This document shows positions 1 to 64,000 of a DNA stretch of 64,000 nucleotides, one piece after another. The notes beneath the pieces were generated by a model. It saw only the letters and a list, made by a program, of their open reading frames with translations, was not told the DNA's origin and searched no databases. The translations under genes were made by a program, and so were the position numbers. Within the stretch, counting starts at the first letter, position 1. Every line of letters starts with the position of its first letter. The stretch lies in NCBI GenBank assembly GCA_002270565.1, contig NQMI01000011.1, positions 193,929 through 257,928 of the forward strand, in the 5' to 3' direction. Source of the stretch: Stenocarpella maydis. Lineage: Eukaryota > Ascomycota > Sordariomycetes > Diaporthales > Diaporthaceae.

Positions 1-525
1 GCCATCTCGTCCATCGGATTCGCCCGCCTATCTGATCACTTCTACTGGCGGATGCCCTTCGTTGCCATCCCCATGTCGATGCTCGTCATTGCCTACGCCG
101 TAATAATCTCGTTCCACGGTGCGCTCTCGGCCAACCTGGGTGCAGCCTATTTCGCCATCTGCCTCCTCTGCGCAGGGATCTATCCCATCCAGCCAGCCGC
201 TTCCGCCTGGAACGCCAACAACCTCGCTCCCGCGGCGAGGCGGAACATTGGCGTGGCGCTCATGAACGCAGTAGGAAACTGTGGCGGCATCGTCGGGAGC
301 TTCATGTTCATCGACAAGGAGAGCCCTCAATACTATACAGGATTCGGCCTGGGCCTGGCGTTCGGTGCTACAGGATTACTCATGTCTTTCTTCCTGGAGA
401 TGGTATACAAGTGGACAAACGCTCGCAAGGCCAGGATGTCAGAGGCGGAGGTACGGGCGAGGTACACTGAGGCTGAACTGCTGGACATGGGGGATAAGTC
501 GCCTCTGTTCAAGCATGTACTATAG
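1..525 (+). CDS. MFS transporter, anion:cation symporter (DAL5/allantoate permease-like), 3' part only
   Basis: The frame is open from the first base and ends at TAG 523-525, so only about the last 174 residues are in the window. The visible part holds four to five hydrophobic helices, a loop motif AASAWNANNLAPAARRNIG typical of the DAL5/TNA1 group of fungal MFS carriers (allantoate, nicotinate and related organic anions), and a charged cytoplasmic tail ending in FKHVL. The product should be a plasma-membrane proton-coupled importer of a small carboxylate. The substrate cannot be told from the fragment. It lies next to a secreted GH3 enzyme on the opposite strand and about 7 kb from the catabolic block, so a role in that block is possible but unproven. 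Confidence 0.8.
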   Translation, partial: AISSIGFARLSDHFYWRMPFVAIPMSMLVIAYAVIISFHGALSANLGAAYFAICLLCAGIYPIQPAASAWNANNLAPAARRNIGVALMNAVGNCGGIVGSFMFIDKESPQYYTGFGLGLAFGATGLLMSFFLEMVYKWTNARKARMSEAEVRARYTEAELLDMGDKSPLFKHVL

Positions 526-1031
526 CCTCTGCGCCGGGAAGATCTTGAGTAGGAGTTCTTCGATAGTGGTGCGAGACGGCTGTGGACCGAGATACGTGGT
601 AGCAAATATTACACCCACTACTTAGTCCTAACCGTGTCATTTCAATTCCTGGATAAAGTTTCCGCCCTATAACTATGTGTATTCTTGTCGTTCGATCTGC
701 GGCTCCTAAGTTCATAGGATGTATCCGATCGAAAGCCATGCTAGACTGTTAGTGTGCACGCGAGAAGCGTATCACATTAACCTGCGAGTAGCGGGCACCT
801 AGGTGGTACGTATTCCCAAGTTTAAGTTACTGGCTGGGCACGGTCACAGCGCATCAAAAACCATATTCAACTGTCTTGAGGACGATCCAGCTACGGAAGG
901 TGAGACAAGTCACGATTCTCAGTATCTCCTAAAGGGACACACGTAACTGCATAACTTGACTTGGAACTCGGACAGTCAAATCTCAACAAACAAATTAATT
1001 GCTACTAGCATCCCTCGCCACTCCAGCGAGA
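526..1031. other. intergenic, between convergent genes
   Basis: About 500 bp between the 3' ends of the transporter and the GH3 gene. No coding signal is seen. It contains a palindromic ACCTAGGT at 797-804, a motif that recurs in many intergenic stretches of the window. Confidence 0.6.
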
Positions 1032-2885
1032 TTAATAAACAAGCCCGTGTCCGAATTTGAACACCGGATCTTCCGTGTCGAATGGGACATCCTCAAAACT
1101 TGCTTCAACCGCTTCCATGGACCTAGGAAGGTCAAATGGCAGCTTGCCTTCAGGCTGGCTGTTCCCAAATATAACATCCAAGAACGCCTCCGGGCCACTT
1201 CCGTAACTCCCAAGAAGCGCAGCTGCTTGCTCTGCCACCTCAGGGATGACAGCCGGGCGGTCGAGCTTCACGTCGACAATGCTAGGCGCGGCGGAGTAGA
1301 TGGCCGCTTGGCGCTGCTGCTCTGTTGAGTTGAAGGAAAGGGAGCCGGCGTGCATCAATGACTCGAACCCCCCGGGCCGCGGTTCGAATGGGGCGTTGTA
1401 TCTCAACAGGGCGTAGTCGGCTTCCCCAGGGGTCGCGACCACAGTCAAGTTCCGAGCCTCTAGGTGTGATGAATTGAAGCCCTCGACGTAGAATCTGGCT
1501 CCGGCGGCGTTTTTGATAGGCAGGATGTTGTCCTTATTCGTAAGAAGTGTGTACGCTCGGCGCTGGGCATCGTTCCCGAGTTTGACGAAGTCCGCGTTCC
1601 CGACGATGCGCTGAGCGGCCTCAGGATCGACGTACGGATTTTCAAAGAGACCAAGGGTAAATTTCTCCCGCAGGAGCCGCCGAACAGATGTATCAAGCCG
1701 CTCTTCTGGTACTAGACCGTCTTTGACAGCCTGTATAACCAACTCTGTTCGGTTCTCTCCCCCAAATTGGTCACATCCGGCGTCGAGGATCCTCACCACT
1801 CGTTCAATCTCAGTGGTATTCTCCAAACCCCATGCGCGCGCTGGCATATTTTGTCCCAAGATGTATGTGTCGGTAATGAGACCCCAGTCGGTCACGACGA
1901 TGCCTTGAAACCCGAGCTCTTCACGAAGAAGACCTGTGACAATTTGACGGTTGAATGAGAATCCAACAGGGTCGTATTGAGTATCAATGGGCCTCGAGTA
2001 GTACGGCATCATCTGCCTGGCACCAACACCGATAGCGGCCTTGAAAGGAATCAGGTGGTAGTCGAAATTGTCTCCGGGGTATGTCTGGTTCTTTCCGTAC
2101 GTGAAGTGAGAATCCTCGCCGTTCTCCATGGGCCCACCGCCGGGGAAGTGCTTCGTGACAGTGGTGACTGAGTGATTACCAAACTCTTGGCCCTGGAAGC
2201 CCTCGATATATGCCACAAGAAGCTCACTGGTCAGGTTGGCATCCTCTCCCCACGTGCCGCCGATACGTGCCCATCGCGGCTCGGTCGACAAATCCACCTG
2301 GGGATGCAGGGCTGACCGTAGTCCCACCGCTAGGTATTCTTGGCGTGCTGTCTCCGCAAATTTCCTGACCAGTTCTGCGTCTCTGATAGCGGCCAGCCCG
2401 AGGCTCTCCGGCCACTGTGAGAATGTGCCTGCTTCGAAGCCCGTGCCGATGTTGTCGGTAAAGGAATGCCGTGGGTCTGAAGATAATGTGATGGGTATCC
2501 CCAGGCGCCCACCAACAGCCCGCCGCTGAGCTTCATTTACGTACTCAGCGACCTTGGCGGCGTTGAGTATATTGCCGACTAGGTTGAAATGCGAGATCAA
2601 ATTCTTCCTGATGAGTATGTCGGAGGCGCTGCCATCGACGAGGGTGTAATTGGAGGGCATGTTTAGTTGGGTATGGAACAGTTGTCCGGCCTTTTCCTCA
2701 AGACTCATCCTTTGGAGAAGGTCTTCCACCCTATCGTCAACAGGGAAAGAGGCATCCTTGTAGATGGCGGGCGAGTTGTCTGTTTGGCGATGTGCCAGGG
2801 GTCCTTCAGCACCGTGAGAAACTGAAGAGCAAAGCACGCCCGTTGACAGGGCCACAGCAAGGACCAACTGAGAGTGTCGGTACAT
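1032..2885 (-). CDS. Secreted glycoside hydrolase family 3 enzyme (beta-glucosidase / beta-N-acetylhexosaminidase-like)
   Basis: Intronless gene of 617 aa. I start at the ATG at 2883-2885 rather than one 17 codons upstream, because the protein then opens with a clean signal peptide (about residues 1-26, cleaved near SVSHG). The GH3 N-terminal barrel is clear: SLEEKAGQ near the start, the KHFPGGGP signature (Lys245-His246), and GIVVTDWG, whose Asp333 matches the GH3 nucleophile. A Rossmann-like GH3 C-terminal domain follows. There is no fibronectin-III tail, unlike large fungal beta-glucosidases; the length fits the smaller bacterial-type GH3 group. It probably removes terminal sugars from beta-glycosides outside the cell. 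Substrate specificity cannot be read by eye. Confidence 0.88.
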   Translation of the reverse strand: MYRHSQLVLAVALSTGVLCSSVSHGAEGPLAHRQTDNSPAIYKDASFPVDDRVEDLLQRMSLEEKAGQLFHTQLNMPSNYTLVDGSASDILIRKNLISHFNLVGNILNAAKVAEYVNEAQRRAVGGRLGIPITLSSDPRHSFTDNIGTGFEAGTFSQWPESLGLAAIRDAELVRKFAETARQEYLAVGLRSALHPQVDLSTEPRWARIGGTWGEDANLTSELLVAYIEGFQGQEFGNHSVTTVTKHFPGGGPMENGEDSHFTYGKNQTYPGDNFDYHLIPFKAAIGVGARQMMPYYSRPIDTQYDPVGFSFNRQIVTGLLREELGFQGIVVTDWGLITDTYILGQNMPARAWGLENTTEIERVVRILDAGCDQFGGENRTELVIQAVKDGLVPEERLDTSVRRLLREKFTLGLFENPYVDPEAAQRIVGNADFVKLGNDAQRRAYTLLTNKDNILPIKNAAGARFYVEGFNSSHLEARNLTVVATPGEADYALLRYNAPFEPRPGGFESLMHAGSLSFNSTEQQRQAAIYSAAPSIVDVKLDRPAVIPEVAEQAAALLGSYGSGPEAFLDVIFGNSQPEGKLPFDLPRSMEAVEASFEDVPFDTEDPVFKFGHGLVY

Positions 2886-5449
2886 TGTCCTTGTCAACCC
2901 AAGGTACGAGGAATAATATTTTGCCAGAATTTCCACACGCGATGGAGATACGAGAACTTCGTCTAGATTATATATTTCACCAGCCCAGACTAAGATTGGA
3001 GACGGGAAGACGCCATTTCCATTTATCCTTGTTTACCTTCGTGACCTGTCCGACAAGTGAGCGGGAAGTGATTACGCATGAGATGTCCCGAAGAATAACC
3101 GCGGTGGGGCCGCCTTGGAAGTCGGAGAGACTACTACATAGTACTCCCTATTGCGAGGTTTTGTGGGGGGACAGACGATGTGCCAAGCACACCACCGGAA
3201 CTCTCCTTGAATATCGAGACTTGGCGTGCTGCCTAGGTAGCTGAATGCTCACGACGCATTTGCCGAAGGCATGGTCGAATTTGCCGAGCCCCAGAAGCCA
3301 AGCGCTGCCTAGGCCGGTGCCCACATAGAGATGATTTGTCGTGATGTTGAGCCTCGCATTGGAAAGGTCGCGTTGATTCGTGGTCATGCTGCCAAGGGCC
3401 CGGTTTGTGGGGAAGTGGAGTGAATCCGGGGAAGTCTAGGTGTAGAGCCGAGATGCGACCGGCCGAAGAAAATATCTTGTGTGTCACGAGTCCGATGGTC
3501 TTGGCTTTTCTCTGCTGCACAAGACGTCGTGACGTTTTACACGTAAAGAAACCACTGCTCTCATACAACAACCTTGGAAAGAGATGATTTACAAGGGACC
3601 GACCCAGTAAGGATATCAACATTCCAAGGCGCAGCATGCCGTCCGAGTTATCTGTGCGGACTAAATTGGTCAACTTGTTGGCAATAGTGCTTAGTATTCA
3701 CTATTTACTACTTGGCTATGGTGGGCGAGGAGCCCCCTATTTATACTTTATCCTCCATACCATACTAAATAGTATGAAAATAAGATATCCCATATTAATA
3801 ATATATCAGTAGTCTAGAATATTCCAACACAACTCGACCGTGTGCAGGTTGCTTGGCCCTGATAGTTTCTTGAAAATATCTGCTTCCTCATATCGCAACT
3901 GAGCATAAAAGAAATTTCCATGACGATCTCAGAGCTTGCACACCCGAGGATCACAACTCTGTATGCACTGCAAGGGAATAGATCTATTATTTAGTTGGTT
4001 TCGTTCTTAATCTGATGAACCTACTTGCCCTCGTCCTCCTTTTTTTAAAAAAAGAAATTACAAAAAGAAAATCGCTGCAGACGATCCCTTCATCTAATCC
4101 CGTGTCTCATGTCCGGATGTCAAGCAGGACATGCCTTAAATATAAAGGCTGCGTAAACCGGTGCCTGGACTGCAACCCCAGTCTGGGTGTAGGAGGAGAG
4201 AAAAGGACAAGGGTGACCCCGCCGAAGTATCATGCTTAACATCTCTGGAATCAGAGAAGACTGAAATTGGATGAACCTCCATTCATTATCAAGCTCCGAC
4301 GGGAGCGGACCGAGCGTATAAAGGATACTCCTTAATTTCCATAGTAGTCGGGAAGTTTCCCTGCATACCGGGTCTATCACGAAGTCAGATAAGATAAATA
4401 TCAGGGATAACATAAGAGACGTGGCCTATGTGCCTTTCTATGCCCTCACTTCCTCTCTCCAGAGCCCCCCTTCCTAGACCCCTTTCTTCCCGAGAGCCCC
4501 CTTGCCTTCCAACCAAGCCCTTCCATTTTCAAAACCCCCCGGGTACCACAGCTAAGAGCAAATGTTCCTTAGAGGTCATTTCGTTAATTCTGGTCTGTGC
4601 TTATCATGGATAAAAAAACTACATTTCATCCTATAGGTCTCTTTATTTGGTTGGTTTACAATTAAGTTATTCTTAATTATTGTGAAGTATGATGACCTGC
4701 ATGTTAGCTATTGCTCAGCTTCCGGTATCCTTCTTAAAAAATTTGTATTTTCTTTACACTTGTGTCGCCTGTCTGGAGGCAAGCCATACAGTTGAGACAG
4801 AATACGCAGGCCTTTCTTTTGTTCCTTTCCCCTAAGGAAATTGGCGTCGTATTCCATCAGCATGCCCACAAAGAGGATAACAGCTGACCGGGTTTGAAGA
4901 GCCAATGGTGCAATGAACTCTTGAAAAATGCCAAGTGTTCAGGCGGCGGAGACATCTTGGCAGCATAGCATATAAAAATGCTAATTGTACTGCAGCCAAG
5001 CGATCTGCTCTTACATACTTACCATAACCTTGTCTGCCTTCTCATTCTCATAGGAGACCGAGTTTTCCGTTTTCTCAGCACTAATGTGGCCAAGATCCCA
5101 CGCATCACTCAGCTCCGTCGATCATCGCTCAGCTTCCAGCCTCTCGAGACACAAGAAAAGGGGCAGACCCCCAGCCTGATGCCCAACATCGGTCAACATC
5201 ACTTCTCTCCTTTTATTTTCTTTCCTTCTGTGGTTTGAAACGAGATGAGCTTTCCCTGGAAGGCTTCGATTCATTGGGTATGTACTCAGAAATGAAGGTG
5301 CTGCATGTTTGGACTGGAAAACTGTTGCTTTGGCAGCTTCCATATTGCCAAACTGTTTCCTCTGCGCCATCGGCTGAAGATTTTATTGCTAGGAGAGAGC
5401 CTGCAATTATAGCGGCCCAACCCTAGGCACAAACCCTTCAAATTTACAT
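2886..5449. other. long intergenic region without a supported gene
   Basis: About 2.5 kb. Short ORFs occur on both strands but none resembles a known family or has a plausible intron structure. The stretch at 3700-3830 is AT-rich; 4430-4560 is a polypyrimidine-rich tract. The GH3 promoter should lie at 2886-3250. Confidence 0.5.
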
Positions 5450-7362
5450 CTAACATCAAGCTCATAGTTACTATTCTCAACAACTATCTTTATATTACTG
5501 GCGGAGCATTTTCACAATTCATCGATGGAGACATCGCGATGAACAGTAACAGCGCCGGCTGGCCCTGTATTTGCAACCATCGAAGAACTAAAAGGTAGTG
5601 CTGTACTGACATGTTTTGCATCAGTAATGGATACTTTGTCGCTAAACCTCGGGGAATCATGGGTGAATTCAACGGTACAGTACAAAGTGACGAACCAGAA
5701 CGCTCCATCATTCAATAAAGCGGCGTTTTGGAGAGACCATACCCAAAAGACTGCATACCTATGGGGCGGATGGGCTCCCCGTGGCCGACTCCGCAGGACA
5801 AAGGAGCTATGGCAGTTTACGGCCAACGGTGATGGCGGCGGCGCGTGGAGCACCCCGGACGCGGTGAACCCGGACAAGTTCCTCAACATAATGCGCACGA
5901 ACGCGGCATCGGCGGCAGCGTGCAACAGCAAAGCTCTCTACCTAGGCGGCTACGTTGGCAACAACAGCGACTGGTGGCACGAGACGGACAACAAGCAGCC
6001 CGGGCCGGGTATGGTAACATAGGACATGGAGACGCTGACCTGGGACAACGTCTCGGCCCAGCCGTTCAACGAGCAGGGTACGTCAATCTACGGGGCCGCC
6101 GCGTGCGCCGAGAACCTTGGTGGGGACGGCCTGTTCTTCCCCCTAGGTGGTCACGTGTCGACAGGCATGAGGGAATTCAACGAGATTGACAGCGGGCAAT
6201 TCCTGATGAACATGGGAAACGTGACTTTCTACGACGTCGGGGAGAAAAGATGGTATTGGCAGCAGACGTCAGGGGAGACGCCTGAGCGGCTGGACCGCCA
6301 CTGCGTCGCTGGTGTTCAGGGCCCAAATGACACCTATGACATGTCTGTGGAGTTCTTCTATTCCCTCACCACTCGCCACCTTTTTTGAGTCAACACGACA
6401 AGTGCCCAAGACCCGAGACCGCCGCTGACCGCTCCTCACCGCAGCTACATGTATGGCGGCAACGACTTCCGCGACGGCAAGGAGGATATGGTCAAGTCAG
6501 ACCTGTGGGTGCTCTCGCTCCCGGGGTTCGTCTGGTTCCGGGCCAACACTACATCGGAGCCACGTAGCTCTCACGCCTGCATCGTAGCCAACAACAACCA
6601 GATGATTGTCGTTGGTGGCACCGGCGCTGCTGGCGCCAGCTTCACCAGACCCGATGTCTGGGCCCAGGGCCTTGGGGTCCTCAATTTACACTCGCTATCA
6701 TGGAAGAGCCAATATGATGCCGATGTGGCGGACTATGAGCCACCGCAGGCTGTTGCCGATTGGTATGCAAAAACGTAGGTAGCACGGTTGTCCTTATGAA
6801 GTAGAATAGGAACTAACGGGGTATACCACTCAATAGTAGCCTCAACACGCTAGAATGGAGCAATGATGATGTTAGAGCGCTTTTCGTTGGCAGCGGTATG
6901 CCATCATGGGCTTCTCTCCTCTCGTCGTATTGCTTACTATATAGTGCTTACAATCATCCTCGTATAGACAGCAAGGACAGCGACAACACACCATCCCCGA
7001 ACGGGCCCATAAATGGTGGTGTCATAGGCGGGGTTCTGGGCGTGGGCCTCGTCGTGGGCGCAGTCTGGTCGTTTATATGACGGCGGGGGCGGCGGCAACG
7101 GGCGGCAGAGCTCAAGTACATGGCGCCTCTCCCATCGGACAACCGTGATGGTACCTGCTACGACCCACCGATCTCGCAAAACTACCAGCATTACGCCATT
7201 GAGCTCAACAGCAGCTCGGCGTCGTAAAACAAGCAGCACCCAGCCGTGGGCCACGGCCCGTACGAGATGGCCGTCGAGCCCAAGCACCGTTATCCGGTGA
7301 TGAGGAATGGTCCGTCGGAGATGGGGACTGAGAATGGGCCGCATGAATTACCTGCTAGGTAA
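5450..7362 (+). pseudogene. Kelch-repeat membrane protein, inactivated
   Basis: Translated pieces read like a fungal kelch-repeat protein with one C-terminal membrane segment. An LYITGG-type kelch start lies near 5485, NMYGG-like blades near 6449 (MYGGNDF) and 6610 (IVVGGTG), and a Gly/Val-rich helix at about 7010-7075 is followed by an Arg-rich cytoplasmic tail. The frame is interrupted in coding positions: TAG at 6020-6022 (inside MVT/DMETLTW), TGA at 7078-7080 right after the membrane helix, and TAA at 7225-7227 in the tail, after which the same frame continues to TAG-free sequence ending near 7362. Two further stops (around 6386 and 6776) can be absorbed by introns with branch sites gctgac and actaac. 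The scattered point stops argue for a decaying gene, not a wrong model. Role of the intact family: cell-surface or scaffold protein of unknown partner. Confidence 0.7.
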
Positions 7363-7897
7363 TAAACAGAAAAGATAAGAATATTATATATAAGTCCTGT
7401 TTAGTTAATACAAAGCGTAACAAATAAGGTAAAATAAGGGCTACATATATATTGTTTACTCTTATAAGAATACTATTCAAGGTTATGGAAATGTATGTGC
7501 AGTGTTTTGCTTACGGCTAAATCCATCATTACGTAGCACGTAGGTCTCTGACTGAGGTAAGATGCACAATAATCCGAAATTTAATGATATCTATTATATA
7601 TCTCAACTCCAAATTTGTTGTTCCACATTGGAGCTTTACGAAAAAGTCTCGACCTTGCAATCTAAAGGTGCTATACCACAGTTGGTAACAATGGGATTCG
7701 ATTCCATGTTACTAGGACCTCATAATAGATAGCCAACCGCAAGGCCACAAAGTGAAAGATAGATATCGAAAGCTGTGGTCGTCAGAGGTCTATTATGGAA
7801 CGAGTCGTAATGTATCTAAGCAATTGAATTGATAGCGTTGGAGAGTATCTAGGTATCGCTTGCCACACACTGTTGTAGCAATAACTGCAAAGCATTC
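7363..7897. other. intergenic, AT-rich
   Basis: AT-rich spacer between the kelch pseudogene and the amine oxidase 3' end. It should contain the amine oxidase terminator. A tRNA-like patch at about 7640-7720 was considered and rejected. Confidence 0.5.
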
Positions 7898-10313
7898 CTA
7901 ATTCTTCTCGCAACAGTCGGAGAAGAGTACCGACGTGTTATCTTTGCTGGATGGCACGTCAATGGCCGGATTCCCGTTGAAGAAGTCTGAGGGCAGGAGG
8001 TGGACCTGCAATGTTTCGACAGGCCTGAGAGGAGGGAGCAGTCAGATTCCATGATCCGGTGCGTAGCAGGGTAGGTACTGGAGAGCAATCCAGGTGGAGT
8101 GCGATACTCACATTACTGGCCAGTCTTCGACGCGAGGATTGTGCGTCAGGCCAAAGACGCTCCACAAGACCAGGTCTTCATCCTCGACACTCTCATTTCG
8201 CGCAGCCGCGTCTGCCACGCCGTCCGTCTCGCACTTACTCATGAACGGGTACCTCCCACCGGCGTACAGCTCGTCGTCCTTGTACCTTGTCACCCACAGG
8301 TGGTGGCGCGCAAACTTGGCGCGTTCGGATTGGATGCTCCCCGGCTGGGCCAGGAGAAGCTGTGTTGCAGGAGTAACAATCTTGTAACCCACCGGAGAGC
8401 CGCTGACCGGGTTGAGCTTATGTGTGTTCTGGATCTTGAAGACGCGGTTCGTGAGAGGAGAGGCGTCAAGGCCGGCGGATTCTCGGATGCGTGACTGCCG
8501 AACCTCATATCGGTTGCCCATGGGGTTTGTCCTGTCATTGATGTCAAGCGGCAGCGACTCCTCCTGCACGAGGGTATTCTTCTGGCCGTCGATGGACGGG
8601 TCAACCCTCAGACAAAAGACGTGCTGATGGTTTTGCGCAAGGACGCCTGGGTTTACCACTTTACCCCAGCTGGCGGTCTTGCCCGGGTCGATCCCGACGA
8701 CCGACACGATGCCTGTGGCGCGGATCTCGACGGTGATGCCCGCGGCCTGGTCGAATTTGAAGTTGAAAATGTACTCGTAGTTGGCGAGCGTGATGATGTA
8801 CTGGATTACAAGCTCCCGGCGGCGCGTCACCACCGCACGGTTGGTCCGCCAGTTTGTGTGCTTCCAGCCGATGCCGTTGTCCTGCTCATGCAGACAGATT
8901 ACGTTCTTGGCCTCTTGAGCGGTGCCGCTGGGGTCTATGAGTACTCCGTCGAAGTACTTGATTTGTTTCAGGTCAGCACCGCTCCTGAATGATAAGACAG
9001 GCCACCTGCTCTCGGGTTGCCCGCGTCTCGGAGTAAAACTGGCACGCGTGAATGGAAGTGAACGCTACCTTGATCAACCCCAGGCAATCGCAGCCCAGTT
9101 CCAGGTTGTTCACAGTATGGCCCAGGCCACCGTCTCCGAAATCAAACGCCTGCTTTCGGTGAAATGGGGGTCTGGGGTCGGCATACGGCACAGTCTTCAC
9201 TCAGTTCACCACTTAGCACTTTACGTTTCGTTTCCGCTGGATGTAGGGAACAGGGGGAGGACGCACCATTTCGCTCATGGCGAGCCTGTAAAGGACGGGA
9301 CGCCCTTGATACCTGATATCATGGATGACGGCGCCCTCTCTCGAATTGAAACTGAGACGCATCCGCCATTTCTGCCACTCGATCAAGTTGCCGTCCGAGA
9401 GGGTGAAGCTGGGGCCATCCGGCTGTACCACAGACAGCGGTTTCAGGTCCTTCCTTGTGCCGCCCGGGAGCAGTTCCGGGACGTACTCAGCCGGCTGGTA
9501 AGCATCAAGGACCCCAGGTAGGTTTGTCCTGGCCCGGAAATCGTCGTCGTTTCCACCCGTTGCCAGCTCGTCTATGCGAATGATCTCCTTGGTCACGGCA
9601 TCGATGACCGGGATCAATGGCAATGGGTATGCGTAGAAATTCGAGTCCGGGTTCTTGGATCTGGTGTCGCGGGCGAAGAGAAGGGCCTGGAAGAAGCGCC
9701 TGGACCCATCATCGATTTCAGGGGCCCCGTACGGCCACGGCTCAATGACGACCTCGAAGCCATCAGGTAGCTTGAATTCCTTCAGCTTCTCCTTCAATAC
9801 CGGCGAGCTGGCGCACGCGTCACCAGCAGCCTGGAGCTCGGTACTAGAAGCAGGATGAGCAGCCTGTCCATACGTGCTCAAGATGAAAAGGCTAGAATAT
9901 ATTGAGTATGGTATATAATACAGTGATACTCACATGGTCAATGCGGCATGGTATTTTTGGGCAATGAGACGGTGCTCGACTCGCTCCTTGCGCCTCAGAT
10001 CGATTATGGACTCCTGATACTGTGGCATGTTGCTTCCCTTGGTAATTGCATCATACTGAACCTTTGCTAGTCGCGGCGGTCGCGGAGTGTCTGGAGAGAG
10101 TTTCCCGCTGTGCTCGAGCTCGAGAAATGGCACGACCTCATTTTTGGGTGGTTCCAAGAGAATGATTTGCCTAAAATAAAGAATCTGGTCGGCATGGCAG
10201 CCCAGCACGATGTCGCGGGCGAGGTTTGTCTCGCCAATGGACAAGGACGAGAGAGGGTGAGGGATTGCCTCGTTAATGGACAAGGCCGAGAGAGGGTCAG
10301 AGATTGCAGGCAT
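7898..10313 (-). CDS. Copper amine oxidase (primary-amine oxidase, TPQ-dependent)
   Basis: Five exons: 9934-10313, 9267-9891, 9069-9194, 8112-8956, 7898-8024, joining to 700 aa, a normal length for fungal copper amine oxidases. It oxidises a primary amine to the aldehyde with release of ammonia and H2O2. Tyr437 in LANYEY is the precursor of the topaquinone cofactor; His487 and His489 (NHQHVF) and His649 (THNPRVEDWP) are the copper ligands; DPRPPFHRKQAFDFGDGG carries the catalytic-base region. The N-terminal D2/D3 domains are present. The start is uncertain: ATG at 10313 or six codons earlier. Residues 3-28 contain a 13-residue near-duplication (DPLSALSINEA / HPLSSLSIGET). The gene is divergent from an aldehyde dehydrogenase that could use its product. 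The first intron is only 42 bp. Confidence 0.92.
10228..10305 (-). repeat. 39-bp tandem duplication at the amine oxidase N-terminus
   Basis: Two adjacent 39-bp copies starting CTCGccAATGGACAAGG and CTCGttAATGGACAAGG differ at a few positions and encode two 13-residue versions of the DPLSxLSIxE segment. The duplication is in frame and lengthens only the extreme N-terminus. Confidence 0.7.
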
Positions 10314-11022
10314 GGCTGCAGGAGATCGCACGAGGGTTTGCCTTTTGTCCCAAGTATCACACGTTGGCCGAGGAGAGGGCCAGAGAATTTATTGACCAAG
10401 AAACACCTTTGAGCGGCGGCGAGAGATGGGGGGTTTGGCAAGGCCGTCAAGTTAACAAGCACGTCGCTTGCACCAAGCCAATGTCTGTTCGGCCAGAGAC
10501 GAGGGAGTGCTGCTCTTTGCGATTGTTCTGTGGGTGTTTCAGCCTTTTTTTTCTTCTTCGGAAGTTTCAAGTTGTTTGATTGGGGGTCTGGGTTGCGATC
10601 GGATTACGAACAAAACCAATTTAGGTCCGGCAGTGTGGTTCACGATCAAGGCTATCAGGAACTTTAATAAGCATTTACCTGCGGAGAGCATGCATCGGCA
10701 GGGCGCAATGCCGGCATCCAGCAAGTCTAAATCGAAAGACTACGCATACCTGAGTCAGTAGACAAGATGGGTCTCAGATATCGGTGCATTTCGGAAACGT
10801 TTCAAATCGAGGGCAAGAATAATTGAGGTAGGGCTTTACATTCGGAATGCCAGGCAAACCTCCCTTCCGCAATGTTCCGGGTGTCCCCGCGGCATGAATG
10901 GCATATTACAAGAATGAGAACATCGCAAACATTGGCCCCTACCCACGCGAGGTTACAAGCAAGAGCTGCTAGGAAAGTCCCTTTTGAACTCTGAATTATC
11001 AAATAACTTGAGCTATAGAGGA
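10314..11022. promoter_or_regulatory. divergent promoter region: amine oxidase / aldehyde dehydrogenase 1
   Basis: About 710 bp shared by two head-to-head genes. It contains three copies of the near-palindrome TTCGGAA (about 10557, 10790 and 10841), the last two extended to TTTCGGAAA and ATTCGGAAT. TATA-like AT-rich patches lie near both starts. The regulatory role is inferred from recurrence of the element. Confidence 0.5.
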
Positions 11023-12715
11023 ATGGCGTCTGTTAGTTTGACTGGTTTTGAGGGGCGGCGCATTGATGGTGAGTGAGCCCGCTTTCGACAAATGACGATA
11101 ACCAGGTAATGACCTGCAAACTCATCTGCAACCAACTGACGGGAGAACATAACAGTGCAGACAGGCCTGTTTATCCATGGCGAATTCAGCCCCGCCTTTG
11201 GAAATGCTGTTCTCGAGGTTGAGAATCCTACTACAGGCCAGATCTTAGCCTCAGTATCCGCATGCCAGAGAGAAGATGTCGACAGAGCTGTGGAATCCTC
11301 CAAGACAGCGTTTTCGTCCTGGAGGAAGGTGGCGCCCAGGAGAAGGGCTATTCTGCTCAATAAGCTGGCCGACCTCGTCGAAAGGAGTGCGCCAGACCTC
11401 GCGTCGCTGCAGACTCTGGAATCGGGACAGCTCTACCGTGAATCTCTCGGGTTGCATGTGACTCAGGCTGTTGAGACGCTACGGTACTTTGCTGGCTGGG
11501 CTGATAAACTAGATGGAGAAAGCATCAGTCTCGCGGACGGCATGGCTTACACAAGGCGTGAGCCCATTGGCGTCTGCGCTGCGATTGTGCCATGGAACAC
11601 CCTGTAAGTGACCAGACCGCACACCTTAATCCGGGAACCACATTTGCCACAGCTCCAGGCCACCTCCCCGGGTAAGCGCATATGCATAGATGCTGGCAGC
11701 TGATGGATCGGAACCATACGCTAGCATGATTGCATTCTGGAAACTGGCCCCGGCCATAGCGGCAGGAAACGTTCTTATCCTCAAGACACCCGAGACCACG
11801 CCACTCTGGGGACAGAAGCTGGCAGAACTCGTCAAGGAATCCGGAATCCCGCCAGGTGTCGTCAACATCCTGTGTGGGTACGGCCCGGTGGCGGGTCAGG
11901 CACTGAGCGAGCACATGGGCGTCAAAAAGATTGCATTTACCGGCAGCCCGGCGGTCGGAAGGCGGATCATGACCGTTGCCGCGCAGACAAATCTGAAGAA
12001 GGTCTCGCTCGAACTGGGCGGCAAGAGCCCAAGCATCGTGTTCGATGACGCAGACTGGGACAATGCCTTGTTTTGGACGACACTGGGTATCACTGCTAGC
12101 AACGGCCAGATCTGCGTGGCTGGTAGCAGGATCTATGTCCAAGATACCATCTACGAACGATTCCTCGCGGACTTCTCCTCCCGCAGCAAGGATGTGGCGG
12201 TAGGTGATCCCTTTTCTCCCGAGACCACAAAGGCTGCCATCGCAAGCAAGGCACAGCTGGACAAGATGGCCGAGTACGTGGAGAAGGGGAAGAGTTCAGG
12301 TGCCAGGTTGCTACATGGGGGGAACAAGATCGCAGGGGAAGGATATCTCATTGAGAACACGGCATTTGCGGACGTGCCTCAGGATGCCACGATCATGATG
12401 GAGGAGGTCTTTGGACCACTGGCCAGCATTGCGCGCTTCAGCACGGAAGAGGAGGTCATCCAGAAGGCAAATGAATCGACGTACGGTCTCAGCGCAGCAA
12501 TCTTTACCCGCGATCTGAACAAGGCATTTAGGGTCAGCGAAGCACTGGAAAGCGGACAGGTCACGGTCAATTCGTGGGGTGATGTCAGTGCCAATGCCCC
12601 ATTCGGTGGCATCAAGGAGAGTGGTTTTGGCAAGGACATGGGAAAGGAGTCCTTGGATGACTGGACCGTCACCAAGACCGTCAAGTGGCACATTCAACCA
12701 TACAGCGGTCAGTGA
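11023..12715 (+). CDS. NAD(P)-dependent aldehyde dehydrogenase (first copy)
   Basis: Three exons: 11023-11068, 11156-11603, 11725-12715; 494 aa. The 46-bp first exon is needed to reach an ATG and gives the family-typical RRIDVQTGLFIHGEF start. Family marks are PWN near residue 162, the ELGGKSP block with Glu261, and NGQIC with catalytic Cys295, followed by AGSR. It oxidises an aldehyde to the carboxylic acid in the cytosol. Being divergent from the copper amine oxidase, it may remove the aldehyde that the oxidase makes. The exact substrate (aliphatic or aromatic) cannot be set. The introns have GTGAGT and GTAAGT donors. Confidence 0.93.
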
Positions 12716-13435
12716 TATATGATGCGTTTTGCACCTAGCCGGGAGACCTGTATGACCCAAGAGTGCTCGTGAAATGGGATGGTGGCTCAAGGGTTGCTGG
12801 TATCAATATTTTCCATGTGCATTCGCTGTTTTTCTTTCTACAGTCATTTGAAATGTGAGAATACTAGGTTGTTATTTGCAACTCCGCCAGTTTCTAGTGT
12901 ACGCGCGCCTTGTAGTTGGTCTCTGACCGTGGGACCAGCTTCGCCACGAGGCTCTAGATGTCACTATTGCCAAAATGACTATTGTGCTCAATATACTGTT
13001 ATAAGTAGTTTATTGTGCTTGGTACCTATCGATGGGTATTTAAGCGGTTATAACTGTGGAGCGACTTCCTGCAGCCCTTTCTTTTAAGAGTATTGTGCTC
13101 TGGTTATGAACGAAATCAGTGATGTACAAGTCGAGGGTTCTTGATCGAATCTTTCTAGTGCAAACTCTGTATGCCGTAGACATTTCGACCAATTCCTAAT
13201 CAGTTCTCCTTGTAAATATCACGTCTGTAGCGCTTCGGAACATGCGGCAATTGACTCCGAAGACCCGAGCTCCTGGTAGGAATATCACTCAACTGCTTCG
13301 GAATGAGATCTCACACATCGACCACCATTCTGCACAAATATTTCAATGGAGGAACCTTTTTCTTAGCCATGAGAATTCATCTAACTCGGTAATTGCACCC
13401 AGAGTAACCGGACCCAACAAAAAAGACCAAACAAG
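12716..13435. other. intergenic, with promoter of the FAH-family gene
   Basis: No gene seen. Two TTCGGAA elements lie at about 13234 and 13297, within 210 bp of the downstream start, matching those in other promoters of this block. Confidence 0.5.
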
Positions 13436-14549
13436 ATGAGTGTTGCGTGGGAACGCCTGATTCGTTTTATCAGCACGGACAACCGGGTCCTCCATGGGGA
13501 GCCCATACTACCACACCCGGGGTTCGACTTGGGCAGCACCTCCGAGGACACTCGATTGCAAGCCAAAGTTATCCACGGAGACGATATATACGATACCACT
13601 GGCTTGACACGTGTGACTGATGAGGTCGTGACCGTCAAGAAACTACTAGGCCCACTGCAAGCTCGTGATGTGCCGGTAGTACGATGTGTGGGCCTGAACT
13701 ACGCGACACATAGTCCGTCACCCATCACTAGCCCTGGATAAATTGTTGTGCAAAACAATTCTTACAATCCCCCACAGTTCGAGAGGCGGGGCGGAAGCCA
13801 CCGCCGTTCCCGTCGATTTTCTTCAAACCAGCAACCACGGTGATTGGCCATGACGAGGATGTCATCATCCCGAAGATTGCTCAAGACGACCAGGCCGATT
13901 ATGAGGGGGAACTGGTGAGTCTTTCACGGCGTCGATACAATGCCCCGCGCTATGCATGCAGCTTACTCTTGAGATCTCAGTGCGTGGTGATTGGCAAGGA
14001 CGCCAAGGACGTGACCCAGGAGAAAGCTCTCGACTACGTGGCCGCCTACACCGTCGGCAACGACATCTCATCGCGCAAGCTCCAACGGGACCCAGCCCTC
14101 GCCGGCGGCGTGCCGCAGTGGGGCTTCTCCAAGGGCTTCGACACCTTCGCGCCCCTGGGGCCAGCGCTGGTGTCCAGCAAGCTGGTCCCTGACCCGGCGA
14201 CCTTGCACCTGCAGACCAAGATCAACGGCCAGGTGCGACAGGATGCCGGCATAGACGACCTCGTGTTCGACGTGAGGTACCTGATAGCGAGGCTTTCCAC
14301 CGGCACGACGCTGCAGAAGGGCAGCGTGATAATGACTGGTACCCCGGGTGGTAAGTGTTGAGTCCCCAGCTGCTTGGCCGTGCCTCTCTAGCGGGTATGC
14401 AGGTATGGTGGTAGCTGATGCTAATACCCTTTGCACATGCAGGCGTCGGTGCGGGGCTGCAACCACCCGAGTATCTCCAGCCCGGCACTGTGATGGAGGT
14501 GACCATTTCGGAAATCGGAACACTACGGAACGGTGTCACTTTTGCATGA
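13436..14549 (+). CDS. Fumarylacetoacetate hydrolase (FAH) family protein
   Basis: Four exons: 13436-13712, 13778-13914, 13981-14350, 14443-14549; 296 aa, the usual size for the short fungal FAH/YcgM-like group. The core is clear: [20 protein letters not shown], then IFFKP, DYEGEL (metal-binding Glu pair), [31 protein letters not shown] and TGTPGG. These enzymes cleave C-C bonds in fumarylpyruvate or acylpyruvates, or decarboxylate oxaloacetate-like acids, with Mg2+ or Mn2+. In this aromatic-catabolism setting a fumarylpyruvate-hydrolase-like (gentisate-type) role is attractive but not shown by sequence. Phase and reading frame agree at all three introns. Confidence 0.9.
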
Positions 14550-16448
14550 TTCAAAATGCTTGGCCTGGTAACACTGGCAAAGCTGTTTTGGGAGATTTGG
14601 AAAGGTCACGGAATGAATCCGGAAGACAATAGAGTGATTATGAATGTTGGAGCCAGAGGCAGAGACGTCATGTTTTTGAGTATCTAGGAACCTAGGTAGC
14701 CTAACTGCATGCCTCCATTCCGGAAGCCTCAGCTCATTCCTAGTTGATTCCTAGTCCACCTTCGCCCCGCCCACCCTCCATACTCCAACCCCCCCTTGAC
14801 AAACCCCCTCCCCTGCAGTTCCGGAACGGTCGATCGCTGCTCCAGTATTGGATAGCCGGACAGGTCAAAAGGATGTTGTGTGATCTCTATAGTATCTGAA
14901 CTGTCTGAATCGTGGATTCTCGCCTTACTGTGATAAAAGAGCTGAATGACACAGAAACACAATTAATTCTGAGTCATTGATCACCATGATGTCTCACGTA
15001 GTCAACAACACTCACAATACTCAGAGAGGTGGATTAGATAAGCTTTGGAGGCTCTCAAAGACTTCGATGTATCCCCACTGTGGTCCCAGATGAAGCGTGT
15101 CAATCCCCCAGCTCCCAACCCGACCACCGTGCCATTTGTGGGAGTATGCAAAGATGGATTCGATTTCGGGCCGGTCATAATTCTTTTTTTTTTTGGAAAA
15201 AAAAATTAAGTAAAATAAAATAAAACAGGACGCCTTTATATAGTCATGAACCGGTCATAGTTCACCCACCCAACTTTTCGTGATCGCCCAGCCAGTACAA
15301 GCAATCAAGCGTGCAGCTCACCCCAGTTCCCTTATACTGTTAGTACTTACTTAACCCTGCATTTAGCGGCACACAGGCCACTTGGCTGTGCCATAGACCT
15401 ACTGTGTGTATGGAAAGTCCACTGGGTGCGCAGAAAGTCCACGCGGTTAGAGGGAAGTTATTTTTAGATATTTCATAGAATTAGCTATAGGATTACCATG
15501 GACCCGTGGGTAGGTATTTCCTGGGCCTATCCTCACCCAACCGGGAACGGGGCTGATAAATAGATAACCGTTAGCCGTGAGATCGGGGCCTCTCGTGAGA
15601 GACTGGATGCCGGGGCCAAGTCGAAGCTGATCCGTGAGACAGCATCCTTAGATACTATATCATGTTATCTAAGGGGCTGGGGAAACCGTCATCGACGGGA
15701 AGTCGTATTCATGGAGGCAGGGCGACACATTTTGTATTCCGGCATGGAAAAGAGTACCAGCATCCTGCCGCCGGAACAGACAGAGCCTTTCTCTACCGCT
15801 TCGACGAAAAGCCCTTGTTGAAGGCCTTGGGCTTTTACCGTGTTGGTGGCATCGATGAGGAGACTCTGGTCTCGGACTAGCCTTGGAAAAGGAAAGGTTT
15901 CGGTCTCTGGTTGTGCTACGCGAACCTAGGTATCAAATTGTGACCTAAGAAGGTGTCTTTGAATGCAAATGGCTATTGTGATCTCATGCAGCGCGGGCTT
16001 CGTCCCTGGGTTACTGCCATTAGTTCGTATTGTCTTAGGACAACTATTTCAAATCGAATAGCTTCTCGCGAAGGCAGCATCGCCATGGTCAGTTTAGTCC
16101 AATGCCGCCTGAGCGGACACCGGTCTCCGATGCGTATGTGAGTTTGCGCATAAAGTTATTGACCATAAGAAGCCGCCATCAGGTAATTCATGGCCAAAGG
16201 ACTTAAATCCACACGCAAGATATGCCGTGCCAAATTTACACATGCAACCAACTGGGCATAATTCTTGAGATGCGAGAAAGCCTGGTGGATTACTGAAGAA
16301 CCATTCAGTGTTCACGGACCGCTGTTCCCAAATATATAGAAATGAGGCCACGCCTAGAGAAAGGGGACTGAGATATCTTGGAGTAGAATTGTTACATGTG
16401 GTCTAGATATATATGGAAACGCATCTAAACACTGCGCATTCCCAACCT
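14550..16448. other. intergenic between convergent genes; one unexplained small ORF
   Basis: About 1.9 kb. It includes a T-run/A-run hairpin-like patch (15183-15210), AT-rich repeats, two CCTAGGTA-type palindromes (about 14690 and 15923), and a 72-codon ATG ORF at 15662-15880 (+) that I do not recognise. I do not call the ORF a gene. Confidence 0.4.
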
Positions 16449-18034
16449 TTAAGACTCCGGTACCTCCCGCACACGATGATTGAACATCTCATTGGACACG
16501 CAGAAATCCTTGTTGCGAAGCTTTTCCGCGGCCTCCACACCGACGGCAGGCAGCTGGTACTCGAGCCTCTTCCCCGGGGCGGGCGCCTGCTGGCCGCTGA
16601 GCCCGTGGGGAAAAGGAAGGCTCAGAGGCATGAGGCCCAGCTGGATCAGGACGGTTGTCTGGTCCCAGGAGATGTGCTCGTGGTACAGGCGGTCGCCCCG
16701 GATATTGACAACCGCGGTGAAGGGGATCTGCAGCTTGCGCCCCGTTGGGGGGATGCCGGGCAGCCTGGCGCCGCGTAATGTCTTGTCAGTCTAGCTCTTG
16801 ATTCCGGATCTTCGAAGGGAAGGTCAATCTACTCACAGCCAGTCGATCTGCGAATCGTGGGTGCACTTGAATATGAATTCGTCAATAACTCGGTCAATGC
16901 CCACCGAGCGGCTGATGAGCTCAGTCTCGGTGTCTTTGGGGTTCTGGAAGATGAAATGGTCTCGGTAGAAGGCCGTCAGCCGTTCTCGGCCTATGCCGCC
17001 GGTGAGCTAGGAATTGTTAATTCTTGGACGGTCCGGTACCCCTAAGAAACAAACAGAGACGGCTGCTGGGGTGTGGGTTGGGATCAAACATTAAAACGAA
17101 GCCCTAATACGTGAGAACCAAGGATGAAAAAGAAAAAGGAAGAAACAAAAAGTTTCACAAACAGTACAGAGGTTTAAAGCAGAGTATGTACTCACAGTTG
17201 GGACGTGATTCACGTAGGGTTCCTGGACCATAGTCGCCATGGTACATTCAACGGAGCGGTCGTCGAACTCATAATATGTGTGCTCGTCCCATATAGCCTC
17301 AAGGTCAAAGTATGGGCCGCGGAGCAGCGGTTTAAAGAATGTCAGGTTGCGCGTGTGCGACACGGATTCCGCGTTGTAGGAGAATTGAGGCTGGAACGGC
17401 GTGGCGAAGAGGAAGGACTCGGCTTCTGGGTAATGGTAAACCTTTCGAGATGGAGAATTGGCTGACTTCGCACTTGCTTTCCCAGCCAGGTGTATTATTT
17501 GCGGAATTGTGGCCGACCTGAGCGGTGCTTGTCCAGATTTGGTGTTTCCGAAAATAGCCACGCCAGCAAACTGCGAGTAGGCTGGCAGGTCAGAGGCTAC
17601 CATGTTCCACAGGAGCGGGCTGTAGCCTTGAGTTCGACATGGTTAGTGCCTGCAACCCCGCTGATACAAAACGGCCAAGAAGATTGCGTCCTCATACATA
17701 TTACACCAATGGCGTGTTTTGGAACGACGACCGGGGTCTTCGCCAGCTCCGCAAGGGCTAGCTTGAGGGCGTCGGGCTCGCGCTCCAGCGCATCCTGCGT
17801 GATCTCGACGACAGTGTAGCTCTCCTCGGCCCACTTCATCAGGGGGCACGGGATGCCATTTTCGATCCTGGTGGCAGATGCATCGGCGATCACCCCACTT
17901 TCCTCAACCAAGACTAGGAGCCCTGGGCCCTCGCCACGCCGCGAGAGAGGCTCCAAGAGGGTAATACCAGGCCTGATTGTCTTGAGCTTTGTTTCTGGCA
18001 GGGCTGAGGGTGAAGACGGGTAGAGCGGTTCCAT
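16449..18034 (-). CDS. Two-domain protein: dienelactone-hydrolase-like N-terminus fused to SnoaL-like C-terminus
   Basis: Four exons: 17707-18034, 17196-17626, 16837-17006, 16449-16764; 414 aa. All junction phases agree. The C-terminal half (from about LRGPYFDLEAIWDEHTYYEF) reads like a SnoaL/NTF2-fold ester-cyclase domain fused to proteins annotated as carboxymethylenebutenolidase or dienelactone hydrolase in bacteria and fungi; markers are MVQEPYVNHVPT and SWDQTTVLIQLGLMP. The N-terminal half has GPGLLVLVEESGVIADASA and YSPLLWNMVASDLPAYSQF. I do not see the canonical dienelactone hydrolase G-x-C-x-G nucleophile elbow, so catalysis by that half is doubtful. It could act on lactone or muconate-type ring-fission intermediates. 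The family name is from memory of similar fusions; the exon model is firmer than the function. Confidence 0.6.
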
Positions 18035-18475
18035 GTTGGCAGTAGGGCTGTTGAATGCAAGTGTCCCGTCTGATAGCTTTGATACTAAATTTGGGGTACA
18101 ATGAAAGCTGATAGTTAGGCAATTTGACCTTGCTCGACACGTCTCTTTAGAGTTCTTAACTACTCCGCCGCTCCGTCGAGACACTCTAGTCTCTCGGAAC
18201 CAGTTCCGAGACCTACCGGCTAATGAGAGGCTAATGAGACTGGTCTTATCGACAGCGCGCACTTTATGGTTTATTGAATCAACGGGGAATCGAACCACCT
18301 TGCGTCAAATTCGTGTGTCTCAATGGGCGTTGATAATTTGAAGCAAGGTCTAATGTTCGCTGGTTGCCATCCACCCAGGGCTCTGGGTTCGCTATTTACA
18401 ACGGGGTACACATTCCGGACCACAAGCCCTGCGCTCACTTCGCTGGTTCGGTCCTAGTCAACTATGCTTGTGACG
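18035..18475. other. intergenic, promoter of the DLH/SnoaL gene
   Basis: Between the DLH/SnoaL start (18034) and the FDC1 3' end (18476), same strand. No gene. It contains a strong inverted repeat at 18192-18211 (separate entry). Confidence 0.5.
18192..18211. promoter_or_regulatory. inverted repeat TCTCGGAAC-CA-GTTCCGAGA
   Basis: Perfect 9-bp arms with a 2-bp spacer, about 160 bp upstream of the DLH/SnoaL start. It contains CGG-N8-CCG, the type of spaced CGG repeat read by Zn2Cys6 dimers, and the GTTCCGA core found in neighbouring promoters. Confidence 0.5.
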
Positions 18476-20180
18476 CTATTCCTTAGTGAAACCCATGGCC
18501 TGCCAGTTTGCCCTGACTTTCTCCTTGATTTCATCTGGGTAGGAGTGCTCAAAGTCAACCTTCTTGAATGTCGCCTTTCCTTCGTACTCCATGGGCAGGA
18601 GACAGTCCGAAACCATCTTGCCGCCCCGCCGCCTGTCGCCTGAGCCGTGCGACATGTACGGCGTGATTGGCAACCCCGGCACGTCCTCAAAGACGTATTC
18701 GTCCTGTCCCGGCCGGCAGCGGGTTACATATGCCCACATCACGTCCTGGAAGTCGTAGACGTCTATGTCGTCGCCGACCACCAGCAGCCGGTTGACCAGC
18801 ATGGAGGACTTGTCGTTGAAGATGATCCGGCCCAGCTCCTCGCAGAACGCCTTGGACGTCGTTTTCAGCGCGGCTAGCCTCTGCCTGTCGACCTGGAGCG
18901 CACACCATGTGGCCATCGTCTCGAGGGGTGCAAAGGCTTCCTTTATCGGCAGGTCCTTCTGCTTGCAAAAGGTCAAGATCTCTGCAGCTGCTAGAGACGC
19001 CGTGGTGTGCTATAAACAAAAAAAGCCGGACGGGCTCCAGTCAGACACTGTTTTCAGAACGAGATGTGCAAGTCCAGGGTCTGCTTACCGACTCGTCTGT
19101 TATCCTTCCCGGTACGGAGACAGGGAAAATAGCATCATTTCGGTAGGTAATCGCGTCAACTCTGAACAAGGGCATTCTTCTCTTATCCGAGTCGAAGGCG
19201 TAGCCCAGGTAATCCCCAAACGGCCCCTCATCAGCTGTCTCGACAAGGGACATTGCCCCTTCCAGCACGATCTCACTGTTTGCGGGAACGAGCAGGGTGC
19301 TAAGTTCGCATTTCACGAGATCCAGGGGCTTTCCTACAACCCTCCCGACGTATTCGCCCTCGGAGATGCCCTCGGGAATCGGCATAGCGGCTGCTATGGT
19401 CGCGATCGGAGGGACACCAAGAGCAAGCGCCCATGGTATCTCCGTGCTGCCCTGTTTCTGCCACATGTCCTTCATCATGTGGTTGTGCTGTCCGGGGTTG
19501 ACGAGACAGACGATGTGGTTACGGTCATAGACCATGCCCCTGAAGATTGACCAGTTGGTCCAGGACTCGTCTGGTGACTGGAGGATATGGACCCCGTATG
19601 TCTGGATGTACTTGCCGCCATCCTCCATGTGCAACTGCGGGACGGGCAGCTTGTTCAGGTCGATCTCGCCGCCGGATATCTTGTTCTCCTTGCAGGGCCC
19701 GCTCTCGAGCACGTTCGGGGCCAGCGGCTCCGACACCTTGCCCTCCTGGGTCCGCCGGCACAGGTCGCCCCAGGTCGCGTCGACGGGGAGGCCCAGGTTC
19801 CTCGCCAGCCGGCCGAGCCTGGTGCGCCGGCCCTGCCTCAGGCTGGCGGCGTTCCCAAACATGCGCCACAGCCCGCCGCGGGTCGCCCCCTTGACATTTG
19901 AGAACAGGGGGGCCTTGTCGTTGGTCTCGCTCACCAGCCGGCAGATGGCGCCCACCTCGAGGTGCGGGTCGACCTCCCGGGTGATGTCGACCAGGTCGCC
20001 GTCCTGGCGCAGGAGCTCGATGAAGGTGCGGAAGTCGAGCTGCGCCTCCACCTCGTCGACTCGGCCGGGGCCCCCGTTGTTCTCTGCTCGGGCGGACATG
20101 ACTGCTTGTATGGGTGAGAACTCTGGCTTTTCACACGCATGAACTAGGAATTTTTTCGCGAAAGCCTCGCGTCTTGCCAT
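18476..20180 (-). CDS. FDC1: Ferulic/phenylacrylic acid decarboxylase, UbiD family (FDC1-like)
   Basis: Two exons, 19089-20180 and 18476-19009; 541 aa. The protein follows yeast and Aspergillus Fdc1 almost throughout: SETNDKAPLF, GPCKEN, DGGKYIQTYG, WTNWSIFRGMV, EIPWALALGVPP, and C-terminal VGDDIDVYDFQDVMWA and CRPGQDE. The catalytic triad is present: Arg214 in NWSIFRGMV and Glu303/Glu308 in NSEIVLEG, with the same 5-residue spacing as Fdc1. It decarboxylates cinnamic-type or aromatic acids with prenylated FMN supplied by the PAD1 product. PAD1 is encoded divergently 244 bp away. The start at 20180 adds about 27 residues before MSARAENN, which could be a mitochondrial leader or an over-extension; MSARAENN is the alternative start. 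Confidence 0.95.
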
Positions 20181-20424
20181 CCAGAGATGCCAGAAAAGGA
20201 CCTCGGTTTTTTAACAAGCAGATGAGCTGGCTTCAAAGTCTGGGTGCGCTAACACCGGAACCCCCGGTGGGCGGGTCGGAAGTTCCGAACGGAAGCTGCT
20301 CGTAACAGAGGTCTAGTCTACAGCTCGCTGGAAGCCTTTGTGGTCTATAACTTGATTTGCAACATGGTCCGCTCATTTGCAACCATGCGCGTTGAAAAAT
20401 GAGCCTTTTTTTGAGTTGTCCGCA
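20181..20424. promoter_or_regulatory. divergent promoter: FDC1 / PAD1
   Basis: A compact 244-bp bidirectional promoter. It contains CGGAAGTTCCGAACGG (about 20277-20292), an overlapping CGG-N5-CCG and TTCCGAA element, plus another CGGAAC near 20256. Its position between a decarboxylase and the enzyme making its cofactor suggests co-regulation. Confidence 0.6.
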
Positions 20425-21204
20425 ATGTTTCACACATGCCGGAGAGCCAGCAAGACGTCGACGTTGGGTGGCACAGCAGTATTACTCTTGCGTTCGTCGC
20501 CTCAGGGTGCCCGCCGAACAGCACCTCTTCAAAGAGACATATTCTCAAGGCCTCTCCATAACAATGCCACACGCCCAAGGCGTATCGTGGTTGGGATCAC
20601 GGGGGCCACCGGGGCCGTCTACGCCATCCGAGTCCTGAGCATACTGCGAGACCTCGGTGTCGAGACGCACCTCGTCATGAGCAAGTGGGCCTCGGCCACG
20701 CTCAAGTACGAGACAACTACCACGGCATCTGAGATCTGCAGGCTCGCGTCCAAGGTGTACTCCTTCAAGGACATGGCCGCGCCGATCGCCAGCGGGTCGT
20801 TCCTCCACGACGGCATGGTCATCGTGCCGTGCAGCATGAGGACGCTCGCCTCGGTGCGCATCGGCATCTGCGACGACCTCATCTCCCGGGCCGCGGACGT
20901 GTCGCTCAAGGAAGGGCGGAAGCTGATGCTGGTCGTGCGGGAGACGCCCCTGAGCGACATCCACCTGAGCAACATGCTGTTCCTGCGACAGGCTGGCGCC
21001 ATCATCTTCCCGCCTGTGCCGGCATTCTACAACAAGCCGATGAGCCTTGAGGAGATGATTGACCAGAGCGCGGGGAGGATATTGGACTGTATGGGAATCC
21101 ACACGGATGGCTTCCGTAGATGGAACGGGTTTGAGAAGGATGCCGAAGGCGGAGCCGCAACCAGAGACTTTGCTTCATCTCGGACGGGGAGTTCAACCGC
21201 ATAG
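20425..21204 (+). CDS. PAD1: Flavin prenyltransferase, UbiX/PAD1 family
   Basis: Single exon, 259 aa from the ATG at 20425. An upstream in-frame extension begins with TTG and is not used. The first about 45 residues are Arg/Ser-rich and lack acids (MFHTCRRASK..., ...RRTAPLQRD), fitting a mitochondrial presequence, as in yeast Pad1. The UbiX fold follows: RIVVGITGATGAVYAIRVL, then MVIVPCSMRTLASVRIG, DDLISRAADVSLKE, LMLVVRETPLSDIHL and the AFYNKP region. It attaches dimethylallyl to FMN to make prFMN for FDC1. It is convergent with the Zn2Cys6 regulator, with 129 bp between the 3' ends. Confidence 0.95.
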   Translation: MFHTCRRASKTSTLGGTAVLLLRSSPQGARRTAPLQRDIFSRPLHNNATRPRRIVVGITGATGAVYAIRVLSILRDLGVETHLVMSKWASATLKYETTTTASEICRLASKVYSFKDMAAPIASGSFLHDGMVIVPCSMRTLASVRIGICDDLISRAADVSLKEGRKLMLVVRETPLSDIHLSNMLFLRQAGAIIFPPVPAFYNKPMSLEEMIDQSAGRILDCMGIHTDGFRRWNGFEKDAEGGAATRDFASSRTGSSTA

Positions 21205-21333
21205 TGAAAGTATGAGGGGGAGGGTGGGGGGCAAAGAGATCATATTTGTGTTCTCAAGCACTACCGTTGGATCCACTGCAGGCAGCCTAGGCATAGTTAC
21301 ATGTGTGTTATGTAAGAGTACAACGTGAATATG

Positions 21334-24057
21334 TCACAGTCCACCTTCCGAAAAGAAAAAGTTCATGTCGTTGGTCGACCAGTCATAAAGGAAAGACTCA
21401 AAAGGCCCTGTATTTTCACCGACATACGTCTGGGACTCTGAGAGGCCAGTACCGTCGCTAGCACCGTCTACACCTGAATGAACCATGGACTCCACCCTGG
21501 CCTGGTCGCCCGTGCTGGACAAAGACGACGCCGGCTGCTGCGGGGTGCGGCTGGGCGTATGAGCTGGTGGCTTTGCCCGCTTCGCCGCGGATTCGGTACT
21601 AGTCAGCGACGCCTGCTGCGGGTGGGCAGGCGTCCTGATGGGCTTCTCAGCGGCCAGGCCGGCCCCGTCGGCAGCCAGGATCCCCAGCTTCGTGAGGGGC
21701 TCCCTCATCATGTTGAGGCGGTCAAACAGCTTCCGTGACTCCTGGGACGAGTCTCTATACCCGGAGGCCAGCGCCAGGGCCTTCCTGAAGTTCCTAGCGA
21801 CCACGTCCCACGAGTCCGCCGGGACGGGGTCGCCAGCACCCGAGGCCCCCCCGCGGTTGTTCTGGTGGGCGTAGGCGATGATGAGGAACAACAGGGCGCA
21901 GGAGCTGGCGAGAAAGTGCTGGAGGAAGGGGTGGTGCCTGCGGTATATGTCGGTGCTGCGGTCGAGGCAGGACAGGATGTTGATGGTGTCCGACACGAGG
22001 TCCAGGCCGGGCTCGATGTTCCTCCTGCTCAGCTCCGTGTTGGTGGAGCTTGCCATGAAGAAGGGCCGGAGGAGGATTGTGCGGACGGCGTTGGCGCGCA
22101 GGTATAGGATCAGTGTCCACCGGGGGACATTCGCGGGGGGCGATGCCTGCCACGTCCCCGGGTGTGTAAAGTTGTGCTTCTCAAGCGAGCGCCTCCTCCA
22201 CTGCTCGATCTGGAAGTTGGTCACCTCGAAGGTGTCGTCGTCCTCGTATGTCCCACCTTTGGCCACACGACAGATGGGTTCGTTGAAGGCCTGGCTCATG
22301 ATAGTGAAGGACATCATGGCTCTGAGATAGGGATTCCTGGCCTATGAGAAGTCTCAATCAAGAATCAGCCATCGGCCGGCAGGTTGGAGAGAACGGTGCC
22401 AGCGCAGAGACGTCTGGGGAGAAGACGGGGACCACCAGGGATACTGACCGAGGATGCATCGGCATAAGAGAAGTCCGAGAGCTGGAAATTCGGAGGCAGG
22501 CCGGTTGCGGCGCTCCACTGGCGATCGAGGACGATAATACTACACGAGATGACCTCGGCCTCCTGCTGCTGCTCCTCGGTCTCCAGGAACTGCTGGTAGA
22601 CCTCGCGGCTGTGCAGGCCAATCTCCATGGCCATGCGTCCTGCCAGGCCACACATGCGCCATGCGAGCCGCTGCCTATCGTTGAAATAATGGTGGAGCCC
22701 CTTTACGGACACGCCACACGGTCAGCCAAGGCCAGTCCCTCCGAGTACAGCACTAATTAGGTGGTGATGCCAGGACGGGGGGGGGGGGAAGAAAGAGGAA
22801 GACTGACGACCAGCAGGGTGAGCACCACATGCTGCAGACCGCTGACGGGGGCTGCGAGCATGGTGCCGATCATGCCGAGGCAGCTCCGGTACAGGCCTCT
22901 TGCGTTGTCGGACTGGCAGCCGGCCTCGGCACAGAGTGCGATGCACAGGACCAGGTTGAGGACGAGAAGGCTCTGCGCCTCCGAGAGGGTGTTGTCTCCG
23001 TCCCGGGCGTCCGACGAGCCCGCCGCTGGCCAGTTGTACCAGCCCTCGGCCTGCTCGGCAAGGCGGTCGGTGTCCAGCAGGGGATGCATCTCCCCGATGA
23101 CCTCGTCATAGACGCGGATCAGACGGAGGGCGTCCCGCTTCGAGAGCAGGGTCCGGAAGTGGAAGAGGCCCTGGCGGAGGGACTGCCGGGCCGTGGCGTC
23201 CAGCGCAGCCCACCCGTCGTCGAGGGGCCCCGGGAGGGGACTCGGCTCCTCGCTGGCCCGGCTGCCGCCAGCAGCACTGGGGCTCACGTGCCAGCCGATG
23301 CCGGCAGTGGTGTACCTGCTCTGGCCCAGCTTCATCTGGGCCACGTTGAGGCTGTAGTCGGGGCTCGTGGGCCCGCAGAAGCCCTCGCCGGCGGGGCCCC
23401 CCCGGACGGACAGCTGGAGGCTCGCGGGCGACTGGCCCGGCTGCTCCGGGGCGGGCTGGGCGGCCGGGCCCTCGTGCGCACATGCACTCCTTGGCCGCGG
23501 TGGGCCGGGCTGGGCGGCCGGACTGCAGCTGCTGACACGCGTTGCCTGGGCGGCTGGCAGCGCGGCGAGGCTGTTGAGCTGCCCCTGGAGGCCGGCGACG
23601 AGCTCGCCCAGGGACCTGACCGTGTTGCAGAGCGTACTAGTCGAAGCCCAGGGGTCAGCACGTGGGCGGGACAGACACGGGGGGTGGCATGTATGTGTGT
23701 GTGTAAGTGTGTATGGCCTGCATGGCCAGGGACCACCAAGCACCACCCCCGGGAGGGAGCAGTACGTGGTAGGTAGACTCACTCGGGGGTCCACACGGGC
23801 TTGTCGGCGGACCTGGCCGTGTCGTGGTCTGAGCCTGGCGCAATGGGCTCATCGGATGGGTCGGAGTAGCAGCACTCGGACGACCGCGTCAGGCAATACT
23901 CGCAGGGCCGGCGCCCGTCGCACCGCCCCTTGCGCCGGCGACAGGCGTCGCACGCCTTGGCAGCGTACGGGGCTCGACGCTTTGCGGCCGCCTCACCCGA
24001 TGCCTGGGCCGCGGACCGCTTGCCCGGCCTTGTCGACGGGGCCTGGTGGTCCACCAT
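21334..24057 (-). CDS. Zn2Cys6 transcription factor with Fungal_trans domain (likely cluster regulator)
   Basis: Four exons: 23783-24057, 22808-23636, 22449-22700, 21334-22341; 787 aa. The N-terminal binuclear zinc cluster has the exact spacing C-X2-C-X6-C-X5-C-X2-C-X6-C at Cys36, 39, 46, 52, 55 and 62, after a basic Lys/Arg stretch. A Ser/Pro/Gln/Ala-rich linker follows, then a Fungal_trans middle homology region (RQRLAWRMCGLAGRMAMEIGLH) and a C-terminus with a Thr/Pro/Ser-rich tail ending in acidic/aromatic residues that may activate transcription. It sits in the middle of the catabolic run, so it is the natural regulator of it (inference). The second intron contains a run of about 13 C on the coding strand, an assembly- and slippage-prone site. 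Confidence 0.92.
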
Positions 24058-24246
24058 GGTGTTGTGGCGTGACGGAGGCGGAGACGACGTGAGCAGCCAA
24101 CTCTAAGTGGCGCAATGTGGACTGCACCGTCACCAATCACTACGCAATCTTGCGCCAGTCGCCCGTCACTCCCGGCCTGGAAGGTCGTTGGCCAGCACCT
24201 TGGGTTCTGGTATAATAAGCTGTCCAGGGGAGAAGGACGGTCGGTG

Positions 24247-24313
<67 letters not shown>

Positions 24314-25358
24314 ATGTATGTATGTATGTATGTGTGTATATATGTGTGTATATATGTGTGTATGTATGTATGTATGTCCTTGATCCCCTCCTCCCTCCTC
24401 ACAGCCCGAACAGCGACGAAGCAGTTATCTTTACCCCCCTGCTCTCCGCCTCTACTCCAACTGATAGACGTTTCAACCAGGCCTTATCCAGCTCGCACTG
24501 CTATCTTGTCTGCTAACAACTTCAAATATAGCACCTCTTCTGGGTTGGAGCGCCGCGGACCAGCCCCTCAGTACTAACTACACAGCCTACCCCTCATCTT
24601 ATCCACCCGATAATAAGATTAGTATCTTGTGCGCCTGATTGGCACAACTCTAATTCCTACACTAAGCAGCAAAGGGTCTGCCAGGGTGGCACGCTCTCAC
24701 TATTTTGTCCGCACTTGGCAAACGCGCACGCAGGGGTTGCTCTGCTCGGGGCGATAGCCGGAGTGCCACCGCTGCTTGTTCGTCACCGCAGCTGCCTGTC
24801 TCACCAGTCGCCGTCCTGTCTCTCAAGGGTCACGCGGACAGCCTGCCCAGCTGCAAGAGACACACCGCAGCTGTGGTCAGTACTAATAGATACTACGCTA
24901 GCGCTATCAGAAACGCTGCCGAGACCTGGGGATATAGCATCAGCGTGTGGCAGGTCACCGCCTGTGGAGCCCGGCGCGCCAGGGACGTTCCGCCAGTTCC
25001 GAAGGACGCATTCCGGACGACGTGGGCGCGCGCACCCTCGGACCTGGGGTCTGCTCCAGCTCTTGACAGTCGTGCCGCATCTGGTTGATACGCCGCAGCC
25101 GGTAAACTTACACAGCGAGATGTACGGCACTTGCTCGGTCGGGACGCGTGCTGCCCCGGGACAAGGGTGCGACCGAGTGTATTTGACGGCAGCAAGCCTC
25201 GGTTTCCGCAGGCGGTTTGGTGGCGACAGCGTGAGGCGGCTGCACATATAGTTGATGTCGACGGGGGCTTGATTCTTGTCCTCTGCCTCTGCTGCTCTAG
25301 GCGTTGCTGCACAGTTATACCCTATAAATAAAGTTCACCATTCCATAAGCGGAGAGAG
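24058..25358. promoter_or_regulatory. divergent promoter region: Zn2Cys6 regulator / FMO-like gene
   Basis: 1.3 kb between two starts. It contains a long microsatellite (24247-24377, separate entry) and, 340-370 bp before the FMO start, the cluster GTTCCGCCAGTTCCGAAGG followed by ATTCCGGA (about 24988-25018). A TATAAATAAA stretch (about 25322-25332) lies about 30 bp before the FMO ATG. ORFs in this stretch are low-complexity or unrecognised. Confidence 0.5.
24247..24377. repeat. compound microsatellite (TGTC)n-(TGTA)n
   Basis: About 16 uninterrupted TGTC units run into about five TGTA units, then TG/TATA-rich imperfect units and a few more TGTA units. It lies about 190 bp upstream of the regulator start. 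ORFs reading repeated CLSV or DRQT here are artefacts of the repeat. Confidence 0.95.
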
Positions 25359-27189
25359 ATGACTAAGGAGCACGACCTCGTTGTCATCGGCGCCGGTATG
25401 TGTTCTCTCACCCAGTGTTTTTTTTTCTTCTTGTGGTTTCGTGCTTTGTTTTCTCCTGGCTTTTGATCATAATATAAAATACCATCTGGCTACAGGTTGT
25501 ATCTCGCATTGCCGCGTCCCTGACCTGGTCAGATGCTGACACGAGTTTCCGAGGTCCACAGGCTGGTTTGGCCTCGCTGCCGCCAAGACCTACATTGAGC
25601 TGCATCCTGACCATGATATTCTCGTCATCGAGTCCGCTGGCACCTGTGGTGGCACGTGGTCGCAGGACCGCCTGTACCCAGGGCTGAAGTCCAACAACAT
25701 GTATGGGTCCTACGAGTATCCCGACTTCCCCATGACCAAGGAGAAGTACGGTGCCGAGGCTGGAAAGCACATTCCTGCCCAGATACTTCACCAGTACCTG
25801 ACAGACTTCGCAAAGGCCTTTGGTGTCTTTGAGAGGACCGTGTTCAACACCAAGGTCGAGGCCGTGGAGCCCAGCGAGACCGGCGGATGGGTCCTGGAAA
25901 CATCCAGCACCTCGGGCACGAAGAGCATCCGCGCCAGCAAGCTCATCGTCGCCACGGGCCTGACCTCGGAGCCCAACTTTCCCAGCTACCCCGGCCAGGA
26001 GAAGTTCAAGGCGCCCTTCTTCCACGCCAAGGACTTCTGCCGCAAGGCCGACACCATCAAGTCTGCCAGGCGCGCCGTGGTGGTCGGCGGCGGCAAGTCC
26101 GCATACGACTGCGCATATGCGTTCGCCACCGAGGCCGGCGCGGAGACGCACCTCATCATCCGGCCGACCGGCCAGGGGCCCGTCTGGATCGCCCCGCCCT
26201 TCGTGACGCCCCTCAAGAGGATGATGGAGGAGCTCCTCCACACGCGGGCCCTCACGTGGTTCAGCCCCTGCCCGTGGGGGTCCGAGGACGGCTTCGGCCC
26301 GGTGAGGGAGTTCCTCCACGGCACGGCCATGGGGCGGTGGATCGTGGACAACTACTGGAACAAGCTGACGGCCGATGTCATCGAGGCCAACGGCTACAAC
26401 GAGAACCCGAGGCTGTTCAAGATGCGGCCCTGGAACTCGGCAATGTGGACGGCGAGCGGGGTGGGAATCCACAACTACCCCACCAGTCTCTTTGACCTCG
26501 TCAGCGAGGGCAAGATCACCGTCCACCTCGCAGACATCGACAGCCTGGACGCAAACACAGTCCACCTCAGCAACGGGGAGTCCATCGAGACCGATGTGCT
26601 CCTGTGCGCCACCGGGTGGAAGAAGGAGTCTACAATCAAGTACTCCAACCTGGAGATGAGTATCCAGGGCTCCGAGGCCCACAGGGCCTCCCTCAGCCAG
26701 GCGTCCGACAAGAAGGTCCTGGAGTCGTTCCCCTCCCTCAAGATGCAACCTGTCCTGAGGTACGAGCCCAAGAATGAGGACCCGCTCCGCCTCTACAGGT
26801 TCATCGTGCCGCCCGCCGCGGTCGCCAGGCGCAACATCGCGTTCGCGGGCCTCGCGTCGACGGTCAGCACGGCCACCTTCGCCACGGTCCAGGCCCTGTG
26901 GATATGCTCCTTCTTCGAGGGCAAGCTGGCCCGGGTGGCGGAGACGGAGGCGGAGCTGGAGGAGCAGACCATGTTGCACACGCAGTTTGGCAAGTGGAGG
27001 TATCCCTGCGGCTACGGGGCCAGCCTGCCCGACTTCGCCTTCGACTCGCTGCCGTACGTCGACCTCCTGCTCAACGACCTCGGCGTCAAGAACCACCGCA
27101 AGCAGACCCAGATCGCCGAGGTGTTTGAGCCGTACAAGCCCAGGGACTACAAAGGATTGGTGGGTGAATGGCTCGAGTTGAATAGGTAG
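25359..27189 (+). CDS. FMO-like FAD/NADPH monooxygenase (dimethylaniline / Baeyer-Villiger type)
   Basis: Two exons, 25359-25395 and 25562-27189; 554 aa. The tiny first exon encodes MTKEHDLVVIGAG and its split codon completes the FAD-binding fingerprint GAGWFGLAAA. ESAGTCGGTWSQDRLYPGLKSNN and YEYPDFPM are typical of the fungal FMO/BVMO superfamily. A second Rossmann motif for NADPH, VVVGGGKSAYDCA, lies near residue 190, and ATGW (near DVLLCATGWKK) is the usual late FMO motif. A hydrophobic helix (IVPPAAVARRNIAFAGL region) may touch membranes. It should insert one oxygen atom into an organic substrate, either ring/heteroatom hydroxylation or Baeyer-Villiger. It is divergent from the Zn2Cys6 gene. 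Confidence 0.9.
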
Positions 27190-27851
27190 CTGTATCAGTC
27201 TCCTCGGAGACGGGTCGGAATGAATGTTTTCATAGATGCTTGATTGCTGTGCATGATTTTGTGGGTTTGCCTAGGTAGCCTGTAGTAGTTCTCACCTGTG
27301 ATGCCTCCCGAATGGTAAGAGCTTTCCTCTGCTGCTAAGACAGTCAAGATTTGTGCTGAAAATGCCATGATGGATTGCCTTATTTACGAGTTTAACCTGA
27401 GCCGGTTGCATTTTGCCATGTCGCAGCCACGGGGAGAGGGTTCGGTTTCCACGGCATGCAAGTGGCATCGTGCAAGTCGATCCGACCGCCAATCTTGGGT
27501 GGGAAAGAGGATAGGACTGCAATTTAGTGACAGGCTCAAACGCTAAACGAAAAGATATCTGATCCGCAGCATGAATGACAGGTCCTGGGAGCTATTTGGT
27601 ATCGTCCTCGTTCTCGTCCCGATCAAGGGGAACACAAACTAACATTTATTCCCCACCAGTTCGCCCCATATCAAACAGCCCCCCCCCCCCCGGTACCCGC
27701 AAAATGCGGTATACGCAAGAAATATGACATAATACAGGCGTTCTCCCGGGTGATTAGAACAGAGCAGGTTCATGTAGTGAAAAGATCGATGTCTCAGAAC
27801 AGGAACCCCGTAAACGCCCGTATAGGTCCATCCTGATATCCCCTATGACAC
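27190..27851. other. intergenic between convergent genes
   Basis: Terminator region for the FMO-like gene and the permease. It contains a CCTAGGTA motif near 27270 and a run of about 12 C near 27681. No gene seen. Confidence 0.5.
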
Positions 27852-29711
27852 CTACCACAAAGCTGGAGGGCCCTTGTAGGACTTGTTAGCTCCTGCAAAC
27901 CAACGAATGGCAACCAAAAGCAGCACCCCGCCCAGGACAACGCCCGCATAATTCAGATTCTGTGCCGTGACAGGTTGGAAGGGGGGGAACAGCAGGAATA
28001 TGCAGATATAGCCGTTGTACACGATGGCCACGACATTGGCAGTCAGAGCAACTGCGTTGGACAGTTTCCACGGGCCCCATTTGATGCTCTCAGGAGAACG
28101 GAGACGCTTGTGCAGCAGCATGACTATGGGGAGGAGATAAGACAGCGCGAGGCTCTCCACGGTCAACGACAGGACCGCGTTGAAAGCGGTCGTCGACGCG
28201 ATGTTGAGCAGGGCCAGGATCGCGAGGAGGATAAAACAGCAGATGACGCTGTTGGTGGGCACGCCGGACGTGGGGTGGACCCGCGAGAGCCAGCGGTGGA
28301 ACGGGGGCGCCTCGTCCCGCGCAAACGCCCAGAGGGTGCGGGACGTCGACGCCATGAGCCCGACGGCGGCGCCCGACGCCGAGATGATGATGGCCGAGGT
28401 CAGGGCGGCCGTCCCGGCCAGGCTCCCCCGCGTGGCGTGGAAGAAGATCTGGATGATTGGGAACCCGGTGGGGGTGCTCAGTGCCTCCTGGAGGTCTCCC
28501 ATGCAGAAGAGAAGTGCAACCAGTACCGCGAAGCCCATGGCTGCGTTGATGACTAGCGAGCCTACCATTGCGCGTGGCACTGTCACACGGGGGTTTTCCA
28601 TCTCTTCGGACAGATGGGTGGCGGAATCGTACCCTAATAAAATGGACGAAGCCGTTAGACTGGTTCTTGCAGGACTATATTGAGAAACCTGGAGTCTTCA
28701 TGGGAGTGCCACGCCGTCGGGGGAGAACAGTTATACATACCGACCATCACGTAGGCAGATGTCACCATTCCCAGAGACCAGGCGACCCCATTACTAGACC
28801 AGCCGGTATTGTTCTGGAATTCTGTGAACACAAAGGCCGCAGAGTGTCTTGTCGGTGAGAGGGCCAGGACCGATATGAAGACGGCAAAGAAGAACAAGAT
28901 GTGGAAGGCCATGAGGGCGTTCTCGATGTGCGGCAGGAACCTAGTCAGGTACAGGTTGATCAGGAAGGCTATTGCCAGCACGGCCCAGTATATCATGGTG
29001 CAGTGCCACCGCTCGCGGACGTAGTCTGGGTAGTTGAGTGTGACCAGCCCCTGAATCAGGTTGGCGGCTCCGAAGGGCGCCGAGGCTGTCAGGAACAGCC
29101 AGGCCAGGGTGGTGAGCCAGCCAGAAACCCAGCTGTACGCGACTCTCCTCCGCGAGGTGCTGAGCTCCCCGACGAAGTGGTATTGTCCTCCGGCCGATGG
29201 GTACCTGCGTGACCACGTTGTTAGCCCTCGTGTTTGATGACAAGGCGACGTCCGGCGGGTCTCCTCTCACATGGATGCCAGCTCACCCAGCGACATCGCC
29301 GTGCAGGTGTTGCCGATGAATGACACTGCGTGAATGTAAGCACTCTATCCGGCTCAAGCGATACTGTAATGTTCCTCAAGTTGTTCATACGTATAAACCC
29401 GTAAATCAAAGACACTGGTCCACCGCTGACGAGACCCGAGCCGATCGTGCTGCAGATTGTCTCCCATGTCGCCATGAGAGACACTGCGAGGGAAAGGGTC
29501 GACAGAGTACCGAAACTCTTCTGAGGCTAGGTTCCAGGGAGGCCATTAGTAGGCACACTTGGAGTGGATGCAAGCACTTTGTGTAACTTACGTGGACATC
29601 TTCGACCTGTCCGACGTCCGCGTCGGGTCCACGGTCGTCGGTGCTGACGCTCTTCAGCGCGATATCCTCGACGGTTGGCATGTCTGCCTTTGACACTGCG
29701 ACAAAGGTCAT
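27852..29711 (-). CDS. APC-superfamily permease (GABA/choline/amino-acid transporter type)
   Basis: Five exons: 29592-29711, 29391-29526, 29271-29325, 28741-29204, 27852-28633; 518 aa with about 12 membrane helices. After a hydrophilic N-terminus (residues 1-42) come SFGTLSTLSLAVSLMATWETI, GGPVSLIYGFILSFIGN, CTAMSLGELASMYPSAGGQYHFVGEL, and later EEMENPRVTVPRAMVGS and SRTLWAFARDEAPPF. These are hallmarks of the fungal Uga4/Hnm1-like branch of the APC superfamily. It should import a nitrogenous compound (amine, amino acid, choline or GABA) at the plasma membrane. In this cluster, uptake of an amine for the copper amine oxidase is an attractive guess. TTCCG-type elements lie upstream. Confidence 0.9.
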
Positions 29712-31018
29712 TTTGCTTGTCCTTTTCGAAAAGCGGGATGAGATCAGGACGAATGGAAAACGGAAGAAAAATGCGGGATGGTCTCGAGAGGGACGAAGCC
29801 GGGCTCTACAGCAGATTCCACCGAAGATCGCTCCGGTTTGACCGGTGCACTCGAAGAGACCAGCGTTCAATAAAAGTGTTCGGGCCCTAACTTACTCGTG
29901 AATGTCCAAGTACGACTTTTAAAGTTAGAGGTAAGCGTAATCTCATTAGAGATCTGTTGATCTCCGACATCAGCTCGACAATGGCTCGTGAAAGATCTTT
30001 AATCAAGGACAAGAGCATTGGCCAGCAGCCAGCTACTCCGGACAGTTGGCACAGGCCAGTGTGCGGGATTGTTTTCCTGAACTCTAAGTGGCTGGGGCGC
30101 ACAGATAAGCGCAAGGAAGGCGACTCGTATCGCCTGAAACCCATGGCCAGCGTAACCTCCCGACTCACGGCGTGCATCAACCGGGAATTAGAGCACAAGG
30201 GGCCTTTGGACGGCGGCTGATACCGGAACTGATCCGTGCCCCGGGGAGGAGGGAGTCTATCTCCCTTATCTGCAGCTCCGGATCGCGGAAGCCTGTCCGG
30301 AACACAGATATATAGGGCTAAGAGGCGAAAGCATTGGACATCATCAGAGCACGGCGGTGTTCATGCCACACCAAACATGGGCGAAAAGAGACATCGGAGA
30401 TATCGCTATCTACCCTGGGTAGATATGAGCAGGACTTGCCATGCAAACATTGGTAAGTTTTCCGTCAGCATCCATGGGATCTCATCTCGATTAAGTATAC
30501 TATCTCCGGGGCTACGAAGTAGTACATGCGTATGCGGTAAGCCAGGAAGACTGCAACCGAATTCTTCGTCCAGTAATTTCCAACCTTCTGGTTTTGTCTA
30601 GCGGTGGATTCACCGTTTGTCTATCTTGACTTGGTCTTCTTGGGACCGTAGCATTGGCCTCTGCGCTGTGGTGGGCAAGTTACCTAAGTAGTTAGTTGGT
30701 TTCTTTTTAATTCACTCACGATCCCACTGCCCCCCCCCCCCCCATTTTTTAATGCGGGGTGAGGGGTGTGGGTGGGGGACGAGTTGCGGAGGTCCCTCCA
30801 TACGGCTGTAAAGGCTCAGACACTCAGCGTTAGATGTGGCGGACAAGTTATGTATTGTATACGGCTCCAGGTGTAAGAAGCAATTTGAATGCGTAGAATG
30901 ACAGCCTTGTTGGCTGCCTCACGCCCTGTGTTGTTGAGTTCGGTGCCATGGACCAACTAACATCAAATCAAATAATTTGTGATGAGGATTATTCTAGTGG
31001 TGTCAGGATAAGCTTGGA
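29712..31018. other. intergenic; permease promoter and downstream spacer
   Basis: No gene seen. CGG/CCG elements lie near 30222-30236 (CGGAACTGATCCG) and 30278-30304 (CGGATCGCGGAAGCCTGTCCGGAAC). A run of about 14 C is at 30731. Confidence 0.45.
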
Positions 31019-32629
31019 TTATTCCATCCATGTGACTGTCTTGAAATACAGGAACTCATCTATCCCGTGGTATCCATTGAACCGACCAAATCCACTCTTC
31101 TTTACACCCCCATGGGGGAGCGCGAACTCATCGTGCACGGTCATGGAGTTGATATGAACCGCCCCTGATTCCAGCCTTTCCGCGATACGGAACGCCAGTC
31201 TGAGATCCTCGGTGAACACCGCAGCAGACAGCCCATACGCGGTGTTGTTCGCGAGTTCTATCGCCTCCTCTTCGGTCTCAAAAGTGAAGAGCGACACACT
31301 TGGCCCGAAGGACTCGTTTTGGTATAGATCCATTTCTTTCGTAATATTTGTCAAGACCACGGGTGACATCCTGGTGTCGGTGTCCTGAGCAGGCGGGACG
31401 ACAGTACCCACGTCCACAGCCTTGGCCCCCTTCGAGAGAGCCTGAGTAACCAGTAAGCGATTACGTCGGGCTGAGCCGGCTGTTATAATCACTGGGGTCT
31501 TCCCGTCGCCATGGAATGTGCGACTGATGGCCTGGGCGAGGTGCTTTTGGAATTCGGCAGCGACAGAAGAGTGGACGAGTATGCGTTCGGTAGACATGCA
31601 GATCTGGCCGGCCTGGAGCAATCGTAACACGTCAGCGAGATATCAACAAAAGGGAGGTGGGCGTGGGAAGTAAGCTGAGATTCAACTTGCATTCATAAAA
31701 GACCCCATGGCACAACTGAGCGCAGCCTTGTCGAGCACCGCATCAGGCATGACGATCGCGCTCGCCTTGCCGCCAAGTTCCATAAGGCAGGGTTTCAGGT
31801 GCTTTCCAGAGAGGGACGCGATAATGCTTCCCACGTGAGAGCTGCCGGTGAAGTTGACCTTCTTTACATCAGGATGGCTGATGAGCTGCTCTGTCACCGA
31901 CGCAGCGTCTTCAGGCCGGTGGAAGATCAAATTGAGGCACCCATCTGGAAGGCCCGCCTGTCGGAAGACGTCGGCGATTGCCCAGTAGCACCTTGGTGAG
32001 AGCTCAGGCCCCTTGAGGACGGTGGTGTTCCCTGCAGCAAGGGCAAAGGTCACGGCGCGGAAGCCGAGGTGATACGGCGCGTTCCTGGGCCGGCATAGTC
32101 AGGTAACGGAGGTCCCAACGGGTACGTGGTGTGTTTCCAGTGTGTGGACTCACCAAGGACCGATTCCCAACACGACCCCGTATGGCCTCTTGTGTGTGAT
32201 TGCACGCATTCCATCATGGGCAGAGATGGGGACTTCACCCTGGAGGGCTCCTGCGATCCTCCCAGCCGTGTCCTTTAGGCCTTCGATAGAGAGACCCAGT
32301 ATGAAATCCTGGTAAGCCTTATCGCCACCAATTTCTTGGTGCATGTAACCGCCGAGCTCATCCCTCCTCCCCTCAATAATTTCTGCTGCACGAAGGAATA
32401 TATCTCGCCGCGCGCTCGGCTTGGTGGCCGACCAGGCAGGGAAGGCAGCTTGGGCGGCTGAGACAGCCTCGGAGACATGTTCTGGGCCCGCAGAAGAGCA
32501 CTTCCAGACCTCAGTGTTCGATAATGGGCTTATTACTGGGAAGGTTGTGTCTGTTGTCACATGACGGCCATTGATGATAAGGGGTGTTGGGCCAGCGTTG
32601 GAGCCCGGGCCTGAAATGGTTCCAGTCAT
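31019..32629 (-). CDS. Aldehyde dehydrogenase, salicylaldehyde/vanillin dehydrogenase-like (second copy)
   Basis: Three exons: 32154-32629, 31691-32084, 31019-31612; 487 aa. Family marks are GIGPWNAPYHLGFRAV, KGPELSP, FTGSSHVG, MELGGKAS with Glu261, and NAGQICMSTER with Cys295. The GQICMSTER context resembles fungal and bacterial salicylaldehyde and vanillin dehydrogenases rather than the betaine aldehyde type of the first copy. It should oxidise an aromatic aldehyde with NAD(P)+. The second intron appears to use a rare GC donor: AAT|GCAAGT...CTCCAG|GCC keeps frame and family sequence, whereas the nearest GT one base away breaks the frame. Start chosen at the first ATG (32629); two codons upstream the ORF begins with TTG. 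Confidence 0.92.
31613..31690 (-). other. probable GC-AG intron in aldehyde dehydrogenase 2
   Basis: On the minus strand the exon ends ...TTTATGAAT and the intron begins GCAAGTTGAATC and ends GATTGCTCCAG. A CTGAC branch site is about 20 bases before the end. Using GC gives SFMNAGQICMS, the expected active-site sequence. Confidence 0.65.
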
Positions 32630-33064
32630 TTTCAAAACTATCCGGGGCTCTTACAATGGAGCCTGGATTCTGAAGTGGTAAACTCTCGTGCTTATCCTGA
32701 AGTCGTTTAGTGGTAGGCCTCTGGTAAAATATGGGCAAGACCAAGTACAGGTTGCAGGTGGGGACTGTCCCCGGGTGTCTTGAGTGTGCTAAGAACAAGG
32801 ATCCCACTGAACTGGCGTGTGGGTTTGGCTTCGGAGGCCGTTCGGAAGGACAAGGGATTACGAATGTAGCGGAAACAGCCATTCCGAACTCCAAATTCGG
32901 TTCAAGTTGTGCTGTATTTGCGTCGCATTCTCAGCCGCATCAACCCCCCCCCCAATCATGAACTAACAGCTATGGAAACTGCCATCTACGTATAATTCTG
33001 GATTGATATCTCAATGAGTCATCATTGTGTGGAATAATTATTTGCTTCAGGCGCCTCATATTCG
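32630..33064. other. intergenic, promoter of aldehyde dehydrogenase 2
   Basis: Contains TTCGGAA (about 32840) and TTCCGAA (about 32882), plus a run of C at 32946. No gene seen. Confidence 0.45.
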
Positions 33065-33070
33065 TGGTTG

Positions 33071-33130
33071 TAGAAGAACGCGGAGATTCGCACCCATAAA
33101 AACGGAGGGTACATGGATACGGCCCCCAGC
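33071..33130 (+). repeat. left terminal inverted repeat of the MULE relic
   Basis: Pairs with 36038-36105 on the other strand; the central 38-40 bp differ at one or two positions. Confidence 0.85.
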
Positions 33131-36037
33131 GCTGGGCTGCAGCCAATCAGATCGCTTCATTAGCCCTACTTTCAACCATACCTCACCACCCCTTCAGTGC
33201 TTTTTGCAGCTATAGCACCTAATGTACTGCAACGCCCCCATCGCTACCAACTTGCAAACAACGACCCTTAATTAACGCTTTGCTATAGCAATCGAATTCT
33301 CATTGGAATTAATTGTTTTTGCATTAAAAAGAAGATCTAATTAATTAGATATTGAATTTTTAGCGTTGCAGTAATGGCACAGCTACCTGATTATTTAGGT
33401 CTTGAGGCGCAGTAGCAAGCTGATTATTACAACTAGAATACTAATATTACTGCTGCAAATTATTGTTAACCAGTACTTTCCAACCCTTCTACCTTCCTTA
33501 AACTTTTCTAGGGTGGATATGATACTTATGAGGACCTTAAGGCTGATTTAGATAAAGCTATAAAATCTGCTGGATTCCTAATAGCGATTAGAAGGTCTAA
33601 GCCTATATAGGTGGATTTAGAGTATAGTAGAGGTATGCTGCAATCTTTAACTGTAAAAGTCTCTAATGCTTTAATAATTAAAGTAAACTGCAGATGGCGA
33701 GCTATCGCCTATACAATAAAGGCATCATTAAGTAAGTGGGTACTAGTGATCCAGGAGGGTGTACATACTTATTACGGCCCTTAGGAGGTACCTGAAGCCT
33801 AGTGAGGCTGGGTGAAGCTATTATAAGATTATTATGACTTCCTTACCCATATAACTATAGACCCAGCCCTTGTAAAGCCTTAGAGACTTGCAGCAGCTCT
33901 GCGCCGAGAGTACCCAGGTGTACTGCTGGGGCTAAATACTATAAAGGACTGGCTGGCGGCCTATTGCAAGAAGCAGCAGGGTATCTACACACCTACCTAA
34001 GTAGCATTGGATTGGCTTGAGAAGGAGGGCTGCTGGTACTATTGGGCTACTGATGAGGAGGGAAGCATTACAGGTATCTTCTAGTGCAAGAAGCAGCAGC
34101 TGGCATAGGTTCGAGAGCCACGCTTTATATACAATCTCTCGCTTGATTGTACTTATTCAACTAATAGCAAGAAGATGCCCTTCTTTTAAGGTATAGCAGT
34201 AACCTACATAAAGAGGATATTGCTATTATTTCAAGGGGTTATTAATAATGAGAGAGAATCTGGCTTCTGGTGGCTTCTTAAGTAGCTTTATGGTCTTCTT
34301 TATGAGTACTAAATCGAGCCTCTAAGGCTCTTCATTACTGATTATAATAATATTCTGATTAATGCCCTTAAGTATGAATTCCCTAGAGTATACTATCAGC
34401 TATATATCTTCCATATTAATATGAATATTGTCCTTAATATTAAGAAGAAGTAGCGTAAGCTGGGAGCTATAGGGCCGGCAATGGGAGGCCCGGAGGCACC
34501 AGCGCTGGGAGCTCTGGAGGAAAACACTACAGAGGTTGCTAAGGCTGAAGATCTTAATAAGGAGGATAAGGATCTTGCTTCCCTTATGGCGCTAGCGAGA
34601 GGGAAGGCTATAGTACCCTTACGGGTGCCTAATAAGGTGCTATATACTTAAACAGCCCTCTTTAACCTCCTTAAGTTTATGGAGTACTCTATAGATCGTG
34701 AGATCTATAATACAGCTTGGTAACAGCTTTAAGAGGTCTTCTCAGATCAGATAGTGATTATTTAGTACCTTAAGATATAGTATGTTAATAAGGCTGAGGA
34801 AATTATCGCTAAATGGGCAGCTCATTAGATCTGTAAAACCCTCAACTTCGGCTTGCATATAACCTCCTCCACTAAGCGAATGTACTAAAAGCTAAAGGTA
34901 TACCTAGGCTATAGGATGGGGAATCTTCTCTATCTCATGATAGCTAATCACAAGGCTATTGATAATACTGCTTGTGGCCTCCATTAGGAGGAGGCAAAGC
35001 AGAAGATATTATCACTTTAGAAGTTTAACGGCAAGAAGTAGCTTGGTTAGCTGCTACTATAGGTCTCGAGGGCGGTGCTGGAGATACTCATGATTGAGCA
35101 CCAGAAGGCATTAAGGATGCTTCAAAAAGAAGCCCTATGGAGTTACTGCAAACCTTCTAACTGCAGCTATACAGTCTACACATAGTACGGCATGATCTGT
35201 GCAAACCGTGTTGCTAATAAAGAGGAGGCTTCACTTCTTTTCAAGAAGAGCAATATGTATAAAGACTACTACCTCAATTATGACCTCTCTCTTAAGAACC
35301 GTCTCCTCAGCATACACTTGCTAAAGAAGGTTACTGCTACAAAGGGCAGACCTCGCAAGAACGTACCATTTGCAGCTAATGAAGAGGGTCTCTTTAAGAG
35401 CCATAGGAAGGCTGTAATGGGTAAAAAGACAACCTCTACCATGATGAGCCTCAGTAGTAGGGCTAGCGATAAGACGAGAGTAACGATAGCTTCAATATAG
35501 CATGTGAATTCGGCTTTTGAGTATAATAATGTGACCCATTAGTTCCTGGATGAAGAGGATACTTGTGGCAGTGATGCCCAGCACGCCAGCGTCCCTCAGA
35601 GCCAGCAGCTGGCGAGAAGGGTCATAAAGAAGGCAAAGCAGTAGCCTTAGAAGCAAAGGCCGCTATTAGACATCACAAGATCGATTATGCAGACCTCAGC
35701 AGCAGGCATACCCTCAAGCACGAGGTTAGGGGCTAAGCAGCAGCATACAGCAGCTATCAGAAGCATCAACTAGTTGCTATGGGTAGATCTGATTATCGGG
35801 GACCTTATCGGCAATAATGATGATAACGATGAGGTGGAGGAGATTTAAGACAAGATTGTGGTCCATATAGACTAGATATATAGCAAAACACCATCAATTT
35901 GAGCGATTCCTACTGCAGCGAGTGTAGCAATAGTAGCATTGCCAAAGCGATAATGAGGACTACCGGCAGTGATGGCGGCTAAGGTCAAAATAATGGTTTG
36001 CATACTAATTTGGGTGGTGCGCGTTATACGTGCACTG

Positions 36038-36105
36038 GGGGCCTACATGTACCCGTGTACCCTCCGTTTTTATGGGTGCGAATCTCTGCGTTCTTGTAGA
36101 ATCGT
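36038..36105 (-). repeat. right terminal inverted repeat of the MULE relic
   Basis: Reverse complement of the left repeat, with a few extra bases near its inner end (GTACATGTAGGCCCCCAG against GATACGGCCCCCAG). Confidence 0.85.
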
Positions 36106-36110
36106 CTGAG

Positions 36111-37008
36111 TTCTAAGTACGTAGAATATACAGTGGCAAAAGAAACTGAGCTCACATATAGTCTCATATACGCTCTATATCAAGGGTTAGGGGCGCGCTC
36201 GTTTTCTATACATGGCTCATATAATTCTGAACGTCACGAATTGTACCTCGAGAGATATTTAACTATATCCATCCATGAACCCATTTAAGAATGTGAGTAT
36301 TTAGTTAATTTCACTGGACGTGAGCATGAGATCGCCCTATAATAGATTAAATCGAATGTGGGGGCATCATGTCCGCGTCGTATTGGATGGTTTCGTTTTT
36401 AATGCAGCCATAAACCACTTGAAAGAAAGGAGGTACAGTAATCCCTTTATATAATCATGAACGCTTAAATACCAAGCATTTAAGAAAGGAAAATAATGAT
36501 AATGATAATGAATTTTCAAATATAATGAATGATAATGAATTTCAAACTATGGCAGTCACTAAGATAATAATAATAGCCTCCTGATAAGGCTAGTTCAACC
36601 CAACTTTACGAGACATATAGACTAGAGCTTACACCAGCAAATACTCATATGGCGAAAAGAAATCTGGCCTCGTCTATAAAAATGTCGAGGACGAGCAAAG
36701 CCCTCCCCGCCACAGCGACCTAGGTCCTTACCTATGCAACAATCCTTTCACTTCAAAGTAGGGGAGCGATAGTTACAAATGCGATTATTTCAGAGTCACA
36801 CATACGCACTTGGAATGCTCTGAGCAGAGAAATTGCATGGACCAAGCATAACAGACAAAGAATTTGATTGACATCAATAAGGAATAAAAGCGGCAGCTCC
36901 GTCGAGACATGCGCTGGGTATGAGAGTCCGAGTCCGAGTTATTGGTCTGATAGGAATAGGTCTCAACTGTTGGGACGCATTCATCTCATACTTGATTTTG
37001 AAGTACCT
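36111..37008. other. AT-rich spacer right of the transposon
   Basis: No gene seen. TAATGATAATGA-like repeats occur at 36490-36545. The AT-richness may reflect RIP leakage from the element. Confidence 0.45.
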
Positions 37009-38615
37009 TCAATTTCCATTTGACACCCCCTTTGACCTCCGATCTTGCACAACCTGTCCTATATGGGCATGCATGTCATAGCTGAGCGCAGAAGTGTTAG
37101 ACAAACTCAAGACTGTGTTCGCTTCCCGCCTCTCCGGATCTCGCTACTTACAGATTCATCTCCTCGATTGTCAACTTTTGACTCTCGTCCTCGACAGCGT
37201 AACGAGGGTTATTCGTGTTGCTGGAGAAGCCTGCCCCGATTTGATTAGCATTTGCCAGTGTTTTTCACGTCATCATGCAGGACCGTGCCGCTTACCAATG
37301 CGTTCGTTTATGTTCTCTCGTGCTCTGGCGGAGGCCGCCTGGACCTTGGTAGCCCGCGGCCTGCGGACCTCCTCGTATACCTCAAGGGCCTCCCGAATGT
37401 TTCCGTTGAAATGCTTCTTGCCGAAGATGATGCCCAGCGCTGCGGCATCTTCGATAGACTGGCAGGCACCTTGGCTCTGGTCCGGCATCATCTATGCCAA
37501 GTTAGCTCGTCGTCCAGAGGCGGCGTACAGCCGCACCTGAGGGGGGAGGGTAGCAACTTACTGGGTGCGCTGCGTCGCCCATGAGGCATGCCAGGCCTTT
37601 CTGCCAGTAGTTGTAGGGCTGATGGATCCACAACCGCCAAGGCCGCACCTCATAGCCGATCTCAAGGTGCTTGAAAACGTTGCGGTCAAGATCAGGGTAC
37701 GGCGCAAGCAGCTCCTCCACGGTGGCCTTGGCATCCCACGACTGGTTCTTGAAATCCCCCGCCTCTCGAGGGAAGAAGCAGTAGTATGAGAGAAGTCGGC
37801 CGCCGTTGCAAGGGGATAGCACGATCTTGTAATGAGTGTGGTAGCCTCCCCAGTACTCTATGGCACTGTTCTTGGAGTAATCGACAAGCCCAAGCTCAAC
37901 CGCCTTGTCAGTGTCCACATTGGCATGGAGACAGGTGCATGTGGCCGGCTTCCGCTCCGGTTTGATTCCCAGCACGACACGAACCGCAGATCCAATCCCG
38001 TCCGCGCCGATCACAACATCGTGCCGCGCCTTGTTGCCGTTACTAAAGGTAATCTCGCCGGTCTCCAGGTTCACATCTTCGGCCTGCATCTCAGTCAGCT
38101 TGATAGAGTCCGATTCACAGGCCGGGAGGTCCCCCCACCTTGTGATTAACCACCAGTTTGGCCGGGATCCCTTCACCGTGCTCCCCAAGAGCACTGTCCA
38201 TGAGCATGCGGTGCATATACTGCCGATGAAACATATTGTACACCTTGATTTTGATGCCCATAATTAGCAGTTTCATGACGCAAAAATCTCAGAGAATACC
38301 TACATAGCCCCAACGTTCCTTGTAGTCAGAGAGATCGTAGACATTGTCAGGCTCCCCTGTCTTCCAGTCGCGGCTGATCAGTTGCTTTAGCAAGACAGGG
38401 TCGCCGAGTTCAATGTTGACGCCCCACTCCTCCAGCCATCTTGTGCCATTGGCGGCACAGGAGATGGAGGCTCCAACCTCGCCGGCGAAATCCGCCTTCT
38501 CGTAGATGGTGACTTTGTGTCCAGCTCGTCGGAGGGCAATGGCCGAGGCTTGGCCGCCAATGCCACCTCCGACTACTGCAACGTCAAGCTGTCTCCATTC
38601 GGACTGATGTGCCAT
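37009..38615 (-). CDS. FAD-dependent aromatic monooxygenase, salicylate hydroxylase-like
   Basis: Six exons: 38304-38615, 38139-38243, 37562-38098, 37296-37491, 37152-37230, 37009-37081; 433 aa, the normal length. Class A flavoprotein monooxygenase marks are present: VAVVGGGIGG (residues 13-21) with YEKADF for FAD, the DG motif GADGIGSAVR (170-179), and the GD motif GDAAHP (313-318). The last two short exons give GFSSNTNNPRYAVEDE and YDMHAH, as in fungal salicylate hydroxylase homologues. It should use NAD(P)H and O2 to hydroxylate an aromatic acid, with or without decarboxylation (salicylate to catechol is the prototype). The third-exon acceptor is the least certain. It is divergent from an SDR. 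Confidence 0.9.
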
Positions 38616-39143
38616 TTTGGTTGCTTAAACACTTCACAAAGGTATCTGTTACAAGCTGGTCTCTTCAGAAGAGTCAAAAAAGAATTAACTAAGGGTCTGA
38701 TCTGTGACTGTGCTCTAGCCCTAAGATCAGATTCTACGTCACAGATTCAATTGACATAAGAAACACCAAAGCCATCTAAATGCTTGTCATGATATCCAAT
38801 AGATCTGAGTAGGGCGTCTCTGGTTGGTAGTCCATTCCGAATGGCGTTCCGCTTTGCCTCTGAGCCGTAGTTTTGCCGCTTCCAGGGTGTTCCGAACATT
38901 ACGCGTTCAACAACACACCCCGGCGAATCAAGAGCTCTCCAGTCTGCATCCGCTTCGAGGTGCTGGAAGCCATTCCGTCGCCTTCACACGAGGGACACGG
39001 AGAAAAGGTCCTGATGGGTGCACTCCTTCAACGAGAAATCTGGCAGCTTTTGACCAGCACTTTGATTGGATCTCACACACCCTGAAGCTCACCAAATCCG
39101 CCTTTCCCTTTTCACAAAACACACCTTGGAGGATATCTTAGCA
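38616..39143. promoter_or_regulatory. divergent promoter: salicylate hydroxylase-like / SDR
   Basis: 528 bp with two strong elements, ATTCCGAAT (about 38834) and TGTTCCGAACA (about 38888), both near-palindromes built on TTCCGAA. An extra GTTCCGC lies at 38846. Confidence 0.55.
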
Positions 39144-40020
39144 ATGGCCGAGGCTGCAGCGCTGAACAAGCTAGGTTCACCCTTCGGGGTCTCGGGGCGC
39201 AACTACATTGTCACGGGCGGTGCTCAAGGCATCGGCTTCGCTACCGTAAAAGCGATCGCCGAGGCAGGGGGTAATGTCGTCGCCATGGACATCAAAGAAA
39301 AGCCAAAGCCCGAGCTTCTAGAGCTGCCGGGCAAGTTTGGCGTCAAGGTCGAATACATCCAGGCGGACGTCACCAACGAGCCAAGCCTCAGAGCCGGTTT
39401 TAAGGGGGCTATTGACGCGCTAGGGAGTCTGGATGGAATTGTCACCTGCGCGGGAATAGCTATTGAGAAGGCCTTCGAAGAGCACAGCTTCCAGGAAGTC
39501 CGCAACATCTTAGACATCAATGTGAGTCACATTCTGCATGACACCAGTACCGGCTCCTCATTGACATGCCATCTGACCACAATTCCAGGTCCTTGGCACC
39601 TACTTCACTGCGCAGCTCGCAGTCGAGCAAATGAAGAAGCAGGGCAGGGGTGGAAGTCTTGTCCTCGTCGCCTCCATCACGTCCCACACTGTTCTACCTT
39701 ACCACCGGATGTCTGCGTACAGCGCTACCAAGGGTGCTGTGAAAATGCTGTCAGCAAGCCTTGCCGTTGAGATTGCGAAGCACAACATCCGCTGCAACAC
39801 GATCTCGCCTGGATTCATTGACACGGAGATGACCAAGGCGGTCCGGGACGTGAACGAGGTCATTGCAAAGATCATGTTCTCGGCGCCCCCACTGGGCCGA
39901 ATTGGCACACCGGCCGACCTCACCGGCGCAGTTCTCTACCTCTTGAGTGACCTGTCGACGTATACTACTGGCACTGATATTGCTATTACCGGAGGCTTGC
40001 ACATTGGTAGAGGGGATTGA
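39144..40020 (+). CDS. Short-chain dehydrogenase/reductase (classical SDR)
   Basis: Two exons, 39144-39521 and 39589-40020; 269 aa. The cofactor motif TGGAQGIG is at residues 24-31, VAMDIKE after beta-2 suggests NAD preference (Asp), TCAGIA is the NAG-type motif, and Tyr170/Lys174 in YSATK are catalytic with a Ser/Thr at 155-158. It ends with the usual IAITGG. The group resembles fungal polyol/sorbose or 2,3-dihydrodiol-type dehydrogenases. In this cluster it could oxidise a dihydrodiol, alcohol or reduce a ketone; the substrate is unknown. The upstream TTCCGAA pair is shared with the flavin monooxygenase. Confidence 0.93.
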
Positions 40021-40457
40021 CAGCTAGGTACTTAGCTAGCTTGTAATGGGAGTCATTGCTCGATCCATCCAAATGGCCGTAGCTTCATCCGGTGTAATTT
40101 CCTCTCTTACTTCCTTTTTGGTTCTTCGATCTGCCAAGAGCATAAGAATGGCACTAACATTTTCTCGGGGATATTGTGTGGCCTAACAGTATGAATCTTG
40201 CCGTGCGTAGATTTGTTTCACCGGGCGCTGTTGCTGGTCTCTGTATCTCTTCCATGCTCTGTGGTCTTTGCATCTGGACTGCTCAAGTGAAGTGGTTCGT
40301 GTGTATCGGGGTTTTCAAGCAACTCGTTTTGAAACTTTGTGCTCACAGTTCGACACTTAAATATTCCCATGTTTCTATCTGATCGGCCTAATTTCGCGAC
40401 GAACACTGACGGCTCGGTTGAGCTCTTAAATGCCACCCGAGGCTTACATGGTCAGGC
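40021..40457. other. intergenic between convergent genes
   Basis: 437 bp, 3' regions of the SDR and ThDP genes. No gene seen. Confidence 0.5.
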
Positions 40458-42531
40458 TTAGAATTTACCCAATCTGACTTCTAGGATCGCCGAAACACCG
40501 CTCTGAACCTGCCTTACTGCCTCAGGAAGTGCTGTCTCAAGGTCCTCGGCACTCCGAACAATATAAGCCCATGCATTTCCACCAGCTGCCGCCTTTGCGA
40601 TCCCAGAGAAGTCCGGAACAGGAGCGAATGAAATATTGAGCTGTTCGTTAGTCTGGCGAGAGGCATATCCGTTGGGGTGTACAAGTGTGACAGAATTCCT
40701 CGGCGCATTCCATCCTAGCGGGGTCAGAAAAACCCAATATATGAGCCTTTGAGGCTTGTGTGTTTTGCGGGGTGGGTCCTGGGATGAGTAGCATACCTTT
40801 GTTGCTCAAGATGACAGTAAGCGTCGGAATCTTGTATCTCATTGCAATCCAGTATACCGTCCCTGGCACGCCAAAAAGGAATGTACCGTCGGCAACGACC
40901 TCACAGACAAAGTTGCCCTTTCCTGAACCTCCAGCCTTCCAGTCAGACGCAAGCTTGACTCCAAGCGTACCGCCGCCAGACCAGCCCAGGCCGCCTCCGC
41001 CTCCATTGACCAGGTGGCCCGGCTCGTCGACCTGCAGCTGCTCATAAACCGGTATGGCGTTTGTTACAGCCTCGACACACCAGATAGTATCCCTGGGACA
41101 TGCCTGCCGCAGTTGGGCGCACAGGTAGGATGAGGTGCACGGGTCTGCCTTGGACTCTGGCGGAGCTGCACGGCTTGCGATAGCAGCGAGGGCAGCCTCC
41201 CTGTCCCTGGCCAGCTGTGCCCACCGCGAGGCATAGGGCTCCGTCTTGGCAAGACTGCTATATCTCTCACTCGACGCTATGTGAGCATTGAGCTGACCGA
41301 GGGCCGTCTCACTGTCGGCCCTGTAGCGCCTGGATGCTGGGATGTAGTGTACCGCCATGTTCGGCTTCAGCGGGTCGATATCGACATGTATAATCTTGGC
41401 GGTCTTCTGCGGTGTGCACTGCGTGGGGATCCAGGGCACATCGCAGTCGAGGACCAAGATGACGTCCGCGTCCAGGATGGCCTGATGTTTTCCTATGGCG
41501 ACGCCAAGGGAAGAGCGATGTGTAAATGGGAAGCATACATCGCTGCCCAGTACATCTAGAACCCTGGTTCCGGGAATAGACTCGACGAGTGTAACAAGCT
41601 GTGGCACTGTGGCATGGTTGCGCCCAGAGTATCCCGTGATAATCAAGGGGTTAGATGCGGCTGCGAGAAGCGATACGATTTCCTCGACCGCAACAGGTGG
41701 AAGTGCTGTTGGTGCTACGCTCCCCCACTCATTTGGGTCCAGATGGTAGGGGGTTATGATCTCTTCCATGACCTCTCGTGCCCCAACCAAATAGGACGGT
41801 CCCTTGGGATCGCTGGTAGCAAGTTGCAGTGCCCTGTTTACCATCTGCTTGACGTTCTTGCCGGTCTTGAGTTCTCCCGTAAAGCGACAGAACTGGGCGA
41901 CAATTTGCTTTTGTTCCGGGGCGTCCTGCAGCCAGTGGATATACTCAGTCCTGGAGCCGCGCATCTCCCCTTCGAGTGTAAAGGGGGAGAGTCCGGCAAA
42001 GACCAACACCGGACATCGGGCAACGGATGAGTTGTGCATGGCGCATCCCAGCATCTGCGTTCCCACATCGACGTGGACGAGCACGCACTGCGGCTTGCCG
42101 GTGAGACGGGCGAAGCCATCAGCCATGCTCATGGCGACCATCTGGGTCTCGTCAGCGCCTGTGAGGAGGGCGGTGCAAGGCCATGGTCCCCGCAAAGAAT
42201 GCTTATGCGCATACGCACCTCATGAGGACATGTGATAATCTTGGGGAACGCGTCTGGTCCCGCCCGGGCAACAGCCTCCATTAGGGCTGGATGGTCCGAT
42301 CCAAGGTTTGCAAAGACATAGCTTACGCCAGCCTATCGAGAGCGTTAACGGGGACTGAAATTCATGGAAGCACTTCGTCATGAAAGACGGGGATGAGTGA
42401 CCTCACCTGCTGCAAAGCTTCGAAAAATGCATACGAGGCCGAGTAGTACTCCCTGAGACTCTTGGTTAGCTGAGACAGCACGTACCTCTCTGAAAATACG
42501 AGCAAAGTTACAATACTTACTCTGACGCCAT
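40458..42531 (-). CDS. Thiamine diphosphate-dependent enzyme (acetolactate synthase / benzoylformate decarboxylase type)
   Basis: Five exons: 42521-42531, 42407-42452, 42219-42332, 40797-42141, 40458-40714; 590 aa. The first exon is a micro-exon of 11 bp (ATGGCGTCAGA), supported because the joined N-terminus MASEEYYSASYAFFEALQQAG fits the family. The catalytic Glu lies in CPHEMVAMSMADGFARLTG; HVDVGTQMLG, RCPVLVFAGLSPFT and the middle domain (PLIITGYSGRN) follow. The C-terminal ThDP site is unusual: ADGTFLFGVP in place of GDG, and LSNKGWN in place of NN. It probably decarboxylates or ligates a 2-oxo acid such as an aryl glyoxylate. Divergent from the FAD oxidase gene. Confidence 0.9.
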
Positions 42532-43094
42532 CCTGGAACCTCTCTGATGTAGATACAGGTAGTCTTGGATTCCAACGAATAGTGCTTCCAATTTAGATCG
42601 TATGAGGTCCTCTTCCCAGCGTCTTTAGAACCAAGGTCGCTTCTCTTGTGTCAGAGCCTTTGATACCTATGGTGTCGCTCGTGCTTCGTGGGATCCGCCG
42701 TGCGGCTTGGTTACCAGCTGTGCGCCAAGACAGGTTCCGGACTAGTTACTCAGGTAGCCAAGTACTGGGGATATCTTCGGAACCTAGACCCAGTTTCCTG
42801 AAGTCATTCCGATAGGTCAAGCAACCACACGGAACACAGGTGCCATGGCTGAAAGCTGGGGCCTCAATCAATCCCCAAATCTTAAATGTAGCACATCAGG
42901 ATAACAAACCACGGTAGGATTGCATTGAGTTTGCAGGTTCAAATCCCGGCGTTCCGAACGCAGGTGCTTCACGTGATATTAGATACACTCTGGCAGAAGC
43001 CAACATTTAGACGGGCGAGGGAGAGTAGAAGGCAACAAGCAGTGCCAAGGGCGATTTGTTCAAGGTAATTCGTTTACTGCCCAGACGAGCAAAA
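42532..43094. promoter_or_regulatory. divergent promoter: ThDP enzyme / FAD oxidase
   Basis: 563 bp with TTCGGAA (about 42777), GTTCCGGAC (about 42735) and the palindromic GTTCCGAAC (42951-42959). Confidence 0.55.
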
Positions 43095-44703
43095 ATGGCA
43101 TCAACTCACGACACACGGCCCACATACTCTTCCAACATCCTTTTCAGAGGGAGCCCAGAGTACGAGCGGTGTCGGCGCAACAACCCAACTGCCGGCGCCC
43201 CCGATCGCTTTCCCCGTGAGATACACGTCGCCCACACGGAGGAGGATGTGTCCCGGGCCCTCCGGCGCGCTGCCGAGCTCGGGGCTGCCGTCGGGGTCCG
43301 CTCAGGCGGCCATGCGTTCAGCCTCGGGGCCCTCGTCCACGATGGCATCATGGTCGACACGGCGTGCCTGAACCGCGAGATCGACTACGACCCAAAGACC
43401 CAGGAGGTCTCCTTCGGCCCTGCGGTGCGGGTCGAGGAGCTCTCGGCCAAGCTGGTTGAGATCGGCAGGTTCTTCCCCCATGGCCATGCCCCTACCGTGG
43501 GGTCGGCTGGCTTCCTCATGGCCGGGGGGCAGGGCTGGTTCGTACGGGGCTGGGGGGCCACCTGCCAGACCTGGATAACCAAGATAGAGGTTGTCATGCC
43601 CGGCGGCCGCCTCATCACGGCCAGCAAGACTGAAAACGAAGACGTCTTTTGGGCTGCACGCGGCAGTGGGCTCGCGTTCTTCGGGGTCGTCACCAAGTTC
43701 TGGGGTCGCACCATCCCGGCCTCGCAGCTGTGGGAGAGGACCTTCACCTTCGAGCTACGCGACAAGTTCAAGGAGCTCATGACGTGGTTCATCGAGCGGA
43801 GCCGCGACACCCCGAAATATGGGACTGATCTCAACCTCACCATCCACTACCCTGAGAAGTACACCCCCGGTCTGACAACAGACGAGATCCCAAAGGGCGC
43901 CCGTCTCCACCTTGGCCTGGCCCTTCAGTGTTATGCCGACACGCATAGGGAGGCCAAGACCCTGCTGGGTGCGTTTGACAACATACCCGCCGAGCTGCAG
44001 GAGTGCCTGCTCGAGATGAAACCAGTTCAGAGGCGTCATTTCCGAGACATCTTCCAGAACAAGCGAGGGCTCATAGGAGGCGCCACGGAGGAACGGTGGC
44101 AGATCATCAGCTTGTGCAACGACCCTTCTGTACCGCTTCCCCGGGTAAGGAGCATTTAATACCCCTCTGTTCTCCTCGTCCCTGACGCTGACTGATGCGC
44201 CGCCATGTAGCTCCTGGAGGCGTTCGAGCCTGCGATGTGCACCCTCCCTACCCGAAGGTCCTCCGCATTCATGTGCATCTGCGACATTATCCCGGATGAG
44301 GAGGAGGCAGCCCTGAGCATCCCCCAGGAGTACTACATCTCGACCATCACCGGCTGGACAGACACCAAACTAGAGCCGAGGGTGCAGCAGATAAGCCGCG
44401 AGCTGTACAGGAGAGCGCTCCCTGTCTCTTGTGGCACGTATATCGCAGATTATGACCCAACTTGTGAAGATGCCAACGTGAGTCAGCCCTCCAGGATGCG
44501 GGACTAGGTCCTGCGCTCCCACAGCACTGCCCAGCGATCTGACAACGTTTTAGCACAAGCCCATGTCGGATACTGCACTTGCCCGATTCCTTAGCATCCG
44601 AGCAAAGTGGGATCCAAAAGACCTGTTTCCCGCCTATAAGAAGCTGGAGGCGACGCGGGACAAGATTAACAGCTTGAATGCCAGGGTCAGGGCAAATATA
44701 TAA
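43095..44703 (+). CDS. FAD-linked oxidase, BBE/oxygen-dependent (6-hydroxynicotine oxidase-like)
   Basis: Three exons: 43095-44144, 44211-44477, 44554-44703; 488 aa. The start is the first ATG; an upstream TTG extension was rejected. The PCMH-type FAD domain has VRSGGHAFSLG, whose His is the usual covalent flavin link. The second link of bicovalent enzymes is missing: the expected GxCPTVG reads GHAPTVG, so attachment should be by His only. MAGGQGWFVRGWG follows. C-terminal BBE-like region with FPAYKKLE. No signal peptide, so probably intracellular. It should oxidise an alcohol, amine or hydroxylated ring with O2 as acceptor. It may work with the ThDP enzyme encoded divergently. Confidence 0.9.
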
Positions 44704-46015
44704 CAGCTAGAGTAAGGTCAACCATGGAGGCTCCCAACAATACATTTGACTGCGGCCTTGGCCTGGCATTCGCTGTGACGATGAGCCTCGCGGATTCCCT
44801 GGTAGTTAGAGCACTGCACCGGCCCCACTCTCCGCTCGAATGCGCTCCTGTAGGCTGGTTCGCCTCCCATGATGAATTGCCTCTCCTCCAGGAGCCTCTT
44901 GGCTTCGACGGCGTTCTAAAGTTTGTGAGATAGACCACCACGGATGCATAAGCTTTTCGGCTGTGCTTGCTTGCCGAGCGGCTTGGCCAGCGAATGGTTG
45001 CGACATGCACGCCTTGTTGGTCGATGACGCCGGTACGGTTAACTCTGCCAATCTTGACTGGGTAAAGCTGCCTCGTATGACCCGTACTCGTGCTGAATAA
45101 TGCACAGGTCAGCAGGGAATCACTGACCTGTTGTGGGGCAGTGGTGTTGAAACCACCCACCACCACCACCAACACCACGAATAACGCCGTTTCTCGTCGC
45201 CACGATGGCTTCCCCTTCCTTTTCTAATATGAAGATTGATCCCAGGGATCACTTTAAATTTGGGGCCAAACCTCCTCATCATGGGGATAGCCAGACTTGG
45301 CGGGCCACTCAACATACCCAACGAACCACACTCAAGGGGGCTGGGGCAGCCAATAATCAGGGTACCTCAATATATAGCAATTGACCACCCACTCGAGTGT
45401 AACGAAATTTCAGCCATCCCGTTGAAAATTTGTGAAATGAAAATATCAGTTAACACCACTATTGTGGGGACAAATATCAGCCGGATGAGTTGGACACGCA
45501 GTGCGACATTGGGGTGGGCAAGGGATTAATTAGGGCGAGGCCGTTACTTGGGTGCGCCAAGTAGGCAAGGAAGCAGCAAGAGGGATGGTCAATTGATGGT
45601 GGGAACCATCGACTACATCGTTAAAAGTGAACTGTGGCCGGCTTGGCCCGGCCCCGCGGCATTAAATTAGCCGTAGCGGGTCCGCCAAAAGGGGGTGGGG
45701 GGAACGTGGCGGACCTTTAAGCCCCCAAAAGGCGCTGTGATCGGTGGCGACCCTTGGCATCGGCGCCGAAGGCTCGGAAACCCTTTGCCGATTGCAGCCC
45801 CACGTCCAGTCGACCGCTGCAGTCACATCTATGAGCGGATTACTTACCTTCCGGTGCCCGTTGCATGGCCAGCTTGAAGAATATTTAAATGCTTGTTTTG
45901 GAGTCGCCGGTGTCAAGAATCTTTGGCTGGTTTCATTCTTACTCTGATCACAAGCCCCTTTTAACTACACACAAGAATCTTTGGGCCATTCCTCTTCGGT
46001 TCAGGCTGCCACACC
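44704..46015. other. intergenic, boundary between the two functional blocks; P450 promoter
   Basis: 1.3 kb with no supported gene. A 69-codon ATG ORF at 44724-44933 is unrecognised. A GC-rich inverted repeat lies at 45679-45715 (separate entry). Confidence 0.5.
45679..45715. promoter_or_regulatory. inverted repeat GGTCCGCCA-N19-TGGCGGACC
   Basis: Perfect 9-bp arms about 300 bp upstream of the P450 start; spacer is G-rich (45688-45706). It could be a regulator site or a stem-loop. Confidence 0.45.
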
Positions 46016-47789
46016 ATGGCCAACATCTCATTAGATCGTGGGACCATCCTCCTGCTTGCAGTGGCTGCCGTAAGTGACTGCATAATTTCCTGTTCAATGT
46101 TGAACATCGTGAAATATGTTTGGTTTACTGACTTGTCTCCCCAGCTGCCCTGCGTTGCGATCATCCGCGGACTCTACTCTGCTTTTCTCCATCCTCTGGC
46201 TAAAGCACCGGGTCCGAAGCTCTATGCTTTCACCGATATCCCGTACCTATACCACCTTATCCGTGGTGACTGGCCGCACGTCCTGAAGCAACTACACGAC
46301 CAGTACGGACCGGTCGTGCGGATTACACCCTTCCATGTCTCATTCACCACCGCCGAAGGCTGGAAGAAGATCTATGGGCACAAGAACAACGCAGCCAAGA
46401 ATTTCCAGAAGGATCCTATAGCAAACGGTCAGAGCTTTTCTGGGAACCCACATATTGTCAATGCCAATGAAGAAGATCACAAGCGTATGCGGCGTCTGCT
46501 GTCGCATGCCTTCTCAGAGGCAGCGCTGCGGAAGCAAGAGGGGGTTATGAAACCTTATATCGATCTTTTCATATCACAGCTGGAGGAAAAGTCCAGGCGC
46601 GGGGAAGTTATCGACGTTGTGAAATGGTTCAACTTCACGACGTTTGACCTGATAGGAGATTTGGCCTTCGGCGAGCCCTTCGGCTGCCTGAAAATGGGCG
46701 GGTACCACCCTTGGGTCTCCATGATATTCGAGAGCGTCCGCGTTAATGTGATGGGAGAGGTCTTCCGACGCCACCCTTCCCTCAACCCGCTGCGGAATTT
46801 TGTCATCCCCCCGAAGCTGCAGCAGAGCCGGCGGGAGCACTGGGAGCTGAGCGAGAAGACAGCGCTGCGGCGCCTGGATACCAGGGACACCGTGCGGGAG
46901 GACTTTATGTCCTACATCCTCCGACAAGAGGGCGACAAGGGCATGAGCAGGGCCGAAGTGGTCGAGAACTGCAACATCCTGATCCTCGCGGGCAGCGAGA
47001 CCACGGCCACTCAGCTAAGCGGGACCACCTTCTACCTCTTGTCGAACCCGGATGTATACAACAAGTTGGCCAGCGAGGTCCGTGCTGCGTTTGCATCCGA
47101 GGACGAGATCACCATGGTTGGTGTCAACAACCTCAAGTACATGCTCGCGGTCTTCGAGGAAAGCTTTCGCATGTGTGAGTAGTCCCTGGAGCCTGGGCAT
47201 TGATGACAGATTGCTGACTGGCAGGAATTAAGATCCTCCTGTACCCATCGGCTTGCCCCGAATTGTTTCTGAGGGAGGTGAGGAGATTAGTGGTTATTAT
47301 ATCCCGCAAGGCGTGAGTCAGCTCGAATTCTGCACTCTAAACATGGCATCCAGGTTCGGCTGACCGGCACATTGCCCAGACTACTGTATCGGTGCCGCAG
47401 TGGTCATCTTACCAATCCGAGCGCAACTGGAATGAACCAGAAAAGTTCATCCCTGAACGATGGCTCGGAGACGAGCGGTTCGTTAATGACAACAGGGAGG
47501 TTCTGCAACCTTTTTCTACGGGACCACGCAACTGCATCGGTAAAAAGTAAGTAAATCATTGGCCCATCATGCTCATTCCTTCAGAAGAAGAAAAAAAAAA
47601 ACGTGAGAGCTGACGTCGTAATAACGTAGTCTTGCGTATGCGGAGATGAAGCTCATTCTCGCGCGCCTGCTGTGGAAGTTCGACCTGGAGTTGATGCCTG
47701 AATCCAAAGATTGGAAAGACCAGAGGATCTGGACTCTTTGGGATAAGAAGCCGCTCAAGGTAAAGCTGAGAGAGGTAGAGAGGCCTTGA
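46016..47789 (+). CDS. Cytochrome P450 monooxygenase (isotrichodermin C-15 hydroxylase-like class)
   Basis: Five exons: 46016-46069, 46145-47174, 47233-47312, 47380-47546, 47630-47789; 496 aa. An N-terminal membrane anchor (LLLAVAALPCVAIIRGL) is followed by the HPLAKAPGPKL hinge. I-helix AGSETTATQ, ExxR in EESFR, FIPERW and the heme loop PFSTGPRNCIG with Cys440 are all present, so it should be active in the endoplasmic reticulum with a CPR partner. The overall sequence resembles the large fungal group around trichothecene hydroxylases, which decorate many polyketides and terpenes. It lies 6 kb from the PKS pair and is the obvious tailoring candidate. Confidence 0.93.
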
Positions 47790-49541
47790 AGTGTCACCAG
47801 AGGGATCAGAGAAAGGGCCTTGATACTCACCCTTAACATCCCAGGTGCACTGGGGCGCGACTGCTAGCCACACGCTGTAGCCCGTCCGGCCAAAAGACCT
47901 TAATGCCCAATCCGGGTATTGGTTATTCCTAACAGTATATAAGAGCCGTACCGTCACACCCGGCCCGGATTCCGCCACCCCTATTGGAATATGGTTCTGT
48001 TGGATCGCACATAGTCCCATTAGCTAGGCTGGCTAACTAAGCCAGGGGCTTAGCCGAGGGCACAGCTGAGGAAGGGTATTATCTTCCTCAGCATAGCAAA
48101 CGTCTCCGCTTCTTCCAGATATAGAATATAGATAGAATTAAAATAGACTGTGGGCCGCTGGTTCAATTGTTAGCCGTAGACTTTATATACTTATTAATTA
48201 TCAACCCCCAGCAGCCAAGGGATCAGTGGAGCGGGCCATAGACCGAAGCTTACGAGGAATCAGCGGTAAAGAGGGCGACAACGAAGAGGGAGACGAGGAG
48301 GTAGACGAAGAGGGCAGCAACAAAGATGACCAATCCGGCTTTGAGAATTCTGAACTGACCAATCCTGCTTAAGATAACTTTCGGGTGAATTAACTGGGTT
48401 AATAACGCTACGCGGGCCATATCCCTCGCAAGCTCGGTCTATGACCCGCTCCGCTGAACAAACTAATAACCAGACCCCCACGTACGTACGTACTACCGCC
48501 ATGTGGCAAAGGCCACCCAACAACTCCCCTGATTCCGCCAGCCGAGTTGGGCCAGTCAGAACTGCACACGGTCGAGGATAGCATTCACGAGATCCGTAAT
48601 TATGGTGGCAGATGTTGCAATTTACCAGAAGTAGTAGTCCTCCACCGCCCTTCGATATTCCTCTTCAAAATGATACGCATTCTTTCTCCGCGTTGAACGA
48701 TGTGACGCGAGGTTGGAAGCGCCACTCGTGTCTACTTAGGTAAGGTACCTAGGCAGACTCAACGAAGATGACGGAAATCAGGTCCATTGTGTCTCGGGTG
48801 GGAAGGGCAAGAGACCTGGACTCACGAGACCTGAACTCACATGATACACAATGGATTCAGTAATAGTGGCGCATTTTACTGTTGGTTCGTGTTAAAACAT
48901 TTGTCGGGGTCACACCAGCCAGCCTCACGGCCTTATGTGGCTGTTTTTTTGGGCCTGCTTGGCCTGAGTGGCCTATAAGGCGGCCTGGGCAAGCATCACT
49001 GCAACCAACTTATTGCCCCAGCCCTATAGGGCAAGGCGGCCTGGTTCGGTGTCACAGGCCTGCGTGATTGCTGGCCACGAGTGACCCAAACTTGACCTTG
49101 GCATATGAAACAGCAGCCCTCGACCGGATTCTGTCGCAGGACGTTTCCACCCCGAACGAAGAGGTATAAAGTGATTTTGTGTACCTAGGTAATGGATGGT
49201 TGTCAATCTTGCCATGGACAATACGCAGCAGCACCGAAACATCCTCGTAATCTCTCATACTCAGCAACAATTTACCACACGCAATTTCGTCAAAAAAAAA
49301 AAAAACTTATCACGCCGTGTGTGAAGCTGACGCATCCGATCATCTCCGTTTGCTGCCGCTGTCAACCAGGCGCCTCAAGTCACCGATCCACACATATTTG
49401 GAGTTAGCGATCTGACTTAGAGACACCTACGGGGTACCCTAGCTCCTGGGCTGTTTGGGCATACTCCGCCTTCTGCAAACATTTCCGTCAAAAAAGAACG
49501 CCAAAAATAAGAATTTATCTTTAAATTGGAAAACTGCGAAG
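47790..49541. other. intergenic with an inverted-repeat element
   Basis: 1.75 kb without a supported gene. Contains a miniature inverted-repeat structure (48221-48459, separate entry), repeated GGCCT-rich palindromic bits at 48940-49070, and a TACCTAGGTA palindrome at 49182-49191. Confidence 0.5.
48221..48459. repeat. short inverted-repeat element, MITE-like
   Basis: Arms 48221-48258 and 48422-48459 are imperfect reverse complements (about 38 bp, core GGAGCGGGCCATAGACCGA against GGAGCGGGTCATAGACCGA, then AGCTTACGAGG against GCTTGCGAGG). They enclose about 160 bp with no ORF. The outer sequence CAG(T/C)GGAGCGGG resembles hAT-type ends, but matching 8-bp target duplications are not visible. 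Confidence 0.5.
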
Positions 49542-52064
49542 ATGCCTGCAAGGAATGCGGCTCCCACTGTGGCTACGAACCAGCAACAAGCTACTCCGAG
49601 GATGCGTACAAGCAATACGTCCCCCACTGTCGCTACGAACCGGCAACAAGCAACTACGAATACGACTACAGACAATGCAGCTCTCAATGTGAATAAAAAC
49701 CAGCAACAAGTGACACCGACACCCGGGCCTACTGCAGTGCCCAAGAAAAGCGTCCTTGCCCTCTTCAATAACGACCTCCCCGACTGGGACAACGTTGCTG
49801 TATTCCTCCTCTTTGCGACGGTGGTCCAGCACCTAGAGAAAGAATTCGGCAAAGACGCCGTTAAGAAATGCTTCCTCCTCGAGCTGCACAAAGTCAACCT
49901 CGGGATCAAGCGTATCCAGGGCAGCAGGATCGGGGATGTTCTTATTCCCATGTTCAGCATTCTCTTCGGAGGACCGGGGAAACCGGGCCTCGTCGACACG
50001 AAAACGTTTAGTGGCGACGTCAGAAAACACGTCGATCTAGTCCTTGCGAGGCGCGCTGTGTCAGCGGGTTGTGCCTCTACATTCATGCGAGCAGACCTCA
50101 CCGTGGAGTTGGTGGATGCAATTGTCGGCCACAAACAGACCATGACGAGGCTCATAAGTGACCTCGAGAGCAATAAAAACTTTAAGCCCGGCCAAGAGTT
50201 TCCTGGGAAATGCTCATGTGGGAAGGCGAACCGTTGTGGCGCTTGCGAATACATCAGAGAGCAACTGATGACCTGCGTGCGATCCAAAGATCCCAAGGAC
50301 CTGGAGGGTTCTCTACTCGCAGGGAGGTTTTATGCTCAGGACTACCTCAGGGTACTGGAGGAGCACAAGTTCCTTAACAAGGGTGACAAAATCTACCTGG
50401 ATTATGGCGGCCTATCTGGCCTTACGGCACCCCTAGAGGCCCGCGTGGAGCACCCTGGGCACTTCGTCAATCACCCAGAGTTGGTAAAGTACTACAAAGA
50501 ACAGATGGAGTCGGAACCAAGCGAAGAGCAAAGACGCAAGAATATGAGAAACCATATGCGGCAGATGTTGGATTCCGAATATTCAGAGTACCAAAAGAGG
50601 ATAGACTACTCTACAATTTCTGGTCCAGGAAGGTACAAGACGATAATCGACGCGGGGAAAGAAGCCAAGAAGATATTCTTCTTTGGTGGCTCATCCATGA
50701 CCCTACTGAACGCACTCATCTCTGCTGGTCTCAAGGACAAGATTGAATTTGTCGGCCAGGGTGTAAGTATCCCTCGTCCAGTACCTTCGCCTGCCTGCTA
50801 GTTACTAACAACTCGTAAACAGGGTGTCATAGACCAGACCATGACCCTCACGGGCAACAGCTTCAACTGGGATCTGAATCCCACCGCGGCCTACGGCGTC
50901 CTGCATGCGCAGGCGGACGCAGCCACCAACATCCCCGAGTTCATGCTTGGGAGCACAGAGCTGGGCAAGAAAAGGGTATTTCAGGGCGAGAATCTGGCCG
51001 GGGTTTTCGCCGGCGGCCGTCGCAATGATCGCCTCGGCCGCCGTATTGTCGGTTTCGGAATCTCTGCGGCCAAGAGCAACATTGAGAAGTTCATTCTGGA
51101 CTGTCAAAAGGTCGACAAGTCCAATGCGACCAAAAAGAATGACAAAACCAACCCAGGGCAGGCTAAACTGCGTGCGGAGGCCAAAGGGGCTCAAGACCTA
51201 TATGTGGAGTATCTGACAGACGCTCGGTACCAGGTCATGGGCGCCGACCTCGCCGCGTTCCTCGCGGCCTACTCAAAAAGCTTCCGCAAAGATCACTGCA
51301 GAGAAACAAAACCAAAATACTATTTCATCAAGAAACATGGCGGGAATGCGGTGGAGCGTGCGAGGTTCAGCGACGAAGCGAAGGCGAAGGAAGGGGAACA
51401 GTGCTTGACGCTTCACAGCAGCGTGACGCTGTTCATGCCTCAAACAGAAGACAGGGTGACCGTGACGCTGACGAAAGAGATGATCAAAGAGGTCAAAGAT
51501 GCCATGACGGAAAAGGTCCGCGCCGCCCTCCAACCAGTTGAGAGTGGGAACAAAGTTGACCCCACGGCGAACAAGCGGCCGGCCAACAACCCCAAGCCCA
51601 GCTCGAATCCTGCCCAACGCAATGCCAATGGGGCACATGCCGTGAATGGGCCCGTGGCTGTGCGGGGTGGAGCGAACAACAATTCAAATCCTGCCGTACG
51701 TCGCAACCCAGACTCCGATTCCGGGTCCAGGGACGACAGACGAGCCCCGCCGGGCTCAGCTGGCGCGCCACAGGCCAGGCATACTAGTACCGGCTCTCCT
51801 TCAGCAGCTGGGCCAACACCACCCGTCCAGGCACGCGACAGTAACAAACGCCTAGGCAAAACCACACCCCAGGGACATACTAGTACTGCTTCTCCTTCAG
51901 CGGCTGGGCTAACAACTAGACCTGCTGGCGGCACGCCCGTCCGGGCCACCGAAAGTAAGACACGCCTAGGCGAAAACCCAGTTAACGGACAGGTGGGCTC
52001 CAGTGCTGCGAGCAGGAGGCAGACCCCGGGGGGCACCCAGGACTCCCGTGCCCGATCCAGTTGA
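49542..52064 (+). CDS. Large protein with divergent nucleoside-hydrolase-like core and low-complexity tails
   Basis: Two exons, 49542-50762 and 50823-52064; 820 aa, starting at the ATG of MPARNAAP (an upstream in-frame TTG is not used). Two stretches resemble inosine/uridine nucleoside hydrolases: NNDLPDWDNVAVFLLF (residues 77-92) at the place of the metal-binding D-x-D-x3-DD motif, and GNSFNWDLNPTAAYGVL (418-434) at the place of the GN-x-EFN-x3-DP-x-AA motif, just after KKIFFFGGSS and VGQGGVID. Key acids are only partly kept, so activity is uncertain. Residues 224-235 form C-x-C-x5-C-x2-C, a possible zinc knuckle. Residues 7-59 are three 20-residue repeats (PTVATNQQQAT type). The last about 180 residues are Pro/Ser/Asn/Arg-rich, with two SPSAAG repeats. 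No signal peptide. Function unknown. Confidence 0.65.
49560..49718 (+). repeat. three 60-bp tandem coding repeats
   Basis: Period of 20 codons: APTVATNQQQATP, SPTVATNRQQATT, ALNVNKNQQQVTP at residues 7, 27 and 47 of the preceding entry's protein. Confidence 0.75.
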
Positions 52065-53795
52065 GCATGTCAGGCTTGGGAACATTGATGGCAATTCTTG
52101 GACAGCCTGTATGCTGGAAGCTAAGAGGGAGTATTCCTGTAAAGATTAAAACTAATAATTGTAGTTAGTAGAAGGAATTAGAGCTGATAGCCTATGTGAA
52201 AGAACTTGTATCCCAACATTTCTCTGAGAAGCTGTAGTCCCCAAAAATCCCGTGGTCTGCAAGAAGCCATGATCATGATGGCCGTCAACTTCGACTTCCT
52301 AAAGCAACATGAGACGTCCCAGTGGATGTATAGGGTCGGAATTTTCAGGAAGGCTACAGGGCAAGGAACATCTTACTATCGACACAGACACAACTGGTGT
52401 ATATGACAGTGGTCGACGCGATCTCAATGGCTGCCACAAGGGGGTGGTGGACAAATGGTTTACGCACAATAGCTGGATTCACAAACCCCGCTTGTGCCAC
52501 ATCCGAGGCCATCAACCACCTCATCAACCATATATCTCAGCCTATCGGGACAATAGCAGCTGGAAAATGACTGATCCACGGCAACCATCCTCCCGACATG
52601 GATACGAATCTCGCAGGCATGCTGTTATCTATGGCTCATAGGACATGCACAGTGGAGCAAGATAGGTTGCATGCCATCATTGGAATGTAGAGGATGCAGA
52701 TATAGAGGTGGGTTATCACACCTCACTTGGGAATCGCCTCAGGGCTTTGGCATGGCATGGTATCATAGAAAGTCGCATCTTGTTTGCAGACAGCATCAGC
52801 AAGACTCCGAACGAATGCTGGCTTCGGGCGTTTGCGGAAGGCAGAGTGAAAGTGACGACAGCCTCGGGCGTTGACGCTTGAATGATTAACCCTTTGAGCA
52901 ACGGGAGAGTCTAGGCTGAAGCTCGAAAAGTGATGTGGAAGATTGATAAGGATGTATTCATTATGTCGGGTTTTGAGAAAGCGAGATTGTGTTATATTGA
53001 CCCGAGTGAGGGAGATCGTGTTACCGCGAAGGACACTTTCCTCATTATTAAGGGAAGTGACGGAAATGGCGAGGGACTGTTGATAGCTGGCAGAGCATCT
53101 GCCAGTGGTCGAATCCTGCATCCGAAATGGGTAAAGTGAACCTTCTGAAGAGATGGCAGCTGCTTAAACAGATTTAAACATGGGAAGTCGAAGATATCAG
53201 TCGAGTAATCGTTGCAGAAGTATTTACCCGTAGTAATAACTCCAAAAAATAAAACAGCCTCTTTTTATATCATACTTATACTTACGTATATTAATAATAG
53301 AACCCTTAGTCTGTAATACTTAAATAGTTATACGGTCTATCCGTTAATGCTTCAACCAGAGGATAGTATAGATATTTCATAATAATACTTAGAAGAAAGA
53401 AATAGAGTATCCCAATAAGAAGGCCGAATATTACTCTCTTGCTTTCTATGTTATATGTCAAGGCGGTTTTAGCTGGGAACCAATGCCAGAGACAACGCTA
53501 TTGAGCACGCAGAGGGGTCAAATCACTGAAGCTCAAAGCATACAGAGTCAGAAAGATTGCTGTGGATCGCAGGATAAAAGTGTCTCCGTTCTTCTTTGGA
53601 GTGGATAAGGACCGTAGATCTATCGACGCTGACAACGAAACAGAACAGGCATGGACATGGATAAGCCGGATGGAATGGCCTCAAGACATCGAGAAGCGCA
53701 TGAAAGCCAGAATCATGAAACTGAGGTGGGCAGAAACGGCCCAGATAAAGGCCTGGGCTACGGGTTTGTAGGTACCAATTCCCGATCGAGGATCA
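52065..53795. other. intergenic; possible remnant of a HET-domain gene
   Basis: Between the convergent nucleoside-hydrolase-like and PKS genes. At 52600-52690 a frame reads LAGMLLSMAHRTCTVEQDRLHAIIGM then stops; it resembles the 'R-x-C-x3-D-R-hhAhhGh' part of fungal HET proteins. Stops and frame changes follow. The AT-rich stretch 53200-53450 has no coding signal. Confidence 0.25.
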
Positions 53796-56700
53796 TTATG
53801 CCTTGGAGTTGTACTTGACGACCATCATTTGCTGTACTGCAACAGCAAGGCTGTGCAGGTTTCCCGCGCCCGTAATCTTCATTGTAGGCAAATCAACACC
53901 CAGCCACTGCCTGATCCAGGCTCTTATTTCTATGCCTATCAGCGAGTCCATACCAAGATCTGTGAGTCGAGCTTGGAGGTCGAGACCGGCATCTGGTTTC
54001 AGTTGAAACTTGCATAGCGCTTTCCCAATCTGTGTCGCTATGAATACCGTCGCCTCGTCAGACTGGAGCGTGACAATGTTGGAGCGCAGCTCCCTAACTG
54101 CGCGGCTGAGCTCCTCGTTGGACGTCAGATCGGAGCCCGAGGAGGTAGCAGAGTCACCCGGCTCAAAGTTCCGCATAGCCAGCATTCGACGATCATTCTT
54201 CCATGGGATACGGCACGTCTCTGATGTCAGCGGTATGGTAGATCGCATCCCCATGGCCAGGAGAGACGGCTGTACGCGACCGGTGGGGGCGGTTCGAGCA
54301 CCGCCCGGCGGCTCCATCAACATGCTTTCAATACAGTCCAGGAGCTCGGCTTCCGTGTTGAACCATTGGCCCGTCGCCTTGGCTGAGTCGGCCGCCTCAG
54401 GCCGGTCAGCGACGTAGCCTACATCGCTAATGAAACCAACGTTGAGCACACTAGCAGCCAGGCCCAAGCTGCGCCTGTACGCGGCAAAAGCTTCCATGTA
54501 CGCGTTTCCGGCGTGGTAGTTGGCCTGTCCCCACCAGCCTCCTGTGGCAGCAGTAGAGCTGAAGAGGAAGAAGAAATCAAGCGGGGCCTGGGGCTGTAGC
54601 TTCAAAAGGGCGTCGTGGATGTTCCGGGTCCCGTCGATCTTGGGCCGCGATGCCGTGAGCCAGCCGGCCCACTTCATGCTGAGAAAGCTGCTGTCCTGGA
54701 GAGCCATGGCAGCGTGCAGCACGCCCCCAACCGGCGCCCGGGCGGTCCTGATGGCCCGGGCAACATCGTCGTACTTGGCGACGTCGCCGGGCACGAACAC
54801 GGCCTTGCACCCCATAGCCGCGAGCTCCGTTGCGAACTGGGTGTGTTCTGGCAGAGAGCCCGCGGAGCGCGACAGGATGAGGATCTCCTTGGCCCCCCTT
54901 TCCACAAGCCACCTGCTTATTCCCGTACCTAGGGAGCCCAGGCCTCCGGTAAAGAGATATGACCGATCTTGCCGCAGCTTGAGCGTCTTATAGATGGGAT
55001 CGGTGGGAAGCGCACAGGCAGCAGCACCCTCTGGCATCGTGACGACGAGCTTGCCTATGTGCTGGCTCTTTTGCATTTGTCGGAATGGCTGGGAAATCTC
55101 CATGGCCGAGAAGGTAGAATCGATCCAAGGCTTCACGGATCCCTGGGCCCATAGTTCCATCACCCGCTTCAGAATGCCTCCTACGGCCTGCGGCTTCCGG
55201 ACCCAGAGGTGCGTCAGGTCGAGGCCGACAAAGGTACGGTTCAGTTCGAACTGCTCCATGGCCAGCCTCGCGTGGCCGAGAAAGTCCCTGCGGCCGAGCT
55301 CGACGAAGGTGCCGAACTCGGCCACGCACTGCCAGGACGCGTGGAGCTGCTCTCCCGAGAGTTGGTTGAGAACTATGTCAACGCCACGACCCTCTGTTTT
55401 TGCCATGATCTCTGGCACAAACTTCGAGTCACGAGAGTCAAAGATGTGGTCCGGGGGAATCTGGAATTCCTTAGCCAGGAATTCTCTCTTCTTTTGATTG
55501 CCGGCAGTACAGTAGATCTGTTCCAATCAACGTCAGCTGTGGTCCTTCGTGTCTCGTTGTCAGGGCAGACAAGGGTACGGGGACAAGCGTTCAACTTACA
55601 TCGGCTTCTAGCATCTGGGCGAGCTGGAGTGCTGCCATGCCTACGCCTCCAGCGGCCGATTGGATCAAAATACTCTATATTAAAGACCCATAGCATTAGT
55701 TATTGACCAGAAGAAGCGTCTTTGGGTATCAGACACAGGTGATCGGGGCTGTCATTGCATACCATTCCTCTGCTGGCCTTGGCCAGGTTGAATAGCGCAT
55801 GGAAAGCGGTGCAGTACGCGATGGGGATGCTGGCAGCCTCCTCGAAACCCATCTTGTCTGGAATCTTGCAACATAAATGCTGTGTCACAGTCTTGGTGTT
55901 CGTGAAAGAACCGCTCGATATGACGGCGACGCGATCACCCACCTTCACCTTGTCCACGTCCGGCCCAACGCCTCTGATAATGCCAGCACACTCTAGACCG
56001 AACCCAGCATCAATGGCAGCCGTGTCGGTGATGATACCTTGCGCAATGAGGACATCCTTGTAGTTCAGGCCGACGGCTTTCACATCGACCATGACCTCGC
56101 CGCTGTTGAGTGCTGGAGCCATGAGAGGCTTCCAATAGAGCGTATCGGTGAGACCCGACTTGCGCTGCTCCAACTTGCGCACAGCCATCTCCGCCGGCAT
56201 CTGCTGGGATTCCCGGGCGAGGTCGACACGGCGATAGCGGCTGGCAAGAAACTTTCCGTCCATGTAGGCCCACTCGTACTCAGGGCTGGCGTCTGGCTCA
56301 TCCGAGATACGCTTCTCGAACTCGGAGTACACCCTCAGGATGGCCTGAGCCGCTGCTGTCGTGGAGAACCTGTCGAGTTCGAGGGTCGCGAAATCGAGGC
56401 CCAGCTCTGTGCGCAGCACGCGAGCCACGCCAAACAGCGGCGCGTACTCGGGTTCCACTGTCTGGCCGACTTGACATGGGCCGGTGAGCCAGAGAATACC
56501 ACACCGGCCGTCGTGGGCTTCCTTGATAAATCTCTGGAAATGAGCAAAATCCTGTTCAGGGAGTCCAGAGAAGAAGGGGGAGGATATGTCGACGACGGAG
56601 ATGATGTCCTGGCCCGGAGGAAGCCTTGCCGTGCTGTCCTCCAGGATATGTTCATCGACCTGGTAGCCGGCCTCCTGCAGAGCAGCGCAGATGTCCTTGG

Positions 56701-59700
56701 CTTGCTGGCCTGCGCGTTTCAACAGCGTGACCTGGCTTGATCTGGTCGGGGACGTCGCTGCTAGCGGCCGACAGAGGATGTTATTATTTGTATAGCCGTC
56801 GAAACTGTTCGTGATATTACCAAACCCAGACGCCGAAAGCTCCTCCTCCCAACGCTCGAAGCCGACATGGGGCCTGGAGACTCGGCCGTCAGCCTCGCCA
56901 AGCCACCAGCCTGGTATGACACCGAAACAGTGATTAATCCACGTCGTTACGGGGGAGATTTCTTGCAGCAGAAACCAGCCCTGAGGGTGCACTAGTTTTC
57001 TAACGTTGGTCAGTGACTGGTGCAGGTTGGGCGTGGCATGTATGACGTTCCACGCAATGACGAGGTCGTATGATTCGGCCTTGAAGCCTTGCTCCAGGGG
57101 ATCTCTGCTGACATCGAGCACGGCAAACTCGAGTCCCGAATACCCCTCGAACCTCTTTCTCGCTTCAGCAAAAAAGCCGCTCGATATATCAGTATATGTG
57201 TAGGATTGATACATCCTCTCCCCATTAACCGATGTCAGGCTTCGCAGCGTACTGGCCGTGGCGCCCCCCGTTCCAGCACCAATCTCCAGTACCCGGAGGT
57301 TTGGCTTTTTGTGCCCAATCAATGACAATAGTGCCGAGGAATCCGTGTCTAGGAGCAGGCAGTCGTAGACGCGTTGCAGGACACCGTCCTCCATGAGGAG
57401 CTCAAGCTCGGTGGTACTACCATTGATGATATCCTTGCAGCTGGTGCTGACACGCTGGATAGCAGTTGCCGGGGCGTGAACCTCGCTTCCTTGGAGCTGC
57501 TTGAAGAGAGACGAAAGCATTTCGTCCCGCCGCTCGGCCGTCATGGTGACGAGCTCGGCAGCGTCAGGGACGCCTGCACAACTGAGCGAGCCAGAGGCAA
57601 ATTCGGAGAACGTGTCCTGGAGCCACTTTATATATCTGGCCAGGTGGTCGCGGCTTGGCTGAGGAGCACGGCGCACGTTGTCGAGGGTGCGGGCCAGTGA
57701 GAGCAGGTTGAATCGATCCAGAAGCCGATACAGCTCAGCCTTCTCAGCGGATATGGCTGGAGAGATGAGAGAGGACGGGTCGATAAACTGAACGTCCTCT
57801 CGCCACTCCAGCTGGGCAGCTCCGTGCTGGTTTGTCTTGGCCCCGCTCTGTTCGCTGATCCTCGATAGCTGCCAGCCCTTGGAACTCACAACAACGTTTT
57901 GACCATCAACGGATGCGAAAACACTGCCGAAGAACGCCCCAGATCTCTGCTCCGTAACCTCTGCCAGGAACTTCAACTGCTCGGCTCCGCGCGGGGGAGG
58001 AGTAAAGGTGAACTCATCAACATAAGCAATGAGGGCCAGTGAGTTTCGATTTCTCGTCAGGCCGTATGCGTCAGCCACGTATAAACTCTGAACGAGACGA
58101 TCCAGAACCCCAGGGTGTATAGAGTAGTACTTTTCCTCTCCTGGAAAGAGGTCAAGCCGCAAGGCTGCCGCGACCTTGGGTGTCAAAGGGTCGGCGGTGA
58201 TGTCCATCATGCCACTGAAGCGGGGGCCATACTCGAGGCCAAGGGATCTGAACTTGCGATACCAGGAAACGGAAGAGCACACCCTTGAGAAGACACTATG
58301 GGTGACTTCAGCACTGGGCCCTTCCAGGCTATTATTGTCTGGCTCTCTGTCGTCGCCACGGACCTTGCCAGATGCATGCTTGATCCAGCTCCCGTCCCCG
58401 TAGCTTGAAATGGTGAAGTCGTACCAATCTGAGCTGAGTGAGTCGGTGAGTCCAATCTGGGTTAGTTCCGTGATGATTTCCGTTTGGTTTTCGTAGGTCA
58501 TGGGCAGAGGAGCCCTGAAGTGCACCTGCTTGCAGGTAAAGCTGGCCTTTCCCCTAAGCTGTCGGATAGCCTCCCCAGCCATACACAGGTAAGAGACTCC
58601 CGGCAGGATGACAGTCCCCTCAACCTCATGCTCTACGATCCAAGGCACATCCTCGAGACGTAACAAATTTCGCCAGGCCGGATTTGCGCTCGTGCTCTGT
58701 GAGATCCGACTGCCGAGGAGTTCATGATGAAGGAATTTACGAAGACGGTACTCCTCGGCGAGCCTAGACTCATGCCAAAGCGGTTCTTCATAATACCAGG
58801 GGTACGACGGCAGGTCCGTGAGAATGCTTCCCTTCTCTATCACGCGGTCCAGAGCCACTGGCTGGTTATGCAGCCACAGTTCGCCCACAGCACGAAGTAG
58901 CTCCTCATGTGAGTCCCTTCCGCGGGTGAGGACGTTGATGTACTCGGCGTTGGCCTTCTCAGCCACCAAGGTCTGGCGGATGGGACCTGCAAGCGCCGAG
59001 TGCGGGCCGATCTCAAGGAAGATCTTTTCCGGCCCCAGGTCGTGTATTGCCTTGGACACGGCCCCACTGAATAGGACTGGCGACACCAAGTTCTGAACCC
59101 AGTAAGCTGGACCGAGATCAGCCCCCTTGGTGATGGCACTGTTCACGACGCTTGAGATGAACGGCGTTCTCGGGTCACGAGGCCTCACGTGGGGCTCGAG
59201 AAGGTTGAGATATTGTGAGGAAACGGCCTGCATATGATGGGAGTGATAGGCCATGTCTACTTGTAGAGCCCTGGCAAGCACGTCCGGGTGTGTTTCCTTT
59301 ATTTCCTTGACAACCAGGTCGAGTACTTCCTTGTCTCCGGTCAGCGTGACGCTATTGGGGCTGTTTTCGCACCCCACGAGCACGCCAGGCCTGAGATGTG
59401 GCGCGACCTGAGCCTCTCCCAGCCCGATAGCGGCCATGCCGCCGGCTGAGCCTTGTACAGCCCCCAAAACCTTTCCACGATAGTAGGCGATAATGATAGC
59501 CTCGCGCTGAGTGATTGCTCCGCAAGCGTATGCCGCCGCGATCTCTCCTGACGAGTGACCCAGCACTGCCCGCGGCTTGATGTTATATGTTTCCAAGAGA
59601 TCAACGAGGGCTATTTGGAGCGCCGCGCAGCAAACCTGTGAGAATTTCCCGCCGTTGATCTTGGATACCTTTTTGGGTGCCAGAATCTGATCTATTTCAT

Positions 59701-61676
59701 CAAAAATTTTAGCCGTGGTCAACTAGTAAGCCGGGCTGGCCGGCGATATAGCTCTCCAACGTACCTGTCAGCTTCCATTCGGGAGCATCTGGTAGCTTTT
59801 GCAGCATGCTTTCCATCATTACTAGTGATGCTTTGAACGAGGGAACGTTCTGTATAAGAGATTTCCCCATTTGCGCCCACTGCGCGCCTTGTCCGGTGAA
59901 GGCAAACACCAGCTGTGCAGGTTCGTAAAGACCGTGACGAGTCGACTTGAGGACTGCCAAGTCATCAATACCGTTGGCCACGCAGCAAGCACGGTGGCTT
60001 AGTGTCTCCCGTTTCATGGCCAGAGTATAGGCCATATGGCTTAGTCGGTCTGGGTGGGTGAAGAGATAGGCCTGATGGCGGTTCACCATCTTCTCAAGGG
60101 CCTGTGGATGCTTGGCGGAGAACAGAACAAGCTTAGGAGACTTCAAAGCGGTCAGTACTTCCGCAGGGAGACTGGCATCGCTCCATTTGTCCGTGCCTTT
60201 GCCTTGAATTCCCACGTGGCTGGCGGAGGCAAGCAGGGCGTAGGCGTTGGAACCGCCCACTCCGTAGGAGCCAACACCAACCACCCTATCTCTTCCTTTT
60301 GGCCAAGGAATCGCCTCTGTGGGGACTTTGAGATTGTAGCGATCGAATGGTATCTTTGGGTTTGGGGTTTTGAAGTTAGTGTTGGGTGGAATAATATCGT
60401 TCTCCAGCGCAAGCGTCATCTTCAGAACACTGGCGAGGCCGGCGGCCCCTTCGACGTGGCCAATGTTGGTCTTGACCGAGCCAATGTAGACGCCTCCGTG
60501 ATTTCCAAAGACGCGTCCCACTGCTTCACACTCAAGAGGGTCACCAACAGGCGTCCCTGTCCCGTGACACTCCATCATTGCCGTCCTTGAATAGTCCTTG
60601 ATGCCTGCGAGCTCATGAGCCCTGCGGATCAAGTCCTCCTGTGCTACTGGATTGGGGGCCGTCATGGTCGAAGACTTTCCACTAGAATTGCTGGCTGTGG
60701 ATAGGACGACCGAACGGATGGGATCGCCGTCTCGGACTGCATCGCAGAGTCTCTTGACGTAGACAGCTACCACGGCCTCTCCACGCACGAAGCCGTCTGC
60801 CTCAGCATCGAATGCCTTGCACGTCCCTGACGGAGATAGGACGTTGTGATCGTTCATCGTAGCCGTGAGCGTGGGGGAGTATATAATGCTCGTACCCGCC
60901 ACCACTGCTGCTTCACAGTCCCCATGGATTAGGGCGTGGCAAGCTTGGTGTAGACCCAACAGTGAGGAGCTACACGCTGTCCGGACCGTCACGCTCGGGC
61001 CCATGAAGCCAAACTCGTAATGAATCCGGTCTGCGGGCATGAAATCCATGCTGTTGAGGAGGTTGTACGGGTGAACAGCCTGCGGGTCCGATGCATCCAG
61101 CTCAGCCCGGTCGCCACCAAAGCTGCCAACCCAGACGCCTATCTTTCTCCCTCGCATCTCCGAAGGCTTTTGTCCCGCTCTCTGGAGAGCTTCGTAGACG
61201 ACCTCCAGGGCCAACCGCTGCTGTGGGTCCAGAGTCTCCAACTCTTTCTTGGTCATGGACCAGAAGGAAGCGTCGACGTTCTTAAGGTCGATGCTGCTGT
61301 CCAGGAAATACCCATACTCACTGGGCACATGTCTCTTCTTCTTCGGCGCATACCACGCCTCGACGTTGTAGCGGTCCTTGGGGACTGGGCAGCGACCGTC
61401 GCGTTTATTCACAAGCATCTCCCAGAAGGCTTCGGGATCAGTGATACCGCCGGGTAGCCGCATAGCCATCCCGCAAATAGCCACCGGCTCGATGAGAGCC
61501 GTGTTCGCATCGCTAGGAACATCAAAATAGCTACTCGAACCATTCAAATTGTCGGTGATGCTACTTCCATCAATGCTGTTCCCATTGATGCCGTTGACAT
61601 GTATGCCGCTGCCGTTGCTGCCATTGGCACTTGGAAGCGGTTTTTCGTCGTAGTACGTCGGTATGTCTGATAACAT
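53796..61676 (-). CDS. Highly reducing type I polyketide synthase (KS-AT-DH-MT-ER-KR-ACP)
   Basis: Four exons: 59765-61676, 55763-59691, 55600-55674, 53796-55517; 2545 aa. After an Asn/Gly/Ser-rich leader (residues 15-50): KS with Cys235 (RTACSSSL), His371 ([11 protein letters not shown]) and His407 (NIGHVEG); AT with [13 protein letters not shown] and [14 protein letters not shown] with [11 protein letters not shown] (the H-x3-G-x4-P motif); C-MeT with [14 protein letters not shown] with [12 protein letters not shown] and [17 protein letters not shown] with [18 protein letters not shown] with [12 protein letters not shown], whose Ser carries phosphopantetheine. No thioesterase or reductase follows the ACP, so an external partner must release the chain. 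All reductive and methylation motifs look intact, so the product should be a largely reduced, methyl-branched chain. The type III PKS lies head-to-head 1.3 kb away. Confidence 0.96.
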
Positions 61677-62991
61677 CTCTTGGTGATTTCGCTGGCTTTC
61701 CTGACTCTACTGACTCTGACGGGCTTCAACGAAGTGAGAATGTCTTGGACTCAGAAATAAAATACTTGACTTGAGCTGGCTACAAGATTCCTAGAGTTAT
61801 TGAGTCACCACATATGCAGCTAGTTTTAAGGTTGGAAGTAATACATGGATAATTTCCCACAGGATCCCCAAGTTGGCATGATGGCAATCGGGGCTCGCTC
61901 CGGCCTCCTCACCACTCGTGCGAAACTAATATTCGGGCAGGCCCACTAGGGCTAGTAGTACTTCCTCAGCCAACACAGCCAAATGACTATATACAAAACG
62001 CGCGGATCCGCTAAACTCTCAGGGGTGCCCTTTTTTTTGTACGATATCATAGTACTTCTACCTTGCAATGTGCTACCTGGCGGGTCCAAAACACTCCATA
62101 AAAAAAGTATATTCGTAGAATGCCTGCGTGTATTGCGAGTATGTTCACTTAGTGTATGCTATAGGTGGTTAAACAACCACTTACTAGGAAGTTTCTGTTT
62201 AGTAAAGGTCAAAACCTTCTCTCATTACCCTGTAAACTAGTCATCAAATGGAACCTATGGCGAGTCTCCTGATTTTTAATGTTCAGACGCTTTTAGGGTG
62301 TGCCGACGGGATCGCCGGTCGTATGTTGAAGTGCCGGTGTGCTTGTGATCGCTGGCTAAGATTTCCCCTAGGTGAACCTTAAACCGCTACATGTATGAGG
62401 CACGAACCACTTCAACTCGGACCCTCTCAAGATGGCAATAGCCCGTAAGCTTATATGATTTCGCTCTGTGTCAGGGGCTCGAACCCCAGTCACTGTCTGA
62501 AAGATCTGTCCCACCCGAGGGCACTACCTATCACATACAGCTTACCCTATGCCGGTTGAAAGAAGCACACGAAATACAAGGTCCGGTAGACTGAGTAATA
62601 TAGTTGAGCCGACAGGCTACTCTTTTTTTCGTCCTCGGGGCGCGGTATCGTGGATTTGGTCGTCGGGTCGTTCAACCCCGTACCACAAAGTACCTAGGTA
62701 CCAAGACTTCGGTTGCCGTTTAGAGAGCCCTGAGTGATCGGCGACGCATAGGGGTGGAGATACGCTATCCCGAGATCCTTTGAGTTTCCGAGCATCTATT
62801 GTCCCATGTATTTGTTTGGATCAATACCAAAGGGTTTAGTTTTGGTGTCAAGCGCTGGGCCATTCCAAATGAGTGCTCCATGCAATCAAGTGTCCTCTTC
62901 TTACTATTGTTTGAGTTATTGCGGCACCCTCCTGTCCATTTAAACTTCATTCCCTGTATTGCTTGTGCGTCATCCATAGCTCAACACATCT
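61677..62991. promoter_or_regulatory. divergent promoter region: HR-PKS / type III PKS
   Basis: 1.3 kb shared by the two PKS genes. Contains the 12-bp palindrome GTACCTAGGTAC (62690-62701), AT-rich stretches at 61990-62230, and a tRNA-like fragment near 62461-62530 that I do not call a gene. No other coding signal. Confidence 0.5.
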
Positions 62992-64000
62992 ATGATCATG
63001 AAAGACAACACTCTGAACGACCACATGCAAAATGGCCACACGCAAAATGGCCACACGCAGAACGGTCATGCGCGGAACGGTCATTCTGGCACAGAGTCCT
63101 GTCACTCACCAGTTCCTGATCTTTGGATCACCGGCATCGGCTCGCAGTATCCTCCATATTTGATCCCACCTGAGAAATTTGTCAGCTGGGCTAAGAGATA
63201 CCATGATATCGAGAAACCGGTGTAAACGACGATTCTTCCACTTTTGATTTTGACAAGGCCAAAGCTGACATATAGCCTGCAAAACCAGACTCTCCAGGCT
63301 GCTCAAGCTCACAATGAACAGTGGGATCCAGACGCGTGCCTCATCGATGGATTTTGAGACCGGCTTCGGTTGCCAGCCGGAGGTCCCAACCATTGAGCAA
63401 CTTGATTCGCGGTTCCGCCAGGTCGGTGTTGACCTGACCGTCCAGGCGTGCCGAAAGGCTATACGTGACTGGGGCGGTGAAGCAGAAGAGATTACGCATG
63501 TCATTGGAGTCACCGTCGGTTGCCTGAGCCTTCCCGGCTACGACTATCTGGTGGCCCGCAAGCTCGGATTGGGCTACCATGTCGAGAACATGTTTTTGAA
63601 CGGCATCGGCTGCGCAGGCAGCGTCGCCCTGATGCGAGTAGCCGCCAGTGCCGCCATGGCGGCGACGGCTCGAAAGAGGCCCGCTCGAATTCTTTGCTTT
63701 GCATCTGAGGTCTGCACCATGTATCTGAGGCACCAGTACGCTGAAGCTGAGGTCGCTACTGATATTGAGAACATGGACATCGCGGGCGCCATCTTCGGCG
63801 ATGCGGCATCAGCGTTCATCTTGTGTAATGAACTCGGATTAGATGACCCGGACCAGGCCAAGTTCCAGCTGCTCGAGTGGGAGCGCATGACCGTTCCCGC
63901 CACGATACAGCACATGGGCGCCTTGGTGAAACCGACTGGCTTCACGAGCATCATCTCGAAACAGATTCCGGATATCACCAATCAGGCGGTCCGGCCTCTA
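62992..64000 (+). CDS. Type III polyketide synthase (chalcone/stilbene synthase family), 5' part; runs off the window
   Basis: Exon 1 is 62992-63221, exon 2 starts at 63289 and is open to the last base, giving at least 314 residues. The N-terminus has [18 protein letters not shown] repeats (residues 14-31) before the thiolase fold begins at [14 protein letters not shown]. Catalytic Cys185 is in [13 protein letters not shown], matching the chalcone synthase Cys164 region; [14 protein letters not shown] precedes it and [11 protein letters not shown] is the GDGAAA-type motif. The His and Asn of the triad fall beyond the window. Type III enzymes extend an acyl starter with malonyl-CoA and cyclise to resorcinols, resorcylic acids or pyrones. 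Divergence from an HR-PKS suggests that the starter is the HR-PKS chain. Confidence 0.93.

What the first reader, a model, noticed from the sequence alone, without database searches (positions are those of the whole stretch)
53796..64000. Head-to-head highly reducing type I PKS and type III PKS: a likely two-synthase assembly line
Seen: a complete 2545-aa HR-PKS without any release domain lies divergent from a type III PKS, sharing a 1.3-kb intergenic region. Known: fungal HR-PKSs usually need a partner to release the chain, and type III PKSs accept long acyl starters; an HR-PKS/type III PKS pair making alkylresorcinols (soppilines) has been reported in Penicillium, as I recall. Inference: here a reduced, C-methylated chain is passed to the type III enzyme and cyclised to a branched alkylresorcinol, resorcylic acid or pyrone, then possibly oxidised by the P450 at 46016-47789. 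The ER and C-MeT motifs look intact, so the chain should be more saturated and branched than in simple alkylresorcinols.
Basis: partly seen in the sequence, partly recalled or inferred. Interest (0 to 1): 0.88.

Follow-up and report, generated by a model that had tools for sequence, protein, structure and literature searches.

The report
Paired fungal polyketide synthases, reshaped pocket
A Colletotrichum fungus carries two different polyketide-making enzymes side by side that have evolved as a team, a known type of partnership, but here the second enzyme has an unusually rebuilt reaction pocket and stands near a gene for attaching terpene units, so the product is probably not one already known.

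Summary
Observation confirmed. The window holds a complete HR-PKS (2545 aa, four exons, KS-AT-DH-MT-ER-KR-ACP, no release domain), divergent from a type III PKS across 1321 bp. The organism is a Colletotrichum. The pairing is real: of 19 species found in both capped hit lists, 11 carry both proteins on contigs of identical length (three with consecutive locus tags), and the two gene trees mirror each other (r = 0.975 over 12 pairs; with seven representatives only the true pairing among 5040 permutations fits as well). Such pairs, often divergent, are published (soppiline, scirpilin; clades 7/8), so the architecture is not new. New here: this Colletotrichum/Leotiomycete type III clade differs from its relatives at all six cavity positions compared (position 338 is Gly in 13 of 13, Ser in 57 of 58 others) while the triad is kept. 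To the right lie a TauD oxygenase, a CloQ-like prenyltransferase, an O-methyltransferase, a P450 and a second PKS. Best reading: a methyl-branched reduced chain is handed to a pocket-remodelled type III PKS, ring-closed, then perhaps prenylated. Product untested.

The parts
53796..61676 (-). HR-PKS gene, 4 exons (61676-59765, 59691-55763, 55674-55600, 55517-53796), 2545 aa, KS-AT-DH-MT-ER-KR-ACP, no release domain
   Evidence: gene model; Pfam; motifs and junctions against orthologues
61677..62997 (.). 1321-bp intergenic region shared by the two divergent synthase genes
   Evidence: sequence read
62998..64000 (+). type III PKS gene, exons 62998-63221 and 63289-64321 (ends 321 bases outside the window, L003:2321), 418 aa; catalytic Cys183, His339, Asn372
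49443..52064 (+). gene without a Pfam hit, one short intron near 50763-50822, between the P450 and the HR-PKS; not thought to belong to the pathway

Best explanation
The two genes encode a two-synthase line. Step 1 (inferred from intact motifs): the HR-PKS builds a reduced, probably C-methylated acyl chain on its ACP and cannot release it itself. Step 2 (inferred from precedent and co-evolution): the type III PKS takes the chain as starter, either directly from the ACP onto Cys183 or through CoA, adds malonyl units and closes a ring, giving an alkylresorcinol, resorcylic acid or pyrone. Step 3 (weaker inference): genes right of the window tailor the ring, among them a CloQ-like aromatic prenyltransferase, an O-methyltransferase, a P450 and a TauD-family oxygenase. 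Shown here: gene structures, domains, the catalytic triad, the shared history of the pair, and that this clade of type III PKS has a rebuilt pocket (MsCHS positions, commonest residue of relatives to residue here: 132 C to V, 133 T to G, 197 N to Y, 256 F to A, 265 T to S, 338 S to G). The likely reason for the rebuilding is a bulkier, branched starter than the linear unsaturated chain of soppiline.
For: Complete synthases with intact active-site motifs. Divergent neighbours with no release domain; no hit of the hydrolase families PF00975, PF12697 or PF03959 falls in C12:193929-295628. Pairing elsewhere: of 19 species named in both lists (120 listed hits each), 11 have both proteins on a contig of identical length, three with consecutive locus tags. 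Co-phylogeny: r = 0.975 for 12 pairs, 0 of 20000 random permutations as high; r = 0.926 for 7 representatives, 1 of 5040 permutations, the true one. It does not just follow species: this pair is farther from the C. jinshuiense pair of the same genus (1.14 and 1.32) than C. jinshuiense is from Aspergillus bombycis (0.87 and 0.93). Both trees show a long stem to this clade (rank 4 of 69 and 7 of 59 internal branches). FscB and PspB are reported to give product only when co-expressed with their type I partners (PMC12559476 section 11; original papers not read).
Against: No expression or product data. Eight of the 19 species do not show the same-contig match (three HR hits look like other PKSs; five may be other strains or fragments). 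The pocket argument rests on alignment and on motif-based numbering, not on a cavity model. No transfer route was tested: the AMP-binding search scored only 14 of 99 candidates, so a CoA ligase nearby is not excluded, and only three hydrolase families were searched. The right-hand tailoring genes may belong to the second, reductase-ended PKS; no synteny in another species could be read.
Confidence: 0.83

Rival explanations
1. The type III PKS works alone on fatty acyl-CoA (as ORAS does) and the HR-PKS makes its own unrelated product; the two are neighbours by chance or share only a promoter region.
For: ORAS accepts C4-C20 acyl-CoAs by itself in vitro (PMC6985275, passages). The genome is rich in type I PKSs (47 PS-DH hits), so adjacency by chance is about 0.9%.
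Confidence: 0.1
2. A form of the best explanation: the HR-PKS chain is released as a free acid or by another hydrolase and the type III PKS uses a CoA ester made by a separate ligase; the partnership is metabolic, not physical.
For: Type III PKSs normally take CoA esters; the ligase search was incomplete (14 of 99 candidates scored).
Against: No hit of three hydrolase families in the surroundings (other families not searched); no AMP-binding domain among the neighbouring ORFs scanned with Pfam (only part of all ORFs).
Confidence: 0.3
3. The two synthases belong to a larger joint pathway with the second PKS (KS-AT-DH-MT-KR-ACP-R) to the right, whose product is combined with the ring made by the type III PKS.
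For: The second PKS lies in one run of SM-type genes with the pair. Second rPKSs at such loci are described for Podospora curvicolla and Cercophora caudata (PMC6985275 section 14).
Against: That paper reads those cases as the merging of another rPKS cluster. No synteny evidence here.
Confidence: 0.15

Closest known systems
PspA/PspB (soppiline, Penicillium soppii)
   Same: HR-PKS plus type III PKS at one locus; the type III PKS accepts the HR-PKS chain; a P450 at the locus (PMC6985275, passages and section 14; original not read)
   Different: PspB (P0038) is 49% identical and sits in another sub-clade with Aspergillus; it has C132, T133, N197, F256, T265, S338, all six different here
FscA/FscB (scirpilin, Fusarium scirpi) and XylPKS (Xylariaceae sp. 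FL1272)
   Same: Type III PKS dependent on its type I partner (PMC12559476 section 11; original not read)
   Different: P0046, the Xylariaceae sp. FL1272 protein that I take to be XylPKS, is 48% identical, has T133, N197, W256 and S338 and branches apart
Clades 7 and 8 of fungal type III PKSs (PMC6985275)
   Same: Adjacent, often divergent reducing PKS; co-evolving trees
   Different: Colletotrichum is not named in the main text; assignment to clade 7 or 8 could not be tested; the cyclopropane-synthetase domain found at nearly all clade 7 loci was not among the hits of the ORFs scanned
AiizPKS locus (PMC12559476 section 11)
   Same: A published type III PKS locus with both a type I PKS and a prenyltransferase gene, so the combination as such has a precedent
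   Different: There the prenyltransferase is of the DMATS class; here it is PTase_Orf2 (CloQ-like)
ORAS and the type III PKS 9hrb of Aspergillus thesauricus
   Same: Family and triad; 9hrb is the best PDB match (E 1.1e-97) and that species' enzyme AthePKS comes from a hybrid cluster with a type I PKS
   Different: ORAS acts alone; its Cys120, Thr121 and Phe252 (numbering counted on the alignment) are Val, Gly and Ala here

Membership tests
Fungal type III PKS | Chal_sti_synt N and C domains | tested here: met
   PF00195 E 1.6e-19, PF02797 E 8.8e-17
Fungal type III PKS | Cys-His-Asn catalytic triad | tested here: met
   Cys183, His339, Asn372 aligned with C164/H303/N336
HR-PKS | KS-AT-DH-MT-ER-KR-ACP with intact motifs | tested here: met
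HR-PKS | no integrated release domain | tested here: met
   no Pfam hit after the ACP; 50 residues from the ACP DSL motif to the end
Co-evolving rPKS/type III PKS pairs (clades 7/8) | adjacent, divergent reducing PKS | tested here: met
Co-evolving rPKS/type III PKS pairs (clades 7/8) | type III and rPKS trees congruent | tested here: met
   (12 pairs)
Co-evolving rPKS/type III PKS pairs (clades 7/8) | falls in clade 7 or clade 8 of the published tree | tested here: inconclusive
   groups with PspB, a clade 8 member, against the ORAS-type outgroup, but the published tree's sequences were not at hand
Soppiline pathway | type III PKS in one sub-clade with PspB | tested here: not met
   separate sub-clades; 49% identity
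Soppiline pathway | product is an alkylresorcinol | not testable with these tools
   needs expression
ABBA-type aromatic prenyltransferase (neighbouring gene) | PTase_Orf2 domain | tested here: met
   PF11468 E 2.5e-76; CloQ E 1.4e-55
ABBA-type aromatic prenyltransferase (neighbouring gene) | acts on the product of this pair | not testable with these tools
   proximity only

The most novel reading that the evidence does not exclude
A Colletotrichum/Leotiomycete lineage has evolved a pocket-remodelled type III PKS that takes a bulky methyl-branched HR-PKS chain. With a soluble CloQ/NphB-type prenyltransferase close by, the cluster makes a prenylated branched alkylresorcinol: a fungal parallel to cannabigerol biosynthesis in which an HR-PKS replaces the fatty-acid starter. 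A small, unnamed four-helix protein that stands near both type III PKS genes of this genome would be a general helper of fungal type III PKSs.
Probability: 0.2. Interest if true: 0.75.

Novelty: new variant of a known kind. Interest (0 to 1): 0.5.

Why it matters
HR-PKS/type III PKS pairs are known from two characterised pathways that I saw cited and from kingdom surveys. How the second enzyme adapts to its partner's chain is open: PMC6985275 says it remains to be determined whether these rPKSs all provide the same starter and how different precursors could have affected type III specificity (passage). This clade offers a natural experiment: same kind of pair, same triad, six cavity positions changed, with long stem branches in both trees. 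Swapping those positions with PspB would test directly how starter choice is encoded. If the neighbouring prenyltransferase takes part, the locus would give a route to prenylated resorcinols with branched side chains.

Tried and rejected
Adjacency as proof of pairing: rejected alone, because the genome has at least 47 PS-DH (type I PKS) hits.

Conserved C-terminal tail of the HR-PKS as a docking peptide for the type III PKS: the pattern [YF]x[AS][RK] in the last nine residues occurs in 24 of 34 rows of the linked clade and 4 of 27 outside. Three of the four are Letharia, Gallowayella and an unnamed relative of Letharia. The pattern was chosen after seeing the sequences, and two of the ten inside misses are incomplete proteins. 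It may be plain ancestry; kept only as a lead.

Rfam scan of the window: nothing at gathering score. Prenyltransferase paralogue on C246: Pfam on seven ORFs of the 17.9 kb read found a permease, an aminotransferase, a DHODH, an MFS piece and the prenyltransferase itself, no PKS domain; the two prenyltransferases are 27% identical.

Literature: no paper describing a PTase_Orf2-type prenyltransferase beside an HR-PKS/type III PKS pair showed up in the listings (titles and abstract starts only). The term 'prenyl' occurs once in each of the two surveys: in one for DMATS genes beside type III PKSs, in the other for a terpene-cyclase locus. The original soppiline and scirpilin papers were not found in the library and were not read. 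PMC12443245 (stemphol producer, passages) concerns a single type III PKS and was not used.

Rows dropped: 69 of 120 listed type III hits (of 148) and 60 of 120 listed HR-PKS hits (of 7924 scored) went into the FastTree trees; I chose named or informative rows, type III length at least 325 aa. The ML tree used 47 of the 71 type III rows. Of the 19 species in both lists, 8 were not counted as pairs: C. tofieldiae, C. gloeosporioides, B. bassiana, P. nodorum and D. ampelina (HR hit in or next to the linked clade, but other contig length; C. gloeosporioides judged by identity), and A. arundinis (by tree), P. nucicola and A. hancockii (by identity), whose HR hit looks like another PKS.

After checking against the calls I lowered interest from 0.52 to 0.50 and the novel case's interest from 0.78 to 0.75, because the AiizPKS locus is a published precedent for type I PKS, type III PKS and a prenyltransferase together.

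Full report
WHAT IS THERE. The window is C12:193929-257928 of a 53.5-Mb genome in 312 contigs. The five best type III PKS hits are all Colletotrichum (81-87% identity; C. sojae, C. tofieldiae, C. gloeosporioides, C. truncatum, C. spaethianum), so the organism is a Colletotrichum. The minus-strand gene 61676-53796 has four exons and encodes 2545 aa, KS-AT-DH-MT-ER-KR-ACP, no Pfam hit after the ACP. Motifs are intact: KS TACSSS, AT GHSSG, DH HEVEG and [18 protein letters not shown] with the downstream VIHAT and LLQE, ER GGVG, KR GGLGSLG and NYHAGN, ACP GMDS (that the MT His/Glu pair marks an active C-methyltransferase is recalled). The plus-strand gene starts at 62998, 1321 bp away, and ends 321 bases beyond the window (418 aa).

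IS THE PAIR REAL. The genome holds at least 47 hits of the PS-DH domain of type I PKSs, so neighbourhood alone is weak evidence (about 0.9% by chance). I therefore compared relatives. Nineteen species are named in both the type III and the HR-PKS lists (120 listed hits each). In 11 of them the two proteins sit on contigs of identical length, taken as the same contig (C. truncatum, C. spaethianum, C. sojae, C. jinshuiense, Lophiotrema nucula, Oculimacula yallundae, Xylariaceae sp. FL0804, Aspergillus bombycis, A. pseudodeflectus, A. insuetus, A. carlsbadensis). In C. sojae that contig is only 22.6 kb. In three, locus tags are consecutive (EsH8_VII_000054/55, ABOM_000925/924, VTL71DRAFT_5654/5655). 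Distances in the two trees agree (12 pairs including this one, r = 0.975, 0 of 20000 permutations as high; 7 representatives, r = 0.926, 1 of 5040, the true pairing). The pattern is not the species tree: C. jinshuiense, of the same genus, carries a different pair lineage that is nearer to that of Aspergillus bombycis than to this one. The pair is inherited as a unit.

WHAT IS UNUSUAL. Six Colletotrichum rows and seven sister rows (four named Leotiomycetes, three unnamed) form one type III clade: support 1.0 in the FastTree tree of 71 rows, SH-aLRT 100 and a stem of 0.55 in the ML tree of 47 of these rows. The matching HR-PKS clade (12 rows, support 1.0) also has a long stem; the stems rank 4th of 69 and 7th of 59 internal branches. 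In the 71-row alignment this clade differs from the other 58 rows at all six cavity positions compared. 132: V in 6 of 6 Colletotrichum (F, S, I, G in sisters) against C in 50 of 58. 133: G in 6 of 6 (S, G, C in sisters) against T in 57 of 58 (one gap). 197: Y or F in 13 of 13 against N in 46 of 58. 256: A in 11 of 13 (V and G in the others) against an aromatic residue in 46 of 58. 265: S in 12 of 13 (one gap) against T, A or V in 50 of 58; this position varies generally, and 2 others also have S. 338: G in 13 of 13 against S in 57 of 58 (one A). A seventh position just after the catalytic CAG is S in 11 of 13 against G in 58 of 58. Cys and Asn of the triad are present in 13 of 13, His in 12 of 13 (one gap in a shorter protein). 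Mapping to MsCHS numbers was by motif; ORAS numbers were checked by counting on the alignment. PMC12559476 states that 256 is a bulky aromatic in most fungal enzymes, that 197 influences specificity and that 265 is variable (passages). That a glycine at 338 opens the cavity in plant enzymes is recalled. Reading: the pocket was rebuilt for another starter, most simply a bulkier branched chain, while chemistry at the triad was kept.

SURROUNDINGS. Right of the window, in window numbering: TauD-family oxygenase ORF 64935-65675 (-), small protein 66600-67007 (+), PTase_Orf2 aromatic prenyltransferase 67312-68288 (+), O-methyltransferase ORF 69651-70427 (+), P450 (L003:9263 to L004:1080, +), then a second PKS on the minus strand, KS-AT-DH-MT-KR-ACP-R without an ER hit, then an MFS transporter, an SDR and a berberine-bridge-type oxidase. 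The prenyltransferase is CloQ-like, one of two found in the genome; no PKS domain was found around the other. NphB, recalled as a member of the same superfamily, geranylates cannabinoid precursors (PMC7190591, abstract start in listing). A type III locus with a type I PKS and a DMATS-class prenyltransferase (AiizPKS) is published, so the combination is not without precedent. Left: P450, FAD oxidase, TPP enzyme, SDR and FAD_binding_3 ORFs at 37-48 kb, separated from the HR-PKS by a gene without a domain.

A SIDE FINDING. A 135-aa protein without a Pfam or NCBIfam match occurs twice in the genome as far as the search shows, once near each of the only two type III PKS genes found: 2.3 kb downstream here, with the TauD gene between, and about 2.3 kb upstream and divergent at the ORAS-type gene on C259. 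The copies are 50% identical and share several invariant His, Glu, Tyr and Arg residues with the homologues. A given neighbour's only paralogue would fall within 5 kb of the second type III PKS by chance with p about 2e-4, before allowing for the handful of neighbours looked at. Eight homologues were found, one named (C. cereale). The model of one homologue is a four-helix bundle; membrane association is plausible, function unknown. I suggest a helper of type III PKSs handling lipid-like substrates or products.

VERDICT. The two-synthase reading is well supported and belongs to a published kind (PMC6985275, section 14 read whole, otherwise passages; PMC12559476, section 11 read whole, otherwise passages). 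The variant, a remodelled pocket with a CloQ-like prenyltransferase in the neighbourhood, is what deserves follow-up. Product class, starter, hand-over route and cluster border are not shown.

Noticed in passing
66600-67007 in window numbering (L003:4600-5007) and L007:1715-2137 (C259): A 135-aa protein, four-helix by a model of its homologue, without family match; found twice in the genome, each copy near one of the two type III PKS genes; possible type III PKS helper.
   Followed up: partly
67312-68288 in window numbering (L003:5312-6288): CloQ-like aromatic prenyltransferase (PF11468) close to the pair; a second, 27% identical copy on C246 has no PKS domain around it.
   Followed up: partly
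L004:2394 to L005:about 1757, minus strand: Second PKS (no ER hit) ending in a thioester reductase domain, in the same run of genes as the pair.
   Followed up: partly
C-terminus of the HR-PKS, window 53799-53816: HR-PKSs of the linked clade share a short tail after the ACP (KYNSK, KYEAR, KYQAR): [YF]x[AS][RK] in 24 of 34 linked-clade rows and 4 of 27 others; possible docking element or mere ancestry.
   Followed up: partly
19044-21201: UbiD-family decarboxylase ORF (-) beside a Flavoprotein-domain (UbiX-type) ORF (+), possibly a prenylated-FMN decarboxylase pair.
   Followed up: no
G000:C12:181148-181630 and C12:100354-100725: Two further PS-DH hits of type I PKSs on the same contig, left of the window.
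   Followed up: no
49443-52064: Gene without a Pfam hit, with a low-complexity C-terminal half, between the P450 and the HR-PKS.
   Followed up: no
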